Shown here: piece by piece, positions 1 through 64,000 of the stretch
Position numbering within the stretch: position 1 is the stretch's first letter
How the letters are laid out: every line of letters begins with the position of its first letter
DNA from: Halostella limicola
GTDB lineage: Archaea; Halobacteriota; Halobacteria; Halobacteriales; Natronoarchaeaceae
Assembly (NCBI RefSeq): GCF_003675875.1
Contig: NZ_RCDI01000003.1
Location: 434,001-498,000 of the forward strand
Length of the DNA stretch: 64,000 bases
Reading direction: 5' to 3'
Translations under genes and position numbers: made by a program
The notes under the pieces: model-generated
Databases searched by the model: none
Told to the model about the DNA's origin: nothing
Seen by the model: only the letters and a program-made list of their open reading frames with translations

Positions 1-722
1 AGGTTTCCGGCCGTGACGGTCGCGGTCGTGACGGCCAGCGCGGTCAAGCCGACCGGCGCGCCGAAGAAGATGCCGAAGCAGACGTGGAGGACGGTGACGA
101 TCACGTGGTCGAACGGGCCGAGCGCCAGCAGGACGCCGACTACGTAGGCGACCCAGATCCGGCTCCCGACGCTGTCGACGGCGTTCAGCATGAACGACAT
201 CAGCGACACGAGCGCGCCGCCCGCGAACGCTTTGGCGAACTCGGCCGGTGGTCGCCGGTGGATGATCTCCTCCGCCGTCGTGGAGAGCACCTCCGCCGCC
301 GAAGCCGGGAGCGCACCCTCGACCGACAGCAGGAGCACGAACGGGACTCCGCCGACGAGATTGAACGCGAAGGTGAGCGTCCACAGACGGAGGATCGGCC
401 CCGTCGTCGATCGGACTCCGTCGTCTCTCTCGACCGCCGTCGCGATCGGATCGAAGAAGTTGTCGTTGAACAGTTCCGCTCGACCGACGACGAGAAACAC
501 CATGCCGACGCCGAACGCGAGCGCGCCGGCGACGTGAGCGACCTCGCCGAACTCGGGGTGGACTACGCCCTCGACGATGCCCAGCGCGAGGTGGCCGAAG
601 ACGATCGTGAACCCCGCGATGACGCCCGTCGAGACGAGTTCGAGGGTCGACTGGTCGAGGCGTCGTTCGCCTTCCTCCGCCGCGCGGTCGAAGATCTCGG
701 ACGGATCGGGGGCAACGGTCAC
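1..722 (-). CDS. Formate/nitrite (FNT) family transporter, C-terminus cut by window edge
   Basis: The gene reads leftward and runs off the window start, leaving about 240 codons. The chosen start is a GTG at 722, just before a soluble acidic N-terminus (VTVAPDPSEIFDRAAEEGER). After it come several hydrophobic helices with Gly-rich, FNT-like segments (FGHLALGIVEGVVHP, VVGRAELFNDNF, GGALVSLMSFMLN). FNT proteins are pentameric channels for small monovalent anions such as formate and nitrite; the substrate here cannot be told. The likely family-specific pore residues were not verified. A divergent gene (rnp3) starts 134 bases away. Confidence 0.75.
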   Translation of the reverse strand, partial: MTVAPDPSEIFDRAAEEGERRLDQSTLELVSTGVIAGFTIVFGHLALGIVEGVVHPEFGEVAHVAGALAFGVGMVFLVVGRAELFNDNFFDPIATAVERDDGVRSTTGPILRLWTLTFAFNLVGGVPFVLLLSVEGALPASAAEVLSTTAEEIIHRRPPAEFAKAFAGGALVSLMSFMLNAVDSVGSRIWVAYVVGVLLALGPFDHVIVTVLHVCFGIFFGAPVGLTALAVTTATVTAGN

Positions 723-856
723 GGTCGATCGACAACGGGGACGCCCAAAAACGCCGGAGACGACGGTCTGACAGGACGAAACAGGGACCTGTCCGTAACA
801 GGAGGCCGGCCCGCAGTTCCGCAACTGCAAAGGCCTGCCGCCGCGGTTGTCGGAGC

Positions 857-1561
857 ATGTACGAGGCGGTTCACGCCCACCCCGACGGCGACAGCACCGT
901 CGCTCGCCACGCCCGCACGGCCGGCGAGTACGGCTTCGAGGGGGTGGTCGTTCGCAACCACGGCGACGCCCGCGCCGACTACGACGCCGAGCGTATCGCC
1001 GACGAGTACGGCGTCGACGTCGTCGAGGGGCTGGAGGTCCGCGCCGACGACCCCGAGCAGGCGAGCGGCTACGTCGGCAACTACCGCCGGCAGGTGACGC
1101 TGCTCGCGCTCCACGGCGGGACCGCGGCGCTGAACCGCTTCGCCGTCGAGCACCCCCGGGTCGACGTGCTGGCCCACCCGATGGCGGGCAACGGCGACTT
1201 CAACCACGTGCTGGCGAAGGCCGCCCGCGACAACGGCGTCCGCGTCGAGTTCGACCTCTCGCCGGTCCTCCGCGCGACCGGCGGCGAGCGCGTGCAGGCG
1301 CTCGGCGACCTCCGGAAGCTCCGGGAGGTCGTCGAGCACTACGACGCGCCGTACGTCGTCAGCGCCGACCCGTTCTCGCACCTCCAGCTCCGCGCGCCGC
1401 GGGAACTGGTCGCCCTCGGTGAGGTGGTCGGGTTCTCCCGCGAGCAGGTCGCCGAGGGCCTCCGCGAGTGGGGCCGCCTCGCCGAGCGCAACCGGGAGCG
1501 CCAGTCCGAGTCGTTCATTGAGCCCGGGGTCGAACGGGGCAAGTATGAAGAAGACGATTGA
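857..1561 (+). CDS. rnp3: Ribonuclease P protein component 3 (Rpp30 homologue)
   Basis: The 234-residue product matches the archaeal Rpp30/Rnp3 family, a TIM-barrel-like protein subunit of RNase P that helps mature the 5' end of tRNA. Family-like stretches are visible: the start MYEAVHAHPDGDS, VDVLAHPMAGNGDFNH around residue 95-110, and YVVSADPFSHLQLRAPRE near 175. It is the first gene of an apparent operon with a methyltransferase, rnp2 and psmA; the next gene starts inside its last 17 bases. The acidic C-terminal tail is typical of haloarchaeal versions. I saw no clear TATA box directly upstream. Confidence 0.9.
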   Translation: MYEAVHAHPDGDSTVARHARTAGEYGFEGVVVRNHGDARADYDAERIADEYGVDVVEGLEVRADDPEQASGYVGNYRRQVTLLALHGGTAALNRFAVEHPRVDVLAHPMAGNGDFNHVLAKAARDNGVRVEFDLSPVLRATGGERVQALGDLRKLREVVEHYDAPYVVSADPFSHLQLRAPRELVALGEVVGFSREQVAEGLREWGRLAERNRERQSESFIEPGVERGKYEEDD

Positions 1562-2195
1562 CGAGCACGCCGAGCGCTTCAGCGAGAAGGCCGAGGAGTA
1601 CGACGAGAGCGAGTCGCAGGAGTACCGCGCCTGCGCCGACCTCGTGGTCGAACACGCGGCGCCGGACGCCGACGATACGGTCCTCGACCTGGGCTGTGGC
1701 ACCGGCGCTATCGCGCTGGCGCTGGCCCCCGACGCCGACCGCGTGATCGGCCGCGACATCAGCGAGGGGATGCTGGAGCAGGCCGAGCGGAAGGCCGCGG
1801 ACCGGGGCCTCGACAACGCCGAGTTCGGCGAGGGCCGATTCAGAGAGCCGGACGCGCCCACCGACGTCGACGTCGTCACCACGAACTTCGCCATGCACCA
1901 CCTGAGCGACGCCGAGAAGCGGGAGGCGATCGACGAGATCGCCGCCCTCGACCCCGACCGGTTCGTCCTCGGCGACGTGATGTTCTTCGGCGAACCCGAC
2001 CCCGACGCCCCGTTCTACAGCCCCGAGGTCGACGACCCAGCGACGGTCGGCGTTCTCTCCGACGCCCTGACCGACGCCGGGTTCGCGCTGACGGCCGTCG
2101 AGATGGTCCACGAGCAGGTGGGCGTGCTCGCGGCGGAGCGGGTCCCCGATTCCGCCGCGGTCGACGGCGCGGACGTCCCGAGCGCCGACGAATGA
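1545..2195 (+). CDS. Class I SAM-dependent methyltransferase in the RNase P operon
   Basis: This 216-residue protein has the Rossmann methyltransferase motif I (VLDLGCGTGAIALALAP, about residues 46-62), an acidic residue at the end of strand 2 (VIGRD) and a motif IV-like TNFAMHHLS segment. The substrate is unknown. The start at ATG 1545 was chosen because the family begins with an acidic helix (MKKTIDEHAERFSEKAEEYD). It overlaps the end of rnp3 by 17 bases, and its stop overlaps the start of rnp2 by four, so the three genes are probably translationally coupled. That position suggests, but does not prove, an RNA or ribosomal substrate. Confidence 0.85.
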   Translation: MKKTIDEHAERFSEKAEEYDESESQEYRACADLVVEHAAPDADDTVLDLGCGTGAIALALAPDADRVIGRDISEGMLEQAERKAADRGLDNAEFGEGRFREPDAPTDVDVVTTNFAMHHLSDAEKREAIDEIAALDPDRFVLGDVMFFGEPDPDAPFYSPEVDDPATVGVLSDALTDAGFALTAVEMVHEQVGVLAAERVPDSAAVDGADVPSADE

Positions 2196-2671
2196 AGCAC
2201 CTCCCGAAGCACCTGCGCCCGCGGTGGCGCTACCTCGCCGTCGGGATCGAGGCCTGGCCGGACGCCGGCATCGACCGCGGCGACTTCCAGCGCGAGCTCT
2301 GGTACGCCGCCCAGAACCTGCTTGGCGACGCCGGCAGCGCCGACGCCGACCTCACCGTGCTCGGCTTCGACTTCTCCGACGGCGTCGGGGAGACCGTCGT
2401 CCGCGTCCGCCACGGCCACGTCGACCCGGCGCGGGCGGCGCTCGCCTGCGTCGACGAGGTGAACGGCCACCCCGTCGGCGTCGCCGTCAGGGGCCAGAGC
2501 GGCACCATCCGAGGCTGTGAAGAAAAGTATTTAGGACGGCGTGGGGAACCATCCACGGAGAGAAAGGTCGTGTTCGAGAACGAGGAGCGGTCCGCAGTCG
2601 TGCGATCCGACGCGTACGACGTCCGGACCGACGCTGCGTTCGCGGGCGCGACGGAACTCGATTTCGAGTGA
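2192..2671 (+). CDS. rnp2: Ribonuclease P protein component 2 (Pop5 homologue)
   Basis: The 159-residue product matches archaeal Pop5/Rnp2, which pairs with Rpp30 in the RNase P holoenzyme and acts on the catalytic domain of the RNA. The N-terminus MKHLPKHLRPRWRYLAVGIE and the central DFSDGVGETVVRVRHGHVDPARAAL segment are typical. After about residue 105 comes a conserved VRGQSGTIRGCEEKYL segment, then a haloarchaeal C-terminal extension. It overlaps the preceding methyltransferase by four bases (ATGA) and is followed four bases later by psmA. Confidence 0.9.
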   Translation: MKHLPKHLRPRWRYLAVGIEAWPDAGIDRGDFQRELWYAAQNLLGDAGSADADLTVLGFDFSDGVGETVVRVRHGHVDPARAALACVDEVNGHPVGVAVRGQSGTIRGCEEKYLGRRGEPSTERKVVFENEERSAVVRSDAYDVRTDAAFAGATELDFE

Positions 2672-2675
2672 TACT

Positions 2676-3458
2676 ATGCAGGGACAAGCCCAACAGCAGG
2701 CATACGACCGGGGGATCACCATCTTCTCCCCGGACGGTCGCCTCTATCAGGTCGAGTACGCTCGCGAGGCGGTCAAACGCGGCACGGCGAGCATCGGCGT
2801 CCGGACCGCGGACGGCGTCGTGCTCGCGGTCGACAAGCGCATCCGCTCGCCGTTGCTCGAAGGCACGAGCGTCGAGAAGCTACACAAGGCCGACGACCAC
2901 GTCGGCATCGCGAGCGCCGGCCACGTGGCCGACGCCCGCCAGCTCATCGACTTCGCCCGCCGGCGCGCGCAGGTGAACCAGCTCCGCTACGGCGAGCCGA
3001 TCGGCGTCGAGTCGCTGACGAAGGACGTCACCGACCACATCCAGCAGTACACGCAGGTCGGCGGCGCCCGCCCGTTCGGTGTCGCGCTCATCATCGGCGG
3101 CATCGAGAACGGCGAGCCCCGCCTGTTCGAGACCGACCCCAGCGGCACGCCGTACGAGTGGAAGGCGCTGGCCGTCGGTGCCGACCGCGGCGAGATACAG
3201 GACTACCTCGAGGAGAACTACGAGGAGGGCGGCGACCTGGACTCGGGCATCTCCCTCGCGCTCGAAGCCCTCGCCTCGGTCAACGACGGCGAGCTCTCGC
3301 CGCAGGGCCTCGGCATGGCGACGGTCGACGCCGAGTCCGAGAGCTACATCCAGCTCACCGACGACGAGATCGAGGAGTACCTGACCGAGAACGACCTGCT
3401 GGCGGACGAGGACGCGACCGACGACGCGGCCGACGGCGGCGACGCGGACGAGGAGTGA
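2676..3458 (+). CDS. psmA: Proteasome alpha subunit
   Basis: The 260-residue protein is an archaeal 20S proteasome alpha subunit, forming the outer rings and gate of the core protease. The YDR gate motif and the alpha-type N-terminal helix are present (AYDRGITIFSPDGRLYQVEY, residues 9-28), with VKRGTASIGVR following. The start at ATG 2676 gives the usual Haloarchaea N-terminus (MQGQAQQQAYDRG); longer in-frame readings run into rnp2. The C-terminus is a long Asp/Glu-rich tail. It lies four bases after rnp2 and is probably co-transcribed with the RNase P genes. Confidence 0.95.
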   Translation: MQGQAQQQAYDRGITIFSPDGRLYQVEYAREAVKRGTASIGVRTADGVVLAVDKRIRSPLLEGTSVEKLHKADDHVGIASAGHVADARQLIDFARRRAQVNQLRYGEPIGVESLTKDVTDHIQQYTQVGGARPFGVALIIGGIENGEPRLFETDPSGTPYEWKALAVGADRGEIQDYLEENYEEGGDLDSGISLALEALASVNDGELSPQGLGMATVDAESESYIQLTDDEIEEYLTENDLLADEDATDDAADGGDADEE

Positions 3459-3496
3459 CGACGCCCGCCCGTCGAACCCGTCTCGCGGGAAACACC

Positions 3497-3502
3497 TTTT
3501 AA
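3497..3502 (+). promoter_or_regulatory. TATA box for the SBDS gene (leaderless)
   Basis: TTTTAA is centred about 25 bases before the ATG at 3525. Initiation would then fall at or next to the start codon, the normal arrangement for leaderless haloarchaeal genes. It suggests the SBDS gene also has its own promoter downstream of psmA. Confidence 0.5.
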
Positions 3503-3524
3503 CCGGGCCGCGTTACTCCACGGT

Positions 3525-4250
3525 ATGATTTCGCTTGAGGACGCGGTGACGGCACGACTCGAATCCCACGGGGCGCGGTTCGAGGTGCTCGTCGACCCCG
3601 ACGCCGCGCTGGAGATAAAGCGCGACGAGTTCGAGGGGGAGCTGGAGGACGTCATCGCCGCGGAGGACGTCTTCGAGAACGCGAGCCGGGGGGACCGTCC
3701 GGCCGAGAACGACCTCGAAGACGTGTTCGGGACGACCGACCCGCTGGAGATCATCCCGGAGGTCATCAAGCGCGGGGAGATCCAGATCACGGCCGACCAG
3801 CGCCGGGAGATGCAGGAGAAAAAGCACAAGCAGCTCGTCCAGCGCATCGCACGCAACGCCGTCAACCCTCAGATGGACGACGCGCCCCACCCGCCCGAGC
3901 GAATCGAGAACGCGCTGGAGGAAGCAGGGTTCACCGTCGACCCGATGGAGCCGGTCGAGAACCAGGTCGACGAGGCGCTCGACGACCTGCGGCCGGTCAT
4001 CCCCATCCGGTTCGACGAGGTGACCGTCGCGGTCAACGTCCCGCCGGACCACGCCGGCAGCGCCCAGGCGCAGATCCGCCAGTACGGCGACCTCGAACGC
4101 GAGGAGTGGCAGCCCGACGGATCGTGGATCGGCGTGCTCACCTTCCCCGCCGGCCTGCAGAACGACTTCTACGACACCGTGAACGAGCTGACGAGCGGCG
4201 AGGCGGAGACCCAGATCGTCCGCGACGAGGACGAGATCAGCACGCGCTGA
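3525..4250 (+). CDS. SBDS/Sdo1 ribosome maturation protein
   Basis: The 241-residue protein matches the SBDS family. In eukaryotes, SBDS with the GTPase EFL1 removes eIF6 from the 60S subunit; in archaea a related role with aEF2 and aIF6 is inferred. The FYSH domain (about 1-90) includes LEDVFGTTDPLEIIPEVIKRGEIQ, followed by QITADQRREMQEKKHKQL and the central and ferredoxin-like C-terminal domains (VIPIRFDEVTVAVNVPP near 165). It follows psmA by 66 bases, matching the known archaeal linkage of SBDS to proteasome and RNA-processing genes. Confidence 0.93.
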   Translation: MISLEDAVTARLESHGARFEVLVDPDAALEIKRDEFEGELEDVIAAEDVFENASRGDRPAENDLEDVFGTTDPLEIIPEVIKRGEIQITADQRREMQEKKHKQLVQRIARNAVNPQMDDAPHPPERIENALEEAGFTVDPMEPVENQVDEALDDLRPVIPIRFDEVTVAVNVPPDHAGSAQAQIRQYGDLEREEWQPDGSWIGVLTFPAGLQNDFYDTVNELTSGEAETQIVRDEDEISTR

Positions 4251-4343
4251 GGCGAGCGACCGGCGGCCGGAACGGCGCTCCGGTCTGTCGGTGATCGATA
4301 TTTCGAGCGAAAACGAATGCGAACGCGGGACCGAGTCGTCCGA

Positions 4344-4652
4344 CTATCCCTTCCGGAAGCCGACCATGAAGCCGCCGGTGAAGCCGACGCCGATCGAGAG
4401 CGTCGAGATGATCGGCTGGATCCAGCCGGGGTCCTCGACCTTCTCGCCGGTTTTCAGCAGGCCGTTCGAGAGCCGGTTCCAGTCGACCGAGAGGATCCCC
4501 TTCGCCTCGAGGAACTTGAACAGGGCCAGTTCGAGGCCGACGATGATGGCGAGGAGCTTGGCGATCTTCTTCGCCGCGAAGCCGATGACGGCTCCGATGA
4601 CGGCCCCGCTCCCGAACTCGAGGCCCAGTTGCTGCGGATCGAGTACTTCCAT
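4344..4652 (-). CDS. FUN14 family small membrane protein
   Basis: The 102-residue protein has three hydrophobic Gly/Ala-rich segments and matches the FUN14 family (GSGAVIGAVIGFAAKKIAKL near the N-terminus, ISTLSIGVGFTGGFMVGFRKG at the C-terminus). In eukaryotes FUNDC1 is a mitophagy receptor; the archaeal role is unknown. It converges on the SBDS gene with a gap of about 90 bases. Its start lies about 200 bases from the divergent hflX start. Confidence 0.85.
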   Translation of the reverse strand: MEVLDPQQLGLEFGSGAVIGAVIGFAAKKIAKLLAIIVGLELALFKFLEAKGILSVDWNRLSNGLLKTGEKVEDPGWIQPIISTLSIGVGFTGGFMVGFRKG

Positions 4653-4787
4653 ATCTGATAGGACGTGTCCTCGTTGTTATGAGTTTTGTGGGAAGGCCGA
4701 GAGGTCGCGCCTCCCGAGGCGCGCCGTCGGGTCGGCCGTTCGACCGAACTGTGGCCGTTCGGGGACCGGAGACGGCGGCGGCCCGAG

Positions 4788-4795
4788 TTTAAATA
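4788..4795 (+). promoter_or_regulatory. TATA box for hflX
   Basis: TTTAAATA at this position is a good match to the haloarchaeal TATA consensus. Initiation would fall near 4818-4822, leaving a short leader of about 30 bases before the ATG at 4851. Confidence 0.5.
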
Positions 4796-4850
4796 CGTCG
4801 AACGCGTACCTCCGGGAACGGGTGACCCCGACATCGCGAGCACGAGGACA

Positions 4851-6146
4851 ATGAAAGCGATAATCGCCAAACGCGTCGACTCCGGCACCGCCGACACCGA
4901 GGAGATCCGGGACCTGGCCCGCGCGGCCGGGTACACCGTGGTCGACGAGGTGACCCAGACACGCGAGGAGGACCCCGCGCTAGAACTCGGCGAGGGGAAG
5001 GTCGAGGAGCTCGCCCGGAAGGTCGAGCGGACCGGCGCCGGGACGGTCGTCTTCGACAACCGCCTCGGCCCCTACCAGACGTTCAACCTCGGGAAGAACC
5101 TCCCGGAGGGCGTCGAGGTGGTCGACCGCTTCACGCTCATCCTGGACATCTTCGGACAGCGCGCCCAGACGCGGAAGGCGCAGCTGCAGGTCGAACTCGC
5201 CGAACTGCGCTACGAACTGCCGCGCGCGGAGGCGAAAGCAAGCCTCGCCAAGCGCGACGAGCGCCCCGGCTTCATGGGGCTCGGCGAGTACGACGAGAGC
5301 CGCGAGCAGGACATCAAGGCCCGAATCAGCCGGATCAAGGACGAACTTGAGAAGATCGAGCAGACCGAGGAGCACCGGCGCGCCCAGCGCCGGGAGTCCG
5401 GGTTCGACCTCGTCGCGCTCGCCGGGTACACGAACGCGGGCAAGTCCACGCTGATGCGCCGCCTCGCGGCGGACCTGGACGTCGACGAGAACGAGGACCT
5501 CCACCCGGACTTGGACGAGACGGCCGAGTCCGAGGACCGGCTGTTCACGACGCTCGGCACCACGACGCGCCGGATGGACATGGACCGCCGGGACGTCCTC
5601 CTCACCGACACGGTCGGGTTCATCAGCGACCTCCCCCACTGGCTCGTCGAGTCGTTCAAGTCCACGCTGGACGAGGTGTACCAGGCCGACCTCGTCCTGC
5701 TCGTCGTCGACGTGAGCGAGCCGATCGAGGAGATCCGCGAGAAGCTCATCACCTGTCACGACACGCTGTACGAGCGCAATCAGGCGCCCATCGTCACCGT
5801 CCTGAACAAGATCGACGTGGTCGACCACGAGGAGCTCGCGGAGAAGCGCGAGGCGCTGTCCGCGCTCGCTCCCAACCCCGTCGCCGTCAGCGGCAAGGAG
5901 GGCATCAGCGTGGGCGAACTCCGGAACCGCATCGACCGCGAACTCCCCGACTGGGAGCGCGAGACGCTCGTCATGCCGATGACCGACGGGACGATGAGTG
6001 TCGTGTCGTGGCTCCACGACCACGCCCGCGTCGAGGACGTCACCTACGGCGACGGCGACGTGGCGATCGAGTTCGAGGCCCGGCCCGAAATCGTCGAGCA
6101 GTCCCGCGCGAAGGCGTCCGACCTGTCGATCCCGGAGTCGGCGTAG
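4851..6146 (+). CDS. hflX: GTPase HflX
   Basis: The 431-residue protein is an HflX-family translational GTPase, which in bacteria binds the 50S subunit and rescues stalled ribosomes. The N-terminal HflX domain includes the DNRLGPYQTFNLGKNLP stretch, followed by a coiled region. The GTPase domain carries G1 (GYTNAGKST, about residue 190-198), G3 (DTVGF, about 254) and G4 (NKID, about 319). The start at ATG 4851 is favoured over upstream in-frame codons because it follows the TATA box by a normal distance. It converges on the thioesterase gene with no gap: stop codons TAG and its complement abut. Confidence 0.92.
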   Translation: MKAIIAKRVDSGTADTEEIRDLARAAGYTVVDEVTQTREEDPALELGEGKVEELARKVERTGAGTVVFDNRLGPYQTFNLGKNLPEGVEVVDRFTLILDIFGQRAQTRKAQLQVELAELRYELPRAEAKASLAKRDERPGFMGLGEYDESREQDIKARISRIKDELEKIEQTEEHRRAQRRESGFDLVALAGYTNAGKSTLMRRLAADLDVDENEDLHPDLDETAESEDRLFTTLGTTTRRMDMDRRDVLLTDTVGFISDLPHWLVESFKSTLDEVYQADLVLLVVDVSEPIEEIREKLITCHDTLYERNQAPIVTVLNKIDVVDHEELAEKREALSALAPNPVAVSGKEGISVGELRNRIDRELPDWERETLVMPMTDGTMSVVSWLHDHARVEDVTYGDGDVAIEFEARPEIVEQSRAKASDLSIPESA

Positions 6147-6599
6147 CTACTCCGCGTTCTCTTCTCGCTCCGCTTTCACCGCCGCGTCGCGTAGCTTCTC
6201 GCCCCGCTCGCTCTCGACCGTCAGTTCCGGCACTTCCGTCGGCGACCCGTCCGCGTCGACGGCGACGAAGACGAACTGCGACTCGGTCGTCTGCTCGCGC
6301 TCGCCGGTCCTCGGGTTCTCCCGGAACGCTCGGATGCGCGTCTTCACGCTCGTGCGCCCCGACTCGTAGGCGTACGCCTCGACCACGACCACGTCGCCGG
6401 TCGGCACGGGCTTGCGGAAGTCCATGTGGTCGATGCTGGCCGTCACGCAGGATTCGCCCGCGTGGCGCATCGCCGTCATCGCGCCGACCTCGTCCATCCA
6501 CTTCATGACGTTGCCCCCGTGGGCCGTGCCGTAGTTGTTCGCGTGGTTCGGCTGCACGCGGTTGCGGTTCTCGATGTACGTGTCCAGCAGCGTCGACAT
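6147..6599 (-). CDS. Acyl-CoA thioesterase, hotdog fold (YciA/BFIT type)
   Basis: The 150-residue protein matches the acyl-CoA hydrolase family of hotdog thioesterases. Visible motifs are the N-terminal NHANNYGTAHGGNVMKWMDE segment, with its Asn-His-X-Gly-Gly core, and TASIDHMDFRKPVPTGDVV. It hydrolyses acyl-CoA to free acid and CoA; chain-length preference is unknown. The C-terminus is charged. It abuts the convergent hflX gene directly. Confidence 0.87.
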   Translation of the reverse strand: MSTLLDTYIENRNRVQPNHANNYGTAHGGNVMKWMDEVGAMTAMRHAGESCVTASIDHMDFRKPVPTGDVVVVEAYAYESGRTSVKTRIRAFRENPRTGEREQTTESQFVFVAVDADGSPTEVPELTVESERGEKLRDAAVKAEREENAE

Positions 6600-6644
6600 G
6601 GGACGGCCTTCGACGGCGCGAGGGAAAGGGCGTTCCGTCGACGC

Positions 6645-7652
6645 TCACTCGCGGTCCGCCGCCAGGCGGACGACCGCCGCCTCGGTCTCGGCGACGAGGT
6701 CGGCAACGACGTCTCCCGCCGATCGGACCTCGTCCGTCAGGCCCGCGCTCTGTCCGGCGAACAGCGCCATCTGGTCGACATCGCCCTCTACGCCGGGCGT
6801 CGCCAGCGCCTCGTCGTACCGCTCGATGGGGTCCCCGTCGGCCGATCTCGCGACGACCTCCTCCTCGCCCGGGCGGTCGCCCGGCAATGGTTCGCCCGCC
6901 GCCCGAAAGCGCTCGACCGTCTCGTTCTCGACGACGCGGTGCGGGGTCCCGGGCCACCCCTTCTCGAAGAGGTCGGTGTAGACCGTCTCCGTCTCGTCGG
7001 CGTCGGCCACGCGCTCGCGGTACGCGCGGTGGGCGTTCGCCTCCTCCGTGGCGAGAAAGCGCGTCCCCAGCCACGCGCCGTCGCCCCCGAGCGCCAGCGC
7101 CGCGGCGATCCCGCGACCGTCGGCGATGCCGCCGGCGGCGACGACCGGGACGTCGACGGCGTCGGCCACGCGCGGCACCAGCGGCATCGTCGCAACCTCG
7201 CTCTGAACGTGGCCGCCCGCCTCCCACCCCTGCGCAACCACAGCGTCGACGCCCGCCGCCTCGGCCGCCGCCGCTTCCGCCGCGCTCCCGACGGTCTGGA
7301 GGACGATCCCGCCCGCGTCGTGGATTCGGTCGACGTGCGCCGCCGCGTCGCCGAACGACAGCGAGACGATCCGAGCGCCCGCATCGAGGACGGCGTCGAG
7401 GTGTTCGTCGGTCGGATGTCGGGTCGTCGCCTCGTCGAGGACGAGGTTCACCGCGAACGGCCGGTCGGTCAGGTCGCGAGTGCGCTCGACGACGCGCCGC
7501 GTCTCCGCAAGGCTCCGCCACGTCACGGCGAGGTGGCCCAGTCCGCCGGCGTCCGACACCGCCGCGGCGAGTTCCGGACACGTCGCGCTCCCGATCGGCG
7601 CCTGCACGACGGGCTGGTCGATCCCCAGCAGATCGGTCAACTCGGTGTCCAT
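6645..7652 (-). CDS. Nitronate monooxygenase-like FMN enzyme
   Basis: The protein (335 residues from ATG 7652; an in-frame ATG at 7664 is possible) belongs to the nitronate monooxygenase/enoyl reductase family of FMN-binding TIM barrels. Evidence: VVQAPIGSATCPELAAAVSDAGG at the N-terminus, QGWEAGGH around residue 145, VPVVAAGGIADGRGIAAAL near 170 and GTRFLATEEANAH near 195. These match the flavin- and phosphate-binding strands of the family, including the catalytic-type His in AGGH. The true substrate in archaea is unknown. Confidence 0.85.
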   Translation of the reverse strand: MDTELTDLLGIDQPVVQAPIGSATCPELAAAVSDAGGLGHLAVTWRSLAETRRVVERTRDLTDRPFAVNLVLDEATTRHPTDEHLDAVLDAGARIVSLSFGDAAAHVDRIHDAGGIVLQTVGSAAEAAAAEAAGVDAVVAQGWEAGGHVQSEVATMPLVPRVADAVDVPVVAAGGIADGRGIAAALALGGDGAWLGTRFLATEEANAHRAYRERVADADETETVYTDLFEKGWPGTPHRVVENETVERFRAAGEPLPGDRPGEEEVVARSADGDPIERYDEALATPGVEGDVDQMALFAGQSAGLTDEVRSAGDVVADLVAETEAAVVRLAADRE

Positions 7653-7704
7653 GCTCCGTCCCACGGCGACCGAAGTGGAATATTTTCCGCCGGCGCGCCC
7701 GACG

Positions 7705-7712
7705 GTTTATAA
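7705..7712 (-). promoter_or_regulatory. TATA box for the nitronate monooxygenase-like gene
   Basis: On the minus strand this reads TTATAAAC. Initiation about 25 bases downstream would fall near 7680-7685, leaving a short leader before either ATG at 7664 or 7652. Confidence 0.5.
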
Positions 7713-7842
7713 GCGATCGGGCGGCGACGTCCGACGTGACCTGAGACCCGCCGCGGAGCGGCGAGCGGTCGCGCGACGCACCGCTCCGCGGGACGCCCGC
7801 GTCGCCTGTTCGCCATCTCCGCTTCGGGAAGCCGTGCGTCCC

Positions 7843-8322
7843 CTACTCCGGCGTCCGCTTCTCCTTCGAGACGACGCGCACGTCCTCGATGCCGGTGTCC
7901 GGGTACTGGCCGTCCGCGTCCTTCTCCGCGGCCTTCACCATGTCCCAGACGACGTTCAGTCCGGTCGTCACCCCCTCAAGCGCCTCCATCTCGCAGCCGG
8001 TCTTGCCCGTCGTCTCCACCGCGACTGTCAGTTCGATCCCGTCCTCCTCCACGTCGAACTCGGTGTCGACGTTCGTGATCGGGATCTGGTGGCACATCGG
8101 GATCGTCTCCCAGGTGTGTTTGACGGCCTGAACCGCCCCGACGCGAGCCGTCGCCAGCACGTCGCCCTTCTCGATCCCGTCCTCCCGGACGGCGTCGACG
8201 GTCGACGGCTGAAGGTGTATCCGGCCGCGTGCGACCGCCCGCCGCGCCGAGTCGGGCTTGTCGCCGACGTCGACCATCTGCACGTCGCCCTCGTCGTCCG
8301 TGTGGGTCAGGTCGTCACTCAC
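7843..8322 (-). CDS. moaC: Cyclic pyranopterin monophosphate synthase MoaC
   Basis: The 159-residue protein matches MoaC, which with MoaA makes cyclic pyranopterin monophosphate, the first intermediate of molybdenum cofactor. Motifs seen are the early (SARRAVARGRIHL), the metal/substrate region IPMCHQIPITNVDTEF, and KTGCEMEALEGVTTGLNVVWDM near 105-125. It overlaps the stop of the upstream NAD(P)HX repair gene by eight bases, so the two are probably co-translated. An Asp-rich N-terminal extension is haloarchaeal in style. Confidence 0.93.
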   Translation of the reverse strand: MSDDLTHTDDEGDVQMVDVGDKPDSARRAVARGRIHLQPSTVDAVREDGIEKGDVLATARVGAVQAVKHTWETIPMCHQIPITNVDTEFDVEEDGIELTVAVETTGKTGCEMEALEGVTTGLNVVWDMVKAAEKDADGQYPDTGIEDVRVVSKEKRTPE

Positions 8323-9763
8323 GGGGATTCACCTCCTCGCCCCACATCGCCTCGGGGATCCGACCGAGCAGGTCCGTCGGGAGCAGGCCGTACCCCTGGT
8401 CGTCGACGACGAGGTCGCCGGCGCGGCCGTTGACGAACGCCGCGATGCCCGCCGCAGTCACCGGGTCGTGCCCGCTCGCCAGCGCGCCGGTGATCCCCGC
8501 GAGCACGTCGCCGGTGCCGCCGACCGTCATCCCGGGGTTGCCCGTGCGGCCGACGCGGGTCGTGTCGCCGTCCGACACCACGTCGTGGGCGCCTTTCACG
8601 AGCAAGGTCACGCCGAGTTCTGCGGCGTACGACTCCACGAGGTCCACGCGTTCGCGCCAGTCGTCGGCCGTCTCGCCGCCCATCGCCTCCAGTTCGCCCT
8701 GATGGGGCGTGCAGATGAGGTCGGCATCGGTCTCCACCTCTGGGACCTCCCGGAGCGGGTCCGCGTCGACGACGCAGGTACCGTCGTACGACGACAGGAA
8801 CTCCCGGGCCGCCGCGTTCGTCTCCTCGGCGTGGCCCAGTCCCGGGCCGAACACGACGGCGTCGTGGTCGGCCGCGAGGTCCAGCAGGCGGTCGACGTGG
8901 CCCGGCTGGAGGCGGTCGCCCGGCAACCCGCGGACGATCAGGCTCTCCTGATAGCCCTGGATCTCCCGCGCGACCGTCTCGGGAGCGGCGACCCGAACTA
9001 GGTCGGCGCCGGCCCGGAGCGCGGACTGCGCCGAGAGCGCCGGCGCGCCGGTGTACGGACCTCCGCCGACCACGAGCACCTCGCCGTGGTCGCCCTTGTG
9101 GCTCTGGGGGTCCCGCGAGAGCGCGAGCAGGTCGCCGCGCTCGACGAACAGCTCGGCGGCGTCAGGGATGCCGATGTCCGCGACGCGCACCTCGGCGTCG
9201 ACCTCGTCCAGTCCGGGCTTCATGTCGTGGAACGTGACGACGCGGTCCGCGTCGACGGCGACGCCCTCGCTCTCGCCGGTGTCTGCGTCGACCCCCGAGG
9301 GCACGTCGACGGCGACGACCGTCGCGTCGCTGGCGTTGATCGCGCGGGCGGCCGTCGCCATCGGCTCGCGGAGCGCGCCCGTGACGCCCGTGCCGAGCAT
9401 CGCGTCCACGACGACGTCCGCCTCGGGCAGGTCGACCGCCGTGGAGTCTTTCACCTCGAGGGCGTCCGCCTCGGCGCTTTGCAGCGCCTCCCAGTTCTCG
9501 CGGGCGATGTCGGTCCCGATGTTGTCGGCACGGCCCAGCAGTAGCGTCGTCACGTCGAACTCGTCGAGAAAACGCGCGGCGACGAACGCGTCGCCGCCGT
9601 TGTTGCCTCGTCCGGCGACGACGACGACCTTGTCGCCGGGCTCGGCGGTCTCGCGGATCTCGCGGGCGACCGCGTTGCCGCTGGACTCCATGAGCTGCTT
9701 GCGCGGCACGCCCAGCGCCGCGGCGTTCTCGTCGACGGCGGCCATCCTGTCGCTCGTGATCAT
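8315..9763 (-). CDS. nnr: Bifunctional NAD(P)H-hydrate epimerase / ADP-dependent dehydratase
   Basis: The 482-residue protein fuses the YjeF N-terminal epimerase (about 1-210, with AGRGNNGGDAF at 50-60) to the ribokinase-like dehydratase (about 225-482, with GGTGDVLAGITGAL near 405-420). Together they repair hydrated NADH and NADPH. The start at ATG 9763 was chosen because it begins the family N-terminus (MITSDRMAAVDENAAALG); upstream in-frame codons run into the next gene's region. The gene is translationally coupled to moaC. Confidence 0.93.
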   Translation of the reverse strand: MITSDRMAAVDENAAALGVPRKQLMESSGNAVAREIRETAEPGDKVVVVAGRGNNGGDAFVAARFLDEFDVTTLLLGRADNIGTDIARENWEALQSAEADALEVKDSTAVDLPEADVVVDAMLGTGVTGALREPMATAARAINASDATVVAVDVPSGVDADTGESEGVAVDADRVVTFHDMKPGLDEVDAEVRVADIGIPDAAELFVERGDLLALSRDPQSHKGDHGEVLVVGGGPYTGAPALSAQSALRAGADLVRVAAPETVAREIQGYQESLIVRGLPGDRLQPGHVDRLLDLAADHDAVVFGPGLGHAEETNAAAREFLSSYDGTCVVDADPLREVPEVETDADLICTPHQGELEAMGGETADDWRERVDLVESYAAELGVTLLVKGAHDVVSDGDTTRVGRTGNPGMTVGGTGDVLAGITGALASGHDPVTAAGIAAFVNGRAGDLVVDDQGYGLLPTDLLGRIPEAMWGEEVNPRE

Positions 9764-9815
9764 AGCCGCCGATTCGGCGGCCGCGGGCGTTAACGTTGCG
9801 GGAGCGCGGCCGCCG

Positions 9816-10226
9816 TCACTCGCAGGGCAGGTCGCCCTCAAGCGTCGCGTCGCCGACGAGGACGACGCCGCACATCGACTGTGCGCCGTGGACGTCGCAG
9901 TGATACTCGTAGATACCGGCGGAGTCGAAGCTGTGGACGCCGCTCCCGCCGCTCTCGACCTCGAGTTCGAGGTCCCACTCCTCCGACTCGTCGCGGAACC
10001 GGCCGCTCACGATGGTGTGGTCGGTGTCGGTCTCGTTGACCCACTCCACTTCGGTCCCTTCGTCGACGTCGAGCCGGCGGGGATCGAACGATTCCTCGCC
10101 GACGGTGACCGTCGGGTTCCCGCCGCCGTCGCTCTCGTCGTCGTTTTCGCCGCCGCCGTCGTTACAGCCGGCGATCAGCGGCGTCGAAAGCACTACCGCG
10201 CTGCGCAGAAACGTGCGTCGGTCCAT
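9816..10226 (-). CDS. Halocyanin/plastocyanin-like copper lipoprotein
   Basis: The 136-residue protein starts with a Tat-like signal (MDRRTFLRS) and a lipobox LIAGC, followed by a Gly/Asp/Glu linker. The C-terminal cupredoxin domain has the expected copper ligands: a His in DTDHTI, then the cluster YHCDVHGAQSM (Cys, His, Met). It is probably a membrane-anchored blue-copper electron carrier on the cell surface, like halocyanin. An additional Cys follows the Met (MCG), and the C-terminus ends in another Cys; a disulfide is possible. Confidence 0.85.
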   Translation of the reverse strand: MDRRTFLRSAVVLSTPLIAGCNDGGGENDDESDGGGNPTVTVGEESFDPRRLDVDEGTEVEWVNETDTDHTIVSGRFRDESEEWDLELEVESGGSGVHSFDSAGIYEYHCDVHGAQSMCGVVLVGDATLEGDLPCE

Positions 10227-10302
10227 GAGATAGCGTCGGACCGTTCCACGCCCCCTCCCTTAGTGGCTGTGTGGCAGAGGGCGGCACGGTGCTTCCGCGG
10301 GA

Positions 10303-10728
10303 TCAGTCCTCGGTCAGCGCGTCCCGGGCGTTCTCGACGGCGGCCTCCTTCTTCGCGGGGTAGGCCTCGACCTTCGCGCGGAAGGTGATCCCCTCGCCGA
10401 GGGCGATGTCGCCGTTGAACGCCGCCTGCTTGTCGAGATGCATGAACAGTTCGGTGTTGTCGGTGACGCGCTCGTCGAGTTCGTCGACGACGGTGTCGAT
10501 GTCGTCGAGTTCCATGACCCGGTCGAGCGCGTGCCGGACGTCGTCGGCGTTCTCGACGCGGGCGGACAGGACGACGATGCGGTCGCCGTGATGGCCCTCG
10601 CTCTCGACGCGGTCGACGGGGTACTCCTCGGGGAGGAACGTCCGCAGCGCCGCCTCGACGCGCTTCTCGTCCTCGGTGGCGTAGCAGAACGCGCGGAGGT
10701 CGACGTAGTGAAACGGGACGCTCGACAT
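10303..10728 (-). CDS. COG1325-type RNA-binding protein (L5-like fold)
   Basis: The 141-residue protein matches the archaeal COG1325 family, described as an exosome-subunit-like RNA-binding protein. Family-like features are the start with FHYVDLRAFCYATEDE, an internal VVVLSARVENADDVRHALDR region and a C-terminal FMHLDKQAAFNGDIALGEG segment. Its function is not established. It follows a 60-residue SH3-like protein by nine bases on the same strand and is probably co-transcribed with it. Confidence 0.8.
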   Translation of the reverse strand: MSSVPFHYVDLRAFCYATEDEKRVEAALRTFLPEEYPVDRVESEGHHGDRIVVLSARVENADDVRHALDRVMELDDIDTVVDELDERVTDNTELFMHLDKQAAFNGDIALGEGITFRAKVEAYPAKKEAAVENARDALTED

Positions 10729-10737
10729 CTGGTTGGG

Positions 10738-10920
10738 TTACTCCTCTGCGGATTCGAGGGAGTCCTCGGGGACGCCCGTCTCCTGGCCGTCCTCGAAGCT
10801 GACGGTGTAGGTGCTGTCGCCGAACATCGTGTCCATCACCTGCGTGATCGTACCCTCCTCGCCGTCGTGCTCGCTGTGCTCGTCGTTCAGGACTACGCGG
10901 TCGTCCTCTTCGAAGCTCAT
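10738..10920 (-). CDS. Small SH3-like acidic protein (60 residues)
   Basis: The protein begins MSFEEDDRVVLNDEH and has the strand pattern of a small SH3-like or KOW-like barrel (DRVVL, EGTITQV, YTVSFEDG, VPEDSLE). It carries no enzyme motif. A minus-strand TTTTAGT near 10944-10950 could be its TATA box. Because it directly precedes the COG1325 RNA-binding gene by nine bases, an RNA-related accessory role is a reasonable guess only. Confidence 0.65.
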   Translation of the reverse strand: MSFEEDDRVVLNDEHSEHDGEEGTITQVMDTMFGDSTYTVSFEDGQETGVPEDSLESAEE

Positions 10921-10990
10921 ACCTCGACGTAGCCCGGGCGCGGACTAAAAGGGTTTCATTCGGTCGCCGCTCGCCACGGTGCGAGCGGGG

Positions 10991-11815
10991 TCAGTTACCG
11001 AACGTCTCGCCGTCCTGATCGTCGGCGCGCATCCGGCGGAGCGTCGCGCGGGCGTTGCTGGCGTCGTAGCCGAAGAGGACGGACTCGCCGTACTCGGCGG
11101 CGACCTCCGCGGCGTGGATCAGGTTGTCGATGTCGACGTCGACGGCGTACAGTTCGACGCTGAACGGGCGGTCGAGCGCGTCCTCGAACCCGCTGGCGAT
11201 GGTCTCCAGCCAGTAGGTCGTCTCGTAGGCCATGTCGTACAGCGGGACGACGAACTCGCCGACGTGTTCCGCGAGGGCGTCGAGGTCGAGACCCGCTCGC
11301 TCGTAGAGGTGGCCGGGATACGGGTCGGGGTACAGCGTGAAGTACGCCTTTCCCGGGATCCGGTCGGCGGCCTCGGCGACGAAGTCGGTGATCACGGCGG
11401 CGCGCCACGCGAACCGGTCGTCGAAATCGCTCTGGGCGAAGCGCTCGTCGCACACCTCGCAGTGGCAGTACTCCGCCCGGGGGAAGCCGACGTCGTCGAG
11501 GCGCACGTCGGGGTTGACGTCGACGCAGTCGTCGATCATCTCGAGCAGGCCCTCCCGGTAGCGCTCGCGGGACGGGCAGACGTACCCCCAGTCGAAGTAC
11601 GGCTCGTCGCGGGTCGCGCGAGCGCCGTCCTCGCTGACGGGGACGAGCTCTGGGTTCGACTCGCCGGCCGCGGTGTCGCCGAAGCAGGAGATCATGTTCA
11701 CCCCGTCGGCGACCGGTTCCGCCGCTCGGCCGGTGACGTCTTTCACCTCGTAGAACCCGCGGTCGAACTCCGACCAGGCCAACTCTTCCTCGTTGCGCGT
11801 GACGACGCCGTACAT
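10991..11815 (-). CDS. Predicted TIM-barrel protein of unknown function, glycoside-hydrolase-like
   Basis: The 274-residue protein starts at ATG 11815 (MYGVVTRNEEELAWSEFDRG). It resembles putative glycosyl-hydrolase-like TIM barrels: CPSRERYREGLLEMIDDCVD, then a strand with DDVGFPRAEYCHCEVCDERF, then AYFTLYPDPYPGHLY. Four cysteines in CHCEVC plus an upstream CPS could bind metal. The role is unknown. It lies downstream of pyrB-pyrI and a 36-residue membrane peptide gene on the same strand. Confidence 0.6.
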   Translation of the reverse strand: MYGVVTRNEEELAWSEFDRGFYEVKDVTGRAAEPVADGVNMISCFGDTAAGESNPELVPVSEDGARATRDEPYFDWGYVCPSRERYREGLLEMIDDCVDVNPDVRLDDVGFPRAEYCHCEVCDERFAQSDFDDRFAWRAAVITDFVAEAADRIPGKAYFTLYPDPYPGHLYERAGLDLDALAEHVGEFVVPLYDMAYETTYWLETIASGFEDALDRPFSVELYAVDVDIDNLIHAAEVAAEYGESVLFGYDASNARATLRRMRADDQDGETFGN

Positions 11816-11850
11816 GGCCGCCCGTAGGGGGCGGAGTTGGTAAGAAGTTG

Positions 11851-11961
11851 TTATTCGATGTCTTCGTACTCCACGTCTGCGGGGGCGCTCCCGCCGCCGT
11901 AGAACTTGACCGCGGCGATCACCAGCGCGACTGCCAGCAGGACCTTGACCTTTCGTGACAT
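11851..11961 (-). CDS. 36-residue single-span membrane peptide
   Basis: A short gene begins at ATG 11961 and ends at TAA 11851. The product starts MSRKVKVLLAVALVIAAVKF: basic residues, then one hydrophobic helix of about 14-17 residues, then an acidic tail ending in EYEDIE. Codon third positions are GC-rich as in neighbouring genes. It sits between pyrI and the TIM-barrel gene, all on one strand. No function is recognised. Confidence 0.55.
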   Translation of the reverse strand: MSRKVKVLLAVALVIAAVKFYGGGSAPADVEYEDIE

Positions 11962-12009
11962 GTGAGATAATTACGCCACGGTAGTATATAGAATTACTGG
12001 GGGAACGAC

Positions 12010-12471
12010 TCACGCGGACCGGATGTGGTCGGGGATGTCCTCCCGAATGATCGTCTCGCAGTACTCGCATCGGACGCCGTCGGGGAGCACCTCGAACTTC
12101 GAGTCGATCGGCTCGTCGTCGGTGCTGATGCAGTTGCGGTTCGGACACTCCAGCACGCCGCTGACGTGGGACGGGCGTTCGAGGCGGTGCTTGTCGACCA
12201 CGTCGTAGTCGCGGACGATGTTGATCGTCGCGTCCGGGGCGATGAGCGACAGGACGTCGACCTCGTCCTGGCTGAGTTCGCGCCCCTCGACCTTCACGAT
12301 GTCCTTGCGGCCGAGTCGGTCGCTCGGGACGTTCATCCCGATGCTGACCTCCTCGCCACCGCTCCCGTCGATGTCGAGGATCGCGAGGACGTTCAGCGCC
12401 TGCCCGCCGGGGATGTGGTCGATGACGGTGCCGCTCCGGATCTTGCTGACGCGGAGTTCGTGGTCGCTCAT
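12010..12471 (-). CDS. pyrI: Aspartate carbamoyltransferase regulatory subunit
   Basis: The 153-residue product matches PyrI, which binds nucleotide effectors and regulates PyrB in pyrimidine synthesis. The allosteric domain ([20 protein letters not shown], residues 1-20) and the zinc domain are present, the latter with four cysteines in CPNRNC near residue 109 and CEYC near 138. Its start overlaps the pyrB stop by four bases (ATGA), so translation is coupled. Confidence 0.95.
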
Positions 12472-13382
12472 TCGGAATCACCCAGGAGGAGGTCGAGCAG
12501 CGCCATGCGCACCGGGACGCCGTTGTGGGCCTGCTCGAAGTACGTCGCGTGGTCGGTGTCGTCGACGTCGGCCGCGATCTCGTCGACGCGCGGGAGGGGG
12601 TGCATCACGGTCAGGTCCTCCTTCGCCGCCGAGAGCGTCTCGGCGTCGATCTGGTACTCGCCGGCGATCGCGCGGTACTCGTTCTCGTCGGGGAAGCGCT
12701 CGCGCTGGATCCGGGTGACGTACAGCACGTCGAGGTCGGGGAGGACGGCCTCCAGGTCCGTGTGCTCCCGGACCGACGCGCCCTCCTCGTGCAGGTCGTA
12801 CCGGACGCTCCGGGGAAGCTTGAGGCTCTCGGGGCTGATGAAGTGCTGACGGGCGTCGAAGTTCGTCAGCGCGTGGGCCAGCGAGTGGACCGTCCGGCCG
12901 TACTTCAGGTCACCCATGATCCCGATCGTCAGGTCGTCCAACCCGGCGTTCTCGCGGATGGTGTAGAGGTCGAGGAGCGTCTGCGTGGGGTGGTGCCCGG
13001 CGCCGTCGCCGGCGTTGAGCAGCGGGACGTCGACGTACTCGCCACTCATCTTCGCCGACCCCTGCCGCGGGTGGCGGAGGACGAGTCCGTCGACGTACCC
13101 CTCGATCACCCGCACCGTGTCGGCGAGGCTCTCGCCTTTCTTGACGCTCGAGGACTCGACCGATCCCATGTCCACGACGTCCCCGCCCAGGCGCTTCATG
13201 GCGGTCTCGAACGACATCTTCGTCCGCGTGCTCGGCTCGAAAAACAGCAGCCCGAGCAGGGTCCCGGCGTGCCGGTCGGCGAACGCCGCCGGGTCGGCGT
13301 CGATCTCCGCGGCCCGGTCGAGGACGGTCCCGATGTCCGTCCGCGACAGTTGCTTTGTCGTGATGAGATGGTCGTGCCGCAT
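12468..13382 (-). CDS. pyrB: Aspartate carbamoyltransferase catalytic subunit
   Basis: The 304-residue protein catalyses carbamoyl phosphate + aspartate to carbamoyl aspartate. Signature motifs are [21 protein letters not shown] (carbamoyl-phosphate binding), [12 protein letters not shown] and [15 protein letters not shown] near the C-terminus. The start [14 protein letters not shown] at 13382 is the family N-terminus; an in-frame ATG at 13397 would add only five residues. It is followed by pyrI with overlapping codons and is divergent from the MinD-like gene. Confidence 0.95.
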
Positions 13383-13464
13383 CGTGTAGTCAGGCACACC
13401 CCGGGTTCTTCAATCTCTCCATCCGTCCCGGGGTTGATACGCGAAGACGGGGCGAACACCGGCC

Positions 13465-14115
13465 ATGATCGCCATCGCCGGCGGGAAGGGCGGCTCCGGG
13501 AAGACGACCACGACGCTGGGACTGGCGCGGGCGCTCGCCCGGACCGACCGGTCCGTTCTGGCGGTCGACGCCGACCGGGACATGCCGAACCTGCACGCGC
13601 TCGCCGGCGTCCCGGCGTCGCCCTCCTCCGAAACGGTCGACCGCGGCGACGCGGCCGGAGAAGACGACCGCGACCCTGCCGCCGTCGCTCACCCCGACCC
13701 GGCGGTGTCGGGCGTTCGGGTGCTGCCGGCCCCGAGAGAGGCCGGCCCCCTCGACGGCGCGGCGCTGTCGCGGCTCCGGCGCTCGTCGCGGCGAGTTCTG
13801 ATCGATTGCCCCGCTGGCGCCGGCCCTGACGCGGCCGCCCCGCTCCGCGCGGCCGACGCCACCGTCGTCGTCACGCTCCCGACTCCCGAGAGCCTCCGCG
13901 ACGCGGCGAAGACGGCGGCGATGGCCCGCGCGCTCGACGCGCCGGTCGCCGCCGCGGTCGTCACCCGGGCCGAGTCGCCGCCGGAGGGCGTGCGTCGACT
14001 GCTGGAGACCGACCGGGTGGTCGCCGTTCCCGACGGCGGCGAGCGCCCGCTTCGGGCGTCGGGCGTCGACGACGCGTATCGTCGACTCGGCGTTCTGGTC
14101 TGTAATTTGAACTGA
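13465..14115 (+). CDS. MinD/ParA-like P-loop ATPase
   Basis: The 216-residue protein has a deviant Walker A motif (GGKGGSGKTTTT, residues 6-17), a DADRDMPNLHAL switch-like region and a degenerate Walker B (RVLIDCPAGAG, about 111-121), as in MinD/ParA ATPases. It is shorter than typical MinD (about 260) and lacks an obvious C-terminal amphipathic membrane helix. It stands alone, with no partner gene next to it, so its cargo is unknown. Confidence 0.8.
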   Translation: MIAIAGGKGGSGKTTTTLGLARALARTDRSVLAVDADRDMPNLHALAGVPASPSSETVDRGDAAGEDDRDPAAVAHPDPAVSGVRVLPAPREAGPLDGAALSRLRRSSRRVLIDCPAGAGPDAAAPLRAADATVVVTLPTPESLRDAAKTAAMARALDAPVAAAVVTRAESPPEGVRRLLETDRVVAVPDGGERPLRASGVDDAYRRLGVLVCNLN

Positions 14116-14220
14116 CACTAACGAGGCCGTCCACGACCGGATCGGCGCTCGGCTCGGCGAATGAGCACCGACAACGGCCGATACCGTCGATTTCGACGAT
14201 CTGGAGGAATAGCCAAAGGA

Positions 14221-14229
14221 TTATTTACA
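14221..14229 (+). promoter_or_regulatory. TATA-like box for the RAD55-like ATPase gene
   Basis: TTATTTACA lies about 30 bases before the ATG at 14255, in a short AT-rich stretch (14215-14255) unlike the GC-rich flanks. Initiation close to the start codon is expected. Confidence 0.45.
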
Positions 14230-14254
14230 TGCTCGGTAATTACACTTCAGTTGC

Positions 14255-14881
14255 ATGGCTGGTCGGCTAAAGACTGGGATCGACGTCCTCGACAGGAAGC
14301 TCAACGGCGGGTTACCTGCGGGATGTATCGTGGCGCTCACCGCGTCGCCGTCCAGCCAGTCGGAACTCCTCCTCTACGAGCTCACCGCGGCGCGGGGCAC
14401 GCTGTACCTGACGACCCAGCGGTCCGACCAGGCCGTTCGCGACGCCATCGACGCGACGAACACGACCGTCGGCAGCCCAACGGTCCGGGACGTGGGCGGG
14501 AGCGAGCCGCTGGACGAGGCGAACCGCCTCATCAGGGCGCTCCCCGAGGGGGCGAACCTGATCATCGACCCCGTCGACACCCTCGAACGGCGCGAGCCCG
14601 CGCGCTACCGGAACTTCCTCAACGACCTTCAGACGCACATGGTCAACACCGGTTCCATCGCCGTGCTTCACTGCCTCGACGGGCACGCGCCGCCCGAGAA
14701 CCGGGACACCACCGAGCACATGGCCGACGTGGTCTTCGACCTCGACACGCGCGTCGAGGGGACGGACATGGTGAACCGCCTCGCGGTGCCGAAGTTCCGC
14801 GGCGGCCGGGCGCTGTCCGAGACCGTGAAACTGGAGCTCTTGGAGGAGGTCGCCATCGACACCAGCCGCGACATCGCCTAG
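14255..14881 (+). CDS. RAD55/KaiC-like ATPase with degenerate P-loop
   Basis: The 208-residue protein has the RecA/KaiC N-terminus (LKTGIDVLDRKLNGGLPAGC), but the expected Walker A GxxxxGKT is replaced by TASPSSQSE (about residues 31-39), with no GKT. A Walker B-like strand ends LIIDPVDTLE (about 105). This fits the haloarchaeal RAD55-family proteins that probably do not hydrolyse ATP normally and may act as regulators. Its stop overlaps the stop of the convergent membrane protein gene by four bases within CCTAGG. Confidence 0.75.
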   Translation: MAGRLKTGIDVLDRKLNGGLPAGCIVALTASPSSQSELLLYELTAARGTLYLTTQRSDQAVRDAIDATNTTVGSPTVRDVGGSEPLDEANRLIRALPEGANLIIDPVDTLERREPARYRNFLNDLQTHMVNTGSIAVLHCLDGHAPPENRDTTEHMADVVFDLDTRVEGTDMVNRLAVPKFRGGRALSETVKLELLEEVAIDTSRDIA

Positions 14882-15636
14882 GCGGGGGCCTGCCCCCGGA
14901 CGAACAGGGTCGTCGCGGCGGAGAGCGTCAGCCCGACCGGCGCGGTCGCGACCGCCGCGAGCACGACGCCGACGACCCCGAAGTTGACCGCGAGCAGCGT
15001 CGTCGGTATCGATACCGCGGCGACCGCGGCGAGATACCGTACCGCGTAGGCGAAGTAGTCGCCGCCGTCTATCGCCCACTCGTAGCTCTCACGGATCGCG
15101 GTTCCCACCGACGCGTCGCGGACGACGATCAGGTACGGCGCTGCGAAAAACAGGTAGTTCAGGACGAGCGCCGCCGGAAACAGGAGGAGGACGAACGGCC
15201 CGGTGAGGATCCCGACGAACAGCGCGAGCAGCGTGACGCCCCACGCGAGGGCCTGATAGGCGAGGATCCGCGGGAAGTACCGCCCGACGTCGCCGAGGAA
15301 GTCGATCCGCTCGCCGTCCAGTCGACGACGGATGCTGCCGAGGTACCCGGCGGTCAGCGCGCTCTGGACCGCGAAGACGATGAGCAGCAGCCACAGCGGC
15401 TCCGCGACGCGAACCCCCGGTTCGCCGGCCGGGAAGCTGACGAACGTCCAGAGGTCGACGACGGCGTTCGGGAAGCTGAAGGCGACGCCGGCGTGGAAGT
15501 CGAACCCGCCGCCCGCGGCCGCTCGCTCGACGTTGTCGAACGCCAGCAGCGACGTGAACAGCGGCACCGCGGCGAGGACGGCGAGGTCGTCGAAGCGGTC
15601 CGCAGCCTCGCGGACCAGCGACGCGAAGTCCGCCAC
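14878..15636 (-). CDS. Multi-span membrane protein of unknown function
   Basis: The 252-residue protein (GTG start at 15636) has about five or six hydrophobic segments, including LLLIVFAVQSALTAGYLG, LAWGVTLLALFVGILTG and VFVLLLFPAALVLNYLFF-like stretches, separated by short charged loops. Its pattern resembles the haloarchaeal DUF4013-like membrane proteins, but I cannot confirm the family. A 33-codon reading frame ends one base upstream of its start. Confidence 0.65.
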   Translation of the reverse strand: MADFASLVREAADRFDDLAVLAAVPLFTSLLAFDNVERAAAGGGFDFHAGVAFSFPNAVVDLWTFVSFPAGEPGVRVAEPLWLLLIVFAVQSALTAGYLGSIRRRLDGERIDFLGDVGRYFPRILAYQALAWGVTLLALFVGILTGPFVLLLFPAALVLNYLFFAAPYLIVVRDASVGTAIRESYEWAIDGGDYFAYAVRYLAAVAAVSIPTTLLAVNFGVVGVVLAAVATAPVGLTLSAATTLFVRGQAPA

Positions 15637-15637
15637 G

Positions 15638-15739
15638 CTACTGCCCCCGGTCGCGGGCGGGCGGTTCGGTGGCTGGGGGCCGCTGGAGGAGGATCGTCGA
15701 CTGGCGGACGAACGTGGTCGCTTCGCTCGCGGAGGGCAT
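15638..15739 (-). CDS. Possible 33-residue peptide upstream of the membrane protein
   Basis: A reading frame from ATG 15739 to TAG 15638 encodes a product beginning MPSASEATTFVRQSTILLQ and ending in a Pro/Arg-rich tail. About 30 of 33 codons end in G or C, consistent with coding but also with the local base composition. Its stop is one base before the GTG start of the membrane protein, suggesting either coupling or a small leader. No homologue is recognised. Confidence 0.3.
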   Translation of the reverse strand: MPSASEATTFVRQSTILLQRPPATEPPARDRGQ

Positions 15740-15798
15740 ACCTTCGACGGCGACGGGTCGCGAGAAAAACCTGTCGGAACGCGTACTTCTCGGTCGGG

Positions 15799-16758
15799 TT
15801 ACTCTTCCGCGCCTTCGAGCTCGTCGACGATCTCGTCGGCGTCGACGTCGGCGTCCTCGAGGGCCTCCTCGATGTCGCCACCGCCCATGCCGCCGCCCAT
15901 CATGCCGCCCAGGCCGCCCATCATGCCGGCGCCCTCGCCGAGGGTCTCCTGCACGATGATGCGGTCGAGGTCGAGGCGGTCGACGACGTCCTGCGCGACC
16001 TGCTGTTTCGACATCATCCACTGCTGGTTCATCGCCAGTTGGGGCGTGGACTCGATGTACAGCGTCTCCTTCTCGACGGTCTGGGTCTCGAACTCGGGTT
16101 CGGACTCCTCGTCATCGTCGTCCTCGTCGTCGACGCGGACCTCCTCTTCGACCTCGTCGGTCTGGATCCACATGTCGAGGTCGACGTCGACGTACATGCC
16201 GATCAGGCCCTTCGCCTGCTCGACGCGGTCCTCGACCTCTTCGAGGACCTCGTAATCGTACTCGACGTCCTCGCCGGCGAGCGGGTGGTTGAAGTCGACG
16301 CGGGCGCGGCCGCCGATGATCGTCTCGACGTGGCCGTGCTGGCCGTCGACGTCGACGTGCGCGCCGGGGTAGCGGTCGTCCTCGGGGATCTTGTCGGCGC
16401 TGACGGTGCGGACCTCCTCCTCGTCGTGCTCGCCGAAGGCCTCCTCGGCGGGGACGGTCACGCTACCGCTCGTGCCGACCTCCTCGCCGTAGATGTCCTC
16501 TTCGACCGCTTCGAAGATGTGGCCCTCGCCGAGTACGACGACGCGGGGCTCGAACGTCTGCTGCTGGTCGTCGACGCCCTCTTCCTCGGCGACGTCGGGG
16601 TCGGTCGTGTCGACGAGCTGGCCGCCGTCGGCGGTGCGTGCGGTGTAGTCGAGGCGGACGAAATCGCCCTGCTGGAGTCCCTCCTCCTGCTCGACCTCTT
16701 CTTCGCTCTCTGCGGCGTCCGCTTCATCGGCCTGGTCGGCCTCTTGATCTTCGCTCAT
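15799..16758 (-). CDS. FKBP-type peptidyl-prolyl cis-trans isomerase, long archaeal form
   Basis: The 319-residue protein has a highly acidic N-terminal stretch (about 1-28), an FKBP domain (GDFVRLDYTARTADGGQLVDT, VVVLGEGHIFEAVEEDIYG) with an inserted flap domain, GRARVDFNHPLAGEDVEYDYEV, then a C-terminal region with a GMMGGLGGMMGGGMGGG Met/Gly segment near the end. It should catalyse prolyl isomerisation and have chaperone activity like archaeal SlyD-type FKBPs. A minus-strand TATA (CTTAAATG, 16781-16788) predicts leaderless initiation at ATG 16758. Confidence 0.9.
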   Translation of the reverse strand: MSEDQEADQADEADAAESEEEVEQEEGLQQGDFVRLDYTARTADGGQLVDTTDPDVAEEEGVDDQQQTFEPRVVVLGEGHIFEAVEEDIYGEEVGTSGSVTVPAEEAFGEHDEEEVRTVSADKIPEDDRYPGAHVDVDGQHGHVETIIGGRARVDFNHPLAGEDVEYDYEVLEEVEDRVEQAKGLIGMYVDVDLDMWIQTDEVEEEVRVDDEDDDDEESEPEFETQTVEKETLYIESTPQLAMNQQWMMSKQQVAQDVVDRLDLDRIIVQETLGEGAGMMGGLGGMMGGGMGGGDIEEALEDADVDADEIVDELEGAEE

Positions 16759-16915
16759 ACGTCGTACCACTGTCGGTCGGCATTTAAGAACCACGTTTTC
16801 CCCGCGCGGAGCACTCTGGAGTCTGATACGGCTCGGCCGCGGCGCCCGCGCGGCAGCGCCGAACGCGTCGGCCGAAACGGTCACGCTTTTGCCGCCGGTC
16901 GCCCTCGGGGCGGGT

Positions 16916-17461
16916 ATGTTTGAGGTGGAGGTGAAGGTCCGGGCCGACCACGACGCGGTCCGGGAGCGACTCGGCGCGGCCGGCGCCGAGCGCCGCGGTG
17001 CGGTGGTGCAGGAGGACATGTACTACGACGCGCCCCATCGAAACTTCGCCGAGACCGACGAGGCGCTCCGGATCCGCCGGGAGCGCGCGCCCGACGCGGA
17101 CGAGAGCGAGGCCGTCGCGCGGGTCACCTACAAGGGACCGCTGGTCGAGGCGGAGTCGAAGACCCGCGAGGAGTTCGAGACGGGGGTCGACGACGGGGAG
17201 ACGATGGACTCGGTCCTCGATGCCCTCGGGTTCGACCCGGCCGCGACGGTCCGGAAGGTGCGAGAGCGGTACGCCCTCGACGACTACACGGTCACGCTCG
17301 ACGCCGTCGACGGCCTCGGCGAGTTCGTCGAGGTCGAGACCGAAACGGACGAGGACGGCGTCGAGGCGGCCCGCGAGGGCGCGTACGACCTGCTGGAGCG
17401 CCTTGGGCTCGATCCGGCGGAGCAGATCCGCACGTCGTACCTCGGCCTGCTGCTCGATTAA
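16916..17461 (+). CDS. CYTH domain protein (class IV adenylate cyclase / thiamine triphosphatase-like)
   Basis: The 181-residue protein starts MFEVEVKVRA, containing the ExExK motif that defines CYTH domains. Alternating acidic and basic strands follow (DEALRIRRER, ARVTYKGPLVE, KVRERYALDDYTVTLDAVDGLGEFVEVE). Members bind triphosphate substrates with divalent metals. Archaeal members are annotated as CyaB-type cyclases, but triphosphatase activity is equally possible. ATG 16916 was chosen over an upstream in-frame ATG because it begins the motif strand. Confidence 0.82.
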   Translation: MFEVEVKVRADHDAVRERLGAAGAERRGAVVQEDMYYDAPHRNFAETDEALRIRRERAPDADESEAVARVTYKGPLVEAESKTREEFETGVDDGETMDSVLDALGFDPAATVRKVRERYALDDYTVTLDAVDGLGEFVEVETETDEDGVEAAREGAYDLLERLGLDPAEQIRTSYLGLLLD

Positions 17462-17519
17462 TCTCGAACGCGGAGTGATTACTGTTACGCATTAACAGGC
17501 TAACGGTGGTTTCCGCAAG

Positions 17520-17527
17520 TTATAGAA
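17520..17527 (+). promoter_or_regulatory. TATA box for metK
   Basis: TTATAGAA lies about 26-30 bases before the start region of metK. Initiation would fall at about 17546-17550, just ahead of ATG 17552. Confidence 0.5.
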
Positions 17528-17551
17528 CCACCCCCCTTCAAGAACGTGCCA

Positions 17552-18757
17552 ATGAGCGAGCGGAACATCACCGTCGAGTCTATCGACCGACGGGCAGTCG
17601 AGGACCAGGAAGTCGAGATCGTCGAGCGAAAGGGGATCGGTCACCCCGACTCCATCTGCGACGGCGTCGCCGAGAGCGTCTCCAGCGCCCTCGGTCGTGC
17701 GTACATCGACCGCGTCGGGAAGGTACTGCACTACAACACCGACGAGACGCAGCTCGTCGCCGGCAACGCCGCGCCCGCGTTCGGCGGCGGCGAGGTCGTC
17801 GAGCCGATCTACCTGCTGATCGTCGGCCGCGCCACGAAGGAGTACGAGGGCACGAGCATCCCGGCCGAGACCATCGCGCTGCGGGCCGCCCGGGACTATC
17901 TGGAGGAGAACATCCCCGAACTCGACGTGGGCACGGACATCGTCGTCGACGTGAAGCTCGGCGAGGGCAGCGGCGACCTGCAGGAAGTGTTTGGCGAGGA
18001 GGGCCAGACCGTCCCAATGGCCAACGACACCTCCTTCGGCGTCGGCCACGCGCCCCTGACCGAGACCGAGCAGATCGTCCGCGAGGCCGAGCGGAGCCTC
18101 ACCGGCGACTACGCCGACGAGAACCCCGCGGTCGGCCCCGACGTGAAGATCATGGGCAAGCGCGAGGCCGACCACATCGACGTCACCGTCGCCGCGGCCA
18201 TCGTCGACGAGTACGTCGCGGACCTAGACGAGTACGACGAGGCCGTCGGCGGCATCCACGACCACGTCGAGGACCTCGCCGCGGAGTACACCGACCGCGA
18301 CGTGACCGTCCACGTGAACACCGCGGACGACTACGAGGACGGTTCCATCTACCTCACCACGACGGGCACCAGCGCCGAGCAGGGCGACGACGGCTCCGTC
18401 GGCCGCGGCAACCGCGCGAACGGCCTCATCACGCCGAACCGCTCGATGAGCATGGAGGCCACGAGCGGCAAGAACCCCGTCAACCACATCGGGAAGATCT
18501 ACAACCTCCTGTCGACGTCGATCGCAGAGAGCGTCGTCGCCGAGGTCGACGGCATCCGCGACCTGCGGGTGCGCCTGCTCAGCCAGATCGGCCGCCCGAT
18601 CGACCAGCCCCACGTCGCCGACGCCGAGGTCGTCACCGAGGACGGCGTCGCGATCGCGGACATCGAGGACGACGTCACCGAGATCGTCGACCGCGAACTC
18701 GCCGACGTCACCGCGATCACCGAGAAGGCTATCGAGGGCGAGCTCTCGACGTTCTGA
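17552..18757 (+). CDS. metK: Archaeal S-adenosylmethionine synthetase
   Basis: The 401-residue protein matches the archaeal-type AdoMet synthetase, which is very divergent from bacterial MetK. Motifs include [20 protein letters not shown] near the N-terminus, [19 protein letters not shown], and [20 protein letters not shown] in the C-terminal half. The start at ATG 17552 is preferred to an in-frame GTG at 17546. The gene supplies the methyl donor for all cellular methylation. The convergent lipoyl-protein gene ends 21 bases beyond its stop. Confidence 0.95.
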
Positions 18758-18778
18758 GGCGGGACGGGCGGAGACGGC

Positions 18779-19045
18779 TCACCCCTCCGCGGGGCGGACC
18801 CGGGCGAGAGTGTCGCCGCGCTCGAACTCCTCCTGCTCGCCGACCGCGATCTCGGCGAGTTCGCCGTCGACAGGCGACGGCACGTCGACGCTCACTTTCT
18901 CCACCTGTATCTCACAGAGCGTCTCGCCCGCCTCGACCCGCTTGCCCTCGCGGGCGAACCAGTTCGTCACGACCCCCTCGTCCACGTCGTCGGCGTCCTC
19001 GGGCCAGCACTCCTCGGAGTCGACGATGGCGACGACGCCGCTCAT
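18779..19045 (-). CDS. Free-standing lipoyl domain protein
   Basis: The 88-residue protein is only a biotinyl/lipoyl domain: EGVVTNWFAREGKRVEAGE, then EIQVEKVSVDVPSPVDGELAE with the likely lipoylated Lys in VEKVS, then EEFERGDTLARVRP. A full E2 subunit would also have a peripheral-binding domain and an acyltransferase core, both absent. Its start overlaps the E1 beta stop by four bases (ATGA), so it is made with the E1 subunits and probably acts as their swinging-arm carrier. Confidence 0.88.
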   Translation of the reverse strand: MSGVVAIVDSEECWPEDADDVDEGVVTNWFAREGKRVEAGETLCEIQVEKVSVDVPSPVDGELAEIAVGEQEEFERGDTLARVRPAEG

Positions 19046-20079
19046 TCCCGCGTCGCCCGCACCGCTTCCTCGACGTCCGACGAGTCCGGGATGACCTCGT
19101 TCTCCATCGGCCTGGAGTACGGGATCGGCACGTCGGGGACGGCGACGCGCTCGACAGCTTCGAGGTCGTCGAGCGCCGCCTCCGTGACGCGGCCGACGAC
19201 CTCCCCCGTCACGCCGAAGGACTCGTAGTCCTCGTCGACGACGACGAGGCGACCGGTCTTCCGGACGGAGTCGACGACGGTCTCCGTGTCCAGCGGCACG
19301 AGCGTCCGGAGGTCGATCACCTCGGCGTCGATGCCGTCTTCGGCGAGGGACTCGGCCGCCTCCAGCGCGCGGTGGACGTGGAGGCCGAGGGTGACGACCG
19401 TGGCGTCCTCGCCCTCCCGCTTCACGTCGGCCGATCCGAACGGGATGGTGTAGTCGTCCTCCGGGACGCCCGTCTTCGGCCCCTCCGGCGCGGGCATCCA
19501 GCCGATGCCCATCAGGCGCTTGTGGAACATGTAGACGACGGGGTCGTCGTCGCGGACGGCGTTGTGCATCAGCCCCTTCGCGTCGTAGGCCGTGCTCGGG
19601 ACGACGACCTTCATCCCGGGGAGGTGGGCGAAGGTGCCGTACAGCGTCTGGGAGTGCTGGGCGGCGTCGTTGTACGTGCCGCCGACCGCCGTCATCAGCG
19701 TCATCGGGACGCTGACGCTCCCGCCGCTCATGTACGTGTTCTTCGCCATCTGGTTGTAGATCTGGTCCATGCAGACGCCGAAGAAGTCGGCGAACATCAG
19801 CTCGACAATCGGACGCATCCCCTCCTGGGCCGCGCCGACGCCCGCGCCGATGAACCCCGTCTCGCTGATGGGCACGTCCATCACGCGGTCGCGGCCGAAC
19901 TCCTCCAGCAGCCCCTCCGTGCTGTCGAAGATGCCGCCGTAGTCCGCGACGTCCTCGCCCATGACGAACACGTCGTCGTCCGTCTCCATCTCGTGGGCGA
20001 TCGCCTCGACCATCGCCCGGCTCATCGTCAGCTCGCGCTCGGCGGCGTCGGCCGGTGCGTCGGTGTCGGCTTCCGCCAT
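19042..20079 (-). CDS. 2-oxoacid dehydrogenase E1 beta subunit
   Basis: The 345-residue protein matches the E1 beta subunit of thiamine-diphosphate-dependent branched-chain/pyruvate/acetoin dehydrogenases. Typical segments are FVMGEDVADYGGIFDSTEGL, RVMDVPISETGFIGAGVGAA, and VIDLRTLVPLDTETVVDSVRKTGRLVVVDE in the C-terminal half. The alpha and beta subunits together decarboxylate the 2-oxoacid and reductively acylate the lipoyl domain. The start codon overlaps the E1 alpha stop. Substrate specificity is not visible. Confidence 0.93.
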   Translation of the reverse strand: MAEADTDAPADAAERELTMSRAMVEAIAHEMETDDDVFVMGEDVADYGGIFDSTEGLLEEFGRDRVMDVPISETGFIGAGVGAAQEGMRPIVELMFADFFGVCMDQIYNQMAKNTYMSGGSVSVPMTLMTAVGGTYNDAAQHSQTLYGTFAHLPGMKVVVPSTAYDAKGLMHNAVRDDDPVVYMFHKRLMGIGWMPAPEGPKTGVPEDDYTIPFGSADVKREGEDATVVTLGLHVHRALEAAESLAEDGIDAEVIDLRTLVPLDTETVVDSVRKTGRLVVVDEDYESFGVTGEVVGRVTEAALDDLEAVERVAVPDVPIPYSRPMENEVIPDSSDVEEAVRATRE

Positions 20080-21125
20080 CAGTCGTCACCCCCGGCGCTG
20101 ATGGCTTCCTCTCCGGGCTCCTCGTCGGTCACGCCAGACGGCGGGTTCGTGAACACGTCGTCGTACGCTGCCTCGGGGTCGGGTTCGGGCTGGTCCTTGG
20201 CGAACTCGATGGCGTCCTCGACGCGCTCCTCCGCCTGATCTCGGAGCTCGTCGACACGCTCGCCGTCGACGCCCTCGTCTCGAAGCCGCTCTTCGAGGCG
20301 GTCGATGGGATCGATGGCGTCCAGTCGCTCCTTCTCCGCGTCGGGGCGGTACGCCTCCGCGTCGCCCATGAAGTGGCCCATCCGACGGTGGACCTGCACC
20401 TCCAGCAGGGTCGGACCGTTGCCGGCGCGGGCGCGTCCGACCGCTTTCTCCGCGGCGTCGTACACCGCGACGGCGTCGTTGTGGTCGACCCGGGCGCTCG
20501 GGATGTCCTGCCCCTCGGCGCGCTTCGTGTTGTCGTCGACCGCCGTGACCCGCTCTTTCGGCATGCTGATCGCCCAGTCGTTGTCCTCGACGACGAAGAC
20601 GACGGGGAGGTCGTGGACGCTCGCGAGGTTGAGCGACTCGTAGAAGCCCCCCTGATTGGTCGCACCCTCGCCGGCGTACGCGACGGCGACCTGGTCCGTG
20701 TTGCGCTTCTCCGCGGCCATCGCCGCGCCGACGGCCGGCGGATACCCCTCCGCGATGATCCCGCTACAGGCGAACTTCGCGTCGGGGTCGAACAGGTGCA
20801 TGTGGCCGCCCTTCCCCGACGACAGCCCGGTCTCCCGCCCGAATATCTCCGCTGTCATCCGCTCTAAGTCGACGCCCTTCGCGATGGCGACGTGGTGCGG
20901 CCGGTGCGGCGCGGTCACCGTGTCGTCGTCGCGCAGGTGCTCACACACCCCGACGGCTGCCGGTTCGTGCCCCGCGGCGAGGTGGAGTTCACCCGGGATC
21001 GGTCCGGCCGAGATGTCGAACGCCGGCTGTTTGCCCTCCAGATACTCCTCTTGCAACCGCTCCTCGTACCGACGGGCCGTCACCATGTCCTCGAACATCG
21101 ACTCTAGTTTGGTGCGTGGTACCAT
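20079..21125 (-). CDS. 2-oxoacid dehydrogenase E1 alpha subunit
   Basis: The 348-residue protein carries the thiamine-diphosphate motif (AYAGEGATNQGGFYESLNLA, then VVFVVEDNDWAISMP) and the phosphorylation-loop-like KGGHMHLFDP region. The start at ATG 21125 (MVPRTKLESMFEDMVTARRYEERL) gives the normal family N-terminus. It is first in the operon E1 alpha, E1 beta, lipoyl domain. A TATA-like element (TTTTATTC, minus strand, 21152-21159) predicts near-leaderless initiation. The usual E2 and E3 genes are not nearby. Confidence 0.93.
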   Translation of the reverse strand: MVPRTKLESMFEDMVTARRYEERLQEEYLEGKQPAFDISAGPIPGELHLAAGHEPAAVGVCEHLRDDDTVTAPHRPHHVAIAKGVDLERMTAEIFGRETGLSSGKGGHMHLFDPDAKFACSGIIAEGYPPAVGAAMAAEKRNTDQVAVAYAGEGATNQGGFYESLNLASVHDLPVVFVVEDNDWAISMPKERVTAVDDNTKRAEGQDIPSARVDHNDAVAVYDAAEKAVGRARAGNGPTLLEVQVHRRMGHFMGDAEAYRPDAEKERLDAIDPIDRLEERLRDEGVDGERVDELRDQAEERVEDAIEFAKDQPEPDPEAAYDDVFTNPPSGVTDEEPGEEAISAGGDD

Positions 21126-21150
21126 ACTACAGATCAATCGATAACTTAAC

Positions 21151-21164
21151 GAATAAAAATTATT
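21151..21164. promoter_or_regulatory. AT-rich divergent promoter between E1 alpha and the SAMP-like gene
   Basis: The stretch GAATAAAAATTATT provides a minus-strand TATA box at the right distance from E1 alpha ATG 21125. It also offers a plus-strand TATA-like sequence for the ubiquitin-like gene, with initiation expected near 21180. Confidence 0.45.
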
Positions 21165-21230
21165 GTCAGGGGCGGTTTGGCCGGTTCCGGCGCCCGGAGG
21201 GTTTTGCACGTCGGAATCGAAGACACGAAC

Positions 21231-21491
21231 GTGGAAGTCACCGTGTACGGTCCCCTCCGAAGCGCGACGGGAGAAAAGTCGGTCAAGGTCGACGCCGACC
21301 CCGACACCGTCGCGGACGCCGTCGACGCGTTCGTCGAGGCGTACCCGCGAGCGGAGCAGCATCTGGTGGACTGTGACGGCGACCTGCGAAGCAGCGTCCG
21401 GATCGCGGTCGACGGCGACAGCGCCGCGCCGGACGACGTCTGTCCGCCGGACGCGGTCCTGTCGATACATCCCGCGATGCGCGGTGGATAG
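21231..21491 (+). CDS. SAMP/MoaD-like ubiquitin-fold small modifier ending in Gly-Gly
   Basis: From GTG 21231 the product is 86 residues, beginning VEVTVYGPLRSATGEKSVKV and ending AMRGG. The beta-grasp pattern, the length and the C-terminal Gly-Gly match MoaD/ThiS and the small archaeal modifier proteins (SAMPs, 66-92 residues). Such proteins are adenylated by an E1-like enzyme, then act as sulfur carriers or are conjugated to lysines. Longer in-frame starts (TTG 21177) exist but add a non-conserved tail. It is divergent from the E1 alpha gene. Confidence 0.7.
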   Translation: MEVTVYGPLRSATGEKSVKVDADPDTVADAVDAFVEAYPRAEQHLVDCDGDLRSSVRIAVDGDSAAPDDVCPPDAVLSIHPAMRGG

Positions 21492-21723
21492 CGGGGCGTT
21501 CGACTGGGCAGTGACTCATGTTGGTACCGGTTTTTCAACCGGCTCGGCGCGTGAACATCGCGGGAAGTAGGGGAGCACGATGTAACGAAGTCGGTGCCGT
21601 CCTTACCCCGATCGCTCAAGAACTGGGTTGCATAGGGTCTGTATATTCACTCTGACGTCTCCCCTTGCTTTGGAGAGGGAGTTCCGAGTCAAGACTGGGT
21701 AGCAGTTCGTCTGGCAGGCAAAG

Positions 21724-21730
21724 GTATATC
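21724..21730 (+). promoter_or_regulatory. TATA box for the 59-residue zinc protein (leaderless)
   Basis: GTATATC is centred 27 bases before ATG 21754, so transcription should start at the initiation codon. This supports the short gene being real. Confidence 0.5.
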
Positions 21731-21753
21731 ATGAACGATGATGGATTCATTCT

Positions 21754-21933
21754 ATGGCACATTCACCAGAAGACCTGCATCAGTACGTCTGTGAGAGCTG
21801 TCAAGTTATGTATGCAGGCACGCCGGTCCACGTCTCGGGTGGCGAGCACCAGTTTGAACCCCCCGAATCCTGTAGTGCTTGTGATGGAACCACGTTCGTT
21901 CGGGCGAGAAACTGGGTGCATCACCACGAGTGA
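21754..21933 (+). CDS. 59-residue two-CxxC zinc-finger protein
   Basis: The product starts MAHSPEDLHQYVCESCQVMY and has two CxxC pairs: CESC (residues 13-16) and CSAC (about 40-43). The C-terminus is FVRARNWVHHHE. Two CxxC knuckles about 24 residues apart fit one zinc-ribbon-like site. Codon use is less GC-biased than in neighbours, matching the lower-GC stretch around it. Function is unknown; haloarchaea encode many such small zinc proteins. Confidence 0.65.
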   Translation: MAHSPEDLHQYVCESCQVMYAGTPVHVSGGEHQFEPPESCSACDGTTFVRARNWVHHHE

Positions 21934-22174
21934 CGTTGCTTTCTCTGCTGCCTCCCTGTTTTCTACCACTCCGGTAGATCACTTTAGAATCAAGTCTGAG
22001 TAGATGGTCGCCTTGCGCTGTCAGGTTTCATGCGCGCCCTGTGTGCAGTACGACTCCGCGAATATCATCTGAAGCTGATAGAACTTACAGCGGCAGCTGC
22101 GCATCTGCACTTCCCGAATCCGGTACTCCCGCTCCGAGAACACTCCGAATAAAGGAACCGTGGTATCGACGACC

Positions 22175-23482
22175 TCAGAGGTCGTACTGGTCGCGAACGA
22201 GGTGGGCCATCCCGCGCTCCTCTAGCACGTCCAATGGCGCGAGCATGTCGAGCTGGACGACGCCGGGGAGCCGTCCGACCTCGACACCGCCGGTGAAGGT
22301 GCAGCGCGAGCGCACCTCGCCCTCGGTCATGTCCACCAGGTCGCAGGCGCGGTCGAACGCGTTCTCGGTCGCGTCGTTGATCGTCGCGCCGCTGCCGATC
22401 ACCTGGATCGGGCCCATGTCGTCGTTCACGTCGACGCCGTACTGCTCGCCGAGGCCGCGGGCCGCCTCCAGCTCCTCGTCGCTGTACGGCTTCGCGATGT
22501 GGGGGAGGTCCTCCTCGTTCGGCAGGAGGATCGGGCCGTCGATGTCGAGGTCCTTGATCACTTCCACCTCTATCTCGGTCCGCCCGCTCACGTCCGTCGT
22601 GTGGAGGGAGAGTTCGCCGTCGCCCTGGTTGGCGTGCAGGTCGCCGACGTAGACGCCGCCGCCGTCGACCTTCACGGGGCAGACGAGCGTCGCGCCGGCG
22701 CGGACGGCGTTGACGTCCATGTGGCCGTCAGTGCGCTCCGACAGCTCCTCCTCGCTGTCGAGGCCCCAGTCGTGCTCCGCGCCGATGAGGAACTGCCCGA
22801 AGTCGCCCGCGTTGTGCGAGTCCGGTAGCTCCACCGGCGGCGTCGTGCCGACGTTGCCGATGAAGGGACGCAGGCGACCGACCGTGCCGGGCATCTCCGA
22901 CGGCTTGTACAGCAGGATGGGGTGCTGGCGGGAGTTCTCCGGCAGCGCCATCGCCTCGTCCGCACGCTCGGCGAGGTCGTCGGCGGCCTCGGCGTCCATC
23001 GTCAGGCCGACGGTGCGGTCGTCGTCGAACGCGACGGTGTAGCCGTACTCGAAGCCGAACGAGGAGGCGTTCGCGCCGCACTCGGCGCACTTGATCGACT
23101 CCTCGCCGGTCCCCTCGACGACGCTCTCGGGCCACTCCGTCCCGCACTCGGGACAGCGGTGGTCGACGAACGGGTCGTCGCCGAACGCCCCCTCGCGCTC
23201 CGTCATGCTCCCGGTGCTCGTGGCGACGCTCGTCACCTCGACGTCGCGGATCTTCAGCGCGACCGCGTCGCCGACCTCGGCGTTCTCCACCCTGATGGGC
23301 CGGGTCACCTCGTGACCGCCCCGGAACTCCGGCGTGATCATCGGCCCCCAGCAGGCCGGCGGCGTGTGCGTCTTGATCGTCCCGCCGTCCGCCACCGTGC
23401 CGGCCCACTCCTGGTCCGGGCCGACGAGGCCGAGGGTGTACTTGTCGACCGTCAGTTCTTGTTGGATCTCTCGCTGGGCCAT
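22175..23482 (-). CDS. Acetamidase/formamidase family protein
   Basis: The 435-residue protein matches the FmdA/AmdA family, which releases ammonia from short amides. Visible family segments are the N-terminal TIKTHTPPACWGPMITPEF, VPGDAVALKIRDVEV-like strand, NVGTTPPVELPDSHNAGDF and the YVGDLHANQGDGELS core. A zinc-ribbon-like insertion has four cysteines, CPEC at 110-113 and CAEC at 132-135. The substrate may be formamide or another small amide. No urea or nitrile genes are nearby. Confidence 0.88.
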   Translation of the reverse strand: MAQREIQQELTVDKYTLGLVGPDQEWAGTVADGGTIKTHTPPACWGPMITPEFRGGHEVTRPIRVENAEVGDAVALKIRDVEVTSVATSTGSMTEREGAFGDDPFVDHRCPECGTEWPESVVEGTGEESIKCAECGANASSFGFEYGYTVAFDDDRTVGLTMDAEAADDLAERADEAMALPENSRQHPILLYKPSEMPGTVGRLRPFIGNVGTTPPVELPDSHNAGDFGQFLIGAEHDWGLDSEEELSERTDGHMDVNAVRAGATLVCPVKVDGGGVYVGDLHANQGDGELSLHTTDVSGRTEIEVEVIKDLDIDGPILLPNEEDLPHIAKPYSDEELEAARGLGEQYGVDVNDDMGPIQVIGSGATINDATENAFDRACDLVDMTEGEVRSRCTFTGGVEVGRLPGVVQLDMLAPLDVLEERGMAHLVRDQYDL

Positions 23483-23634
23483 ATCCGATCCGATCTATGT
23501 TATCGTTTACCATAACTCGTCCCGCAGCACCCGTTGCTTGCCGGATCTCGGAATCCCGAGGCGTTCGGTCCGGCGTCGCGACGCGTTCGACGTCGGAGAC
23601 GCTCGCCCTTCCGCGTCGCCCGGCCCGAAGCGCG

Positions 23635-23641
23635 TTTAAAC
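23635..23641 (+). promoter_or_regulatory. TATA box for thiI (leaderless)
   Basis: TTTAAAC is centred about 25 bases before ATG 23663, predicting initiation at the start codon. This also supports ATG 23663 rather than longer upstream readings. Confidence 0.55.
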
Positions 23642-23662
23642 ACCCGTCGTCAACCTGAAGAC

Positions 23663-24889
23663 ATGAAACCGCCGGGAGCGGACACCGTCGTCGTGCGACA
23701 CGGCGACGTCAACCAGAAGAGCGGTCGCGTCCAGCGCGACATGGAGCGTCGCCTCGTCGAGAACGTCGAGGCGCTGCTCGACGACCGCGGGGTCGACGCC
23801 GAGGTCGAGCACCGGTGGACCCGCCCCCTCGTCCACACTTCTGAGTCGCAGGTCGACGCGGCGACGGACGCCGTGACCGACGCGTTCGGCGTCGTCTCGG
23901 CGAGTCCGGCGCTGGTCGTCTCGGCCGAGCGCGAGGCGATCGAGGACGCGCTCGCCCGGGCCGCGAACGAGCACTACGACGGCGGGACGTTCGCCGTCGA
24001 CGCCCGGCGCGCGGGCGATTCGCTGCCGTTCACGAGCGAGGACGTCGAGGAGTTCGGCGGGCGGGCCGTCTGGAACGCCGTCGAGCAAAGCTCGACGAGC
24101 AATCGGACGCAGTCCGATGACGCGGTCGAGGACGACTTCACCCCCGAGGTCGACCTCGACGACCCCGACCTCACCTTCTACGTCGAGTGCCGCGAGGAGG
24201 GCGACGCCTTCGTCTTTCTCGAAAAGCGACCGGGTCCCGGCGGGATGCCGCTGGGGAGCCAGGCCCCGGTCGTCGCCCTCGTCAGCGGCGGCATCGACTC
24301 GCCGGTCGCCGCCTACGAGGTGATGAAACGCGGCGCGCCGATCGTCCCCGTCTACGTCGACCTGGGCGACTACGGCGGCCCGGACCACGAGGCGCGGGCG
24401 ATGGAGACGGTCCGGACGCTCGCGACGTTCGCGCCGAACTTCGATCTGGGCGTGTGGCGCGTGCCGGCAGGCGACACCGTCTCGCTGCTCGTCGACGAGA
24501 TCGAACAGGGCCGGATGCTCGCGTTCCGCCGGTTCATGTACCGCGTCGGAGAACGCATCGCGGAGCGCGAGGGGGCACACGGCATCGTCACCGGAGAGGC
24601 CCTCGGCCAGAAGTCGAGCCAGACCGCCCGGAACTTCGGTGTGACCAGCCGCGCGGTCGACCTCCCGGTCCACCGGCCGCTGCTGTCGCTCGACAAGAAC
24701 GAGATCACCCGACGCGCCCGGGAGATCGGCACGTTCCGGGACTCGACCATCCCCGCGGGGTGCAACCGCTTCGCGCCGGATCAGGCCGAGACGAACGCGC
24801 GGATCGGACCGCTCCGGGAGTCCGAACCGGACGACCTGTTCGAGCGCGCAGAGCGCGCGGCGGAAGCGGCCGAACTGATCCAGCCCTGA
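23663..24889 (+). CDS. thiI: tRNA 4-thiouridine synthase ThiI
   Basis: The 408-residue protein has a ferredoxin-like N-terminal domain, a THUMP domain (about 60-170) and a PP-loop ATPase with ALVSGGIDSPVAAYEVMKRG near residues 205-224. It adenylates U8 of tRNA for conversion to 4-thiouridine. The family region GEALGQKSSQTARNFG and the C-terminal STIPAGC motif are present; there is no rhodanese domain, as in most archaeal forms. An acidic insertion near 150-160 is haloarchaeal in style. Confidence 0.93.
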   Translation: MKPPGADTVVVRHGDVNQKSGRVQRDMERRLVENVEALLDDRGVDAEVEHRWTRPLVHTSESQVDAATDAVTDAFGVVSASPALVVSAEREAIEDALARAANEHYDGGTFAVDARRAGDSLPFTSEDVEEFGGRAVWNAVEQSSTSNRTQSDDAVEDDFTPEVDLDDPDLTFYVECREEGDAFVFLEKRPGPGGMPLGSQAPVVALVSGGIDSPVAAYEVMKRGAPIVPVYVDLGDYGGPDHEARAMETVRTLATFAPNFDLGVWRVPAGDTVSLLVDEIEQGRMLAFRRFMYRVGERIAEREGAHGIVTGEALGQKSSQTARNFGVTSRAVDLPVHRPLLSLDKNEITRRAREIGTFRDSTIPAGCNRFAPDQAETNARIGPLRESEPDDLFERAERAAEAAELIQP

Positions 24890-24940
24890 CGGCCGCGAGG
24901 CGACAGGCGACGCCAGGGGGACCCCAGCGTCGGGGCGCGT

Positions 24941-25510
24941 TCACGCCTCCTCGCCGATTTCGGTGATCGCGTACGGGTGATCGATAGCGATGTCGACGTA
25001 CGCGAGCAGCAGATGCAGCGCGACCGCCAGCGACAGGAGGCCGACGTTCCAGAGGGGGTCGTTGTACCAGATCAGGTCGATCGAGTACGGCTTGTCGAAG
25101 AACGGCCAGAACGGCTCCAGCGGCGTGGAGATGTCCGGCGCGGACAGCGTGTCCGCGAAGAGGTGAGCCATCCCGCCGAGGAACAGGCCCCCGGCGACGA
25201 ACAGGAACAGCCCACCGTCCGAGGCGCCGTACCCTCGCTCTTTCAGGAACTGTCTCTCCAGTCGGTCCCTCAGCCCGTACTCGACGGCCGCCCCGACGAG
25301 TATCGAGAACCCGACGACGAACACGATGGTGTGGGTCACCCCGTGGTGATGCATCGGGAGAACTTCCCGTAACAGGAGGTCCGCGTCGGGGAGTATCGCC
25401 GTCACCAGGGTGAACCCGATGAACGCGAGGCTTACCCGTCCGTCCCACACGACCCACGCCGGGATCGCGAACAGCAGCGCCATCCCGAAATGTCCCATCA
25501 CGTCGACCAT
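24941..25510 (-). CDS. YdjM-family membrane-bound metal-dependent hydrolase
   Basis: The 189-residue protein has four or five hydrophobic segments and the family signature DADLLLREVLPMHHHGVTHT, in which Asp and several His residues could bind metal, followed by a second conserved GGMAHLFADTLS. The family (YdjM, LexA-regulated in E. coli) is of uncertain function. It reads away from the divergent gene at 25612. Confidence 0.8.
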   Translation of the reverse strand: MVDVMGHFGMALLFAIPAWVVWDGRVSLAFIGFTLVTAILPDADLLLREVLPMHHHGVTHTIVFVVGFSILVGAAVEYGLRDRLERQFLKERGYGASDGGLFLFVAGGLFLGGMAHLFADTLSAPDISTPLEPFWPFFDKPYSIDLIWYNDPLWNVGLLSLAVALHLLLAYVDIAIDHPYAITEIGEEA

Positions 25511-25611
25511 GATCCGTACGCCCTACCATGTCGACGCCAATAAGGGTGCCTTCGGGGGATCGGCTCCCCGAGTCGAAATTCCCATTACCGCCCGTCGCGG
25601 ATCCTCGAACA

Positions 25612-26064
25612 GTGACACGCGTCTGTCTCGTCGGCGCCGACGACGTCGACCTCCGGTTCGAACTCCTCTCGCGGGAGACCGCACGCGAGGCGCTGTCGAC
25701 GTACGACCTCGCCCGGCCGTACGAGAACACGCTCGCCCTCGACACCGTCTCGGTCGGCGCGGCGGTGTCGCTTTTGAACGACCTGAACTGGTACCTCGTC
25801 CGCTTCGCCGACGCCGCGCTCGTCATGGAACCGAGCATCAGCGAGACCGAGTGGCTCTCCCGCGACTTGGCGGAGGCGGTCAGGAACGACGAGGTGACGC
25901 CCGCGGAGACCGACGAGTACCTCCGCTTCTACGGCGTCGACGACGGGGCGCTCGTCGAACCGCTGTTCGTCCGCCGCACGGACGGCGAGACGCCCGAGTA
26001 CGACCTCCGCGAGGTGGACGAGACGGTGACCGTCCGCGTCACCGAGGACGAGTTCGGGCGATAG
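25612..26064 (+). CDS. Conserved haloarchaeal protein of unknown function (possibly DUF5804)
   Basis: The 150-residue protein starts at GTG 25612 (TRVCLVGADDVDLRFELLSR). It has a beta-alpha organisation with no signal peptide, membrane segment, P-loop or metal motif. I recall a similar haloarchaeal family of unknown function, DUF5804, but cannot verify it. A conserved-looking core is NDLNWYLVRFADAALVMEPSISETEWLSRDL. It is divergent from the YdjM-family gene. Confidence 0.65.
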   Translation: MTRVCLVGADDVDLRFELLSRETAREALSTYDLARPYENTLALDTVSVGAAVSLLNDLNWYLVRFADAALVMEPSISETEWLSRDLAEAVRNDEVTPAETDEYLRFYGVDDGALVEPLFVRRTDGETPEYDLREVDETVTVRVTEDEFGR

Positions 26065-26239
26065 CCGCCGACGGCCCCGTTCTCCCCTCGCGTACCTGTC
26101 TCTCCGCGGTCCTGTCGCCGCTCTAGTTCCTATCCGGTCACCGCGGGCTTATACCGTGAGAGCACTTAGCGCGCGCGAAGCGGGAGCGGAGGTCGTATCG
26201 GTCTGAACGCGCTGCTCCGTGCCCCCTTCCCCACACACG

Positions 26240-26650
26240 ATGAGCGATCCTCACAGCATCGACGGGTCGGCGTTCGCCGGCTCCGAGACCGACGCCGACC
26301 CGCCCGCGGACGACGAGGAGGAGCGCCTCTCCCTAGCGGACGCGATGGGCGACCCCGGTGCGGACCGCGCGGAGCGAGAGACCGGCGGGGACCGACGGCG
26401 GACCTGCGCCGCCTGCGGCGTCACGACCGCGCTGGCCTCCCTGACGCGGATCGCCGTTCGCGACGACAGCGGCCTCTCGCACGCGGCCGTCTGCCCCGAC
26501 TGCGTCCGCGCCGCCGTCCGGCCGCCCGACTGCGCCCTCTGTCGCGCGGATGGCGGCGCGTCCCACCCCGTGACGCGCGTCCGCGACAGCGAACCGCTCG
26601 GCGCGGTCTGCGGCGACTGTCGCGACGACCTCTGCGGACGGCGACGGTAG
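26240..26650 (+). CDS. Small zinc-binding protein with four CxxC pairs
   Basis: The 136-residue protein has an acidic, probably disordered N-terminus (about 1-60), then CAAC, CPDC, CALC and CGDC pairs spread over the C-terminal 75 residues. That makes eight Cys ligands and probably two zinc sites. A TATA-like TTATACC lies at about 26149-26155. ATG 26240 was chosen over an in-frame GTG at 26219. It converges on cysteine synthase with a 21-base gap. Function unknown. Confidence 0.65.
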   Translation: MSDPHSIDGSAFAGSETDADPPADDEEERLSLADAMGDPGADRAERETGGDRRRTCAACGVTTALASLTRIAVRDDSGLSHAAVCPDCVRAAVRPPDCALCRADGGASHPVTRVRDSEPLGAVCGDCRDDLCGRRR

Positions 26651-26671
26651 TCCCGCGGGAGAAAAGACCCG

Positions 26672-27646
26672 TCAGTCGAACAGTCCGGTCGAGAGGTAGC
26701 GCTCGCCGCTGTCCCAGAACACCGTCACGACGAGCGGGCAGTCGTCGTAGCCGGCCGCCGCTCCCCCGTCCGATTCCACGCCCTTCGCACCCGCCGGCGC
26801 GGGCGGGCAGTTCCGCTCCGGTTCGGCGATGCGCTCGGCGACGCGCTTCGAGGCGAGGCTCGTCGCGCCGCTGGACTGCCCGACGAGGATGCCCTCCTCG
26901 CGGGCGAGGCGGCGACACTCGGCCTCTGCGTCCTCCAGTTTCACCGTCTCGACGTCGTCGACGAGGTCGAGGTCGAGGTTGTCGCTGACGAAGCCGGGGC
27001 CCATCCCCTGAAACTCGTCCTGTCCGGACTCGCCGGTCGAGAGGACGGCGTTGCGCGCCGGCTCGACGGCGACGATCTCCATCTCGGGGAACTCCTCGCG
27101 GAGGCGTCGGCCCGTCCCGGAGAGGGTGCCGCCGGTGCCCACGCCAGCGACGAAGGCGTCGACCTCGCGGTCCCCGACTTGCTCGAGTATCTCCTCGGCG
27201 GTGGTCTTGTAGTGTGCTTCGGGGTTCGCGGGGTTCTCGAACTGGCCCAGCTGGGTGGCGCCGGTCTCCGCGACGATCTCGTCGGCGCGGGCCCGGGCAT
27301 TCTCCATCTCGCCCTCGACGAGTTCGATGTCGGCGCCGTAGGCCCGCATCACCTGCCGGCGTTCGGGGGACTTCGACGCCGGCATCACGATGGTGAGGTC
27401 GTACCCGCGGGCCGCCGCGACCAGCGCGAGGCCGATGCCGGTGTTGCCGCTCGTCGGCTCGACGAGGCGGTCGCCGGGCTCGATGGCCCCCTCGCGCTCC
27501 GCCGCCCGGACCATCGAGAGGGCGGGCCGGTCCTTGGCCGACCCCGCCGGGTTGAACGACTCGACCTTCGCGGCGACGGTCGCCCCCTCCGGTGACTCGA
27601 CCTGCACGAGGGGCGAGCCGATAGCGTCCAGAATGCTCTCCTTCAT
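26672..27646 (-). CDS. cysK: Cysteine synthase (PLP-dependent)
   Basis: The 324-residue protein is a fold-type II PLP enzyme. Lys38 in NPAGSAKDRPAL is the likely PLP lysine, PTSGNTGIGLAL (64-75) the substrate loop, and GVGTGGTLSGTG (168-179) the phosphate-binding loop. It would make cysteine from O-acetyl- or O-phosphoserine and sulfide; cystathionine beta-synthase-like use cannot be excluded. An insert of about 25 residues before the C-terminal FWDSGERYLST motif is unusual and rich in Pro, Gly and Ala. A minus-strand GTTTACG (27671-27677) is a likely TATA box. Confidence 0.9.
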   Translation of the reverse strand: MKESILDAIGSPLVQVESPEGATVAAKVESFNPAGSAKDRPALSMVRAAEREGAIEPGDRLVEPTSGNTGIGLALVAAARGYDLTIVMPASKSPERRQVMRAYGADIELVEGEMENARARADEIVAETGATQLGQFENPANPEAHYKTTAEEILEQVGDREVDAFVAGVGTGGTLSGTGRRLREEFPEMEIVAVEPARNAVLSTGESGQDEFQGMGPGFVSDNLDLDLVDDVETVKLEDAEAECRRLAREEGILVGQSSGATSLASKRVAERIAEPERNCPPAPAGAKGVESDGGAAAGYDDCPLVVTVFWDSGERYLSTGLFD

Positions 27647-27735
27647 TGATCCGTTCTAGGCAATTGGAACGTAAACCCGGCCTGACACCGGCAGGACGTG
27701 CCGGGGGCGCGGCCGCGACCGACCGCGCGACGCGC

Positions 27736-27897
27736 TCAGAGCTCGACGGTCCCTATCCAGCGCTCCCGCCCGCCCGTCGAGCACCACTCCTCGTGGGCCT
27801 CCGCGCAGTGCCCGTGGAGTAACTGGCCGCACTGGCACAGGACGCGTTTGTCGCCCGATTCGATTCGCTCCCGACACAGCGTGCAACGGTTTGCCAT
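27736..27897 (-). CDS. 53-residue RING/PHD-like zinc-finger protein
   Basis: The product (ATG 27897) has an eight-ligand pattern: Cys5 and Cys8, Cys21 and Cys23, His28 or His30 with Cys31, then His35 and Cys39. Such spacing resembles a RING or PHD cross-brace finger more than a simple zinc ribbon. The sequence begins MANRCTLCRERIESGDKRVL. A minus-strand ATTTATC at 27923-27930 gives a leaderless promoter. No further domain is present. Confidence 0.65.
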   Translation of the reverse strand: MANRCTLCRERIESGDKRVLCQCGQLLHGHCAEAHEEWCSTGGRERWIGTVEL

Positions 27898-28015
27898 GAT
27901 CGGTACGTTGTCGGCCACCTCACGATAAATCCTATACCGATTCGGCGGACAACATTCGCCGTGCAAGAAAACGGAGCATGTTGCCGGATGATCGGTGACT
28001 GCGGGTAACGGCGCG

Positions 28016-28023
28016 GTTATACC
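28016..28023 (+). promoter_or_regulatory. TATA box for the thioredoxin gene (leaderless)
   Basis: GTTATACC is centred about 26 bases before ATG 28046, consistent with initiation at the start codon. Confidence 0.5.
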
Positions 28024-28045
28024 GCTGGACCGCCTACGCCGGCGT

Positions 28046-28429
28046 ATGAGTCTCGACACGATGCAGCCGACGCCGACGTTCGACGAGACGGCCCACGAGG
28101 ACACCGTCGACGCGCTCGCCGAGCACGACGACCTGACGTACCTCGTCTGGGGCGGCGACTGGTGCAAGGACTGCCGCGCCGTCCTGCCCGACTTCGCCGC
28201 CGCGCTGGACGCCGCCGGCGTCCCCGAGGACCGGATCGAGCACTACCCCGTCGAACGCGAGAACGGCGAGAAAGTCGGTCCGAAGGTCGAGGAGTACGGC
28301 ATCGAACTCATCCCGACGATCATCGTCGAGCGCGACGGTGAAGAGGTGGCCCGCTTCGTCGAGGAGGAGGACCGCCCCGCCGCAGTCCATATCGCGGAGC
28401 AGCTAGACGAACTCGAAGCGTCCGCGTAA
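28046..28429 (+). CDS. Thioredoxin-family protein
   Basis: The 127-residue protein has a thioredoxin fold with the redox motif WCKDC (about residues 39-43), a VWGGDWCKDCRAVLPDFAAAL helix start and the cis-Pro region LIPTIIVERDGEEVARF. The Lys-Asp dipeptide between cysteines is unusual compared with CGPC, suggesting altered redox potential or partners. It is cytoplasmic, with no signal peptide. Confidence 0.85.
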   Translation: MSLDTMQPTPTFDETAHEDTVDALAEHDDLTYLVWGGDWCKDCRAVLPDFAAALDAAGVPEDRIEHYPVERENGEKVGPKVEEYGIELIPTIIVERDGEEVARFVEEEDRPAAVHIAEQLDELEASA

Positions 28430-28505
28430 CGCGTTCTGTCGCCGGATACGTCCGGTACCCACCGTCTAACTAATTGGCTGTAGCGCCGAACGTGGAGCAC
28501 CAGCC

Positions 28506-29201
28506 ATGTCCGGTCCGGACTTCGAGGACATCGTCCACGTCGCGGCTCAGGAGCAACAGGAGGTCCGTCGCGACCTCCAGCAGACGATCCTCTCTGGGAT
28601 CGCGCTCACGATTCCCTTCTTCGTCACGGTGCTGATACTGCTGTGGGCGCTGAACACGCTCTCGAACGCGCTCGCACCCCTCGCCGAACTTCTGGTGGTC
28701 CTCGGTCCCGCCGAGGGACGGAGCGGCGTCGTCGCGGAGACGATGGCCGCGGCGCTCGTGTTCGGGCTGATCCTCGCCGTCGGCTTCGCCGCCCAGCACG
28801 GCCCCGACACCCACCTGAGCAAGCGCATCGACACGCTGATCGAGGACCTCCCCGGTATCGGGTCGATCTACACCAGCGTCGAGCGCATGAGCGACGTGAT
28901 GGTGAGCGGCGACACCGAGAGCTTTCAGGAGGTCAAACTCGTCGAGTTCCCCCGCGAAGGGTGCTACTCGATCGCCTTCCTCACCGCGGACACCCCGCCG
29001 TCGATCGAGGACGCCGCGGGGGAAGGGGAGATGCTGACGGTGTTCGTGCCGATGGCGCCGAACCCCGTCACCGGCGGGCACCTCCTGAACGTGCCCCAGA
29101 GCAGGGTCTACGACGTGGACATGTCCGTCGAAGAAGGGATGCAGGCCGTCGTGACCACCGGCATCTCGATCGACGACGGCGTTCGCGACGCGTCCGCGTG
29201 A
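28506..29201 (+). CDS. DUF502 family membrane protein
   Basis: The 231-residue protein has two N-terminal membrane helices (ILSGIALTIPFFVTVLILLW and AAALVFGLILAVGFAAQ) and a soluble C-terminal domain with the DUF502 signature: LPGIGSIYTSVERMSDVM, then VKLVEFPREGCYSIAFLT and VFVPMAPNPVTGGHLLNVP. The family's function is unknown; it is widespread in bacteria and haloarchaea. It converges on the gene at 29218 with a 16-base gap. Confidence 0.88.
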   Translation: MSGPDFEDIVHVAAQEQQEVRRDLQQTILSGIALTIPFFVTVLILLWALNTLSNALAPLAELLVVLGPAEGRSGVVAETMAAALVFGLILAVGFAAQHGPDTHLSKRIDTLIEDLPGIGSIYTSVERMSDVMVSGDTESFQEVKLVEFPREGCYSIAFLTADTPPSIEDAAGEGEMLTVFVPMAPNPVTGGHLLNVPQSRVYDVDMSVEEGMQAVVTTGISIDDGVRDASA

Positions 29202-29217
29202 CCGCTTGACGCTCGCC

Positions 29218-29463
29218 TCAGCCCCGGATCGTGAGGACGCCGCCGTTGACGGCGACGTCGCTCGCCCCCGGCGGCATCTCGAACTCGTACTGCTCCCCGT
29301 CCACGACGACGATGGCGGTGCCGTCGATGACGTCGACCGTCGGCGTCCCGCCCGCGGGACCGAAGTCGACGGCGACGAGGCTCTCCTCGTCGTACTCGCG
29401 CTCGGTGATCGTGATCTCCTCGCGCTCGCCGGCCGCGTCTTCGAGTTCTGCAGGCGTTTCCAT
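29218..29463 (-). CDS. Small Hsp20-like beta-strand protein (81 residues)
   Basis: The protein has an acidic N-terminus and a C-terminal beta-rich part (PTVDVIDGTAIVVVDGEQYE, then the final VNGGVLTIRG). The terminal NGGVLTI strand resembles the end of the alpha-crystallin/Hsp20 domain, but the protein is shorter than a full domain. It may correspond to a haloarchaeal family of unknown function. No catalytic motif is seen. Confidence 0.65.
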   Translation of the reverse strand: METPAELEDAAGEREEITITEREYDEESLVAVDFGPAGGTPTVDVIDGTAIVVVDGEQYEFEMPPGASDVAVNGGVLTIRG

Positions 29464-29561
29464 GGATGCGCCTAGGGGTGCGACACGGGTAAGGGGCGTC
29501 CCAAAACAGATTGAGGTCGCGCGCCGGGGCGTCGTGGAAGGGGACGACGGTCGACCCGCTG

Positions 29562-31739
29562 CTACTTCTCGCTCCCGTCTGCCCCGCTGTCGTCGGACGC
29601 GCTCGGCGCCAGATCCTCGGCCCATCCCATCGCTTCGTCCACGTCGGTCTGGGGCGGCGAGCAGGTGAACGACCGGCAGACGTACAGCGTCGGCTCGTCT
29701 GCGTCGGCCTCGCGGTTGGCCCAGATCGGCGGCGCGTCGTCGAGGCCGAGGTCGTCTAACCACTCCCGAAGCCCGCCGGCGGTCGGCGGCCGCCGCGCGA
29801 GGATCCGGTTCGGCAGGTACTCGTCGGCGAAGCGGGTCCGCCACGCCTCGGGCGCCTCGTCGGCGACGACCGTCAGTTCCAGGCCGCCGGTCTCCGCGCG
29901 GTCGGCGGCCATCGCCAGCGACGGGTACTCGACCGGGCTCGCCCGGACCCGGTCGCCGTGCGTCCCGACGACGGCCTCCGCGACCTCCCGGAAGGACTCG
30001 TCGGGGACGAAGTGGCCGAGCGTCAGCAGCAGGTCGACGGCGACGCCCACGCTCGACGGCGTCGACTGGTCGCGCAGCTCCTGCGGGCGCGTGACGAGTT
30101 CCTCGCCGCTCTCGGGCGTGTAGTAGAGCGTCTCGGCCTCGTCGTCCCAGAACTCGTCCTCGACGGCGCGGGCCAGATCGAGCGCGAACCGGAGGTACTG
30201 CACGTCGCCGGTCGCCTCGTACAGGACGAACGCCCCGCGGCCGAGGAAGGCGTAGTCCTCCAGGTAGCCGTCCCCCTTGACGTCCCCATCCTTGTACCGC
30301 CGGTTGAGCCGCCCCGATCCCTCGTCCCACAGGTGCTCGCGGACGAACGAGAGCGCGTCCTCGGCGAGCGTCGCGTACTCCTCGTCCAGCACGATCCCTG
30401 CCTCGGCGAGCGCGGCGATCATCAGGCCGTTCCAGCCGGCAAGCACCTTCTCGTCGCGGCGCGGTCGCGGCCGGTCGGCGCGGGCGTCGAACAGTTCGTC
30501 GAGCGCAGCGTCGAGGCGCTTCTCGACCGCGTCGGGGTCGAGGTCGTACGACTCGGCGATGGCGTCGACGCTCTCGCTGACGGTCGGCACGGACCGCCCG
30601 CGCTCGAAGTTGCCCGACGGCGTGATGCCGTAGCGCTCGCAGACGATATCGGCGGTCTCGTCGTCGAGGACCTCGCGGACCTCCTCGGGCGTCCAGACGT
30701 AGAACTCGCCCTCCTCGTCCTCGCCGGCGTCTTCTCCCCTGCTTTCGGGGATCGGGCTCTGCGCGTCGAGCGTGCTGTAGAACCCGCCCTCCGGGAGGGT
30801 CAGTTCGCGCTCCACGAACGCGACGGTCTCGCGGGCCACCTCGGCGTAACGCTCGTTCCCGGTGACCTGGTAGCCGGCGAGGTACGCCCGCGGGAGTTCG
30901 GCGTTGTCGTACAGCATCTTCTCGAAGTGCGGCACCGTCCACTCCCGGTCGGTCGCGTAGCGGTGGAACCCGCCGCCGACGTGGTCGTACATGCCGCCGT
31001 CCGCCATCGCGTCGAGGGTCTCCTCCGCCACTTCCAGGTACGTCTCCCGCCCGGTGCGGTCGTAGGCGCGAAAGAGCAACTCGATGCGCTGGGGCTGGGG
31101 GAACTTCGGGCCGCCGGAGCCGAACCCGCCGTGCTGGCGGTCGGCCCCGCGGAGGACGGCGTCGGCCGCGGTTTCGAGGAACTCGCTCCCCGGCGCGTCG
31201 CCGCCCGCGCCGGGCGTCTCCTCCAGTCGGTCCTTCGCGGCGTCGGTCCACTGCTGGGCGCGGTTCTCCATCTCGTCGCGGTCCGTCTCCCAGGAGTTCG
31301 CGATGTTGTCGAGGAGGGTCCCGAAGCCGGGCATCCCGCGCTTCTCCTCCTTCGGGAAGTACGTCCCGACGTAGAACGGCTTGCCCTCGGGCGTCAGCCA
31401 CGCCGAGAGGGGCCACCCGCCGCGGCCGCTGACGAGCTGGCACACCGTCTGGTAGATGCTGTCGAGGTCCGGGCGCTCCTCGCGGTCGACCTTGATCGGG
31501 ACGAAGTTCTCGTTCAGACTCCGTGCGATCTCCTCGTCCTCGAAGCTCTCCTCCTCCATCACGTGACACCAGTGGCAGGCCGAGTAGCCGACCGAGAGGA
31601 AGATGGGCACGTCGCGCTCCCTGGCGGCTTCGAGGGCCTGTTCGTCCCACGGCTGCCAGTTCACCGGGTTGTCCGCGTGCTGGCGCAGGTACGGGCTCTC
31701 CTCCTCGTCGAGCCGGTTTCGCTCCGTCGGGGCGCTCAT
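29562..31739 (-). CDS. DUF255 thioredoxin-domain protein (YyaL/SPATA20 family)
   Basis: The 725-residue protein has an N-terminal DUF255 thioredoxin-like domain with the hallmark FLSVGYSACHWCHVMEEESF (Cys55, Cys58), then a long (alpha/alpha)6-barrel-like region including FGSGGPKFPQPQRIELL and WNGLMIAALAEAG. The full length matches the family (about 680-750). Relatives are predicted to have a sugar-epimerase-like barrel fused to a thioredoxin; the reaction is unknown. Confidence 0.92.
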   Translation of the reverse strand: MSAPTERNRLDEEESPYLRQHADNPVNWQPWDEQALEAARERDVPIFLSVGYSACHWCHVMEEESFEDEEIARSLNENFVPIKVDREERPDLDSIYQTVCQLVSGRGGWPLSAWLTPEGKPFYVGTYFPKEEKRGMPGFGTLLDNIANSWETDRDEMENRAQQWTDAAKDRLEETPGAGGDAPGSEFLETAADAVLRGADRQHGGFGSGGPKFPQPQRIELLFRAYDRTGRETYLEVAEETLDAMADGGMYDHVGGGFHRYATDREWTVPHFEKMLYDNAELPRAYLAGYQVTGNERYAEVARETVAFVERELTLPEGGFYSTLDAQSPIPESRGEDAGEDEEGEFYVWTPEEVREVLDDETADIVCERYGITPSGNFERGRSVPTVSESVDAIAESYDLDPDAVEKRLDAALDELFDARADRPRPRRDEKVLAGWNGLMIAALAEAGIVLDEEYATLAEDALSFVREHLWDEGSGRLNRRYKDGDVKGDGYLEDYAFLGRGAFVLYEATGDVQYLRFALDLARAVEDEFWDDEAETLYYTPESGEELVTRPQELRDQSTPSSVGVAVDLLLTLGHFVPDESFREVAEAVVGTHGDRVRASPVEYPSLAMAADRAETGGLELTVVADEAPEAWRTRFADEYLPNRILARRPPTAGGLREWLDDLGLDDAPPIWANREADADEPTLYVCRSFTCSPPQTDVDEAMGWAEDLAPSASDDSGADGSEK

Positions 31740-31805
31740 ACCCGGTGGTTGTGGCTTCGGCCACCTAAGTACCGCCCTCCCGGAACCGATGCGGTCGGGC
31801 GGCGC

Positions 31806-32609
31806 TCAGGGCAGTTCGTTCCGGATCGTCTCGGCGTCGGCCGCGTCGTGGCCGCAGATCACCGTCGCGTCGTGTCTCCGCTCCAGTTCCTTCACGAGCG
31901 ACAGGCTCTCGCGCCAGTCGCGGCCGCTCCAGAGCAGGCCCGCGCCGAGGGGCTCCTCCCGGTCGTAGTTCTCGCGGACGTACGCCTGGTCGCCAGCGAA
32001 GATCACCGTTCCGTGGTCGTCCAGATCCAGCTTCGTCCCGAGGACGCCCGGCGTGTGTCCCGGGAGCCGGATCACCTCGAAGTCCTCGTACAGCGTCGCA
32101 CGGTCCCGGCTCAGCACCCGCCAGTTCAGGTCGCGGTCGAAGTCCGCGGCGACGTACGCGTCGCTCCCCGCGTCGGACTTCGCGCTCAGGTAGGCGTACT
32201 TCAGCTCCTCCTCGTGGACGACGACCGGCACGTCCGTCCCCTCGAACTCGTGCAGGCCGCCGGCGTGGTCGAGGTGGAGGTGCGTCTGGAGCACGCAGTC
32301 GACGTCCTCGACCGAGTACCCGGCGTCCGCGAGGTCGTCCGCCAGGCGGTGCTCGTGGGCGTCGTAGTGCTCGAACGCGGCGTACAGTTCGGCCGGCCAG
32401 TGGCCCTGTCCCGCCTCCGGATGCGATCCGGTGTCCCACAGCACCGTCGCCTCGGGGTGGTCGATGACGACGTTGTACACCGGCCCCTCCAGCATCTGCG
32501 TCTCCGGGTTCGGGTTCTCCTCGTGTCCGAGGGCTGCGCCCTCGATTATGTGGTTGAGGTCCGTCCGGATGTGCCCCCGCTCGACGAGCGTGACTGTCGT
32601 GTCGACCAT
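31806..32609 (-). CDS. Metallo-beta-lactamase fold hydrolase, AHL-lactonase-like
   Basis: The 267-residue protein has the HxHxDH dizinc motif (TQTHLHLDHAGG, about 113-124), later metal ligands in LPGHTPG and a final ICGHD near residue 250. Overall order and spacing match the AttM/AiiA-type N-acyl homoserine lactonase branch. Archaeal members may open other lactones, so true quorum quenching is uncertain. It is a soluble protein without a signal sequence. Confidence 0.85.
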   Translation of the reverse strand: MVDTTVTLVERGHIRTDLNHIIEGAALGHEENPNPETQMLEGPVYNVVIDHPEATVLWDTGSHPEAGQGHWPAELYAAFEHYDAHEHRLADDLADAGYSVEDVDCVLQTHLHLDHAGGLHEFEGTDVPVVVHEEELKYAYLSAKSDAGSDAYVAADFDRDLNWRVLSRDRATLYEDFEVIRLPGHTPGVLGTKLDLDDHGTVIFAGDQAYVRENYDREEPLGAGLLWSGRDWRESLSLVKELERRHDATVICGHDAADAETIRNELP

Positions 32610-32718
32610 AATCTATCGTGGGGAACTGTCGTAGTAAAAGTAGTGGCGTCCGAGACCCGTCAGAACGCGGCGTCTCGGTACCGCTGCGGAGCGAACCGAC
32701 GCGACCCGTTTCTCGTCG

Positions 32719-33525
32719 TCACGCGTCCCGGCGACGACCGGCGACCCACAGGTGAACCGCTACCGCCGCCAACACCGCTCCGCCGGCGGGGCCGAGCGAC
32801 TGCCCACCAGCGTCGGTGTCGCCGTCGGCGACCGATCGGTTGAACGCGACCGCCGGATCGCTCTCGTCGCCGACCCGCCAGCGGTACTCCTTCAGCGTCC
32901 CGCTGTGGCCGACCGGTTCGGGTTCCGTCGTCGCTCGGTCCGGCGCCCAGTCTGACGGGACCTGCACGCGCAAGACGGTCCCGTTCTCCAGATGCGTCGC
33001 GAGCGTCGGCCCCATCTCGAAACGGTCCCCGTCTGCGGCGAACGGCCCGTCCCAGAGATAGGTCCTCGTGACGACGACGTCGCCGTGCTCCGACGACGAG
33101 ACCGTCGGCGACGTCGCGTGCGATTCCGGACTCCGGTTCGCCTCGGCGAGCGGTTCCCCCCGTTCCTCGAACGCCGCTTTCACCCGCTCGTCGCCGTTGA
33201 ACCAGGCGGCGTCGAGAGAGCCGTTCTCGGCGCGTTCGGCCTCCGTCTCGTTTCGCGCCGGATACCGCACCCGGACTCGAACGTCGCCGCTTCCGACGCC
33301 GCGCGTTCGGACGACGACGTGGACGGAGACGTTTTCGGGGCGCGCCGGCGATTCGTTCCCTACCCTGACGCCACCGGACGTACCGGCGTCGCGGTCGGAT
33401 ACTGCCGAGGTGGAGATGCCGACATCGTTCTCGCCCGTCGCGTCGACAACTGGAACGCCGATGACGCTCCCAGCGAAGACAATTACGGCGACTAGCGTCC
33501 ATACCTCGACGAGAGATCTTGGCAT
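32719..33525 (-). CDS. Exported membrane-anchored protein of unknown function
   Basis: The 268-residue protein has an N-terminal hydrophobic signal or anchor (WTLVAVIVFAGSVIGVPVV) and a C-terminal helix (GPAGGAVLAAVAVHLWVAG) ending in basic residues. Between them lies an extracytoplasmic beta-rich region with several N-x-S/T sites (NESP, NVSV, NETE, NGSL, NRSP, NGTV, NRSV), so glycosylation is possible. No enzymatic motif is visible. Confidence 0.65.
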   Translation of the reverse strand: MPRSLVEVWTLVAVIVFAGSVIGVPVVDATGENDVGISTSAVSDRDAGTSGGVRVGNESPARPENVSVHVVVRTRGVGSGDVRVRVRYPARNETEAERAENGSLDAAWFNGDERVKAAFEERGEPLAEANRSPESHATSPTVSSSEHGDVVVTRTYLWDGPFAADGDRFEMGPTLATHLENGTVLRVQVPSDWAPDRATTEPEPVGHSGTLKEYRWRVGDESDPAVAFNRSVADGDTDAGGQSLGPAGGAVLAAVAVHLWVAGRRRDA

Positions 33526-33667
33526 TCCTGGATAATACCAGCAAACGTGTTATAATATTTCTGTGAACTAGAGGATGAGAATAGATGCTCGTTATATCGA
33601 CCTCTATTTAGCGCCCTCCCTTCCAATACCCACGATCTTGATTAGAGAACGCCACCTGAACAGCAAC

Positions 33668-33675
33668 CTTTACAC
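33668..33675 (+). promoter_or_regulatory. TATA box for purD (leaderless)
   Basis: CTTTACAC is centred about 28 bases before ATG 33700. The whole interval 33526-33699 is AT-richer than the surroundings and must hold promoters for purD and the divergent exported protein. Confidence 0.5.
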
Positions 33676-33699
33676 TTCCGTGCGCACCCATCCACGCCT

Positions 33700-34992
33700 A
33701 TGACGGAAACCGTCCTGCTGGTCGGCGGCGGCGGCCGCGAACACGCGATCGCCCGCGCGCTGGAGGGATCCGACTGCGAGCTGTACGCCTGCGCGGGCAA
33801 CCGCAACCCCGGCATCGCCCGCGTCGCCGAGGGGTTCGAAACCCTCGACTCGACGGACACCGACCCCGTCGTCGAGTACGCCGAGTCCGTGGACGCGACG
33901 CTTGCTGTGATCGGTCCGGAGAGCTACCTCGCCGAGGGCGTCGTCGACGCGCTCGAAGACGTCGGCGTCTACGCGTTCGGCCCGAAGCGGGAGCAGGCCC
34001 GCATCGAGACGGACAAGCGCTTCCAGCGGGAGTTCATGGCCGAGCACGACGTCCCCGGCTGTCCGGACTTCGCGTCGTTCACCGACCCCGACGAGGCGGC
34101 CGCCTACATCGACGAGTACGACGGCGACCTCGCCGTGAAGCCGACCGGCCTCACCGGCGGCAAGGGCGTCCGCGTCACGGGCGACCAGATCACGAAGGAG
34201 GAGGCGAAGGAGTACGTCCGCGAGAGCGGGTACGACGAGTTCGTCCTCGAGGAGCGACTCGTCGGCGAGGAGTTCACGGTGCAGGCGTTCGTCGCGAACG
34301 GGGAGGTGCGGGTCACCCCCGCCGTGCAGGACCACAAGCGCGCCTACGAGGGCGACGAGGGGCCGAACACGGGCGGCATGGGCAGTTACAGCGACGCCGT
34401 CTCCCGCCTGCCGTTCATGACGGAAGACGACTACGCCGAGGCCGTCGACATCATCGAAGCGACCGTCGACGCCCTCGATGGGTATCGCGGCGTCCTCTAC
34501 GGCCAGTTCATGCTCGGCGTGGACGGCCCCCGCGTCGTCGAGTTCAACGCCCGCTTCGGCGACCCCGAGGCGATGAACACGCTGCCGGTCCTCGAAACCG
34601 ACTTCCTCGACGTGCTGACGGGCGCCCGCGATGGCGAGTCGCTCCCGGAACTAGCGTTCGCCGAGCAGGCGACCGTCTGCAAGTACGCCGTCCCCGAGGG
34701 GTACCCGACCGACCCGAAGTCCGGTGCGAAGGTGAAAGTCGACGAGGAGAGCGCCGGCGACGCCCTCCTCTTTTACGCCTCCGTCGACGAGCGCGACGAC
34801 GGGATCTACACGACGACCTCCCGGTCCTTCGCCGTCGTCGGCCTCGGCGACACCATCGCCGAAGCCGAGGGGATCGCGGAGGACGCCCTCGCGGTCGCCG
34901 GCGAGGAGGGCCTGCGGATCCGCCACGACATCGGCACGGCCGACCTCGTCCAGCGGCGGATCGACCACCTGAACGACCTTCGCGGAGCGTAG
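33700..34992 (+). CDS. purD: Phosphoribosylamine-glycine ligase
   Basis: The 430-residue ATP-grasp enzyme joins glycine to phosphoribosylamine in purine synthesis. Motifs are VLLVGGGGREHAIARAL at the N-terminus, VKPTGLTGGKGVRV (about 146-159), QDHKRAYEGDEGPNTGGMGSY and EFNARFGDPEAMNTLP near 285. Length and domain order are normal. No other purine gene lies next to it. Confidence 0.95.
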   Translation: MTETVLLVGGGGREHAIARALEGSDCELYACAGNRNPGIARVAEGFETLDSTDTDPVVEYAESVDATLAVIGPESYLAEGVVDALEDVGVYAFGPKREQARIETDKRFQREFMAEHDVPGCPDFASFTDPDEAAAYIDEYDGDLAVKPTGLTGGKGVRVTGDQITKEEAKEYVRESGYDEFVLEERLVGEEFTVQAFVANGEVRVTPAVQDHKRAYEGDEGPNTGGMGSYSDAVSRLPFMTEDDYAEAVDIIEATVDALDGYRGVLYGQFMLGVDGPRVVEFNARFGDPEAMNTLPVLETDFLDVLTGARDGESLPELAFAEQATVCKYAVPEGYPTDPKSGAKVKVDEESAGDALLFYASVDERDDGIYTTTSRSFAVVGLGDTIAEAEGIAEDALAVAGEEGLRIRHDIGTADLVQRRIDHLNDLRGA

Positions 34993-35050
34993 CGGCGACG
35001 GCGACGCCGAACGACGCGGATTGATAACCCTCCGGATCGCAGAGGGTGAC

Positions 35051-35575
35051 GTGACCGACGACGACCCCCCGGCCCGCCACGACCGCGTGACGGCCCACCC
35101 GACACCCGGGCCGCGGAACTCCCTCCGGCACTGGCCCGACGCCAAGTCCCCCCTGCGGGTGGCCCTGAACTACGTCGCGATCGTGCTGGCCCGCGTCTCG
35201 CCGAGCCTCCGGCTGAAGAGTTTCCTGTTGCGCCGCATCGGCGTCGCCGTGGGCGAGGGCGTCTCCTGGGGGCTGGAGTCGACCCCCGACGTGTTCTGGC
35301 CCGAACTGATCACCGTCGAGGACGACGCGATAATCGGCTACGACGCGACGATCCTCTGTCACGAGTTCCTGCAGGACGAGTACCGGACCGGCGAGGTGGT
35401 CGTCGGCGAACGGGCGATGATCGGCGCCGGCGCGGTCGTCCTCCCGGGCGTCCGGATCGGCGAGGGCGCGAGCGTCGCCGCGAACTCGCTGGTCACCGAG
35501 GACGTGCCGCCGGGCGAGACGGTCGCCGGCGTGCCCGCGCGACCGATGTCGAGCGACGAACTGGCGGACGACTAG
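35051..35575 (+). CDS. Left-handed beta-helix acyltransferase (maltose/galactoside O-acetyltransferase type)
   Basis: The 174-residue protein has hexapeptide repeats (ITVEDDAIIGYDATILCHE, VVVGERAMIGAGAVVLPGV, RIGEGASVAANSLVTEDVPP, GETVAGVPARPM) forming a left-handed beta helix, ending in the typical xAGxPA segment. It probably transfers an acetyl or other acyl group; the acceptor is unknown. The GTG start 35051 has a GAGGGTGA stretch just upstream that could serve as ribosome-binding site or part of a leaderless start. Confidence 0.82.
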   Translation: MTDDDPPARHDRVTAHPTPGPRNSLRHWPDAKSPLRVALNYVAIVLARVSPSLRLKSFLLRRIGVAVGEGVSWGLESTPDVFWPELITVEDDAIIGYDATILCHEFLQDEYRTGEVVVGERAMIGAGAVVLPGVRIGEGASVAANSLVTEDVPPGETVAGVPARPMSSDELADD

Positions 35576-35605
35576 CGCCGCGGCTGTGATCCACGGGACG
35601 GCTGT

Positions 35606-36373
35606 TCAGTTCCGGACGCGAACGATCCCCTGGTCCAGCACGCGGCTGTTGGGGACGATGAACTCCTCCTCGTCGTTCTCGATGTGCGTGACGAACACGT
35701 CGACCTCCTGGACGATCCCCTGGTGGTCGCCGATCCGCACGCTGTCGCCGATGCCGTAGGGCTGGTTGAGAAGGAGGTAGATCCCGGCCGCGCCGGACGC
35801 GAGGAAGTCCTTGAACGCGAGGCCGCCGAGGAAGACGAGGCCGAACACGTACACCGTGAGCAACACGTTCAGCGCGGTGGTGTTGACGCCGATCTGGCCG
35901 AGCGCGACCAGCGACGCGATGTAGAGGACGCTGTACTTGATGACCTTCGGTAGGAGGCTCACCTCGGGGAGCTTGATCCCCCGGAGGCGCTCGCTGACGA
36001 CGAGCTGGGCCTTGTCCGCGATGACGAATCCGACGATGAGAACGAGGGCGGCGATGAAAAGCTGCGGGACGAACTGCGTGACGCGGAGCCAGAACGTTTC
36101 GGCGTTGACCAGCTCCGCGATGTGGATCGCCGTCAGCACCGCTACGCCGTAGACGAACCAGGAGCTCAGGCGGGCGACGATGGTGACCGTCGACGTGCCG
36201 ATGCTCTGGGCCGTCCGCTCGAACGGCGTCCCCTCGACGGCGTCGGGGACGCCCGCGGCGGTCAGCAGGCGCTTGTTGAGCTTGCCGATGAGATAGCCGA
36301 GCAGGATACCGAGCGCGAGCACGGCGGCCGCCAGCGCCGCGGGCTGGTCGGTGAACAGGCTCCACTGGACCAT
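35606..36373 (-). CDS. mscS: Small mechanosensitive channel (MscS family)
   Basis: The 255-residue protein has three or four hydrophobic helices, a pore-lining Gly/Ala-rich segment (VFGLVFLGGLAFKDFLASGAAGIYL) and the MscS beta domain (YGIGDSVRIGDHQGIVQEVD, then FIVPNSRVLDQ). It should open under membrane tension to release solutes. Its ATG shares one base with the stop of dacZ (TGATG), so its translation is tied to the c-di-AMP synthase. Confidence 0.92.
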   Translation of the reverse strand: MVQWSLFTDQPAALAAAVLALGILLGYLIGKLNKRLLTAAGVPDAVEGTPFERTAQSIGTSTVTIVARLSSWFVYGVAVLTAIHIAELVNAETFWLRVTQFVPQLFIAALVLIVGFVIADKAQLVVSERLRGIKLPEVSLLPKVIKYSVLYIASLVALGQIGVNTTALNVLLTVYVFGLVFLGGLAFKDFLASGAAGIYLLLNQPYGIGDSVRIGDHQGIVQEVDVFVTHIENDEEEFIVPNSRVLDQGIVRVRN

Positions 36374-37185
36374 CAGTAGTCCTCCGGATCGAGTTCGAGT
36401 ACCAGTTCGCCCCCTTTGAACGCCCGCACGAGCCCGTCGCTCTCGCTCAGGACGACCGCCGTCGCGTTCGTGTCGCGCGTGACCGCGCCGCCGGCCATGT
36501 GACGTGCACCCAGCCCCTTCGGGATGTCGACGCCCTCGGCGGACGGCTCCAGATAGCGGTACGCCGAGACGATCTTCCCTGAGTCGCTGATGACGAACGC
36601 GCCGTCGAGCCGGGAGAACTCCTTGAGCATCACGTTCACGATGGGGTCGCCGACGTGGACGTGGGACTTCTCGAACGGGTTGTACGACAGCGGCCGGGAC
36701 TTGTTCATCACCTTGCCGGCGTCGCCGACGACGAACAGCGCGCCGACGGGCTTGCCCTTCTGTCCCTTCTTCCCGAGTTCGATGGCGAGTTCGAGCACCG
36801 CCCGGATGACGCTCGGGTCGGCGCGGGAGTTCGAGAACAGGTCGTAGATGCCCGACTCCATGTCCTCGTCCACCCGGACCCGCGACACCGTGTCGATGTC
36901 GTCGCCGAACATCGTCACGGCGCAGGTGACGACGTCGCCGTCCTCCAGCAGCCCCTGCTCCAGCGCCCCCTCGATGCCGAAGCGGATGCGCTCCGCGACC
37001 TCGTCGAACTCCAGCGGCAACTCCACGAACTCCTCCGCGCCGACGTCGTCCTCGTCGGAGACGACGAGCACCGGCACCTCCGACTCGGCGACGACCTCCT
37101 CGTAGTACGAGCCCGTCGGCGAGAAGAGGAGTATCGCGTCGACGTCCGACAGCAACTCCGCGAACAACTCGCTTGGCTCCGCCAT
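36373..37185 (-). CDS. dacZ: Archaeal diadenylate cyclase DacZ
   Basis: The 270-residue protein has a C-terminal DisA-N (DAC) domain with the catalytic DGA motif at 194-196 (SRLDGAFVISDSG) and the RHM form of the RHR motif at 228-230 (GLGARHMAGGAVTRD), matching archaeal DacZ, which makes cyclic di-AMP from two ATP. The N-terminal about 130 residues form a separate, pyruvate-kinase-C-like domain. ATG 37185 is preferred to an in-frame TTG at 37194. In Haloferax volcanii DacZ is essential and linked to osmoadaptation; pairing with MscS fits. Confidence 0.93.
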   Translation of the reverse strand: MAEPSELFAELLSDVDAILLFSPTGSYYEEVVAESEVPVLVVSDEDDVGAEEFVELPLEFDEVAERIRFGIEGALEQGLLEDGDVVTCAVTMFGDDIDTVSRVRVDEDMESGIYDLFSNSRADPSVIRAVLELAIELGKKGQKGKPVGALFVVGDAGKVMNKSRPLSYNPFEKSHVHVGDPIVNVMLKEFSRLDGAFVISDSGKIVSAYRYLEPSAEGVDIPKGLGARHMAGGAVTRDTNATAVVLSESDGLVRAFKGGELVLELDPEDY

Positions 37186-37284
37186 TGCTAACAAGCAACT
37201 CCCGCCCTACGAAAAAGGTTTGCGTCGTGGTACGCCGAACCGCGGAGCGCCGCTGGGGCCCGGTCCGGTCGTCACGGCGATCCG

Positions 37285-38127
37285 TCAGGTCAGGTCCGCG
37301 GTAACGGTCGACTCGACGAGCCGACCCAGCGGCGCTTCGAGGGTGTAGTCCGGCGTCTCGACGACGATGGGCGAGTCGCGGTCGACGTCGACGAAGCGGA
37401 GCGTCATCCGGTAGCCGCCGTCCTCGTCGATGGTCGCGGCCTCGCGCTGGCCCGTCGGCTCGTGGCGGGCCCACGCCGTCGCGCCGGCGGAGCTCGCGTC
37501 CGCGCGGCCCTGGATGACGTGCCCGAACGGCGTCACCGACAGGTCGGTCCCCGCCATCGGGTAGTCCCGGGAGTGCCACTCCCAGAACCCCTCGTCGATG
37601 GCGTACACCTCCTCGTAGCCCGCCTCGATGAGCGTCGCCGCCCGCATCCCCGACAGGTGGTGCGGGCACCCGCAGTAGAGGACGACGCGGTCGTCTTTCG
37701 GCCAGTCCGGCACCGGGTCGTTTTCGACGCCGTCCGGGGCGGTCGAGAGCACCGCTCCGTACACGTGCGAGGTGTCGTACTGCTCGGTGCCCCGCGCGTC
37801 GGCGAAGCGCGCTTCCCGCCGGCGGTACCAGTACTCGGCGACGTCTATCGGCACCAGCGGCACGTCGACGCCGCTCTGGGTCGTCGTCCCGAAGTCGTCG
37901 GTGTTCACCGACCGCTCCTCAGGCACCTCCTCGAACTCAGGCGGGAAGCCGTTCCGGGGGTTCTCGTTCGGCGGGAAGTCGCCGTTGATGTCGTAGTCGC
38001 CGCCCGCGGCGCTCGTTTCGCCCGCGCCGGCGTCCGGGCCGGCGGTCGTCCCGTCGTCCGAGTCGCCAAGACAGCCGGCGACGGCGGTCGTCGCCAGCGC
38101 GCTCGCGAGGAACGTTCGACGTTTCAT
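37285..38127 (-). CDS. Tat-exported rhodanese-domain lipoprotein
   Basis: The 280-residue protein starts MKRRTFLASALATTAVAGCLG, a Tat-style signal with lipobox and Cys19. After an Asp/Gly-rich linker it has a rhodanese domain (DVAEYWYRRREARFADARGT, then VVLYCGCPHHLSGMRAATLIEAG) in which the active-site loop contains CGCPHHLSG, with two cysteines. The C-terminal 80 residues form an additional beta domain. It is last in an operon with DyP-like, DUF7282-like and P19-like genes. It could move sulfur or act as a redox partner outside the membrane. Confidence 0.85.
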   Translation of the reverse strand: MKRRTFLASALATTAVAGCLGDSDDGTTAGPDAGAGETSAAGGDYDINGDFPPNENPRNGFPPEFEEVPEERSVNTDDFGTTTQSGVDVPLVPIDVAEYWYRRREARFADARGTEQYDTSHVYGAVLSTAPDGVENDPVPDWPKDDRVVLYCGCPHHLSGMRAATLIEAGYEEVYAIDEGFWEWHSRDYPMAGTDLSVTPFGHVIQGRADASSAGATAWARHEPTGQREAATIDEDGGYRMTLRFVDVDRDSPIVVETPDYTLEAPLGRLVESTVTADLT

Positions 38128-38166
38128 TATTCCGAGTGTAGTGGTCGCGTCACGAACTTCTTTCGG

Positions 38167-39465
38167 TCACTCGGGTCGCGGCGTCGGCAGCGCCCGGTGA
38201 CGCCGCGGCGGCACCAGGAAGTTGCCGCGGTGCTTGACGAAGATGTACTCCAGAATGCCGTTGTTCACGCGCTGTCTGATCGTCGGGGAGTCGACGTCTG
38301 CGCCGTTCATCGCCTCCCGGACGCGCTCGAACTCCCCGATCCCCCGCTGGAGCGAGGGGAAGTGGAGGCTCGACTCGCCCCCGTCGGTCGACTCGAAGTG
38401 CCGACGGAGCAGCAAGGGTTCGCCGCTGTCGTCGCGGTTCGCCGCGGCCATCTTCTGCGCGTGGCCGATCTGGCCGACCTCGCGGGCGTGGCCGGGGATC
38501 CGGTCGGTGAGATCCGGGGTGACGCCGCTGTGGTCTCCGAGGTTGTGTCCGGCGCCCTCGACCCGCTCCTCGGCGGCGTGAACGGGGCTGAAGGTCTTCC
38601 TGACGCGTTCCTCGAAGTCGTTCTCGACGTACCAGTCCTGCAGGCGCTGGCGGATGGTCGCGAGGTGCTTCGTCGCGCCGCCGGCGAACGGCCCCTCCTC
38701 GATCGTCACCCGGTCCTCGCTCGCCTGGTTCCCGACGAAGCCGGCCTTGAACCCCATGAACAGCGGCGACTCCTCCGGAACGTCGGCGTCGTCGGGGATC
38801 CCCTTCACGTCCTGACGCTCGGCGGGCATCCCGTCGCCGACGAAGCCGGTCCGCCGGTCGTCGACGGAGAGCGCGTCCGTCAGCGGTGTGGACAGCCGGA
38901 CGCCGTTCGCCGTCGCGTTCCCCGCGAGCGCCTCCTCGGCTTCGAGCACGACGGCCGCGCGGTCGCTCGCGAGGTGGAGGACCGCGTCCTGCTCGTCGAG
39001 GGTCGGCTCCTCGAAGTCGGAGAGGCGGCGCGGCGGCGGCAAGTCGACGCTCCCGGGGAGCGGGTCCTCGAACCGGTCGAAGTACGCCGGCGAGTACCCG
39101 ATCGAGTAGACCAGCCCCTCGTTCGAGCGCTCGTACGCCCGGTCGAGCGTCGACAGCGCCGTCTCGACCGTCTCCCGCGCGCCCTCGTCCGGCGGCCCCT
39201 CCCCGGGGAGCGTCAGGAACAGCAGGATCTGGTGGCGCGGCAGCACGGTGTTGCCGTGCTCGTCCTCGGGCACCAGGTCGTTCCAGGCGTGCTGGCGCTC
39301 CGGGAGCGTCGAGGGGTCGTCCGCGCCCGACGGGACGGACGGGACCGACGTCGTCTCGGTGCCACGGTCGTCGCCGTCCTCGTCGAGGCAGGCCGCGAGC
39401 GCGCTCGTCCCGCCCGCGGCGACGGCGGCCTTCAGGACCTCGCGGCGGGACCGGTCGGCAGTCAT
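38167..39465 (-). CDS. Degenerate DyP-type peroxidase-like Tat lipoprotein
   Basis: The 432-residue protein has a Tat motif (SRREVLKAA), lipobox with Cys26, and two ferredoxin-like halves typical of DyP heme peroxidases. Supporting segments: GFKAGFVGN at 238-246 where DyPs have GxxDG, possible heme-ligand His at 326 or 335, LLLRRHFEST (351-360), then FPSLQRGIGEFERVREAMN and the C-terminal ILEYIFVKHRGNFLVPPR. The catalytic Asp is Ala241, so peroxidase activity is doubtful; heme binding, transport or iron release is possible. Confidence 0.75.
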   Translation of the reverse strand: MTADRSRREVLKAAVAAGGTSALAACLDEDGDDRGTETTSVPSVPSGADDPSTLPERQHAWNDLVPEDEHGNTVLPRHQILLFLTLPGEGPPDEGARETVETALSTLDRAYERSNEGLVYSIGYSPAYFDRFEDPLPGSVDLPPPRRLSDFEEPTLDEQDAVLHLASDRAAVVLEAEEALAGNATANGVRLSTPLTDALSVDDRRTGFVGDGMPAERQDVKGIPDDADVPEESPLFMGFKAGFVGNQASEDRVTIEEGPFAGGATKHLATIRQRLQDWYVENDFEERVRKTFSPVHAAEERVEGAGHNLGDHSGVTPDLTDRIPGHAREVGQIGHAQKMAAANRDDSGEPLLLRRHFESTDGGESSLHFPSLQRGIGEFERVREAMNGADVDSPTIRQRVNNGILEYIFVKHRGNFLVPPRRHRALPTPRPE

Positions 39466-39520
39466 CGTCCCCTCCTTCGGCCGCTCGGAGGATGTCGGTT
39501 CTGGTGCGGTTCTCGAACGG

Positions 39521-40504
39521 TCATCGCCGCCGCACCCCCAGCGCCACGGCCGCGAGCACGGCGGCGACGGTTCCGACGACGCCGACGGCGGGCATACTCG
39601 TCCCCTCGCCGCCGGAATCCTCGCCGTCCGCGTCGTCGCTGCCCTTCGCCGGGCCGTCGTTCGTCGCGTCGCCAGTCGAGTCCGTCGTCGCAGTGGGTGT
39701 GTTCACCCCGACGTCCAGCGACCCGTTACTGCCGCCGAGGGTCGCCTGGATCCGCGACCGCACGGGGTCGTCGCCGACGACGACCGGTTCGTCCCCCTCG
39801 CCGTAGGCGCCGTCGCCGTCGTCGCGGACGAGGCTCACCCAGAGGTAGACGGTCTCGCCGTCCTCGCCGAGCGCGTCGGCGTCGACCGGCACCTCGACGT
39901 CGGTGTGGTTGCCCGCCGCGACGGCGCTGTGGCCGACGACCTCGCCGGGTTCGCCGTCCGCCTCCGCCCGGACCACCACGTAGCCGTCCCGGTCGAGTTC
40001 GACGCGGGGGACCGTCACGGCGTCCTCGACGCCGTGGCCGGAGAACTTCGTCGCGACGAGGGTGACGGGGGCGTCGCCCTTCTCGACGGCGAACGACGAC
40101 GACGCGACGCTCCCGAAGGCCGACACCGGCGTGTCGACCGACGGGTCGAACTCGTCGCCCCCCTCCGCGTCCCGGTGCAGTACCGCGACGAGCGGGGCGG
40201 CCCCCTCTTGCGACGCCCACCAGTCCTCGTCCGTCTGGACGGTGACGCCGCGGTGCCCGCCCTGGTCCAGACGGACGTGGCCGACCGGATCGCCGCGCTG
40301 GCTCCCCTCGTGGAGCACCAGATAGCCGCCGTCGAGGATGAACAGGGACTCGACGACGACCGACCCGTCCGCCGACACCTGCGAGCGCGCCGTGACGTGG
40401 TTCCCGTGGCCGCCGACCGGCCCGATGGCGGCGCCGAGCAGCGGCGCGACCAGCAGGGCCGCGAGCGTGAGGGCGGCGACCGCCCTCGCGGTCCGCCGGG
40501 TCAT
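39521..40504 (-). CDS. Secreted DUF7282-like protein with two beta domains and C-terminal anchor
   Basis: The 327-residue protein has a Sec signal (VAALTLAALLVAPLLGAAIG), two related beta domains (about 35-145 and 155-260, each with a GG/DGYxVx start, a PVGHVRLDQGGH or VVGHSAVAAGNH strand and a long acidic loop), a Thr/Gly/Asp-rich linker and a C-terminal membrane helix followed by RRR. The anchor resembles archaeosortase-type tails but lacks a clear PGF. Its start overlaps the upstream gene's stop by four bases. Confidence 0.72.
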   Translation of the reverse strand: MTRRTARAVAALTLAALLVAPLLGAAIGPVGGHGNHVTARSQVSADGSVVVESLFILDGGYLVLHEGSQRGDPVGHVRLDQGGHRGVTVQTDEDWWASQEGAAPLVAVLHRDAEGGDEFDPSVDTPVSAFGSVASSSFAVEKGDAPVTLVATKFSGHGVEDAVTVPRVELDRDGYVVVRAEADGEPGEVVGHSAVAAGNHTDVEVPVDADALGEDGETVYLWVSLVRDDGDGAYGEGDEPVVVGDDPVRSRIQATLGGSNGSLDVGVNTPTATTDSTGDATNDGPAKGSDDADGEDSGGEGTSMPAVGVVGTVAAVLAAVALGVRRR

Positions 40505-41580
40505 TCGAGCGTCAGGTCGACGGTCGGCGTTTCGAGGAACGCCCGCTCGTACCCCTGATGGCGGGCGACCTGCGGCGGGACCTCGACGGCGAGCGACAGG
40601 TCGTCGCCCGCCGCGGCGTCGTCGACGAGTGCGCCGTAGTGGTAGTCCAGTTCGGAGTCGAGCGTCCGCTCGAACGGACCCTCGTACAGCGTCTCGCCGT
40701 CCCGCGATAGCGACCCCGACAGGCCCATCTCCGGCAGGAGCAGCGAGTTGTACCGCGTCCGGGCGGAGACGGCGACGTACGTGCCGTCGCCGAAGCGCTC
40801 GTCGGACAGCGTCGTCACGACGTACGTGACGCCGTCCGCCGTCGCCGACCCGCGGACCGTTCCCGGCAGCGACTCCGGCGGCGCGGCGCGGCCGATGGGC
40901 AGCGCCTCCATCTCCATCGGCTGGACGGTGCCGGGGTCGCCCCCCTCGTCGACGTCCTGACTGGTGAGTCGGTCGCGCTGGTCAGCCGTGAAGTCGAACT
41001 CGACGGTCGCGCTCGCCGGGTCGGCGAATTGCCCCTCGAACGCGCCCGTCCGGCGGGTGGACATCCCGCCGACGCTCACGTCGACGGCGTACGTGCCGTC
41101 GCCGTCGAGCGTGAAGTTCGCGCCGTAGTGAAAGCCCATACGCTGGGAGACCATGGGGTAGATGACCTCCTCCGAGACGAGCTCTCCGTCCCGGGTTATC
41201 TCGACCGACAGCCCCGTGTCCGGCAGGATGGTCTCCGTCTCGGGGTCCCACACCGACGCCATCAGGTGCAGGGAGTGTTCGTCGAGCATCGGCTGCTCGG
41301 ACCGTTCGGTGCCGGTCACCGTCCAGAAACGGTGCGGGAACGTGTAGAACACGGCGAACCGGTAGTCACCGCTGGTCGCAGTTCCCGCGCGGAGCATGTT
41401 CTCGACGAACGGCTGCACGTAGACGCCGTCGGCGTCGGGCGCGTCGCTCGTCGTCCGTTCCGACCCGTCGCTTTCCGTCGTACCGCCGGTCGTCGCGTCG
41501 TCGCTGCCGACGACGCCGTCGAGACAGCCGGCGAGGAGGGGGACCGATGCGCTGGCGGCGAGGTACTTCCGACGATTCAT
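40501..41580 (-). CDS. P19/Tp34-like metal-binding Tat lipoprotein with duplicated domain
   Basis: The 359-residue protein starts MNRRKYLAASASVPLLAGC (lipobox Cys19). Residues about 70-197 resemble the iron-transport-associated P19/Tp34 domain: LDEHSLHLMASVWD with His and Met ligands, then YPMVSQRMGFHYGANFTLDG. Residues 240-359 repeat the pattern (SLLLPEMGLSGSLSRDGE, then DYHYGALVDD at 312-321), so the domain is duplicated. Copper or iron binding on the cell surface is likely. It leads the operon; the next gene overlaps by four bases. Confidence 0.72.
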   Translation of the reverse strand: MNRRKYLAASASVPLLAGCLDGVVGSDDATTGGTTESDGSERTTSDAPDADGVYVQPFVENMLRAGTATSGDYRFAVFYTFPHRFWTVTGTERSEQPMLDEHSLHLMASVWDPETETILPDTGLSVEITRDGELVSEEVIYPMVSQRMGFHYGANFTLDGDGTYAVDVSVGGMSTRRTGAFEGQFADPASATVEFDFTADQRDRLTSQDVDEGGDPGTVQPMEMEALPIGRAAPPESLPGTVRGSATADGVTYVVTTLSDERFGDGTYVAVSARTRYNSLLLPEMGLSGSLSRDGETLYEGPFERTLDSELDYHYGALVDDAAAGDDLSLAVEVPPQVARHQGYERAFLETPTVDLTLE

Positions 41581-41725
41581 TCAGCGGTGGTTGGTGCTGA
41601 AACGACTAAAGTTGCGGTCCTTTCCACCACCGATCGCGTCGCCTGCTTCGATCGACGATCCAGCCGGTCCGGCCGAAGCGGTCGGATCGAACTACTCGGT
41701 GCCCCGACTGATCCGATAGAATACC

Positions 41726-41733
41726 TTTATAAA
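41726..41733 (+). promoter_or_regulatory. TATA box for the lipoprotein gene at 41755 (leaderless)
   Basis: TTTATAAA is centred 25 bases before ATG 41755, a near-perfect box with initiation expected at the start codon. The divergent operon has a weaker minus-strand element near 41606-41615 (ACTTTAGT). Confidence 0.6.
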
Positions 41734-41754
41734 GTGTCCTGTATAGGTTCAAAT

Positions 41755-43071
41755 ATGAACCGATCGAGACGTACGTTCCTGCAAGCGAGCGGTACGGCCG
41801 CCCTCCTCGGACTCGCCGGCTGTACCGGTGTCCTCCAGAGCGACGACGGCCTCGACGAGGACGGCCCGCCCGGGTACACGACGTGGCTGTACGACCCGAA
41901 GGACCTCCTCGACGTCGACACGCGCGGGTTCGCCTCCTACGACGTCCAGAGCGTCATGGAGCAGCGCGAGAACCTGCCGGAGGACCCGTTTCAGGGCATC
42001 GAGGACGCGAACGAGGAGATCGAGGCCGTCGACCTGGAGGAGGTCGAGCGCCTCTCGCTCGTCGGCGGCGGCGAGACCGACTACAGCCGGTACGGCCTCT
42101 CCTTCGCGGTCGAGGGGTCGTTCGACGCCGCGGCCATCGGCGAGGAGATCGAGTCCGAGAGCGACGGCCAGGAGTACGAGACTGACACGCACGAGGGCTA
42201 CGACCTCTACTACGGCGAGCAGGAAAGCGACTACTCGAACGAGTCGTTCGCCGTCGCGGTCGACGGCGACGCCGTCGTGTTCGGGATGGTCGACGACGAG
42301 TCGGTGACGGGCCGCGCCGCGGCCGAGGCGATGATCGACGCCGACGCCGGGTCGCGGGCCGGCTACTACGGCGAGAGCGAGTACGCACGGATCCTCGTCG
42401 ACGCCATGGGCGAGGCGACGTTCGTGATGGGCGCGGAGTTCGACCTCGGGTCGGCCGTCCGCGACCGCATGGAGGACGACCGCGTCCGTGACCTCGCCGA
42501 CGGACTGCACGCGGCCGGGGTGGCCGGCACCCTCGGCGGCGAGACGAGCGACTACGAGTTCGTGCTCGCCTACGAGGCGGACGCCGAGATACCGACCGAG
42601 AGCGCGCAGGAACTGGTCGACGAGGCGCGCGAGCAGTCGCCCGAGGCGTTCGAACACGTCGAGGAGGTCGACGTTCGGAGCGGCGACCGCACTCTCACGC
42701 TCGTCGCGACCGTCGACAGCGAGGAGCTGTTCGACGACTTCTCGGGGCTCATGGGCGGGATGACGGGGACGGCGTCCGGCGGCGCGACCGCATCCATCCC
42801 GCAGGTGTCGTTCCGCTTCGACTGGGCCGAGGCCGACGAGGGCGGCCGGGTCACCATCACCCACGAGGCGGGCGACAGCGTGGCGGCGGACCGCCTCTCG
42901 ATCGGCGGCGACGTCGTCTCCACGACCGAGTGGAGTTCGACTAGCGACGGGATGGTACAGGCCGGTAGCTCCGCCGAGGCGACCGTCGAATCCGGCGGGC
43001 AGGTCTGGGTCGAGTGGTCGGGCGACGACGGCCAGGGCGCTCTGCTCGCGACCTCGCAGAACCCCTACTAG
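41755..43071 (+). CDS. Tat lipoprotein with pilin-like C-terminal beta domain
   Basis: The 438-residue protein has a Tat signal (NRSRRTFLQASG) and lipobox LAGC. Residues about 30-310 form an alpha/beta region with a repeated-looking pattern (GLSFAVEGSFDAAAIGEEIE, then VMGAEFDLGSAVRDRM). The last about 95 residues (PQVSFRFDWAEADEGGRVTI, THEAGDSVAADRLSIGG, VWVEWSGDDGQ) resemble the beta domain of archaeal type IV pilins, here without the pilin signal helix. The gene is divergent from the metal-lipoprotein operon. Function unknown. Confidence 0.7.
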   Translation: MNRSRRTFLQASGTAALLGLAGCTGVLQSDDGLDEDGPPGYTTWLYDPKDLLDVDTRGFASYDVQSVMEQRENLPEDPFQGIEDANEEIEAVDLEEVERLSLVGGGETDYSRYGLSFAVEGSFDAAAIGEEIESESDGQEYETDTHEGYDLYYGEQESDYSNESFAVAVDGDAVVFGMVDDESVTGRAAAEAMIDADAGSRAGYYGESEYARILVDAMGEATFVMGAEFDLGSAVRDRMEDDRVRDLADGLHAAGVAGTLGGETSDYEFVLAYEADAEIPTESAQELVDEAREQSPEAFEHVEEVDVRSGDRTLTLVATVDSEELFDDFSGLMGGMTGTASGGATASIPQVSFRFDWAEADEGGRVTITHEAGDSVAADRLSIGGDVVSTTEWSSTSDGMVQAGSSAEATVESGGQVWVEWSGDDGQGALLATSQNPY

Positions 43072-43214
43072 GCCGATCTGACGACACGGCAGAACGGTCC
43101 CGGTGTCGGTTATCCCACTTCTTCGATCCCCGTGAGGTTCGCCGCGCTGACCGGTCGGTATCGTTCAATTAGAGCCATGGCTTTGCTTGTTATTACCTAA
43201 CAAGATGTATCGCC

Positions 43215-44408
43215 ATGACGCATCACGACCACCACCGACACGGCATTGGCAGACGACCACTCGTGAAGACCGCCGCGCTCGGGCTGCTGGGGGCGGGGTT
43301 CTGGACGCAGTCGGGCGCTGCGACGGCCGCGCAGCAAGTGGACTACGTGCCTCCGAGCGTGATCACCCTCGACGCGGAGTCGGACCGGGTCGAATACCGG
43401 ATCCGGGTCAGCGGGAATCTCACGCGAGGGCGGTACGGCGACGCGAACGACGACGTGCAGGCGGGCGGCATCGTCGACGGTCGACTGACCTCCCGTGACG
43501 ACAGGGACAGCTTCCGGTTCTCGGGCGAGGTCACCGAGTTCGAGATCGCCGACGGCGACGCGTCCGTCTCCGTCAACGGCGAGCGGGTCAACGACCCCGT
43601 CGGCCACCCGGAACTGCCTCGGAGCATCGTCCTCCGGGCGGTCTCCGACTCGGTCGAGTACGACCTTCGGGTGAGCGGGGACCTGCAGATGGGCGGATTC
43701 GGCGGCCCGAACGAGTCGATCGAGGGCGGGGACTCCGTCTCGGGCGTCCTCGACCGCGAGGGCGCGGTGGACAGCTTCCTCTTCTCGGGCGAGGTCACCG
43801 AGTTCGAGATAACCGACGGCGACGCGACCGTCTGGGTCAACGACGCGCGGGTCGACGACCCGACGCGCGCGACCGACCCGTCGGCCGACGGCAACGCGGT
43901 CACGCTCCGGCCGCTGACCGACCGGGCGGAGTACCGGGTCAGCGCCGACGGTCCGATCCGATTCGGGGACGAGGCCGGTGACGGCGACGAGATGGTCGAC
44001 GGTGACGCCGTCGAGGGCGCGCTGGAGGGCGACGAGGCGGACGACTACGAGCTCTCGGGGGACGACCTCGTGGTCGAGGTGACGAGCGGCGTGCTCGCGT
44101 TCACGGTCTCCCGGGAGGAAGCCGACGACCCCGCCGAGGACGACCTCCCGCACGCGATCACCGTCTCCGGTCTCGGCGGCGACGTCAACTACCGGTTCTC
44201 GGTCACCGGGACGGTCGAGTTCGGCGAGGGGGCGGAGACGACGGACACCGACCTCCCCGCGGACGAACTGTCCGGCGACGACACGGTCGAGGGATGGGTC
44301 CACGCCCACGGCGACACGCCCTTCTCCGACGACTACCGGTACTCCGGGACCGTCGAGTTCGAGCGCGCCGAAGCGCCCGTGGAGATCGAGATCTCCCGGA
44401 ACGCGTAG
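43215..44408 (+). CDS. Tat-exported protein of four tandem beta repeats
   Basis: The 397-residue protein has a Tat-like leader (GRRPLVKTAALGLLGAG) with no lipobox and so may be released. It then has four repeats of about 80 residues (roughly 47-127, 136-214, 226-305, 313-394). Repeats 1 and 2 share FSGEVTEFEI and DGDA plus a closing VND/VNG-ERVNDP turn, and are almost identical in DNA at 43519 and 43785. Each repeat pairs a DRVEYRIRVSG-like strand with a SFxFSG strand. No known family. Confidence 0.75.
   Translation: MTHHDHHRHGIGRRPLVKTAALGLLGAGFWTQSGAATAAQQVDYVPPSVITLDAESDRVEYRIRVSGNLTRGRYGDANDDVQAGGIVDGRLTSRDDRDSFRFSGEVTEFEIADGDASVSVNGERVNDPVGHPELPRSIVLRAVSDSVEYDLRVSGDLQMGGFGGPNESIEGGDSVSGVLDREGAVDSFLFSGEVTEFEITDGDATVWVNDARVDDPTRATDPSADGNAVTLRPLTDRAEYRVSADGPIRFGDEAGDGDEMVDGDAVEGALEGDEADDYELSGDDLVVEVTSGVLAFTVSREEADDPAEDDLPHAITVSGLGGDVNYRFSVTGTVEFGEGAETTDTDLPADELSGDDTVEGWVHAHGDTPFSDDYRYSGTVEFERAEAPVEIEISRNA
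43384..44392 (+). repeat. Four tandem protein-coding repeats, about 270 bases each
   Basis: Inside the gene at 43215, four units of about 250-270 bases encode the same fold. The first two are the most alike: TTCTCGGGCGAGGTCACCGA recurs at about 43519 and 43785 with only small differences nearby. The last two have diverged further. This points to internal duplication and continuing recombination. Confidence 0.7.
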
Positions 44409-44461
44409 GCTCCCGGCGTGCGGACGGCTCCGGCCGGCGGACGCCGCAGTTCCGTCGGCTT

Positions 44462-44986
44462 TTACGCGCCGTTGCCGCGACCGTTGTTACCGCCGTTGCC
44501 GTTTCCGCCGCCGTTGCCGTTCCCCGGGCAGTCGTAGCCGAACGTTGCGGTCAGCTCCGCGTCGCGGATTGCCACGTTCGTCGCGTCGGCCTCGCTCACG
44601 GTCACGACGACCTCCGCGGTTCCCGTACCCCCGCCCGGCGGATCACAGCGAGCGTCGACGTCCGCGGTCTCGCCGGGTGCCAAGGTGTCGTTGACAGTCG
44701 TCCCGTCCCTCTCGGCGGCTGTCCCCGCGTTCGTCGTCGTCACCTGATAGGTCACCGTCACGGTCTCCCCGAGGTTGTTCCGAAGCACCGCGACCGTCGT
44801 CAGCGTCTTGTCCGTCACGTTGTTCCCCGTGCCGTCGAGCGCGAGCAACGCGCCGTCGTCGGGCGCGACGGTGACGCTCGTCGCCCTGTCCGCGTCGACC
44901 GTGCTGAACGCGGCCGTCGGGGAGACGGAGACGAGGACGCCGCCGAGGACGAGGAGGACGCTCAGTGTGAGGACTCGTCTCCGCAT
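44462..44986 (-). CDS. Secreted beta-sandwich protein with Gly/Asn-rich tail
   Basis: The 174-residue protein has a signal peptide (LTLSVLLVLGGVLVSVSPTAAFS), a beta-sandwich-like body (TVAVLRNNLGETVTVTYQVT, AEVVVTVSEADATNV) resembling the DUF1102 or SipW/TasA-like surface proteins, and a low-complexity Gly/Asn tail at the end. It also has a CDPP and YDCPG cysteine pair that might form a disulfide. Function unknown; a cell-surface or matrix role is plausible. Confidence 0.65.
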   Translation of the reverse strand: MRRRVLTLSVLLVLGGVLVSVSPTAAFSTVDADRATSVTVAPDDGALLALDGTGNNVTDKTLTTVAVLRNNLGETVTVTYQVTTTNAGTAAERDGTTVNDTLAPGETADVDARCDPPGGGTGTAEVVVTVSEADATNVAIRDAELTATFGYDCPGNGNGGGNGNGGNNGRGNGA

Positions 44987-45149
44987 TTGTTGGGGTTTTG
45001 ATGGCTTTAGGTATCAAACTACTGGTGCGACAGTAACAGTTGAAAACCCGGATCCGGACTTGGACCTCGGTCACTCCGGTTCGCTCCGTTCCTTGCTCCA
45101 AATCCCTCCTGCACGCGCACTCTCCGCTCACGAGTTGTTCGCGGAGAAG

Positions 45150-45233
45150 TGCGCGGGACCGGATTTGAACCGGCGGACCCCTACGGGACAGCGTCCTAAG
45201 CGCTGCGCCGTTTCCTGGCTTGGCTACCCGCGC
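45150..45233 (-). tRNA. tRNA-Leu (anticodon UAG)
   Basis: On the minus strand an 84-base tRNA folds well. The acceptor stem pairs GCGCGGG with CCCGCGC plus discriminator A. The anticodon stem CAGCG/CGCTG encloses loop CTTAGGA with anticodon TAG. A long class II variable arm follows, then the T arm CCGGTTCAAATCCGG. It reads CUA and other CUN leucine codons. No intron is seen and CCA is not encoded. Confidence 0.93.
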
Positions 45234-45316
45234 TCGCTCCGAGGTACCGCCGTCGGAGAAAAATACCTGTCGTTCCGGACCGCGGGCTTAAGGCCGATGC
45301 CGCCCAATCGGCCCGC

Positions 45317-45625
45317 ATGTATCGGGCCCGGGACCGGGTGGACAACGAGGAGTGGATCGAGACGCTCCACGCCGCGGCGGACCGGCTGGACCTCGGCGCG
45401 GAGCCGCGCTCGACCGCGGTCGACCTGTTCCTGACGGCGATCCAGTCGGCCGACGGTTCGAAGCGCACGGTCATGGCGGCGAGCCTCTACGCTGGGTCGC
45501 TCATCGCCGGCGAGCAGCGGTCGCAGGGCGCGGTCGCGGACGCGGCGGACGTATCGAGGCTGAGCATCCAGCAGCGGTGGAAAGAGGTGCTGCGGACAGC
45601 GGGGCTGGAGCCGCCGGGCTGGTGA
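45317..45625 (+). CDS. TFB-like protein with a single cyclin fold
   Basis: The 102-residue protein matches the C-terminal cyclin repeat of archaeal TFB/TFIIB: RSTAVDLFLTAIQ, then TVMAASLYAGSLIAGEQRSQ and a recognition-like helix DAADVSRLSIQQRWKEVLRTAG. The zinc ribbon, B-finger and first cyclin repeat of full TFB (about 320 residues) are absent. It may modulate transcription initiation or bind promoters on its own. It converges directly on coaD. Confidence 0.75.
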   Translation: MYRARDRVDNEEWIETLHAAADRLDLGAEPRSTAVDLFLTAIQSADGSKRTVMAASLYAGSLIAGEQRSQGAVADAADVSRLSIQQRWKEVLRTAGLEPPGW

Positions 45626-46114
45626 TCAGCGGCGCTGTTCGCGGCCCTCGCGCTCGGGCGTGAGGTTGCCGTGTTCGTCTATCTCGCCGCGGACGATGCG
45701 CGTGCTGGAGATGATGTCCCCGTCCTCGGCGTGCTCGTACTCGACGACCTCGATGGTGAGGGGGTCGTGGCCGCGCTCATCGCGGATCTCGTTTATCCGC
45801 TCGGCCCCGTCCGCGGTCTCGGGCGAGACGATGAGGTAGTCGAACTGCGGTTCCGTCGCGATCCCCGTCGGCCGTTCGAGCGTTCGGATCTCGTAGTCGC
45901 GGTCGTACGTCTCGGCGAAGTCCGCGAGTTCGGCGTCGAGGTCCGCCTCGCGCTCCTCGAACGGCCGGACGTAGCGGTCTTCCTTCCGGGTCTTCGGGGC
46001 GAGCTCGTCACTGGTGAGACCGACGGTGACGTCCCCGAGTTCGAACGCGCGGTCGAACAGGGCGCGATGTCCGTCGTGCACCGGGTCGAACGTCCCACCC
46101 AGCGCTACCTTCAT
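45626..46114 (-). CDS. coaD: Phosphopantetheine adenylyltransferase, archaeal type
   Basis: The 162-residue protein is a nucleotidyltransferase with VALGGTFDPVHDGHRALFDRA (HxGH-like motif D-x-H-D-G-H, residues 10-17) and the C-terminal ISSTRI motif. Archaeal COG1019 members make dephospho-CoA from 4'-phosphopantetheine and ATP. A charged tail follows ISSTRIVRGEIDEHG. Its stop is adjacent to the stop of the convergent TFB-like gene. Confidence 0.92.
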   Translation of the reverse strand: MKVALGGTFDPVHDGHRALFDRAFELGDVTVGLTSDELAPKTRKEDRYVRPFEEREADLDAELADFAETYDRDYEIRTLERPTGIATEPQFDYLIVSPETADGAERINEIRDERGHDPLTIEVVEYEHAEDGDIISSTRIVRGEIDEHGNLTPEREGREQRR

Positions 46115-46153
46115 ATCGTCGTAAAACGCGGCCCGGTGCTTAAAACAGTCGGC

Positions 46154-46813
46154 TTACGTTTCGTCGCCCTCGGCGTCCACGTCGTCGCCGTCGTCGACGG
46201 TGATCGTCACCGGATCGGCGTCGTCGTCCTCGACGGGTTCGGCGTCGCTCAGGTAGTCGTCGAGGTTGAAGACGGTGTTCAGCTCCGTCTGGATCTGCCC
46301 GACGATACCGCCGACGAGTTCGCTCGGCGCGATTGCGGTGTACTCGTAGGGGTTGTTGCCCGCGCCCTCGCTCTCGCGTTTTCGGCGGGAGACGATCTCC
46401 TCCTCGTGGAGCTCGGCCAACGCCTCGCGGACGGTGCTCGGGTACAGGCCCGTCCCCTCGGCGATCTCCTCGCTTGTCGACCCCGGATTCTGCCGGAGGT
46501 AGACGTAGATCCGCGCCCGCGTCTCCGTGTCGAGGATCCACGAGAGCAGGTCGACGACGCCCTGGTCGAACCCCTCGACGGCGCGCTCCTTGGTCGATTC
46601 GCCCCCCGCCTCGGCGTCGGTCTCCTCGTCGACGACCGTCGTCTCCTCGCCGTCCGCATCGACGGCGACCTCCTCGTGGACCTCGCCGTCGTCGTCTACT
46701 TCGAGGCGCTCCTCGACCTCCACGCCGTCGTCGACGTCGACGGTCGTCTCCTCGACCTCTCGGTCCTCGATGTCGACGTCGCTGTCTCGGTCGTCCGCGG
46801 TGTCGTCGTCCAT
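46154..46813 (-). CDS. Winged-helix transcription regulator with acidic N-terminus
   Basis: The 219-residue protein has an unusual Asp/Glu/Val-rich N-terminus (about 1-80) with no fold expected, then a winged-helix domain: LLSWILDTETRARIYVYLRQ, NPGSTSEEIAEGTGLYPSTV and REALAELHEEEIVSRRK (about 88-145). The C-terminal part is a regulatory tail ending in an acidic stretch. It may regulate the adjacent gshA or coaD. Orthologues are conserved in haloarchaea. Confidence 0.8.
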   Translation of the reverse strand: MDDDTADDRDSDVDIEDREVEETTVDVDDGVEVEERLEVDDDGEVHEEVAVDADGEETTVVDEETDAEAGGESTKERAVEGFDQGVVDLLSWILDTETRARIYVYLRQNPGSTSEEIAEGTGLYPSTVREALAELHEEEIVSRRKRESEGAGNNPYEYTAIAPSELVGGIVGQIQTELNTVFNLDDYLSDAEPVEDDDADPVTITVDDGDDVDAEGDET

Positions 46814-46859
46814 TGTCCTCTCAGGAAGGACGAAAAAGCCGTGCGGTAAAAAGCCTTTC

Positions 46860-47945
46860 TCAGAGCACTAACGATTCGCAGAGCGCGTCGAGGCCCTCCT
46901 CGCGGCGGCGGCGCTGGCGGCTCGCGCCGCTCTCGGCGTCGTAGAGGTCCCGGATGCCGTCGACGCCGAGTCGGTCGGACTCCCGGTCGACGAGTTCGCC
47001 GAGGTCGACCGTGTCGTCGCCGTCGCGGGTGACGAACGCGGCGTCGTGGCCGTGCCGGATGGCGCGCCACTTGTTCTCGTCGAGGAGTTCACGCCGGAGG
47101 CGACCCCCGCCCGCCGCCGTCGGGTCGGGGCTGTCCTCGTAGCGCTCGGCGAGGTCGACGACCAGCGCTCGAGTGTACTCGGCGAACGCCAGCACGCGGT
47201 CGGGGTCGGCCTGCCCGTCGGGGGTGCGCACCTCGACGGTCCCGTGGTCGGTGTGCGGGCGGACCTCGTACCACAGCTCCCCGCGGTCGTTGATAGAGCC
47301 GGTGTCGATCATCCGCTGCTCGAACTCGCGGTACGCCGCGAAGTCCTCGAACGCGGTCGGCATGCCGGTGTTTGGCAGCCCCTCGAAGATCTTCGCGCGG
47401 CCGGACTGGAGGCCGGTGTCGAACCCGTTCCAGAACGGCGAGTTCGCCGACAGCGCGAGCATCGGCGGCAGGAACCACCGGATGCGGTTCGCGATCCACG
47501 TCGCCTTGTCCGCGTCGTCGACGCCGACGTGGACGTGCAGGCCCGCCGTCGTGTTGCGGTGCTGCGGGTACTGGATGCGGTCGAGCTGCGAGCGGTAGCG
47601 CGGCTTCTCGGCGTGTTCCAGTTCGCGCCACTTCGCGGCGGGATGCAGCCCCGCGGCGGCGATCCGGTAACCGTGGCGCTCGGCGTGGTCGACGAGGGCG
47701 TCGCGGACCTCGTAGAGCGTGTCCGCGGCGTCGCCGGGCGACTCGATCACCGGCGTCTGGGTCTCGATGACGCACTTGAACAGCTCGTGGTCCACCCTGT
47801 CCTCCAGGATCTCGGGCGGGTCGTGCCGGTAGACGAGGTCGTCGGTGCCGGAGACGGGGCGGCCGTCCTCGTCGACGACGTAGAACTCCTCCTCTATCCC
47901 AAGCGTACCCAGTTCGTCGAACCGCTCGGCGGCGCCCGTGTCCAT
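46860..47945 (-). CDS. gshA: Glutamate-cysteine ligase
   Basis: The 361-residue protein belongs to the GCS2 family, which in haloarchaea makes gamma-glutamylcysteine, their main small thiol. Motifs include [19 protein letters not shown] near the N-terminus, [20 protein letters not shown] near residue 131, and [16 protein letters not shown] near 296. The ATG at 47945 follows a minus-strand TATTTATT (47969-47976) at leaderless distance, supporting this start over longer upstream frames. Confidence 0.93.
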
Positions 47946-47968
47946 CGCCCGTGGGTTTGCAATCCGCG

Positions 47969-47976
47969 AATAAATA
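47969..47976 (-). promoter_or_regulatory. TATA box for gshA (leaderless)
   Basis: On the minus strand this reads CTATTTAT/TATTTATT, centred 26 bases from the ATG at 47945. Initiation at the start codon is expected. Confidence 0.55.
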
Positions 47977-48004
47977 GGGTTTGGAGTCGGCAGAGCGCCC
48001 GCGG

Positions 48005-48469
48005 CTACGAGTCGGCGGCGAGATAGACTACGGCCGACTCGTGGAGCGCCGGGTGCGGCATCGCGAGCGGCCGGGCCTCGTGCACGTCCGCCAGCGCGTC
48101 GCGGAACTCCCGGCCCTCCTCGGCGGCGAGCGCCGTCGCGACGAGCGTCGCGCTCCGCGAGACGCCCGCCCTGCAGTGGATCAGCGTTCGCCCGTCTCGG
48201 CGGTAGAGATCGCGGGCGGCGTCCGCGGCCGCCTCGAACGCGGGCCACTCGATGCCCCGTCCGTCGGTGAGCGGGTGGTGGTGCGTCGTGAGCGGTCGCT
48301 CCTCGGCCGTCGCCGACAGCACGTGCTCGAACGTTCGGTCATGCTCTTCCGGATGCGCGGCGAGCCCGTTCCCCAGGAACAGGTCGCGCTCGCCGATGCG
48401 GCGGACGATCGGCTCGTCCGCGACGTACCCCTTCGGGCGCACGAACGGGCCCTCGGCGTTTCGGTCCAC
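48005..48469 (-). CDS. Dual-specificity protein phosphatase
   Basis: The 154-residue protein has the CX5R phosphatase signature HCRAGVSRS (about residues 97-105) and an upstream [15 protein letters not shown] segment as in dual-specificity phosphatases. Candidate general acids are the Asp residues in PLTDGRG. It could dephosphorylate Ser, Thr or Tyr residues of proteins, or RNA ends. It is followed by flpA-nop5 on the same strand, 61 bases away. Confidence 0.87.
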
Positions 48470-48530
48470 GCTCCCCCTGCGAGCGGGCGGGTGTTAAAAC
48501 CGGCCGAGGCCGTCGTCCGACCCGACGCGC

Positions 48531-49160
48531 CTACTGCGGCCGCGCGACCACGCCGAGGTGGTCGTCGTGGAACGGCTCCAGCCGCTCCGTTTCGAGCACC
48601 TCGTAGCTCTCCGCCAACTCGTCGAGCACCGCGTCGAACACGTCGTCGGGCTCGCCGGTCACGTCCTCGCTCCGGGCCTTGATCGCCGCGACGAGGCGGC
48701 CGTCGTCGGCGAGGAACCGGCGGTTCTCCGCGGCGACGCGGGCCTGCCCGCGCGTCGCCACGTCCTGCACGACGGCGTCGAGGCCGCTCTCGACGACGTG
48801 GGCGTACGTCTCGGGCTTTCTGGCGTCCTTCAGCAGCGGGAACAGTCGGTCGCGGTCCCGGGCCGCGTCGAGCAGGTCGCGGGCGGGTCGCGCCGCGAAC
48901 TCGACGGCGTAAGTGGGGCCGGCGAAGTCCGCGACGTGGCTCACCGTGGTGCCGCTCGCCGCGCCGAGGTAGAGGACGCCGTCGCCGCCGTCGAGGCCCA
49001 CGTCCATCCCCAGTTCCAGCATCGCGCCGAGCTTCGACCGGCGGGCGTCCCACAGCCGCCAGCCGTCCTCGGTCGGCTCGCCGTACACCGGTTCGCCGCG
49101 GGTCGCGAGCCGGTCATCGCCGTCGAACGCCCGGCGCGTGACGCCGTCGGGGAGGCTCAT
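48531..49160 (-). CDS. flpA: Fibrillarin-like rRNA/tRNA 2'-O-methyltransferase
   Basis: The 209-residue protein matches archaeal fibrillarin: WDARRSKLGAMLELGMDVGL, LYLGAASGTTVSHVADFAGP (SAM-binding), YAVEFAARPARDLLDAARDR and DVATRGQARVAAENRRFL. It is the catalytic subunit of C/D-box sRNP complexes. Its ATG overlaps the stop of nop5 by four bases, the usual archaeal pairing. Confidence 0.95.
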   Translation of the reverse strand: MSLPDGVTRRAFDGDDRLATRGEPVYGEPTEDGWRLWDARRSKLGAMLELGMDVGLDGGDGVLYLGAASGTTVSHVADFAGPTYAVEFAARPARDLLDAARDRDRLFPLLKDARKPETYAHVVESGLDAVVQDVATRGQARVAAENRRFLADDGRLVAAIKARSEDVTGEPDDVFDAVLDELAESYEVLETERLEPFHDDHLGVVARPQ

Positions 49161-49996
49161 TCGCCCTCACCCCGCGCGCGGATGGTCTCGATGCGTTCGT
49201 CCAGCTCCCGGTCGATCTCCGGCTTGCGCTCGCCCGAGTAGTGGTCGATGCGGGCCGCGATGGTGAGCTTCCCGGCGAGCGCGCGGGACGCCGACCCGCG
49301 GTGCTCCGGCGCGGTGCCGCGGACGTACTCGTGGGTGTAGATGATGCCGTGCTTCGGCGAACTCGCCCGGCCGCGGAGGTGCGCGAACAGCGCATCCTCC
49401 GCGCCGAGCACCTGCACGGTGCCGCTCGGCATCTTCGCGAGCGACTCCAGCCCGCCGGCGAGCGCGATGAGCCGGGCGGCGAGCACCGGTCCGGCCATCG
49501 CGGCGAGGTTCGGCGCGACGGTGCCGGCCTGCCGCTCGACGTACTCCCTGAGTTCGTCGCTCTCCTCGGCCAGCGACGCGACCCGTTCGGCGAGGGAGAC
49601 GACGCGGCGCTCGGTCGGCCCCGCCGGGTCGCGCTCCGCGATGTCGCGCGCGCCCTCGACGCCGGTGCCGGCGTCCTCGAACAGCGTCCCGGCCCACTCG
49701 GCGACGCGTTCGGCGAGTTCGTTGGCGGTCCGCTCGCAGTCGTCCATCGCCCTGACGGCGTGGACGAGCTGCTTGTCGTCCGAGCGTTCGGCCGCCTCGA
49801 CGGCGGCCGCAGTGGCGGACAGCGTCGCCTCGCGGAGGCGGTCGTAGTAGTCGTCCTCGCCGTCGGCGAACCCGGCCTCGACGGCCCGCGACGGCCAGTC
49901 GGCCGGGTCCTCGCTGCGCCCCTCCCGGACGCGGTCGGTCGCCGATTCGGCGTCGTCGGGGTCGAGATCCGCGAACCAGCCCTGCGCGTTAGTCAT
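49157..49996 (-). CDS. nop5: Nop5/Nop56/58 C/D-box sRNP scaffold protein
   Basis: The 279-residue protein has an alpha-helical core and the NOP domain with the signature APNLAAMAGPVLAARLIALA and GTVQVLGAEDALFAHLRGRA, then SPKHGIIYTHEYVRGTAPEHRG. It is shorter than many archaeal Nop5 proteins because the N-terminal fibrillarin-binding part is reduced, as in haloarchaea. It bridges L7Ae-bound guide RNA and fibrillarin. Confidence 0.95.
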   Translation of the reverse strand: MTNAQGWFADLDPDDAESATDRVREGRSEDPADWPSRAVEAGFADGEDDYYDRLREATLSATAAAVEAAERSDDKQLVHAVRAMDDCERTANELAERVAEWAGTLFEDAGTGVEGARDIAERDPAGPTERRVVSLAERVASLAEESDELREYVERQAGTVAPNLAAMAGPVLAARLIALAGGLESLAKMPSGTVQVLGAEDALFAHLRGRASSPKHGIIYTHEYVRGTAPEHRGSASRALAGKLTIAARIDHYSGERKPEIDRELDERIETIRARGEGE

Positions 49997-50020
49997 GTCC
50001 CCCGATTCGCGGGTGAGCGA

Positions 50021-50026
50021 TTAAAA
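50021..50026 (-). promoter_or_regulatory. TATA box for nop5-flpA (leaderless)
   Basis: On the minus strand TTTTAA is centred 27 bases before ATG 49996, predicting initiation at the start codon. Confidence 0.5.
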
Positions 50027-50208
50027 CCGTGTGACTCGCCGCCGCGCGCGTCGCGTTTCCGCGGTCGTCCCGTCGGCCGCCGCTGGTGGCCGGCGATCCG
50101 CGGCAGCCCTCCGACCGGATCGGACGCCCGGTCGCGAGAGGACCTGACATGTCCGCCTGTCGCCGAGACATCTTTTTGTACCGTGTAGCTCCCACTCTCA
50201 GGTAGCGA

Positions 50209-50355
50209 ATGGAACCGAACCAACAGCCCTCCCCCGACGAGACCGACGACAGATACCGCGGGTACGAAACCGACGACGGCCGGTTCGTGGTGTACGACTC
50301 CGACAACGGGAACGCCTGGATCCACTCCACGGCGGCCGTCGACGTCGAGCGATAA
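50209..50355 (+). CDS. 48-residue acidic haloarchaeal protein
   Basis: A short gene from ATG 50209 to TAA 50355 encodes a product with the core DDRYRGYETDDGRFVVYDSD, then NGNAWIHSTAAVDVER. An AT-rich CTTTTTGTA lies about 35 bases upstream of the start as a possible promoter. Similar short proteins are common in haloarchaea and remain uncharacterised. It converges on the paaD zinc-ribbon gene with a single base between stops. Confidence 0.6.
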   Translation: MEPNQQPSPDETDDRYRGYETDDGRFVVYDSDNGNAWIHSTAAVDVER

Positions 50356-50356
50356 C

Positions 50357-50524
50357 CTACCCGAACTTTTCGAACGGCTGTTCGCAGGCGTTACAGAAGT
50401 GCATCGACCGGCAGAGCGACGGCCCCTTCGGGTGCTCCCGCTCCGTGTCGGTCGACCCGCAGTAGGGACACTCCGCTCGGGCGTCGTCCCCGCGCGTGTC
50501 GACGCTCGGGTCCGGTCGCCTCAT
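50357..50524 (-). CDS. PaaD-type zinc ribbon as a separate protein
   Basis: The 55-residue protein has the C-terminal zinc-ribbon motif of bacterial PaaD: CPYCGSTDTEREHPKGPSLC, then RSMHFCNACEQPFEKFG, with four Cys ligands in CPYCG and CNAC and a further Cys at SLC. In bacteria this ribbon is fused to the DUF59 domain; here it is a separate gene whose ATG overlaps the paaD stop (ATGA). The two proteins probably reassemble to load the PaaAC di-iron site. Confidence 0.85.
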   Translation of the reverse strand: MRRPDPSVDTRGDDARAECPYCGSTDTEREHPKGPSLCRSMHFCNACEQPFEKFG

Positions 50525-51009
50525 AGCGACAGCCCGAACTCCCGGAGCCGTTCGCGGCCCTCGGGCGTCACCATCTCGACCGACCACTCGGGGCTCCAGA
50601 CGAGGCGGACGGACGCCTCCTCGACGCCCTCGGCGCTCGCGGCCGCGGACTCCACGTCGCCGGTGAGCATGTCCCGCGCCGGACACCCCGTGTAGGTCAG
50701 CGTCATCTCGACCGTCGCCTCGCCGTCCTCGACCTCGACGCCGTAGATCAGGCCCAGGTCGACGACGCTCACCGGCATCTCGGGGTCCTCGACCTCGTAC
50801 AGCTCGTCCCAGACGCTGCGCTCGACGCCGGACGCCCCCGCGCCGGTCGCGGGCACGTCCTCGGGGGCGTCGCCCTCGTCGTACTCCGTGTACGCGCACG
50901 GGGCAGCGTCCGTCTCGATGTCCCCAAGTGCGCGGTCGGCGTCTTCCGAAGCGTCGCCGGCGTCCACTTCGTCCGGTGCCGCGTCGCCGAGGGGCACGTC
51001 GCTACTCAT
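50521..51009 (-). CDS. paaD: PaaD, DUF59 subunit of phenylacetyl-CoA epoxidase maturation
   Basis: The 162-residue protein has an Asp/Ala-rich N-terminus (about 1-60) and a DUF59 domain: SVWDELYEVEDPEMPVSVVD, LGLIYGVEVEDG, MTLTYTGCPARDMLTGDVE with the conserved Cys in TGCPA. It is expected to help insert iron into the PaaA oxygenase. It overlaps paaC by eight bases. The zinc ribbon of the usual PaaD is encoded by the next gene. Confidence 0.88.
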   Translation of the reverse strand: MSSDVPLGDAAPDEVDAGDASEDADRALGDIETDAAPCAYTEYDEGDAPEDVPATGAGASGVERSVWDELYEVEDPEMPVSVVDLGLIYGVEVEDGEATVEMTLTYTGCPARDMLTGDVESAAASAEGVEEASVRLVWSPEWSVEMVTPEGRERLREFGLSL

Positions 51010-51844
51010 CGGTGGGCTTGTCCATTATCCGCGTGGTGTCCGTCCGTTCGAGTTCCCGGTAGGTGCGGGTCATCTCGTCGTGCAGGTCGACCCAGTCGTC
51101 GGTGTGGCTCCGGTCCCGGCCGACGGCGTCCGGCAGGTGGTCGGCGTGGTCGTCGTCCGGGTCCATCGGGAGGCGGAGACCGACCGACTCCAGGAACGGC
51201 TCGACCGTCGCCAGCCACTCCTCGCGGAGGTCGTCGAGGCCGCGCCGCCGGATCCCGAGATCGACGACGTCCTCCTCGACGGTCTCGTCCGTCGGCTCGA
51301 ACAGCGTCAACGCGTGCGGGAACAGGCGGTCGACGGCGCTCTGCAGGCGTCGGCGGCCGTCCTCGTCGCCGGCGAGTCGCTCCAGCCAGTTGCGGGCGTG
51401 CTCGCGGTGGTACTCCTCCTCGCCGCGCACCTTGCCGACGCGGTTGACGATCCGCGGGTGCGCGGAGTCCTCGAGCGCCTCCAGCCGGCAGTTCTCGGCG
51501 ACGTCGTAGAGGTAGCCGCGGACGACGGCGTCGGCCCAGTCGCCGTCCTCGAACGGCACCTCCGCGAGCGTCGCGTGGCGGAACTCGCCGGGGTCGCGCT
51601 CGTAGATGAGGTCGGACTCGGAGTAGCCGAGGTCCTGCAGCAGGTCGTACCAGAGGCGCGCGTGGCCGAGCTCGTCCTGCGCGATGTTGGCGAGCGCGAG
51701 GTCCGACTCCAGCGTCGGCGCGGCGACCTGCCACTCGGTGTAGCGCTCGGCCAGGACGAGTTCGTCGTCGGCCAGGCGATAGAGCAGGTGTTCGACGGCG
51801 GTACGTTCGCGTTCCGAGAGGTCGTCCGGGTCGAGTCGCGTCAT
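51002..51844 (-). CDS. paaC: PaaC, structural subunit of phenylacetyl-CoA 1,2-epoxidase
   Basis: The 280-residue protein is a ferritin-like four-helix subunit with NIAQDELGHARLWYDLLQDL (about 52-71) and VRGEEEYHREHARNWLERLA (about 139-158). PaaC forms a tight complex with PaaA but is not the oxygen-activating subunit in bacteria. It overlaps the paaB stop by one base and paaD by eight. Confidence 0.93.
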   Translation of the reverse strand: MTRLDPDDLSERERTAVEHLLYRLADDELVLAERYTEWQVAAPTLESDLALANIAQDELGHARLWYDLLQDLGYSESDLIYERDPGEFRHATLAEVPFEDGDWADAVVRGYLYDVAENCRLEALEDSAHPRIVNRVGKVRGEEEYHREHARNWLERLAGDEDGRRRLQSAVDRLFPHALTLFEPTDETVEEDVVDLGIRRRGLDDLREEWLATVEPFLESVGLRLPMDPDDDHADHLPDAVGRDRSHTDDWVDLHDEMTRTYRELERTDTTRIMDKPTDE

Positions 51845-52164
51845 CAGTCGTCACCCCGCTGTCGCTCCGCGGCTTCCTGTTCCTTCTGCGAGTCGGCCAC
51901 TTCCTGCGCGAAGTCGGCGTCGACGCCCTTGTACGTCATCGCCCAGCGGTAGGACTTGTCCGTCGTGCCGCCGAAGTGGGCCTCCTCGGTGTCGACCTCG
52001 CCGACCTCCTCCTGCGGGACGACCCAGAGGCTGTTGGTCGGCTTCCGGCGGCCGTGCTGGATCTGGGCAAACAGCTTGGCCATCTCGCGGTCGGGCGCGT
52101 GGACGTTGCCGCAGTGGGCGTGGTAATCCCCGGACTTTTCCTGGCGGAACACTTCCCAGATCAT
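51844..52164 (-). CDS. paaB: PaaB subunit of phenylacetyl-CoA 1,2-epoxidase
   Basis: The 106-residue protein matches PaaB: MIWEVFRQEKSGDYHAHCGN, VHAPDREMAKLFAQIQHGRR and NSLWVVPQEEV. PaaB bridges two PaaAC heterodimers. It sits between paaA and paaC, two bases after the paaA stop and with one-base overlap to paaC, so the four genes form a tightly packed operon. Confidence 0.93.
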   Translation of the reverse strand: MIWEVFRQEKSGDYHAHCGNVHAPDREMAKLFAQIQHGRRKPTNSLWVVPQEEVGEVDTEEAHFGGTTDKSYRWAMTYKGVDADFAQEVADSQKEQEAAERQRGDD

Positions 52165-52166
52165 GG

Positions 52167-53108
52167 TCAGTCGGCCGCCTGCGGCTCGTGGCCGCGGGTG
52201 CGGTTCTCGTGGTCGTCTAACGCGTTGCGGACCCACTCGACGGCCTCCTGGGCGCGCCGGCGCCCGTCGATCTGGGCCTTGCCGGGGTCGTAGTCGTTCT
52301 TCGCGATGGCGAAGAACTCGCTCCAGTCGAGGTCGTCCTCGACGACCTCGTAGGTGCCGTCGTCGCGCTCGCGGATGCGCGGCTCGTCGGGGATCTCCAG
52401 CCCGTACTTCTTCGCTTTCGGGACGTAAGCGTCGATGAAGGCGTTCCGGAGGTCGTCGTTGGTCATCGTCTTCAGGCCGACGTCGGCCGCGAAGTCGTGG
52501 TGGGTCGACTTGTCGTTCGTGGGGCCGAAGAACTGGATGATGCGGGGCCACCACTCGTCGAACGCCTCCTGCAGTTTCTCCTGTTCCTTCTTCGACCCGG
52601 TTGCGAGCTCCTTCATGATGTCCTCGCCGTGCTTGACGTGGAACCCCTCTTCGAAGCAGATCTTGTCCATGGCGTGGGCGTACGGCTCCCACGAGGTCCG
52701 CTTGAGGGTGGCCTGCCGGCGCATCGCCGCGCCGTCGACGAAGAAGGCGATCATCGGCGTCTCCCACCACTCGTCCATCGAGTAGTGGAAGCAGTTGAGG
52801 AACTTCCCCTCGCCGTTCGCCAGCTCGTCGAGCATCTCGTCGCGGCTCTTGATCCCGAGCGACTCGGCCGCGCGGTACAGCAGCTGGCCGTGCCCGATCT
52901 CGTCCTGTACCTTCGCGGAGAACGCCAGCTTCCGGTCGAGGCTCGGCGCCTGCCGGATGAACGGCTTCTCCAGGTACGCCCCCATGATCTCGCTGTTGGC
53001 GTGGAACTGGATCATCCGGGTGGCAGCCTCCCGGTACTCCCGTGGCATGTCGTCGTGCGGGCTGAACTCGCGCGGGCCTGCCCGCTCTTTCACGGCGTCT
53101 ATGTCCAT
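52167..53108 (-). CDS. paaA: PaaA, catalytic di-iron subunit of phenylacetyl-CoA 1,2-epoxidase
   Basis: The 313-residue protein has the two di-iron ligand regions KVQDEIGHGQLLYRAAES (Glu70 and His73) and CFEEGFHVKHGEDIMKEL (Glu153/154 and His157). It converts phenylacetyl-CoA to the ring-1,2-epoxide with O2, the key step of aerobic hybrid degradation. A weak minus-strand TTAGTAAG at 53134-53141 could be its TATA box. It leads the operon paaA-B-C-D-zinc ribbon. Confidence 0.95.
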   Translation of the reverse strand: MDIDAVKERAGPREFSPHDDMPREYREAATRMIQFHANSEIMGAYLEKPFIRQAPSLDRKLAFSAKVQDEIGHGQLLYRAAESLGIKSRDEMLDELANGEGKFLNCFHYSMDEWWETPMIAFFVDGAAMRRQATLKRTSWEPYAHAMDKICFEEGFHVKHGEDIMKELATGSKKEQEKLQEAFDEWWPRIIQFFGPTNDKSTHHDFAADVGLKTMTNDDLRNAFIDAYVPKAKKYGLEIPDEPRIRERDDGTYEVVEDDLDWSEFFAIAKNDYDPGKAQIDGRRRAQEAVEWVRNALDDHENRTRGHEPQAAD

Positions 53109-53161
53109 GGTCGACCATTACAGTCGCGGCCGCTTACTAATTCACCCGTCTATGTGCGGGA

Positions 53162-53169
53162 TTTATAAA
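53162..53169 (+). promoter_or_regulatory. TATA box for the Bat-type regulator (leaderless)
   Basis: TTTATAAA is centred 26 bases before the GTG at 53192, so transcription should start at the codon. The 83-base divergent interval must also hold the paaA promoter, so the regulator could act on both. Confidence 0.6.
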
Positions 53170-53191
53170 CTGCGGCGGGGTACCGACGCCC

Positions 53192-53833
53192 GTGATAGAG
53201 GAGTGTCTCGTCGTCGAGTTCCGCGTGACGGGCGACGACTGCCCGCTGGCGACGGCGACGCGGGCGGTCGGCGGGAGTGTCGACGCACGCCCCCCGCAGT
53301 TGCGCCTCGACGGCAACGTCCTCCTGCGGTTCAGCGCGGACGCGGACGCCGGGGACCTCGCGGCGGCGCTCGACGCCGACGACCGCATCCGCTACCTCCA
53401 CGTCTCGCGCACCGACGGGCGGGTGAACTTCCGCTGCCTCTCGAAGCACCCCTGCGTCGTCCACCGCCTCGCCGACGTCGGGTTCATGGTCGAGTCCGTC
53501 CGGTACCGCGAGGGGAGCGAGCGTTACCTCGGCGCAGTCGTCGGCCACGACGTACTGGAGGGCGTCCTCGAAGCGGCGGGCGAGGCGGTCGGCGTGACGC
53601 TCGAGCGGGTGTACCCGCTCGGCTCGGAGGACGAGACGGCCGTCGCCCGGCGCTGGGACGTGACGCCCGCCCAGCAGGCCGCGCTCGAACGCGCCTACGA
53701 GATGGGCTACTTCGCCGTCCCGCGAGAGGCTGACGCCGGCGACGTGGCGACCGCCCTTGGGATCAGCAAGTCGGCCTTCCTCGAACGGCTCCGACGAGGA
53801 CAGGCGGCGCTGTTCGCGCAGGTGTTCGGGTAG
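53192..53833 (+). CDS. Bat/HTH-10 family transcription regulator, divergent from paa
   Basis: The 213-residue protein (GTG start) has an N-terminal sensing or PAS-like region (about 1-150) and a C-terminal HTH-10 domain with VTPAQQAALERAYEMGYF and DVATALGISKSAFLERLRRG, as in the bacterio-opsin activator family. Such regulators commonly sit beside the pathway they control. Position makes it the likely regulator of the paa operon; this is an inference. Confidence 0.85.
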   Translation: MIEECLVVEFRVTGDDCPLATATRAVGGSVDARPPQLRLDGNVLLRFSADADAGDLAAALDADDRIRYLHVSRTDGRVNFRCLSKHPCVVHRLADVGFMVESVRYREGSERYLGAVVGHDVLEGVLEAAGEAVGVTLERVYPLGSEDETAVARRWDVTPAQQAALERAYEMGYFAVPREADAGDVATALGISKSAFLERLRRGQAALFAQVFG

Positions 53834-53851
53834 CGCGCCGCAACGCGCCGG

Positions 53852-54955
53852 TCAGGGGTCCGCGGCGGCCAGTTCTCGCAGCCGCTCGATTCGCTCCTCG
53901 GTCGGCGGGTGCGAGCGCGTGCGGACGACGAACCCGCTATCGGTGGGTCCAGTCACCTCCTCCGGGGCTCTCTGGCCGTCGCCACCCGGTCCGTCCCGCT
54001 CCGCGCTCTTCTCACCGAAGCCGTGCGGGAGCAGGCTGAGACCGCCGACCGCGCTCTCCGCGCGGAGGTCGCCCGCGACCGGGTCCGGGGCCGCGTCGTC
54101 GACCTCGCGGAGCGCCGTCGCCAGCGCGGCGGGGTCGCCCGTCGCCGCCGCGGCCGCCCGGTCCGCCGCGAACTCGCGGTACCGGGAGAGGTTGCGGCTC
54201 AGAAGCACGACCGGCGACGCGACCAGGCCGAGCAGGACGCCGCCGAACGCGGCGGTGAACAGCGCGAGCGCGACGACCGTCGCGACGTAGCCGGGTCCGG
54301 AGGCGTCGACGACGCGCGGACCGACGGCGACGACGAGCGAGAGGGCGGCGACGGCGAGCAGCGCCTCGCCCCCGCGGCCCAGCCGCGCGCGAAGCGCTGA
54401 GACCGGCCGGAACTCGTCGGCGACCAGTGCCGGCAGGAACGACGCGACCGTCAGCACGGCCGCGTCGCGGTTCCTGACGTGAGCGAGTTCGTGGGCGAGC
54501 ACGGCGTCGATCTGGTCGTCGCCGAGCCGGTCCAGCAGCCCCTCGCTCACGACGACCGTCGCGTCGCCGACCCCGCCGACGGCGAGGCTGTTCGGGACGT
54601 CGGTCCGCGCGACGGCCACCGCCGGCGGCTCCATACCGATCTGGGCCGCGAGCCGCCGCACGCGGCCGTCGAGGTCGAGACGGGGTCCCTCGGTCGCGTC
54701 GGCGTCCACGGTCGCGAGCAGGCGGCTCCGGGTGTACGCGACCTGCGCGGCCAGCAGTGAGAGCGCCGCGGGCACCGCGACGACGCCCCGGGCGAGCGAC
54801 GACGGGATACCGGTCGCGGCGGCGACCGCGTCCCCGACCGGCGAGAGCCACGGCCACAGCAGCGCCGCGAGGGCGACGGCGAGGAGGGCGTCGAGGGTCA
54901 GGACGGCGGCGAGCGTCGCCGCCATGCGGACGAGCAGTCCGCGGTCGCGGTTCAT
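53852..54955 (-). CDS. HtpX-like M48 membrane metalloprotease
   Basis: The 367-residue protein has two N-terminal hydrophobic segments, the zinc motif HELAH (VLAHELAHVRNRDAAVLTVA), two further membrane helices, and the third ligand region SRYREFAADRAAAAA. This matches the M48 family, which clears damaged membrane proteins. The C-terminus has an acidic, Gly-rich linker. It converges on the regulator gene with an 18-base gap. Confidence 0.87.
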   Translation of the reverse strand: MNRDRGLLVRMAATLAAVLTLDALLAVALAALLWPWLSPVGDAVAAATGIPSSLARGVVAVPAALSLLAAQVAYTRSRLLATVDADATEGPRLDLDGRVRRLAAQIGMEPPAVAVARTDVPNSLAVGGVGDATVVVSEGLLDRLGDDQIDAVLAHELAHVRNRDAAVLTVASFLPALVADEFRPVSALRARLGRGGEALLAVAALSLVVAVGPRVVDASGPGYVATVVALALFTAAFGGVLLGLVASPVVLLSRNLSRYREFAADRAAAAATGDPAALATALREVDDAAPDPVAGDLRAESAVGGLSLLPHGFGEKSAERDGPGGDGQRAPEEVTGPTDSGFVVRTRSHPPTEERIERLRELAAADP

Positions 54956-55023
54956 GTCCTTCCGTATACCGGCCCCAGAGAAAGTTCTTGTGCGTTTGCC
55001 TGTTCATTCATGGGGAGCGACAA

Positions 55024-55032
55024 CTTATTTAA
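55024..55032 (+). promoter_or_regulatory. TATA box for the DUF4129-like operon (leaderless)
   Basis: CTTATTTAA is centred 28 bases before GTG 55056. This supports the GTG start and a promoter for the four-gene membrane cluster. Confidence 0.5.
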
Positions 55033-55055
55033 CGATCGGGCCGTCACCCCGCCCA

Positions 55056-56117
55056 GTGGCACACGATCCCCGCCGCGCCGTCCTGACCCTCCTCTGCGCG
55101 CTGGCCGTCCTCTTCGGGGCGACGCTGTTCCCGGCCACGGGGCTGGGATCCGCCCCCGGAGCCGGCGATCCGAGTGGCGGTTCGTCGACCGTCGAGTACA
55201 CCGAAACGAGCGAGACGACGACCGCGACGGCTTCCGAGACGACGGCAGAGACGACAACGACAACGACGACGGAGACGACGACGACCGCCGAGCCGACCAC
55301 CGACGACGAGACCGACGCCGAGGAGTCGCTTCTGGTGCGGACGATCGGCGGGTTCGGCGGCCTCGTCGTCGTGCTGTTCCTCGCCGGTGCCGTCGCCGCG
55401 GCGTACCTGCGCCGGGGTGCGTTCGTCGGCGCGCTGTCAACGGGCGCCGATTCGGGCTCCGACCGCGGTCTGCCGGTCACGGCGCTGGTCTCGGGCCTTG
55501 CGGCGTCCCTTCCCGACCCCCTCACTCGCGCTCTGGGTCGGATCCCGCAGGCGACGATGACCGTCGTCTTCGCGGTCGCCGACGGCGCGCTCTCGGCGGG
55601 CGACCTGCTCGGACGCTCCGCCGGCGGCGTCCTCCGCGGCGTCGGGGGCGTGCTCTCCGCGTTCGCCCGGCTGTTCGGCACGGTCCCGGCCGTGTTCGCC
55701 GGCGGCCTCGCCGGCGCGGGGAGCGCGCTGTTCGGCGGCCTCGCCGAGGTCCCGCGGTCCGTGGGACGGATCGCGACGGGCGCGGCGACGCGGCCCGAGA
55801 ACGAATCGGACGCGTCCGAGCCCGACGCCGTCCCGTCGGACGACCTCCGCGGTGACCGGACCGACGACGGCCCGCCGTCGATCGACGAGGCGTGGGAGGC
55901 GCTGACCGACCGGGTCGATCTCTCGAACCCCGAGACCAAGACGCCGGGCGAGTTCGCCCGCGCAGCGATCGACCGCGGGCTGCCCGCGGAGCCGGTCCGC
56001 CGTCTCACGCGGGTCGTCCGCGACGTGACCTACGGAGGTCTGCCCCGGACGGACGAGCGGGTCGGCGCCGCCCGCTCCGCGTACGAAGCGCTCGACTCCG
56101 GAGGTGACGACGAGTGA
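55056..56117 (+). CDS. Membrane protein with Thr-rich linker and C-terminal DUF4129-like domain
   Basis: The 353-residue protein has a signal-like helix (LTLLCALAVLFGATLFPA), a Thr/Glu-rich low-complexity linker, a helix (GGFGGLVVVLFLAGAVAAAYL), a hydrophobic Gly/Ala region, and a C-terminal soluble domain (SIDEAWEALTDRVDLSNPET, TPGEFARAAIDRGLP) that resembles DUF4129. These domains usually accompany transglutaminase-like and DUF58 proteins. It starts the cluster; the next start overlaps its stop. Confidence 0.72.
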   Translation: MAHDPRRAVLTLLCALAVLFGATLFPATGLGSAPGAGDPSGGSSTVEYTETSETTTATASETTAETTTTTTTETTTTAEPTTDDETDAEESLLVRTIGGFGGLVVVLFLAGAVAAAYLRRGAFVGALSTGADSGSDRGLPVTALVSGLAASLPDPLTRALGRIPQATMTVVFAVADGALSAGDLLGRSAGGVLRGVGGVLSAFARLFGTVPAVFAGGLAGAGSALFGGLAEVPRSVGRIATGAATRPENESDASEPDAVPSDDLRGDRTDDGPPSIDEAWEALTDRVDLSNPETKTPGEFARAAIDRGLPAEPVRRLTRVVRDVTYGGLPRTDERVGAARSAYEALDSGGDDE

Positions 56118-56845
56118 GCGATCGCCTCCGCGCCGTCGGGGCGGCGGCGCTCGTCGCCGCCCTCGCCGTCGCGTTCCTGCCGGCCGCGGCCCCGAGCGCG
56201 ACGCCGGTCGGTCCGGCGGGGTCTGCGGGCCTCGTGGTGGAGTCCGTCGGCGCGCTCGCGCTCGGCGCGATGGGCCTCGGCGTCCTCAGTACGGGATCGG
56301 ATGGCGACGGTTCCCCGAAGTCCCGGTGGTATCCGGAGAACCGGGACGGGACCGTGGCCCTATCGCCGGACGCAGAGCGCGTCGGCCGGGGGATAGACGC
56401 GTCGGTCGAGGAGTTCGGCGGCGGCACCCGACGCGACAGCTACCGGCGGTACTCCGTGACAACCGACCTCCGCGAGACGGCCGTCGCGGTCCTCTCCGCG
56501 CGGCGCGGCTACTCCGAGGTCGAGGCGATCGACGTCGTCACCGCGGGCGAGTGGACGGACGACGCCCGGGCCGCCGCGCTCCTCGCCGACGAGGACGGTC
56601 CGGACCTCCCCCTCTCGATTCGGATCCGGGACTGGGCCCGCGGCCGCGCGTTCGAGCGGCGGGTCGAGCGCGCCGTGGCCGAGATCGAGGCCCTCGCCGG
56701 CCGCCGCGACGAGTCCGACGCGGACCGCGAGACGGCGCCCGGACCGGTCTCGATCGCGGGCACGCCGAAGTGGGGCGAGGGCGACCCAGCCCCGGCGGCC
56801 GACGCGGACGCGGGCGACGCCGATGAGAGGGGTGATCGCGCGTGA
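56114..56845 (+). CDS. Haloarchaeal membrane protein with N-terminal two-helix anchor (DUF7269-like)
   Basis: The 243-residue protein (GTG start overlapping the previous TGA) has two hydrophobic segments (AALVAALAVAFLPAAAPSA, LVVESVGALALGAMGLGVL) and a soluble part with SRWYPENRDGTVALSPDAER and TTDLRETAVAVLSARRGYSE. It matches no known enzyme. Equivalent proteins lie between DUF4129-like and DUF58 genes in haloarchaea. The C-terminus is Asp/Ala-rich. Confidence 0.65.
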   Translation: MSDRLRAVGAAALVAALAVAFLPAAAPSATPVGPAGSAGLVVESVGALALGAMGLGVLSTGSDGDGSPKSRWYPENRDGTVALSPDAERVGRGIDASVEEFGGGTRRDSYRRYSVTTDLRETAVAVLSARRGYSEVEAIDVVTAGEWTDDARAAALLADEDGPDLPLSIRIRDWARGRAFERRVERAVAEIEALAGRRDESDADRETAPGPVSIAGTPKWGEGDPAPAADADAGDADERGDRA

Positions 56846-58113
56846 CCGCCCGCGAGACGGGCCGGTGGCGCGTCGGGGTCTCGGCCGCGCTCGTCGCCGG
56901 GGCGGCGGGCGTCGTCGTCGGGAACACCGCGGTCTTCCTCTCGGCGCTCGTGGGGTTCACCTACGCGGCGTACGGCTTCGCGACCCGGACGCCGCCGCTC
57001 GACGTGACCGTCGAGCGCTCTGCGAGCGCGGAGACGCCGCACCCCGCGGAGGTCGTGGCCGTCGAACTGACCGTGACGAACGACGGCGACGAGCCGATCA
57101 GCGAACTGCGCGTCGCCGACGACCCGCCGGCGGCCCTGCCGGTCGTCGACGGCCCGCCGCGGCGCTGCGTCTCGCTCCGCCCGGGCGAGAGCGCCGCGCT
57201 GACGTACGACGTGCGCGCTCGACGCGGCACCCACGAGTTCGGCGCGCCGACCCTCGTCGCCCGCAACGTCAGCGGGAGCGTCGAGCGCTCCGGGGTCGAA
57301 CCGGTCGAGACGACCCTCGTCTGCGACGTCGACGCCGACGACGTTGCGCTCTCGCCGGAGACCGTCGCCGCGACCGGCCGGGTCGAGACCGACGCCGGGG
57401 GCGAGGGCGTGGAGTTCCACGCCGTCCGCGAGTACCAGTCCGCGGACCCGGCGAGCAGGGTCGACTGGAACCGCTACGCCCGGACGCGCGAACTGACAAC
57501 CGTCGAGTTCCGCGAGTCGCGGGCGGCGGGCGTCGTCGTCGTGCTCGACGGCCGCGACGCCGCCGCGGCGTACCGCCGCGAGGGGGAACCGGACGGCCGG
57601 ACGCTCGCGCGGTACGCCGCCGAGAGCGTTGCCGGCGAACTGCTGCGCGAGAAGGACCGCGTCGGCGCGGCTGTCTTCGGCACCCGGCGCGGCTACCTCC
57701 CGCCGAGCGGCGGTTCGGACCAGTGCCGGCGGATCGAGGCGCTGCTCGACTTGGACGCGGACCTCCCGGACGCGGTGCGGAAGCGCCGCCGCCGCGTCCG
57801 GCGCGCCAGCGAGGAGCACTACGAGACGCTAGAGCGGACCGTCCCCGACGGCGCGCAGGTCGTGTTCGCGGGGCCGCTTGTCGACGACGGCGCGCTCGAC
57901 GCCCTCAGGTACCTGCGAGCCCGCGGCCGCGCCGTGACCGTCGTCTCGCCGGACGTGACCGACGCGGCGACCCCGGGTGCCCGCGTCGCCGCAGTCGAGC
58001 GCGACCTCCGGATCGAGGGCCTTCGCGGGCGGGGGATCCGCGTCGTGGACTGGTCGCCGGACGAACCGCTCCGCGCGGCCGTCCGCCGGGTCGAGGGGAG
58101 GTGGTCGCGGTGA
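56842..58113 (+). CDS. DUF58 domain membrane protein
   Basis: The 423-residue protein has two N-terminal helices, a CARDB/immunoglobulin-like domain (VAVELTVTNDGDEPISELRV), and the DUF58 signature with FHAVREYQSADPASRVDWNRYARTRELT-type pattern around residue 193-220, continuing in a VWA-like fold. DUF58 proteins are typically co-encoded with MoxR AAA+ ATPases in complex assembly. No MoxR gene lies in this window. Start and stop overlap both neighbours. Confidence 0.85.
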   Translation: MTARETGRWRVGVSAALVAGAAGVVVGNTAVFLSALVGFTYAAYGFATRTPPLDVTVERSASAETPHPAEVVAVELTVTNDGDEPISELRVADDPPAALPVVDGPPRRCVSLRPGESAALTYDVRARRGTHEFGAPTLVARNVSGSVERSGVEPVETTLVCDVDADDVALSPETVAATGRVETDAGGEGVEFHAVREYQSADPASRVDWNRYARTRELTTVEFRESRAAGVVVVLDGRDAAAAYRREGEPDGRTLARYAAESVAGELLREKDRVGAAVFGTRRGYLPPSGGSDQCRRIEALLDLDADLPDAVRKRRRRVRRASEEHYETLERTVPDGAQVVFAGPLVDDGALDALRYLRARGRAVTVVSPDVTDAATPGARVAAVERDLRIEGLRGRGIRVVDWSPDEPLRAAVRRVEGRWSR

Positions 58114-59519
58114 CCGACGCGCCGCCGACCCCGACCGCCGGCGCTCTCGCGGTCGCGGTCGCCGCCGTCGCCGGCCTCTCAGTCGGCGCGACGGCGGGCG
58201 TCGCGGTCCCCGTCGGAGTCGGCGTTGTCGGGGCCTGCCTCGCCGCCGGCGGGGTCGCTATCGCGAGCCGCGGCGGCAGCCGGCGACGCGCCGCCGGGAG
58301 CGTCACGCTCACCGTCGGCCTCCCGCTTGCGGTCGTCGGCGCCGTCCGCGGCCTGCTCCCCGCACCCGCCGTCACTCTCGCCACGGTCGCCGGGGTCGGT
58401 GCGGTCGCCACCAGCGCTGCCACCGGGTCCGTCAGCGACGCGACCGCCGCCCTCCGGGGGATCCGCCGCCGCTCCGGCGCGGCGGCGCTCGTCGGCCTGC
58501 TCGCCGCCCTGACCGTCTCCCACGGGGGCGGCGCCGTCGCGGTCGCGGCGGCGGACGAGGCCGCCGGTGTCGCGGCCGCGGCGACGCCGTTCGCGCTGTT
58601 CGTCGGCCTGCAGGCGACGTGTCTGGCAGTCACCGTCCTCCTCGAACGGGCGCGCCCCGTCCTCGACGACTGGCTGCCGGACGCCCGCGCCGCGCCGGTC
58701 GCCGCGGCCGACCGGTTCGGGGCGGGCGTCGCCGAGGTGCCGTTGACGTACGCGGCCGCCTTCGCCGCGCAACTGCTCGCTCTCGTGGCGGGCGTCGGCG
58801 CGGCCGCCTTCGAGCGATTCCTCGACGCGCTCCCGCTCTTCGGCCCGCTGTTTCGGACCGCGATCGTCTCCGGCGTCCTCCACGCCCTCGCGGGGGCCGT
58901 CGCCGTCCTGCTCGCCTGTGTGGTCGTCGGCGGCCGGGTCCAGCCCGCCGTCGCTCGCCGGCTCTCGCCGGACCCCCCTGCGGCGCTTTCGCCCGCGGTG
59001 GGCGGCGTCGCCGCGCTCGTCGGGATCCCGATCTTGACCGCCGCGACCGGCGAGACCGCCGAGTTCGCGGCGCTCTCGTTCGCCGTCGTCTTCCTCTCGT
59101 TCGTCGGCACGTTCGTCCTCGTCATCGCCGACGGCGTCGTCCTGAACCTCGGCGCGCCGGAGCGCGGCACCGGGTTCGCCGTCGGCGCGGCGCTCGTGTT
59201 CGTCGCCGGCGTCGCCGGCGCGGAGCGGGGCGCGCCGCCGGTCGTCACGTTCCTCGCCGTCGCCGCCGCGCTGGCGACGTGGGACCTCGGCTCGCTGTCG
59301 ACCGACCTCGGCCGCCGGGTCGGGAGCGACGCCGAGACGCGAAAAGCGGAGGTGGTCCACGCCACCGCGACGCTGCTGGTCGGCGCTGCCGCCGTCGCGG
59401 TCGCGACCGGTGCGCTCTATCTTCTGGTCCCGCAGTCGGTGCCCGGGGGCGAGCGCGGCGGCTTCCTCGCGCTCGTCCTGGTGTTCGTCGCCGTCGCGGC
59501 GTTCCAGCGGTCGATCTGA
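58110..59519 (+). CDS. Large multi-span membrane protein of the DUF58 cluster (DUF7519-like)
   Basis: The 469-residue protein (GTG 58110, overlapping the previous TGA; an in-frame GTG at 58101 is possible) is strongly hydrophobic with at least ten segments, such as LSVGATAGVAVPVGVGVVGA, LLALVAGVGAAAF and FLSFVGTFVLVIADGVVL. It is rich in Ala, Val and Gly. It seems to be the membrane partner of the DUF4129-like/DUF58 proteins; its role is unknown. Confidence 0.75.
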   Translation: MTDAPPTPTAGALAVAVAAVAGLSVGATAGVAVPVGVGVVGACLAAGGVAIASRGGSRRRAAGSVTLTVGLPLAVVGAVRGLLPAPAVTLATVAGVGAVATSAATGSVSDATAALRGIRRRSGAAALVGLLAALTVSHGGGAVAVAAADEAAGVAAAATPFALFVGLQATCLAVTVLLERARPVLDDWLPDARAAPVAAADRFGAGVAEVPLTYAAAFAAQLLALVAGVGAAAFERFLDALPLFGPLFRTAIVSGVLHALAGAVAVLLACVVVGGRVQPAVARRLSPDPPAALSPAVGGVAALVGIPILTAATGETAEFAALSFAVVFLSFVGTFVLVIADGVVLNLGAPERGTGFAVGAALVFVAGVAGAERGAPPVVTFLAVAAALATWDLGSLSTDLGRRVGSDAETRKAEVVHATATLLVGAAAVAVATGALYLLVPQSVPGGERGGFLALVLVFVAVAAFQRSI

Positions 59520-59533
59520 CCGCTCTGGCCGAC

Positions 59534-59917
59534 CTATCCCGTCTTGTACACGCCGCGGGCGTCGGCGACCGCGGTCCCGTCCTCGGCGCGCACCGCCACG
59601 TCGACGACGCCCACGTCGCTCCCGCAGCGCACCACGTCGGCCTCGGCGCGCAGGTCGCCGGTGCCGGCCTCCAGATAGTCGATCCGCATGTCGATGGTCG
59701 GGACCGGCCGGTCCACCAGCGAGACGAGCGCGGCCCCGCCGACGGTGTCGGCGAGCGTGAACGTGACGCCGCCGTGGGCCATCTCCCGGTCGGCGTTCCA
59801 CGAGAGCTCCTCGCGCATCTCGACGTACCCCTCGGCGTGGCCGTCGTCGACCGCGGTCACCTCGACCCCGAGCAGGTCGGCGAACGGCATCTCCTCGAAG
59901 AAGGACTCCACGTCCAT
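59534..59917 (-). CDS. PaaI-type hotdog thioesterase
   Basis: The 127-residue protein has the hotdog-fold signature NADREMAHGGVTFTLADTVG (HGGxxFxxxD-like, about 41-60) and TIDMRIDYLEAGTGDLRAE. PaaI enzymes hydrolyse aryl- and hydroxyphenylacetyl-CoA. The paa operon lies 6 kb away, so a link is possible but unproved. It converges on the DUF7519-like gene with a 14-base gap. Confidence 0.87.
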   Translation of the reverse strand: MDVESFFEEMPFADLLGVEVTAVDDGHAEGYVEMREELSWNADREMAHGGVTFTLADTVGGAALVSLVDRPVPTIDMRIDYLEAGTGDLRAEADVVRCGSDVGVVDVAVRAEDGTAVADARGVYKTG

Positions 59918-60037
59918 GCGCCGCGGTACACGAAGTAGGCAATTAAACGTGCAGGTCGGGCAGCCCACTGCGCTCGCCCCCGACCTGTATACCTCGGCAA
60001 AGGGTTCATGTCCGTGCGGGGAATAGGCCCGGCCACG

Positions 60038-60274
60038 ATGCCCCGTATCGAAGTGACGCTTCCGGACGACGTCGAGGTCCAGCTCGATCAGATGGTCGAC
60101 CAGGGGGAGTTCGTCAACCGCGACGAGGCGGTCGAGGAGCTGCTGTCGCTCGGCATCAAGGAGCACCAGACGGTCGCCGACACCGAGGAGCGCGGCGAAG
60201 TCGGCTTCGAGGAGGAGATGATGGCGACCGACGAGCGCTCGATCGGCGACGACGACGACGGCTACGCCTTCTAG
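60038..60274 (+). CDS. Ribbon-helix-helix protein (78 residues)
   Basis: The N-terminal about 45 residues form a ribbon-helix-helix: MPRIEVTLPDDVEVQLDQMV as the beta strand and first helix, then VNRDEAVEELLSLGIKE. The rest is acidic and may be disordered. RHH proteins bind operator DNA as dimers; no toxin gene follows, so an antitoxin role is not supported. ATG 60038 follows a short upstream in-frame reading. It overlaps the stop of the convergent amidohydrolase gene. Confidence 0.75.
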   Translation: MPRIEVTLPDDVEVQLDQMVDQGEFVNRDEAVEELLSLGIKEHQTVADTEERGEVGFEEEMMATDERSIGDDDDGYAF

Positions 60275-61149
60275 AGCCCGAGGAACCGTTCCGCGTTCTC
60301 CCAGAGGATCTTGCGCTGCACGTCCTCCGGGAACCCCAGTTCCGCGAACTGCTCCAGCCACGGCTCCGGTTCGAGCATCGGGTAATCGGTCCCGAACATC
60401 ACCTTGTCCGAGAGCAGCGTCTTCGCGTAGTGCAGCACCTGCTCGTCGACGTAGCGCGGCATCCACCCGGAGAGGTCCATGTACACGTTGCCCTTCTGCT
60501 GGCAGATGGCGAGTTGCTCTTTCTCCCACGGGAACGCGGGGTGCGCGATGAGGATCTGCAGGTCCGGGTGTTCGGCGGCCACGTCGTCGATCAGCATCGG
60601 GTTCCCGTACTTGATCTTCAGGCCGCGCCCGCCGGGGCTGCACGCGCCCAGCGTGGAGTTGCCGCCGTGGAACACGACCGGCACCCCGAGGTCCTCGATG
60701 GTCGCGAACAGCTCCTCGTGCTCGGGGTCGCTCGGGTCGAACCCCTGCGCTATCTGCTGGAACTTGAACCCCGAGAGGTCGAGGTCCTCTATCGCCCGCC
60801 GCGCCTCCGCGACGCAGTCGTCTTTCAGCGGGTCGACGCTCGCGAACCCGACGAAGAAGTCGTCGTACTCGTCGCGTACCTCCGCGACGTAGTCGTTGGG
60901 CACCGGCGGGTTGCCCGTGTTCGTCTCGGCGTCCCACCCCAGCAGGACGGCCGTGCCGACGCCGGCCTCGCGGTACTCCTCTATCATCTCGTCGTAGCCG
61001 TGGGTCTCCAGATCCGTGCCGAAGCGGTCGGCCGCGTCGCGCATCATCTGCCCGCCGGCGTCGTGGAGGAACTCCTCGGTCGGCTGGTGGGCGTGCGTGT
61101 CGATAGCGCGGGGACCGTCGGCCTCGGCGAGTACGTCGGGCAGCGCCAT
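60271..61149 (-). CDS. Amidohydrolase-2 family metal-dependent hydrolase
   Basis: The 292-residue protein is a TIM-barrel amidohydrolase (COG2159, includes ACMS decarboxylase): IDTHAHQPTEEF (HxH motif, about 16-27), VVFHGGNSTLGAC, LIAHPAFPWEKEQL and FGTDYPMLEPEPW near 260-272. Metal ligands are the HxH, later His and the Asp in GTDYP. It might act on kynurenine-derived carboxylates given the nearby kynureninase. The start at ATG 61149 follows upstream frames that run into other sequence. Confidence 0.85.
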   Translation of the reverse strand: MALPDVLAEADGPRAIDTHAHQPTEEFLHDAGGQMMRDAADRFGTDLETHGYDEMIEEYREAGVGTAVLLGWDAETNTGNPPVPNDYVAEVRDEYDDFFVGFASVDPLKDDCVAEARRAIEDLDLSGFKFQQIAQGFDPSDPEHEELFATIEDLGVPVVFHGGNSTLGACSPGGRGLKIKYGNPMLIDDVAAEHPDLQILIAHPAFPWEKEQLAICQQKGNVYMDLSGWMPRYVDEQVLHYAKTLLSDKVMFGTDYPMLEPEPWLEQFAELGFPEDVQRKILWENAERFLGL

Positions 61150-61187
61150 GCGAGGGTCGTCGTCGGTGGCCCCCAAAAATCCCCGCG

Positions 61188-62117
61188 TCAGAACCGCTCC
61201 CGGATCGACGCAGCTGTCTCGTCGAACGCCCGGTCGGCCACGGTCGCCTCGTCGGCCATGCTCAGGAACCCGTGGACGGCCGACGGGTAGTGCAGGTGGT
61301 CCACGGGAACGCCGGCGTCGGCGAGGCGCTCGGCGTACTCGACGCCCTCGTCGCGGAGCGGATCGTGGCCGCCGGTGACGACCGTCGCGGGCGGGAGGCC
61401 GGCGTGGTCGTCGGCGCGGAGCGGCACGGCGTACGGGTCCGACGCGCGGTCGGCGTCGTCGAGATACAGGTCCCAGAACCACTCGACGTCTCGCCGCGTG
61501 AGTAACGGTCCGTCCGCGTTCTCGTCGTACGACTCCGCGTCGAACCGCCGGCCGGTCATCGGGTAGCAGAGGACCTGCTGGGCGACCGGCGGTCCGCCCT
61601 CGTCGCGCGCCCGGAGCGCCGTCGCCGCGGCGAGGTTCCCGCCGGCGCTGGTCCCCGCGACCCCGACCCGTTCGGGGTCCACGCCGAACGCGGCGGCGTC
61701 GTCGACCACTCGCTCCAGCGCGGTGTACGCGTCGTCGTCGGCCGCCGGGAACGGGTGTTCTGGTGCGAGGCGATAGTCGACCGAGACCACCGCGCAGCCC
61801 GCGCGTCGGGCGAAGCGCCGGCAGAGGTCGTCAGCGGAATCGAGCGTCCCGAGGACCCACCCGCCGCCGTGGTAGAAGACCAGCGCCTGCGCGGGGGTCT
61901 CGACGTCCGGCCGGTAGACGCGGACCGGGATCTCGCCCTCCGGACCGTCGACGGTCAGGTCGCGGACGGACGCCAGTTCGGGCGGGTCGCCGCCACCGAA
62001 CGCCTCGTCCTCCACGCGCCGGGCCTCCGACACCGAGAGCGCGCTCCACTCGGTCACACCCAGTCGCTCGACTGTCGCGACGCACTCCGCCAGCCCGGGG
62101 TCGAGGTCCGTTCGCAT
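61188..62117 (-). CDS. HSL-family alpha/beta hydrolase, possible arylformamidase
   Basis: The 309-residue protein has the HSL oxyanion motif HGGGW (about 82-86), the nucleophile elbow GTSAGGN (about 153-159), a probable Asp in GGHDPLRDEGVE and His in HYPSAVHGFLS. This fits esterase/lipase-like carboxylesterases, and also arylformamidases with HGGxW. It is divergent from kynureninase, 64 bases apart, which favours a kynurenine formamidase role as an inference. Confidence 0.82.
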   Translation of the reverse strand: MRTDLDPGLAECVATVERLGVTEWSALSVSEARRVEDEAFGGGDPPELASVRDLTVDGPEGEIPVRVYRPDVETPAQALVFYHGGGWVLGTLDSADDLCRRFARRAGCAVVSVDYRLAPEHPFPAADDDAYTALERVVDDAAAFGVDPERVGVAGTSAGGNLAAATALRARDEGGPPVAQQVLCYPMTGRRFDAESYDENADGPLLTRRDVEWFWDLYLDDADRASDPYAVPLRADDHAGLPPATVVTGGHDPLRDEGVEYAERLADAGVPVDHLHYPSAVHGFLSMADEATVADRAFDETAASIRERF

Positions 62118-62180
62118 GCGGTGGCGGACGTACCCACCGGGGTACAAAGGTACTTGCCCCTGACCCCGGTGTCTCCCGTC

Positions 62181-63470
62181 ATGGACCGCGCGTTCGACGC
62201 CGACCCGACGGTCGCGGCGGAGCGGGACGAGGCGGACCCGCTCGCCGGGTTCGCGGACCGCTTTCACGTCCCCGAGGGCGAACTGTACATGGACGGGAAC
62301 TCGCTCGGGCCGCTGTCGACGGACGCGGAGCGGACGCTCGAGCGGGTCGTCGACGAGTGGCGCGAGCTACGGATCGAGGGCTGGACCGAGGCCGACCCGC
62401 CGTGGTTCCGCTACGCGGAGCGCCTCGGCGACCGGCTCGCGCCGCTGGTCGGCGCCGACGGCGAGGAGGTGGTCGTCGCGAACTCGACGACGGTGAACGT
62501 CCACACTCTGGTCGGCACGTTCCTCGACGAGGCGGGCGGTGACGGGAAGGTGATCGTCGACGAACTCGACTTCCCGACGGACCACTACGCCGTCCGGGCA
62601 CAGCTCCGCCAGCGCGGCCTCGACCCGGACGAACACCTCGTCGTCGTCGAGAGCCGCGACGGGCGGACGATCGAGGAAGACGACGTCGTCGCGGCGATGG
62701 ACGAGCACGACGACGCCGCGGTGCTGTTCCTGCCCTCCGTCCTCTACCGGAGCGGCCAGTTGCTCGACGTGGAACGGCTGACCCGCGCGGCACAGGAGCG
62801 GGGCGTCTTCGCCGGGTTCGACCTCGCGCACTCGGTGGGCGTCGTCCCCCACGACCTCTCCGACTGCGGCGTCGACTTCGCGACGTGGTGCAGCTACAAG
62901 TACCTCAACGCCGGACCGGGGGCCATCGCGGGCCTGTACGTGAACGAGGAGCACTTCGGCGCGACCCCCGCGCTCGCCGGGTGGTGGGGCCACGAGAAGG
63001 AGACGCAGTTCGAGATGAACCCGACCTTCACGCCCGCCGACTCCGCCGGCGCGTGGCAGATCGGGACGGTGCCGATGCTCAGCGCCGCGCCGCTGGAGGG
63101 GTCACTGGACGTGATCGCCGACGCCGGCATCGACGCCGTGCGGGAGAAGTCGCTCGCGCTCACAGACTACCTGATCGATCTGGCGGACGCACGCCTCGCG
63201 GACCTCGGGTACGCCATCGGCACGCCCCGCGACCCGACCCGTCGCGGCGGTCACGTCGCGCTGGAACACGAGCGCGCCGAGCGGATCAGTCGGGCGCTGC
63301 GCGACCGGGGCGTCGTCGTCGACTACCGACCGCCCAACGTCGTCCGCGTCTGCCCGTCGCCGCTGTACACCTCCTTCCACGACGTCTACGAGGCGGTGCG
63401 CCACTGCTGGGAGGTCGTCGCCGACCGTGAGTACGAGCGATACGGCGCGGACGGCGACGACGTCACCTGA
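62181..63470 (+). CDS. kynU: Kynureninase
   Basis: The 429-residue PLP enzyme cleaves kynurenine to anthranilate and alanine. Motifs are ELYMDGNSLGPLSTDAERTLE near 34-54, VANSTTVNVHTLVGTFLDE, FDLAHSVGVVPHDLSD and FATWCSYKYLNAGPGAIAGL with the PLP lysine in SYKYLN, and GWWGHEKETQFEM. ATG 62181 follows a family-like N-terminus. No other kynurenine pathway gene is certain in the window. It converges on the MaoC-like gene with no gap. Confidence 0.95.
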   Translation: MDRAFDADPTVAAERDEADPLAGFADRFHVPEGELYMDGNSLGPLSTDAERTLERVVDEWRELRIEGWTEADPPWFRYAERLGDRLAPLVGADGEEVVVANSTTVNVHTLVGTFLDEAGGDGKVIVDELDFPTDHYAVRAQLRQRGLDPDEHLVVVESRDGRTIEEDDVVAAMDEHDDAAVLFLPSVLYRSGQLLDVERLTRAAQERGVFAGFDLAHSVGVVPHDLSDCGVDFATWCSYKYLNAGPGAIAGLYVNEEHFGATPALAGWWGHEKETQFEMNPTFTPADSAGAWQIGTVPMLSAAPLEGSLDVIADAGIDAVREKSLALTDYLIDLADARLADLGYAIGTPRDPTRRGGHVALEHERAERISRALRDRGVVVDYRPPNVVRVCPSPLYTSFHDVYEAVRHCWEVVADREYERYGADGDDVT

Positions 63471-63959
63471 TCAGGGCGACTCCGGGTCGTCGCCGTACGC
63501 GTCGCGGCGCTTGAACAGGAACTTCATGTCGCCCTCGAACAGCGTCTCGCCCTCCTGGTTCTCCGTGTGCCCGTCGATCACCGCGAGGCCGGCGTCGTCC
63601 CGGGAGTCGAGTTCGCGCTTCTCGATCACTTCGAACTCCGCGGCGATCGTGTCGCCGATGGTGAGGGGGTTCGGGATGTCCATGTAGTTCATCCCGAGGA
63701 AGGCGATGACGGTGCGCTCGACGAACCCGCAGCGCTGGACCAGCCCCGTCGTGAGGATGAAGGTCATCGGGCCGTGGCCGATGCGCTCGCCGAACGGCCC
63801 GTCCTCGCTGTACTCCGCGTTCGTGTGGAGTTCCGTCCAGTCGTCCGCGAACATCGAGTGGAAGACGAAGTCCGACTCCGTCACCGTGCGACCGGCGCTC
63901 TCGAACGTCTGGCCCTCCTCCAGGTCCTCGAAGTAGTGGGGTTCGTAGCTGAACGCCAT
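63471..63959 (-). CDS. MaoC-like dehydratase
   Basis: The 162-residue hotdog-fold protein has YFEDLEEGQTFESAGRTVTE, VFHSMFADDWTELHTNAEYS and PFGERIGHGPMTFILTTGLV, the (R)-enoyl-CoA hydratase 2 type motif with the catalytic Asp and His in FADDW and ERIGHG. It should hydrate an enoyl-CoA; the substrate is unknown. Its stop abuts the stop of kynU. Confidence 0.88.
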   Translation of the reverse strand: MAFSYEPHYFEDLEEGQTFESAGRTVTESDFVFHSMFADDWTELHTNAEYSEDGPFGERIGHGPMTFILTTGLVQRCGFVERTVIAFLGMNYMDIPNPLTIGDTIAAEFEVIEKRELDSRDDAGLAVIDGHTENQEGETLFEGDMKFLFKRRDAYGDDPESP

Positions 63960-64000
63960 GCGTCCGGGTTCGACGATCAGGGTTAAAAATGATAGTGATA

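Follow-up and report, generated by a model that had tools for sequence, protein, structure and literature searches.

A conserved pair of P19-type and DyP-fold lipoproteins in haloarchaea with a possible role in extracytoplasmic copper handling

A tandem P19/FetP-type lipoprotein (DUF7350) and a lipoprotein with a predicted DyP fold (DUF7405) form a conserved gene pair across haloarchaea. In Halostella limicola, this pair is part of a cluster of four genes, located in a window of 64,000 nucleotides (positions 434,001 to 498,000 of contig NZ_RCDI01000003.1). The cluster is interpreted here, with moderate confidence, as an extracytoplasmic copper-handling/redox module that is built from parts used by bacteria for iron. 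Neither DUF7405 nor DUF7350 has a functional name in Pfam, and a text search found no papers using these names.

Organization of the cluster

All four open reading frames lie on the minus strand and are tightly spaced, with an overlap of 4 bases followed by gaps of 55 and 39 bases, in the order of the genes.

40501..41580, (-): first gene, P19/DUF7350 Tat lipoprotein (P0004), 359 aa
39521..40504, (-): second gene, DUF7282 surface protein (P0003), 327 aa
38167..39465, (-): third gene, DyP-fold DUF7405 Tat lipoprotein (P0002), 432 aa
37285..38127, (-): fourth gene, rhodanese Tat lipoprotein (P0001), 280 aa

Coordinates and distances agree exactly with those of a preliminary description of this DNA, and the appearance of a single operon, which had been noted there, is upheld. 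The same applies to the export signals, since an RR motif and a lipobox Cys are present in P0004 (C19), P0002 (C26) and P0001 (C19), and the DUF7282 protein carries a signal peptide. Furthermore, the P19/Tp34, DUF7282 and rhodanese domains, which had been proposed by motif reading, are all detected by Pfam. Downstream of the cluster, the next genes on the same strand encode a diadenylate cyclase of the DacZ type and a channel of the MscS type. A scan for bacterial-type promoters and terminators was uninformative, since the host is an archaeon.

The P19-type protein and its metal site

The first protein is a tandem P19/FetP-type beta-sandwich lipoprotein. Pfam detects Iron_transport/P19 (PF10634) with 23.8 bits at a cut-off of 21, together with DUF7350 (PF24041). 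When a profile of 49 relatives was searched against the PDB (hmmsearch), all 13 matches were FtrA, P19, FetP, Tp34 or HftA chains. With the AF2 model (pLDDT 88.5), the top 27 Foldseek matches all belong to the P19 family, and VIA superimposes domain 1 (residues 60-202) on FetP with a Z of 14.7 and 2.5 Å over 134 residues. The second half of the protein represents a further, weaker P19-like domain (HYGA...RHEGYE), as revealed by hhalign. In the VIA ranking, the P19 family is followed by the CrdA chains with Z of 10.0 and 9.9, and later unrelated rows have a Z of 7.6 or less.

The alignments to FetP and FtrA revealed a set of five invariant residues within domain 1.

41128..41268, (-): codons of the invariant domain-1 residues H105, M107, M143, M148 and H151

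The P19 equivalents of these residues are H42, E44, M88, D92 and H95, respectively. Here, the copper-site ligands His42, Met88 and His95 are kept as H105, M143 and H151, each in 113/113 DUF7350 proteins. The iron site of P19 consists of Glu3, Glu44, Asp46 and Asp92 (PMC9174327). Of these acids, Glu44 and Asp92 are replaced by Met107 and Met148, again each in 113/113 proteins, where the equivalence of Glu44 and Met107 is taken from the alignments with FtrA and with the P19 of the own genome, and that of Asp92 and Met148 depends on a one-residue insertion next to Asp92. The position equivalent to Asp46 (position 109) is occupied mainly by Ser, Thr, Val or Ala. FetP had been located on plasmids with a rough consensus P19 probe, and the alignment used only the FetP sequence from its record.

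Judged from these residues, the putative Met/His site of domain 1 is of a kind that favours copper. The PDB titles include copper-bound P19 variants (E44Q, M88I and D92H). Domain 1 is devoid of the fourth P19 copper ligand His132, which counts against the copper reading. Here, H341 of domain 2 could be a candidate stand-in for His132; it is kept in 112/113 DUF7350 proteins, with one gap.

The DyP-fold protein and its active site

Pfam assigns the third protein to DUF7405 (PF24152) and itself makes no DyP call for it. Nevertheless, the DyP relationship put forward in the preliminary description is confirmed at the level of structure prediction, as the modelled protein (AF2, pLDDT 89.7) has the double ferredoxin-like fold of DyPs. 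With this model, the best Foldseek rows are DyPs only (E 1.4e-16, probability 1.00), and VIA superimposes it on DyPs with a Z of 26.8 and 2.9-3.5 Å over 291-320 residues. On sequence level, hhalign of the DUF7405 profile against ten bacterial DyPs yielded an E of 1.4e-11. In related proteins the Pfam DyP families exceed their cut-offs, namely PF20628 with 27 bits in a DUF7405 paralogue of the own genome and PF04261 in another DUF7405 protein. The relationship is not new; some DUF7405 members are named 'Dyp-type peroxidase domain-containing protein' by NCBI. A canonical DyP elsewhere in the class was also considered and rejected, since PF04261 matches one genome only and lies there inside the DUF7405 gene.

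Three positions of the active site could be assigned.

38743..38745, (-): A241, standing where the DyP motif GXXDG has its catalytic Asp (here GFKAG), by hhalign to EfeB
38461..38463, (-): H335, equivalent of the proximal heme ligand, at the proximal His region of EfeB; His in 154/154 members
38404..38406, (-): R354, equivalent of the distal Arg; Arg in 154/154 members

None of the 154 distinct DUF7405 members has an Asp at the catalytic position, which is occupied by Ala (82), Ser (66), Thr (3), Asn (2) or Gly (1). No description of this missing GXXDG aspartate across DUF7405 members was seen in the literature. Judged from the residues kept, a proximal His and a distal Arg, the DUF7405 protein should bind heme. 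According to a review, one DyP depends critically on the Asp, and others depend on the Arg and not the Asp (PMC8197335). Due to the latter, a peroxidase activity of the DUF7405 protein is possible.

The DUF7282 protein and the rhodanese

The second protein contains two DUF7282 domains (PF23951) according to Pfam, a hydrophobic signal peptide and a C-terminal TM anchor. Its C-terminal tail is PGF-CTERM-like and, with 15 bits, does not reach the cut-off of 24.5 bits. A comparison with linked homologues highlights its N-terminus.

40397..40408, (-): HGNH, predicted mature N-terminus of the DUF7282 protein

An HxxH is found at the predicted mature N-terminus in 24/25 linked DUF7282 homologues, in 23/25 directly after an AxA-type signal-peptidase site; in the protein of the window, HGNH is preceded by VGG. 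Copper binding through an N-terminal His is known from CopC-type proteins and from the histidine brace of LPMOs, and the HxNH is a candidate N-terminal copper site. In the other DUF7282 domains of the own genome, which are part of large surface proteins, a rough look revealed no HxNH-like motif.

The fourth protein displays a Rhodanese domain (Pfam, 38.3 bits at a cut-off of 22.2) and a C-terminal beta domain. Its active loop reads YCGCPHHLS, and the Cys-x-Cys of YCGCPHH is kept in all relatives found. This rhodanese is a Halostella-level addition to the cluster. The only case found outside Halostella is a plasmid of Halobaculum sp. XH14, where it stands directly before a DUF7350 gene, which is then followed by an MFS gene. 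The idea that the rhodanese replaces a permease, as suggested in the preliminary description, is therefore not supported.

Distribution and gene neighborhood

The unit which is conserved across haloarchaea is the DUF7405-DUF7350 pair and not the foursome. DUF7405 is present in 128 and DUF7350 in 124 of 145 haloarchaeal genomes, and among 14 named control genomes both occur only in Haloferax volcanii. A listed DUF7350 is found no further than 4 kb away from at least 77 of 150 listed DUF7405 places, compared to 0.45 expected. Furthermore, 161 DUF7405 loci were read directly, which comprise two overlapping sets, one drawn across genera and a second one picked by similarity to the query. Here, DUF7350 is found within 5 kb in 110 loci, and in the set drawn across genera it is most often located on the same strand, downstream of DUF7405. 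A DUF7282 protein joins 26/161 and a rhodanese 3/161 of these loci. The exact four-gene order, with dacZ adjoining, is shared by the four Halostella genomes that were examined, and since the order is the same in all of them, this arrangement is not due to chance. For haloarchaea outside Halostella, the unit of four genes has to be narrowed to the pair.

Genes related to copper and thiol chemistry are found nearby. Among the matches listed, SCO1-SenC (PF02630) has a DUF7350 neighbour within 4 kb in 19 genomes from 7 genera and a DUF7405 neighbour at this distance in 6 genomes, compared to 0.32 expected in each case. Most of these links concern copies of DUF7350 that are not located near DUF7405 (19 vs 6), which speaks against the copper reading, as does the fact that PF02630 has no match in the own genome of the window and none in the cluster. 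In Haloferax gibbonsii, the gene order is DsbA, thioredoxin, CcdA-like, DUF7405, SCO1, DUF7350 and MFS. Of seven DUF7350-SCO loci read, six have thioredoxin and CcdA-like genes beside DUF7350, where the CcdA assignment was made by eye and from a sub-threshold DsbD_TM match, and in five an SCO1-type lipoprotein was called between these two genes. NosL was detected by Pfam near DUF7350 in one SCO1 locus.

A DsbA-like thioredoxin is encoded near 32/161 and an MFS gene near 33/161 DUF7405 loci; metal motifs are not evident in the MFS neighbour. A copper P-type ATPase, to which two plasmid loci had hinted, was rejected as a partner, since it is present at only 3/161 loci and is not enriched.

In addition, menaquinone-biosynthesis-type genes stand beside the pair in ten loci, and an MsrA-like gene was recognized by sequence at one DUF7405 locus. 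In Haloferax volcanii, Hvo_1242 is a verified Tat lipoprotein (PMC2945643). It stands three tags from the DsbA Hvo_1245 and could belong to the Haloferax counterpart of the locus. An assignment of Hvo_1242 to DUF7405 was not adopted, since its lipobox is LSGC with C26 in contrast to LSAC with C27 in DUF7405 of other Haloferax species.

A candidate membrane partner

A multi-TM protein family with invariant histidines is a candidate for the membrane partner of the pair. This recurrent family is present in 99/145 genomes, and its members have about 460 aa and roughly 8-11 hydrophobic segments; no relatives were found in Pfam, NCBIfam or the PDB. Here, His361, His411 and His419 (L260 numbering) are invariant; when a larger set is considered, His419 reaches 96%. 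For at least 38 of 150 listed places of this family, DUF7405 or DUF7350 is found at a distance of up to 4 kb, compared to about 1.6 expected, and for 30 of these 38 the distance is within 1 kb. The genome of the window contains only a distant member, which is located elsewhere. That no permease accompanies the four genes had been stated before and is correct for the window. Since the pair recurs beside a multi-TM protein, this is perhaps not true of the whole system.

Proposed function and alternative explanations

Several observations lead to the copper reading. The iron-site acids of the P19 fold are exchanged for Met throughout, with the copper ligands kept, and CrdA, a copper-resistance protein whose structure was solved with silver, comes next in fold similarity after the P19 family. 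The FTR1 permease (PF03239) is found in 0/145 haloarchaeal genomes including the own one, with four control genomes being positive. SCO1, thioredoxin, CcdA-like, NosL and DsbA genes are linked to the pair or to one of its members, and the Streptomyces DtpA/Sco/ECuC system represents a precedent (PMC8197335). The HxNH of the DUF7282 protein is a further point in favour. Due to the missing FTR1, the exchanged acids and the linked genes, which point to copper/thiol chemistry, the emphasis on iron in the preliminary description is not maintained; leaving the choice between iron, heme and copper as an open question was right.

Mechanistically, the DUF7350 protein would capture Cu(I)/Cu(II) at the cell surface. 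The DUF7405 protein with heme and peroxide would then oxidise copper or a protein thiol, driven by the Arg as in some B-type DyPs, and its action on copper is modelled on Streptomyces, where DtpA acts on Cu(I) next to Sco and ECuC. The mature N-terminal HxNH of the DUF7282 protein might provide a further site for metal at the surface. The rhodanese would contribute extracytoplasmic thiol/persulfide chemistry, a task which may elsewhere be fulfilled by the DsbA, TlpA/CcdA and SCO1 neighbours, so that all of these would be interchangeable thiol partners. Cuproproteins, or a membrane protein encoded outside the cluster, would finally receive the metal.

Halocyanins and heme-copper oxidases are examples of the copper proteins on which haloarchaea depend. 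Only tentatively, the copper reading can be extended to a class-wide haloarchaeal surface copper system, which would consist of a Met/His double P19, an Asp-less DyP acting as copper/thiol oxidase, a multi-TM component and swappable thiol partners, namely SCO1, TlpA/CcdA, DsbA or the rhodanese.

An uptake of iron or heme appears unlikely. Here, the P19-like protein would bind iron, and the DyP-like protein would free heme iron or oxidise Fe(II). Import would then depend on an unrelated permease, either of the MFS or ABC type or from the multi-TM family. Bacterial P19 proteins bind copper yet import iron, which counts against the copper reading. Both the P19 and the DyP counterparts in bacteria serve FTR1-dependent iron uptake (PMC6083913, PMC9174327), and MFS genes as well as the multi-TM family are present near the haloarchaeal genes. 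Also the thioredoxins would fit, as FetMP-FetABCDEF likewise contains periplasmic ones. On the contrary, the missing FTR1, the Met residues at the positions of Glu44 and Asp92 and the SCO1 linkage argue against iron, and the main text of the iron-starvation proteome of Hfx. volcanii names no protein of these families.

A defence of the envelope against oxidants, with any role of the metal being secondary, is quite unlikely. A heme protein together with Met-rich, thiol-active lipoproteins would scavenge peroxide, hypochlorite or other oxidants on the surface. This would be in line with the heme His and the Arg kept in the DyP fold, with the DsbA, thioredoxin and rhodanese partners and with the MsrA-like gene. 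Nevertheless, the conserved Met/His set lies exactly at the P19 metal site, SCO1 is linked, and the loss of the distal Asp would be odd for a dedicated peroxidase, the Asp being critical in some DyPs (PMC8197335).

Finally, it is improbable that DUF7405 is a non-catalytic heme binder or transferrer which joins the P19-like protein and CcdA/thioredoxin in the assembly of cytochromes or heme-copper oxidases, since the distal Arg, essential for the activity of some B-type DyPs, is invariant and argues for catalysis, and oxidase subunits were not recognized directly beside the pair, even though the Asp loss in all members, the CcdA-like, thioredoxin and SCO1 neighbours and the menaquinone-biosynthesis-type genes would fit.

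If the copper reading is true, P19 and DyP would be shown to switch the metal, haloarchaea would gain an extracytoplasmic copper pathway, and a natural test of DyP function in the absence of the catalytic aspartate would be at hand. If the system serves iron uptake instead, this would be an FTR1-independent use of P19, which would also be new.

Comparison with known systems

The haloarchaeal system resembles FtrABCD and FetMP-FetABCDEF in its extracytoplasmic protein of the P19 fold and in the thiol-redox partners found near many loci. In contrast to these systems, FTR1 was found in none of the 145 haloarchaeal genomes, the P19 domains are arranged in tandem with Met in place of the iron-site acids, and the proteins are lipid-anchored and have a DyP partner. 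With EfeUOB and FepABC, the cluster shares a Tat-exported DyP-fold protein (EfeB) within a metal-handling operon. However, genes for EfeU (FTR1) and EfeO are not part of the cluster, and its DyP is a lipoprotein without the GXXDG aspartate.

CrdA of Helicobacter pylori, which was solved with silver, displays the fold nearest to domain 1 of the DUF7350 protein outside the P19 family. In contrast to the DUF7350 protein, it is a single-domain protein, and the identity is 14%. We know of no DyP partner of CrdA.

The DtpA/Sco/ECuC system of Streptomyces (PMC8197335) likewise combines an exported DyP with copper-binding proteins, and SCO1-family genes are present at some haloarchaeal loci. Here, a P19-fold protein takes the place of ECuC, the DyP lacks the Asp, and the Halostella cluster contains no SCO1, its further members being a rhodanese and a DUF7282 protein. 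By analogy, DtpA-Sco-ECuC is the closest working model for the proposed mechanism.

Genes Recurring Near the DUF7405-DUF7350 Pair

For the DUF7405-DUF7350 pair, a multi-TM family represents a candidate membrane partner, and at least 38 of the 150 listed places of this family are no more than 4 kb away from a DUF7405 or DUF7350 gene. The family, which includes the following members of alignment A4, has no relative in Pfam, NCBIfam or PDB:

L260:8000-9382, (-), multi-TM family member
L269:7459-8886, (-), multi-TM family member

Within this alignment, His361, His411 and His419 (L260 numbering) are invariant.

A candidate regulator of the system is the recurrent pair of an HTH_HVO_0163 regulator (36 of 161 loci) and the small membrane protein DUF7471 (35 of 161), found near DUF7405:

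L121:6992-7836 and similar, (+), HTH_HVO_0163 regulator and DUF7471

Furthermore, in about 10 loci (L088, L120, L125 and others) DUF7405-DUF7350 is enclosed by a menaquinone gene cluster with MenB-, MenA-, MenC- and MenE-like genes.

Related Genes in Halostella

The genome of H. limicola (G000) harbors two further DUF7405 paralogues, the first being paired with a DUF7350, and a second P19-like protein, which lacks an export signal and contains the HLE and HHYG motifs:

G000:C3:334464 (L002), DUF7405 paralogue, 57% identity to the window copy
G000:C4:572670 (L003), DUF7405 paralogue, 42% identity to the window copy
L251:4416-4955, (+), second P19-like protein, single-domain

The cluster itself is flanked by:

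35606-36373, (-), MscS-type channel gene, after the cluster
36373-37185, (-), DacZ-type diadenylate cyclase gene, after the cluster
41755-43071, (+), Tat lipoprotein of about 438 amino acids without clear family, divergent from the cluster

In each of the four Halostella genomes, the first two genes overlap one another and lie downstream of the cluster; a c-di-AMP gene adjoins an osmotic gene here. The divergent lipoprotein gene likewise adjoins the cluster in every Halostella genome read.
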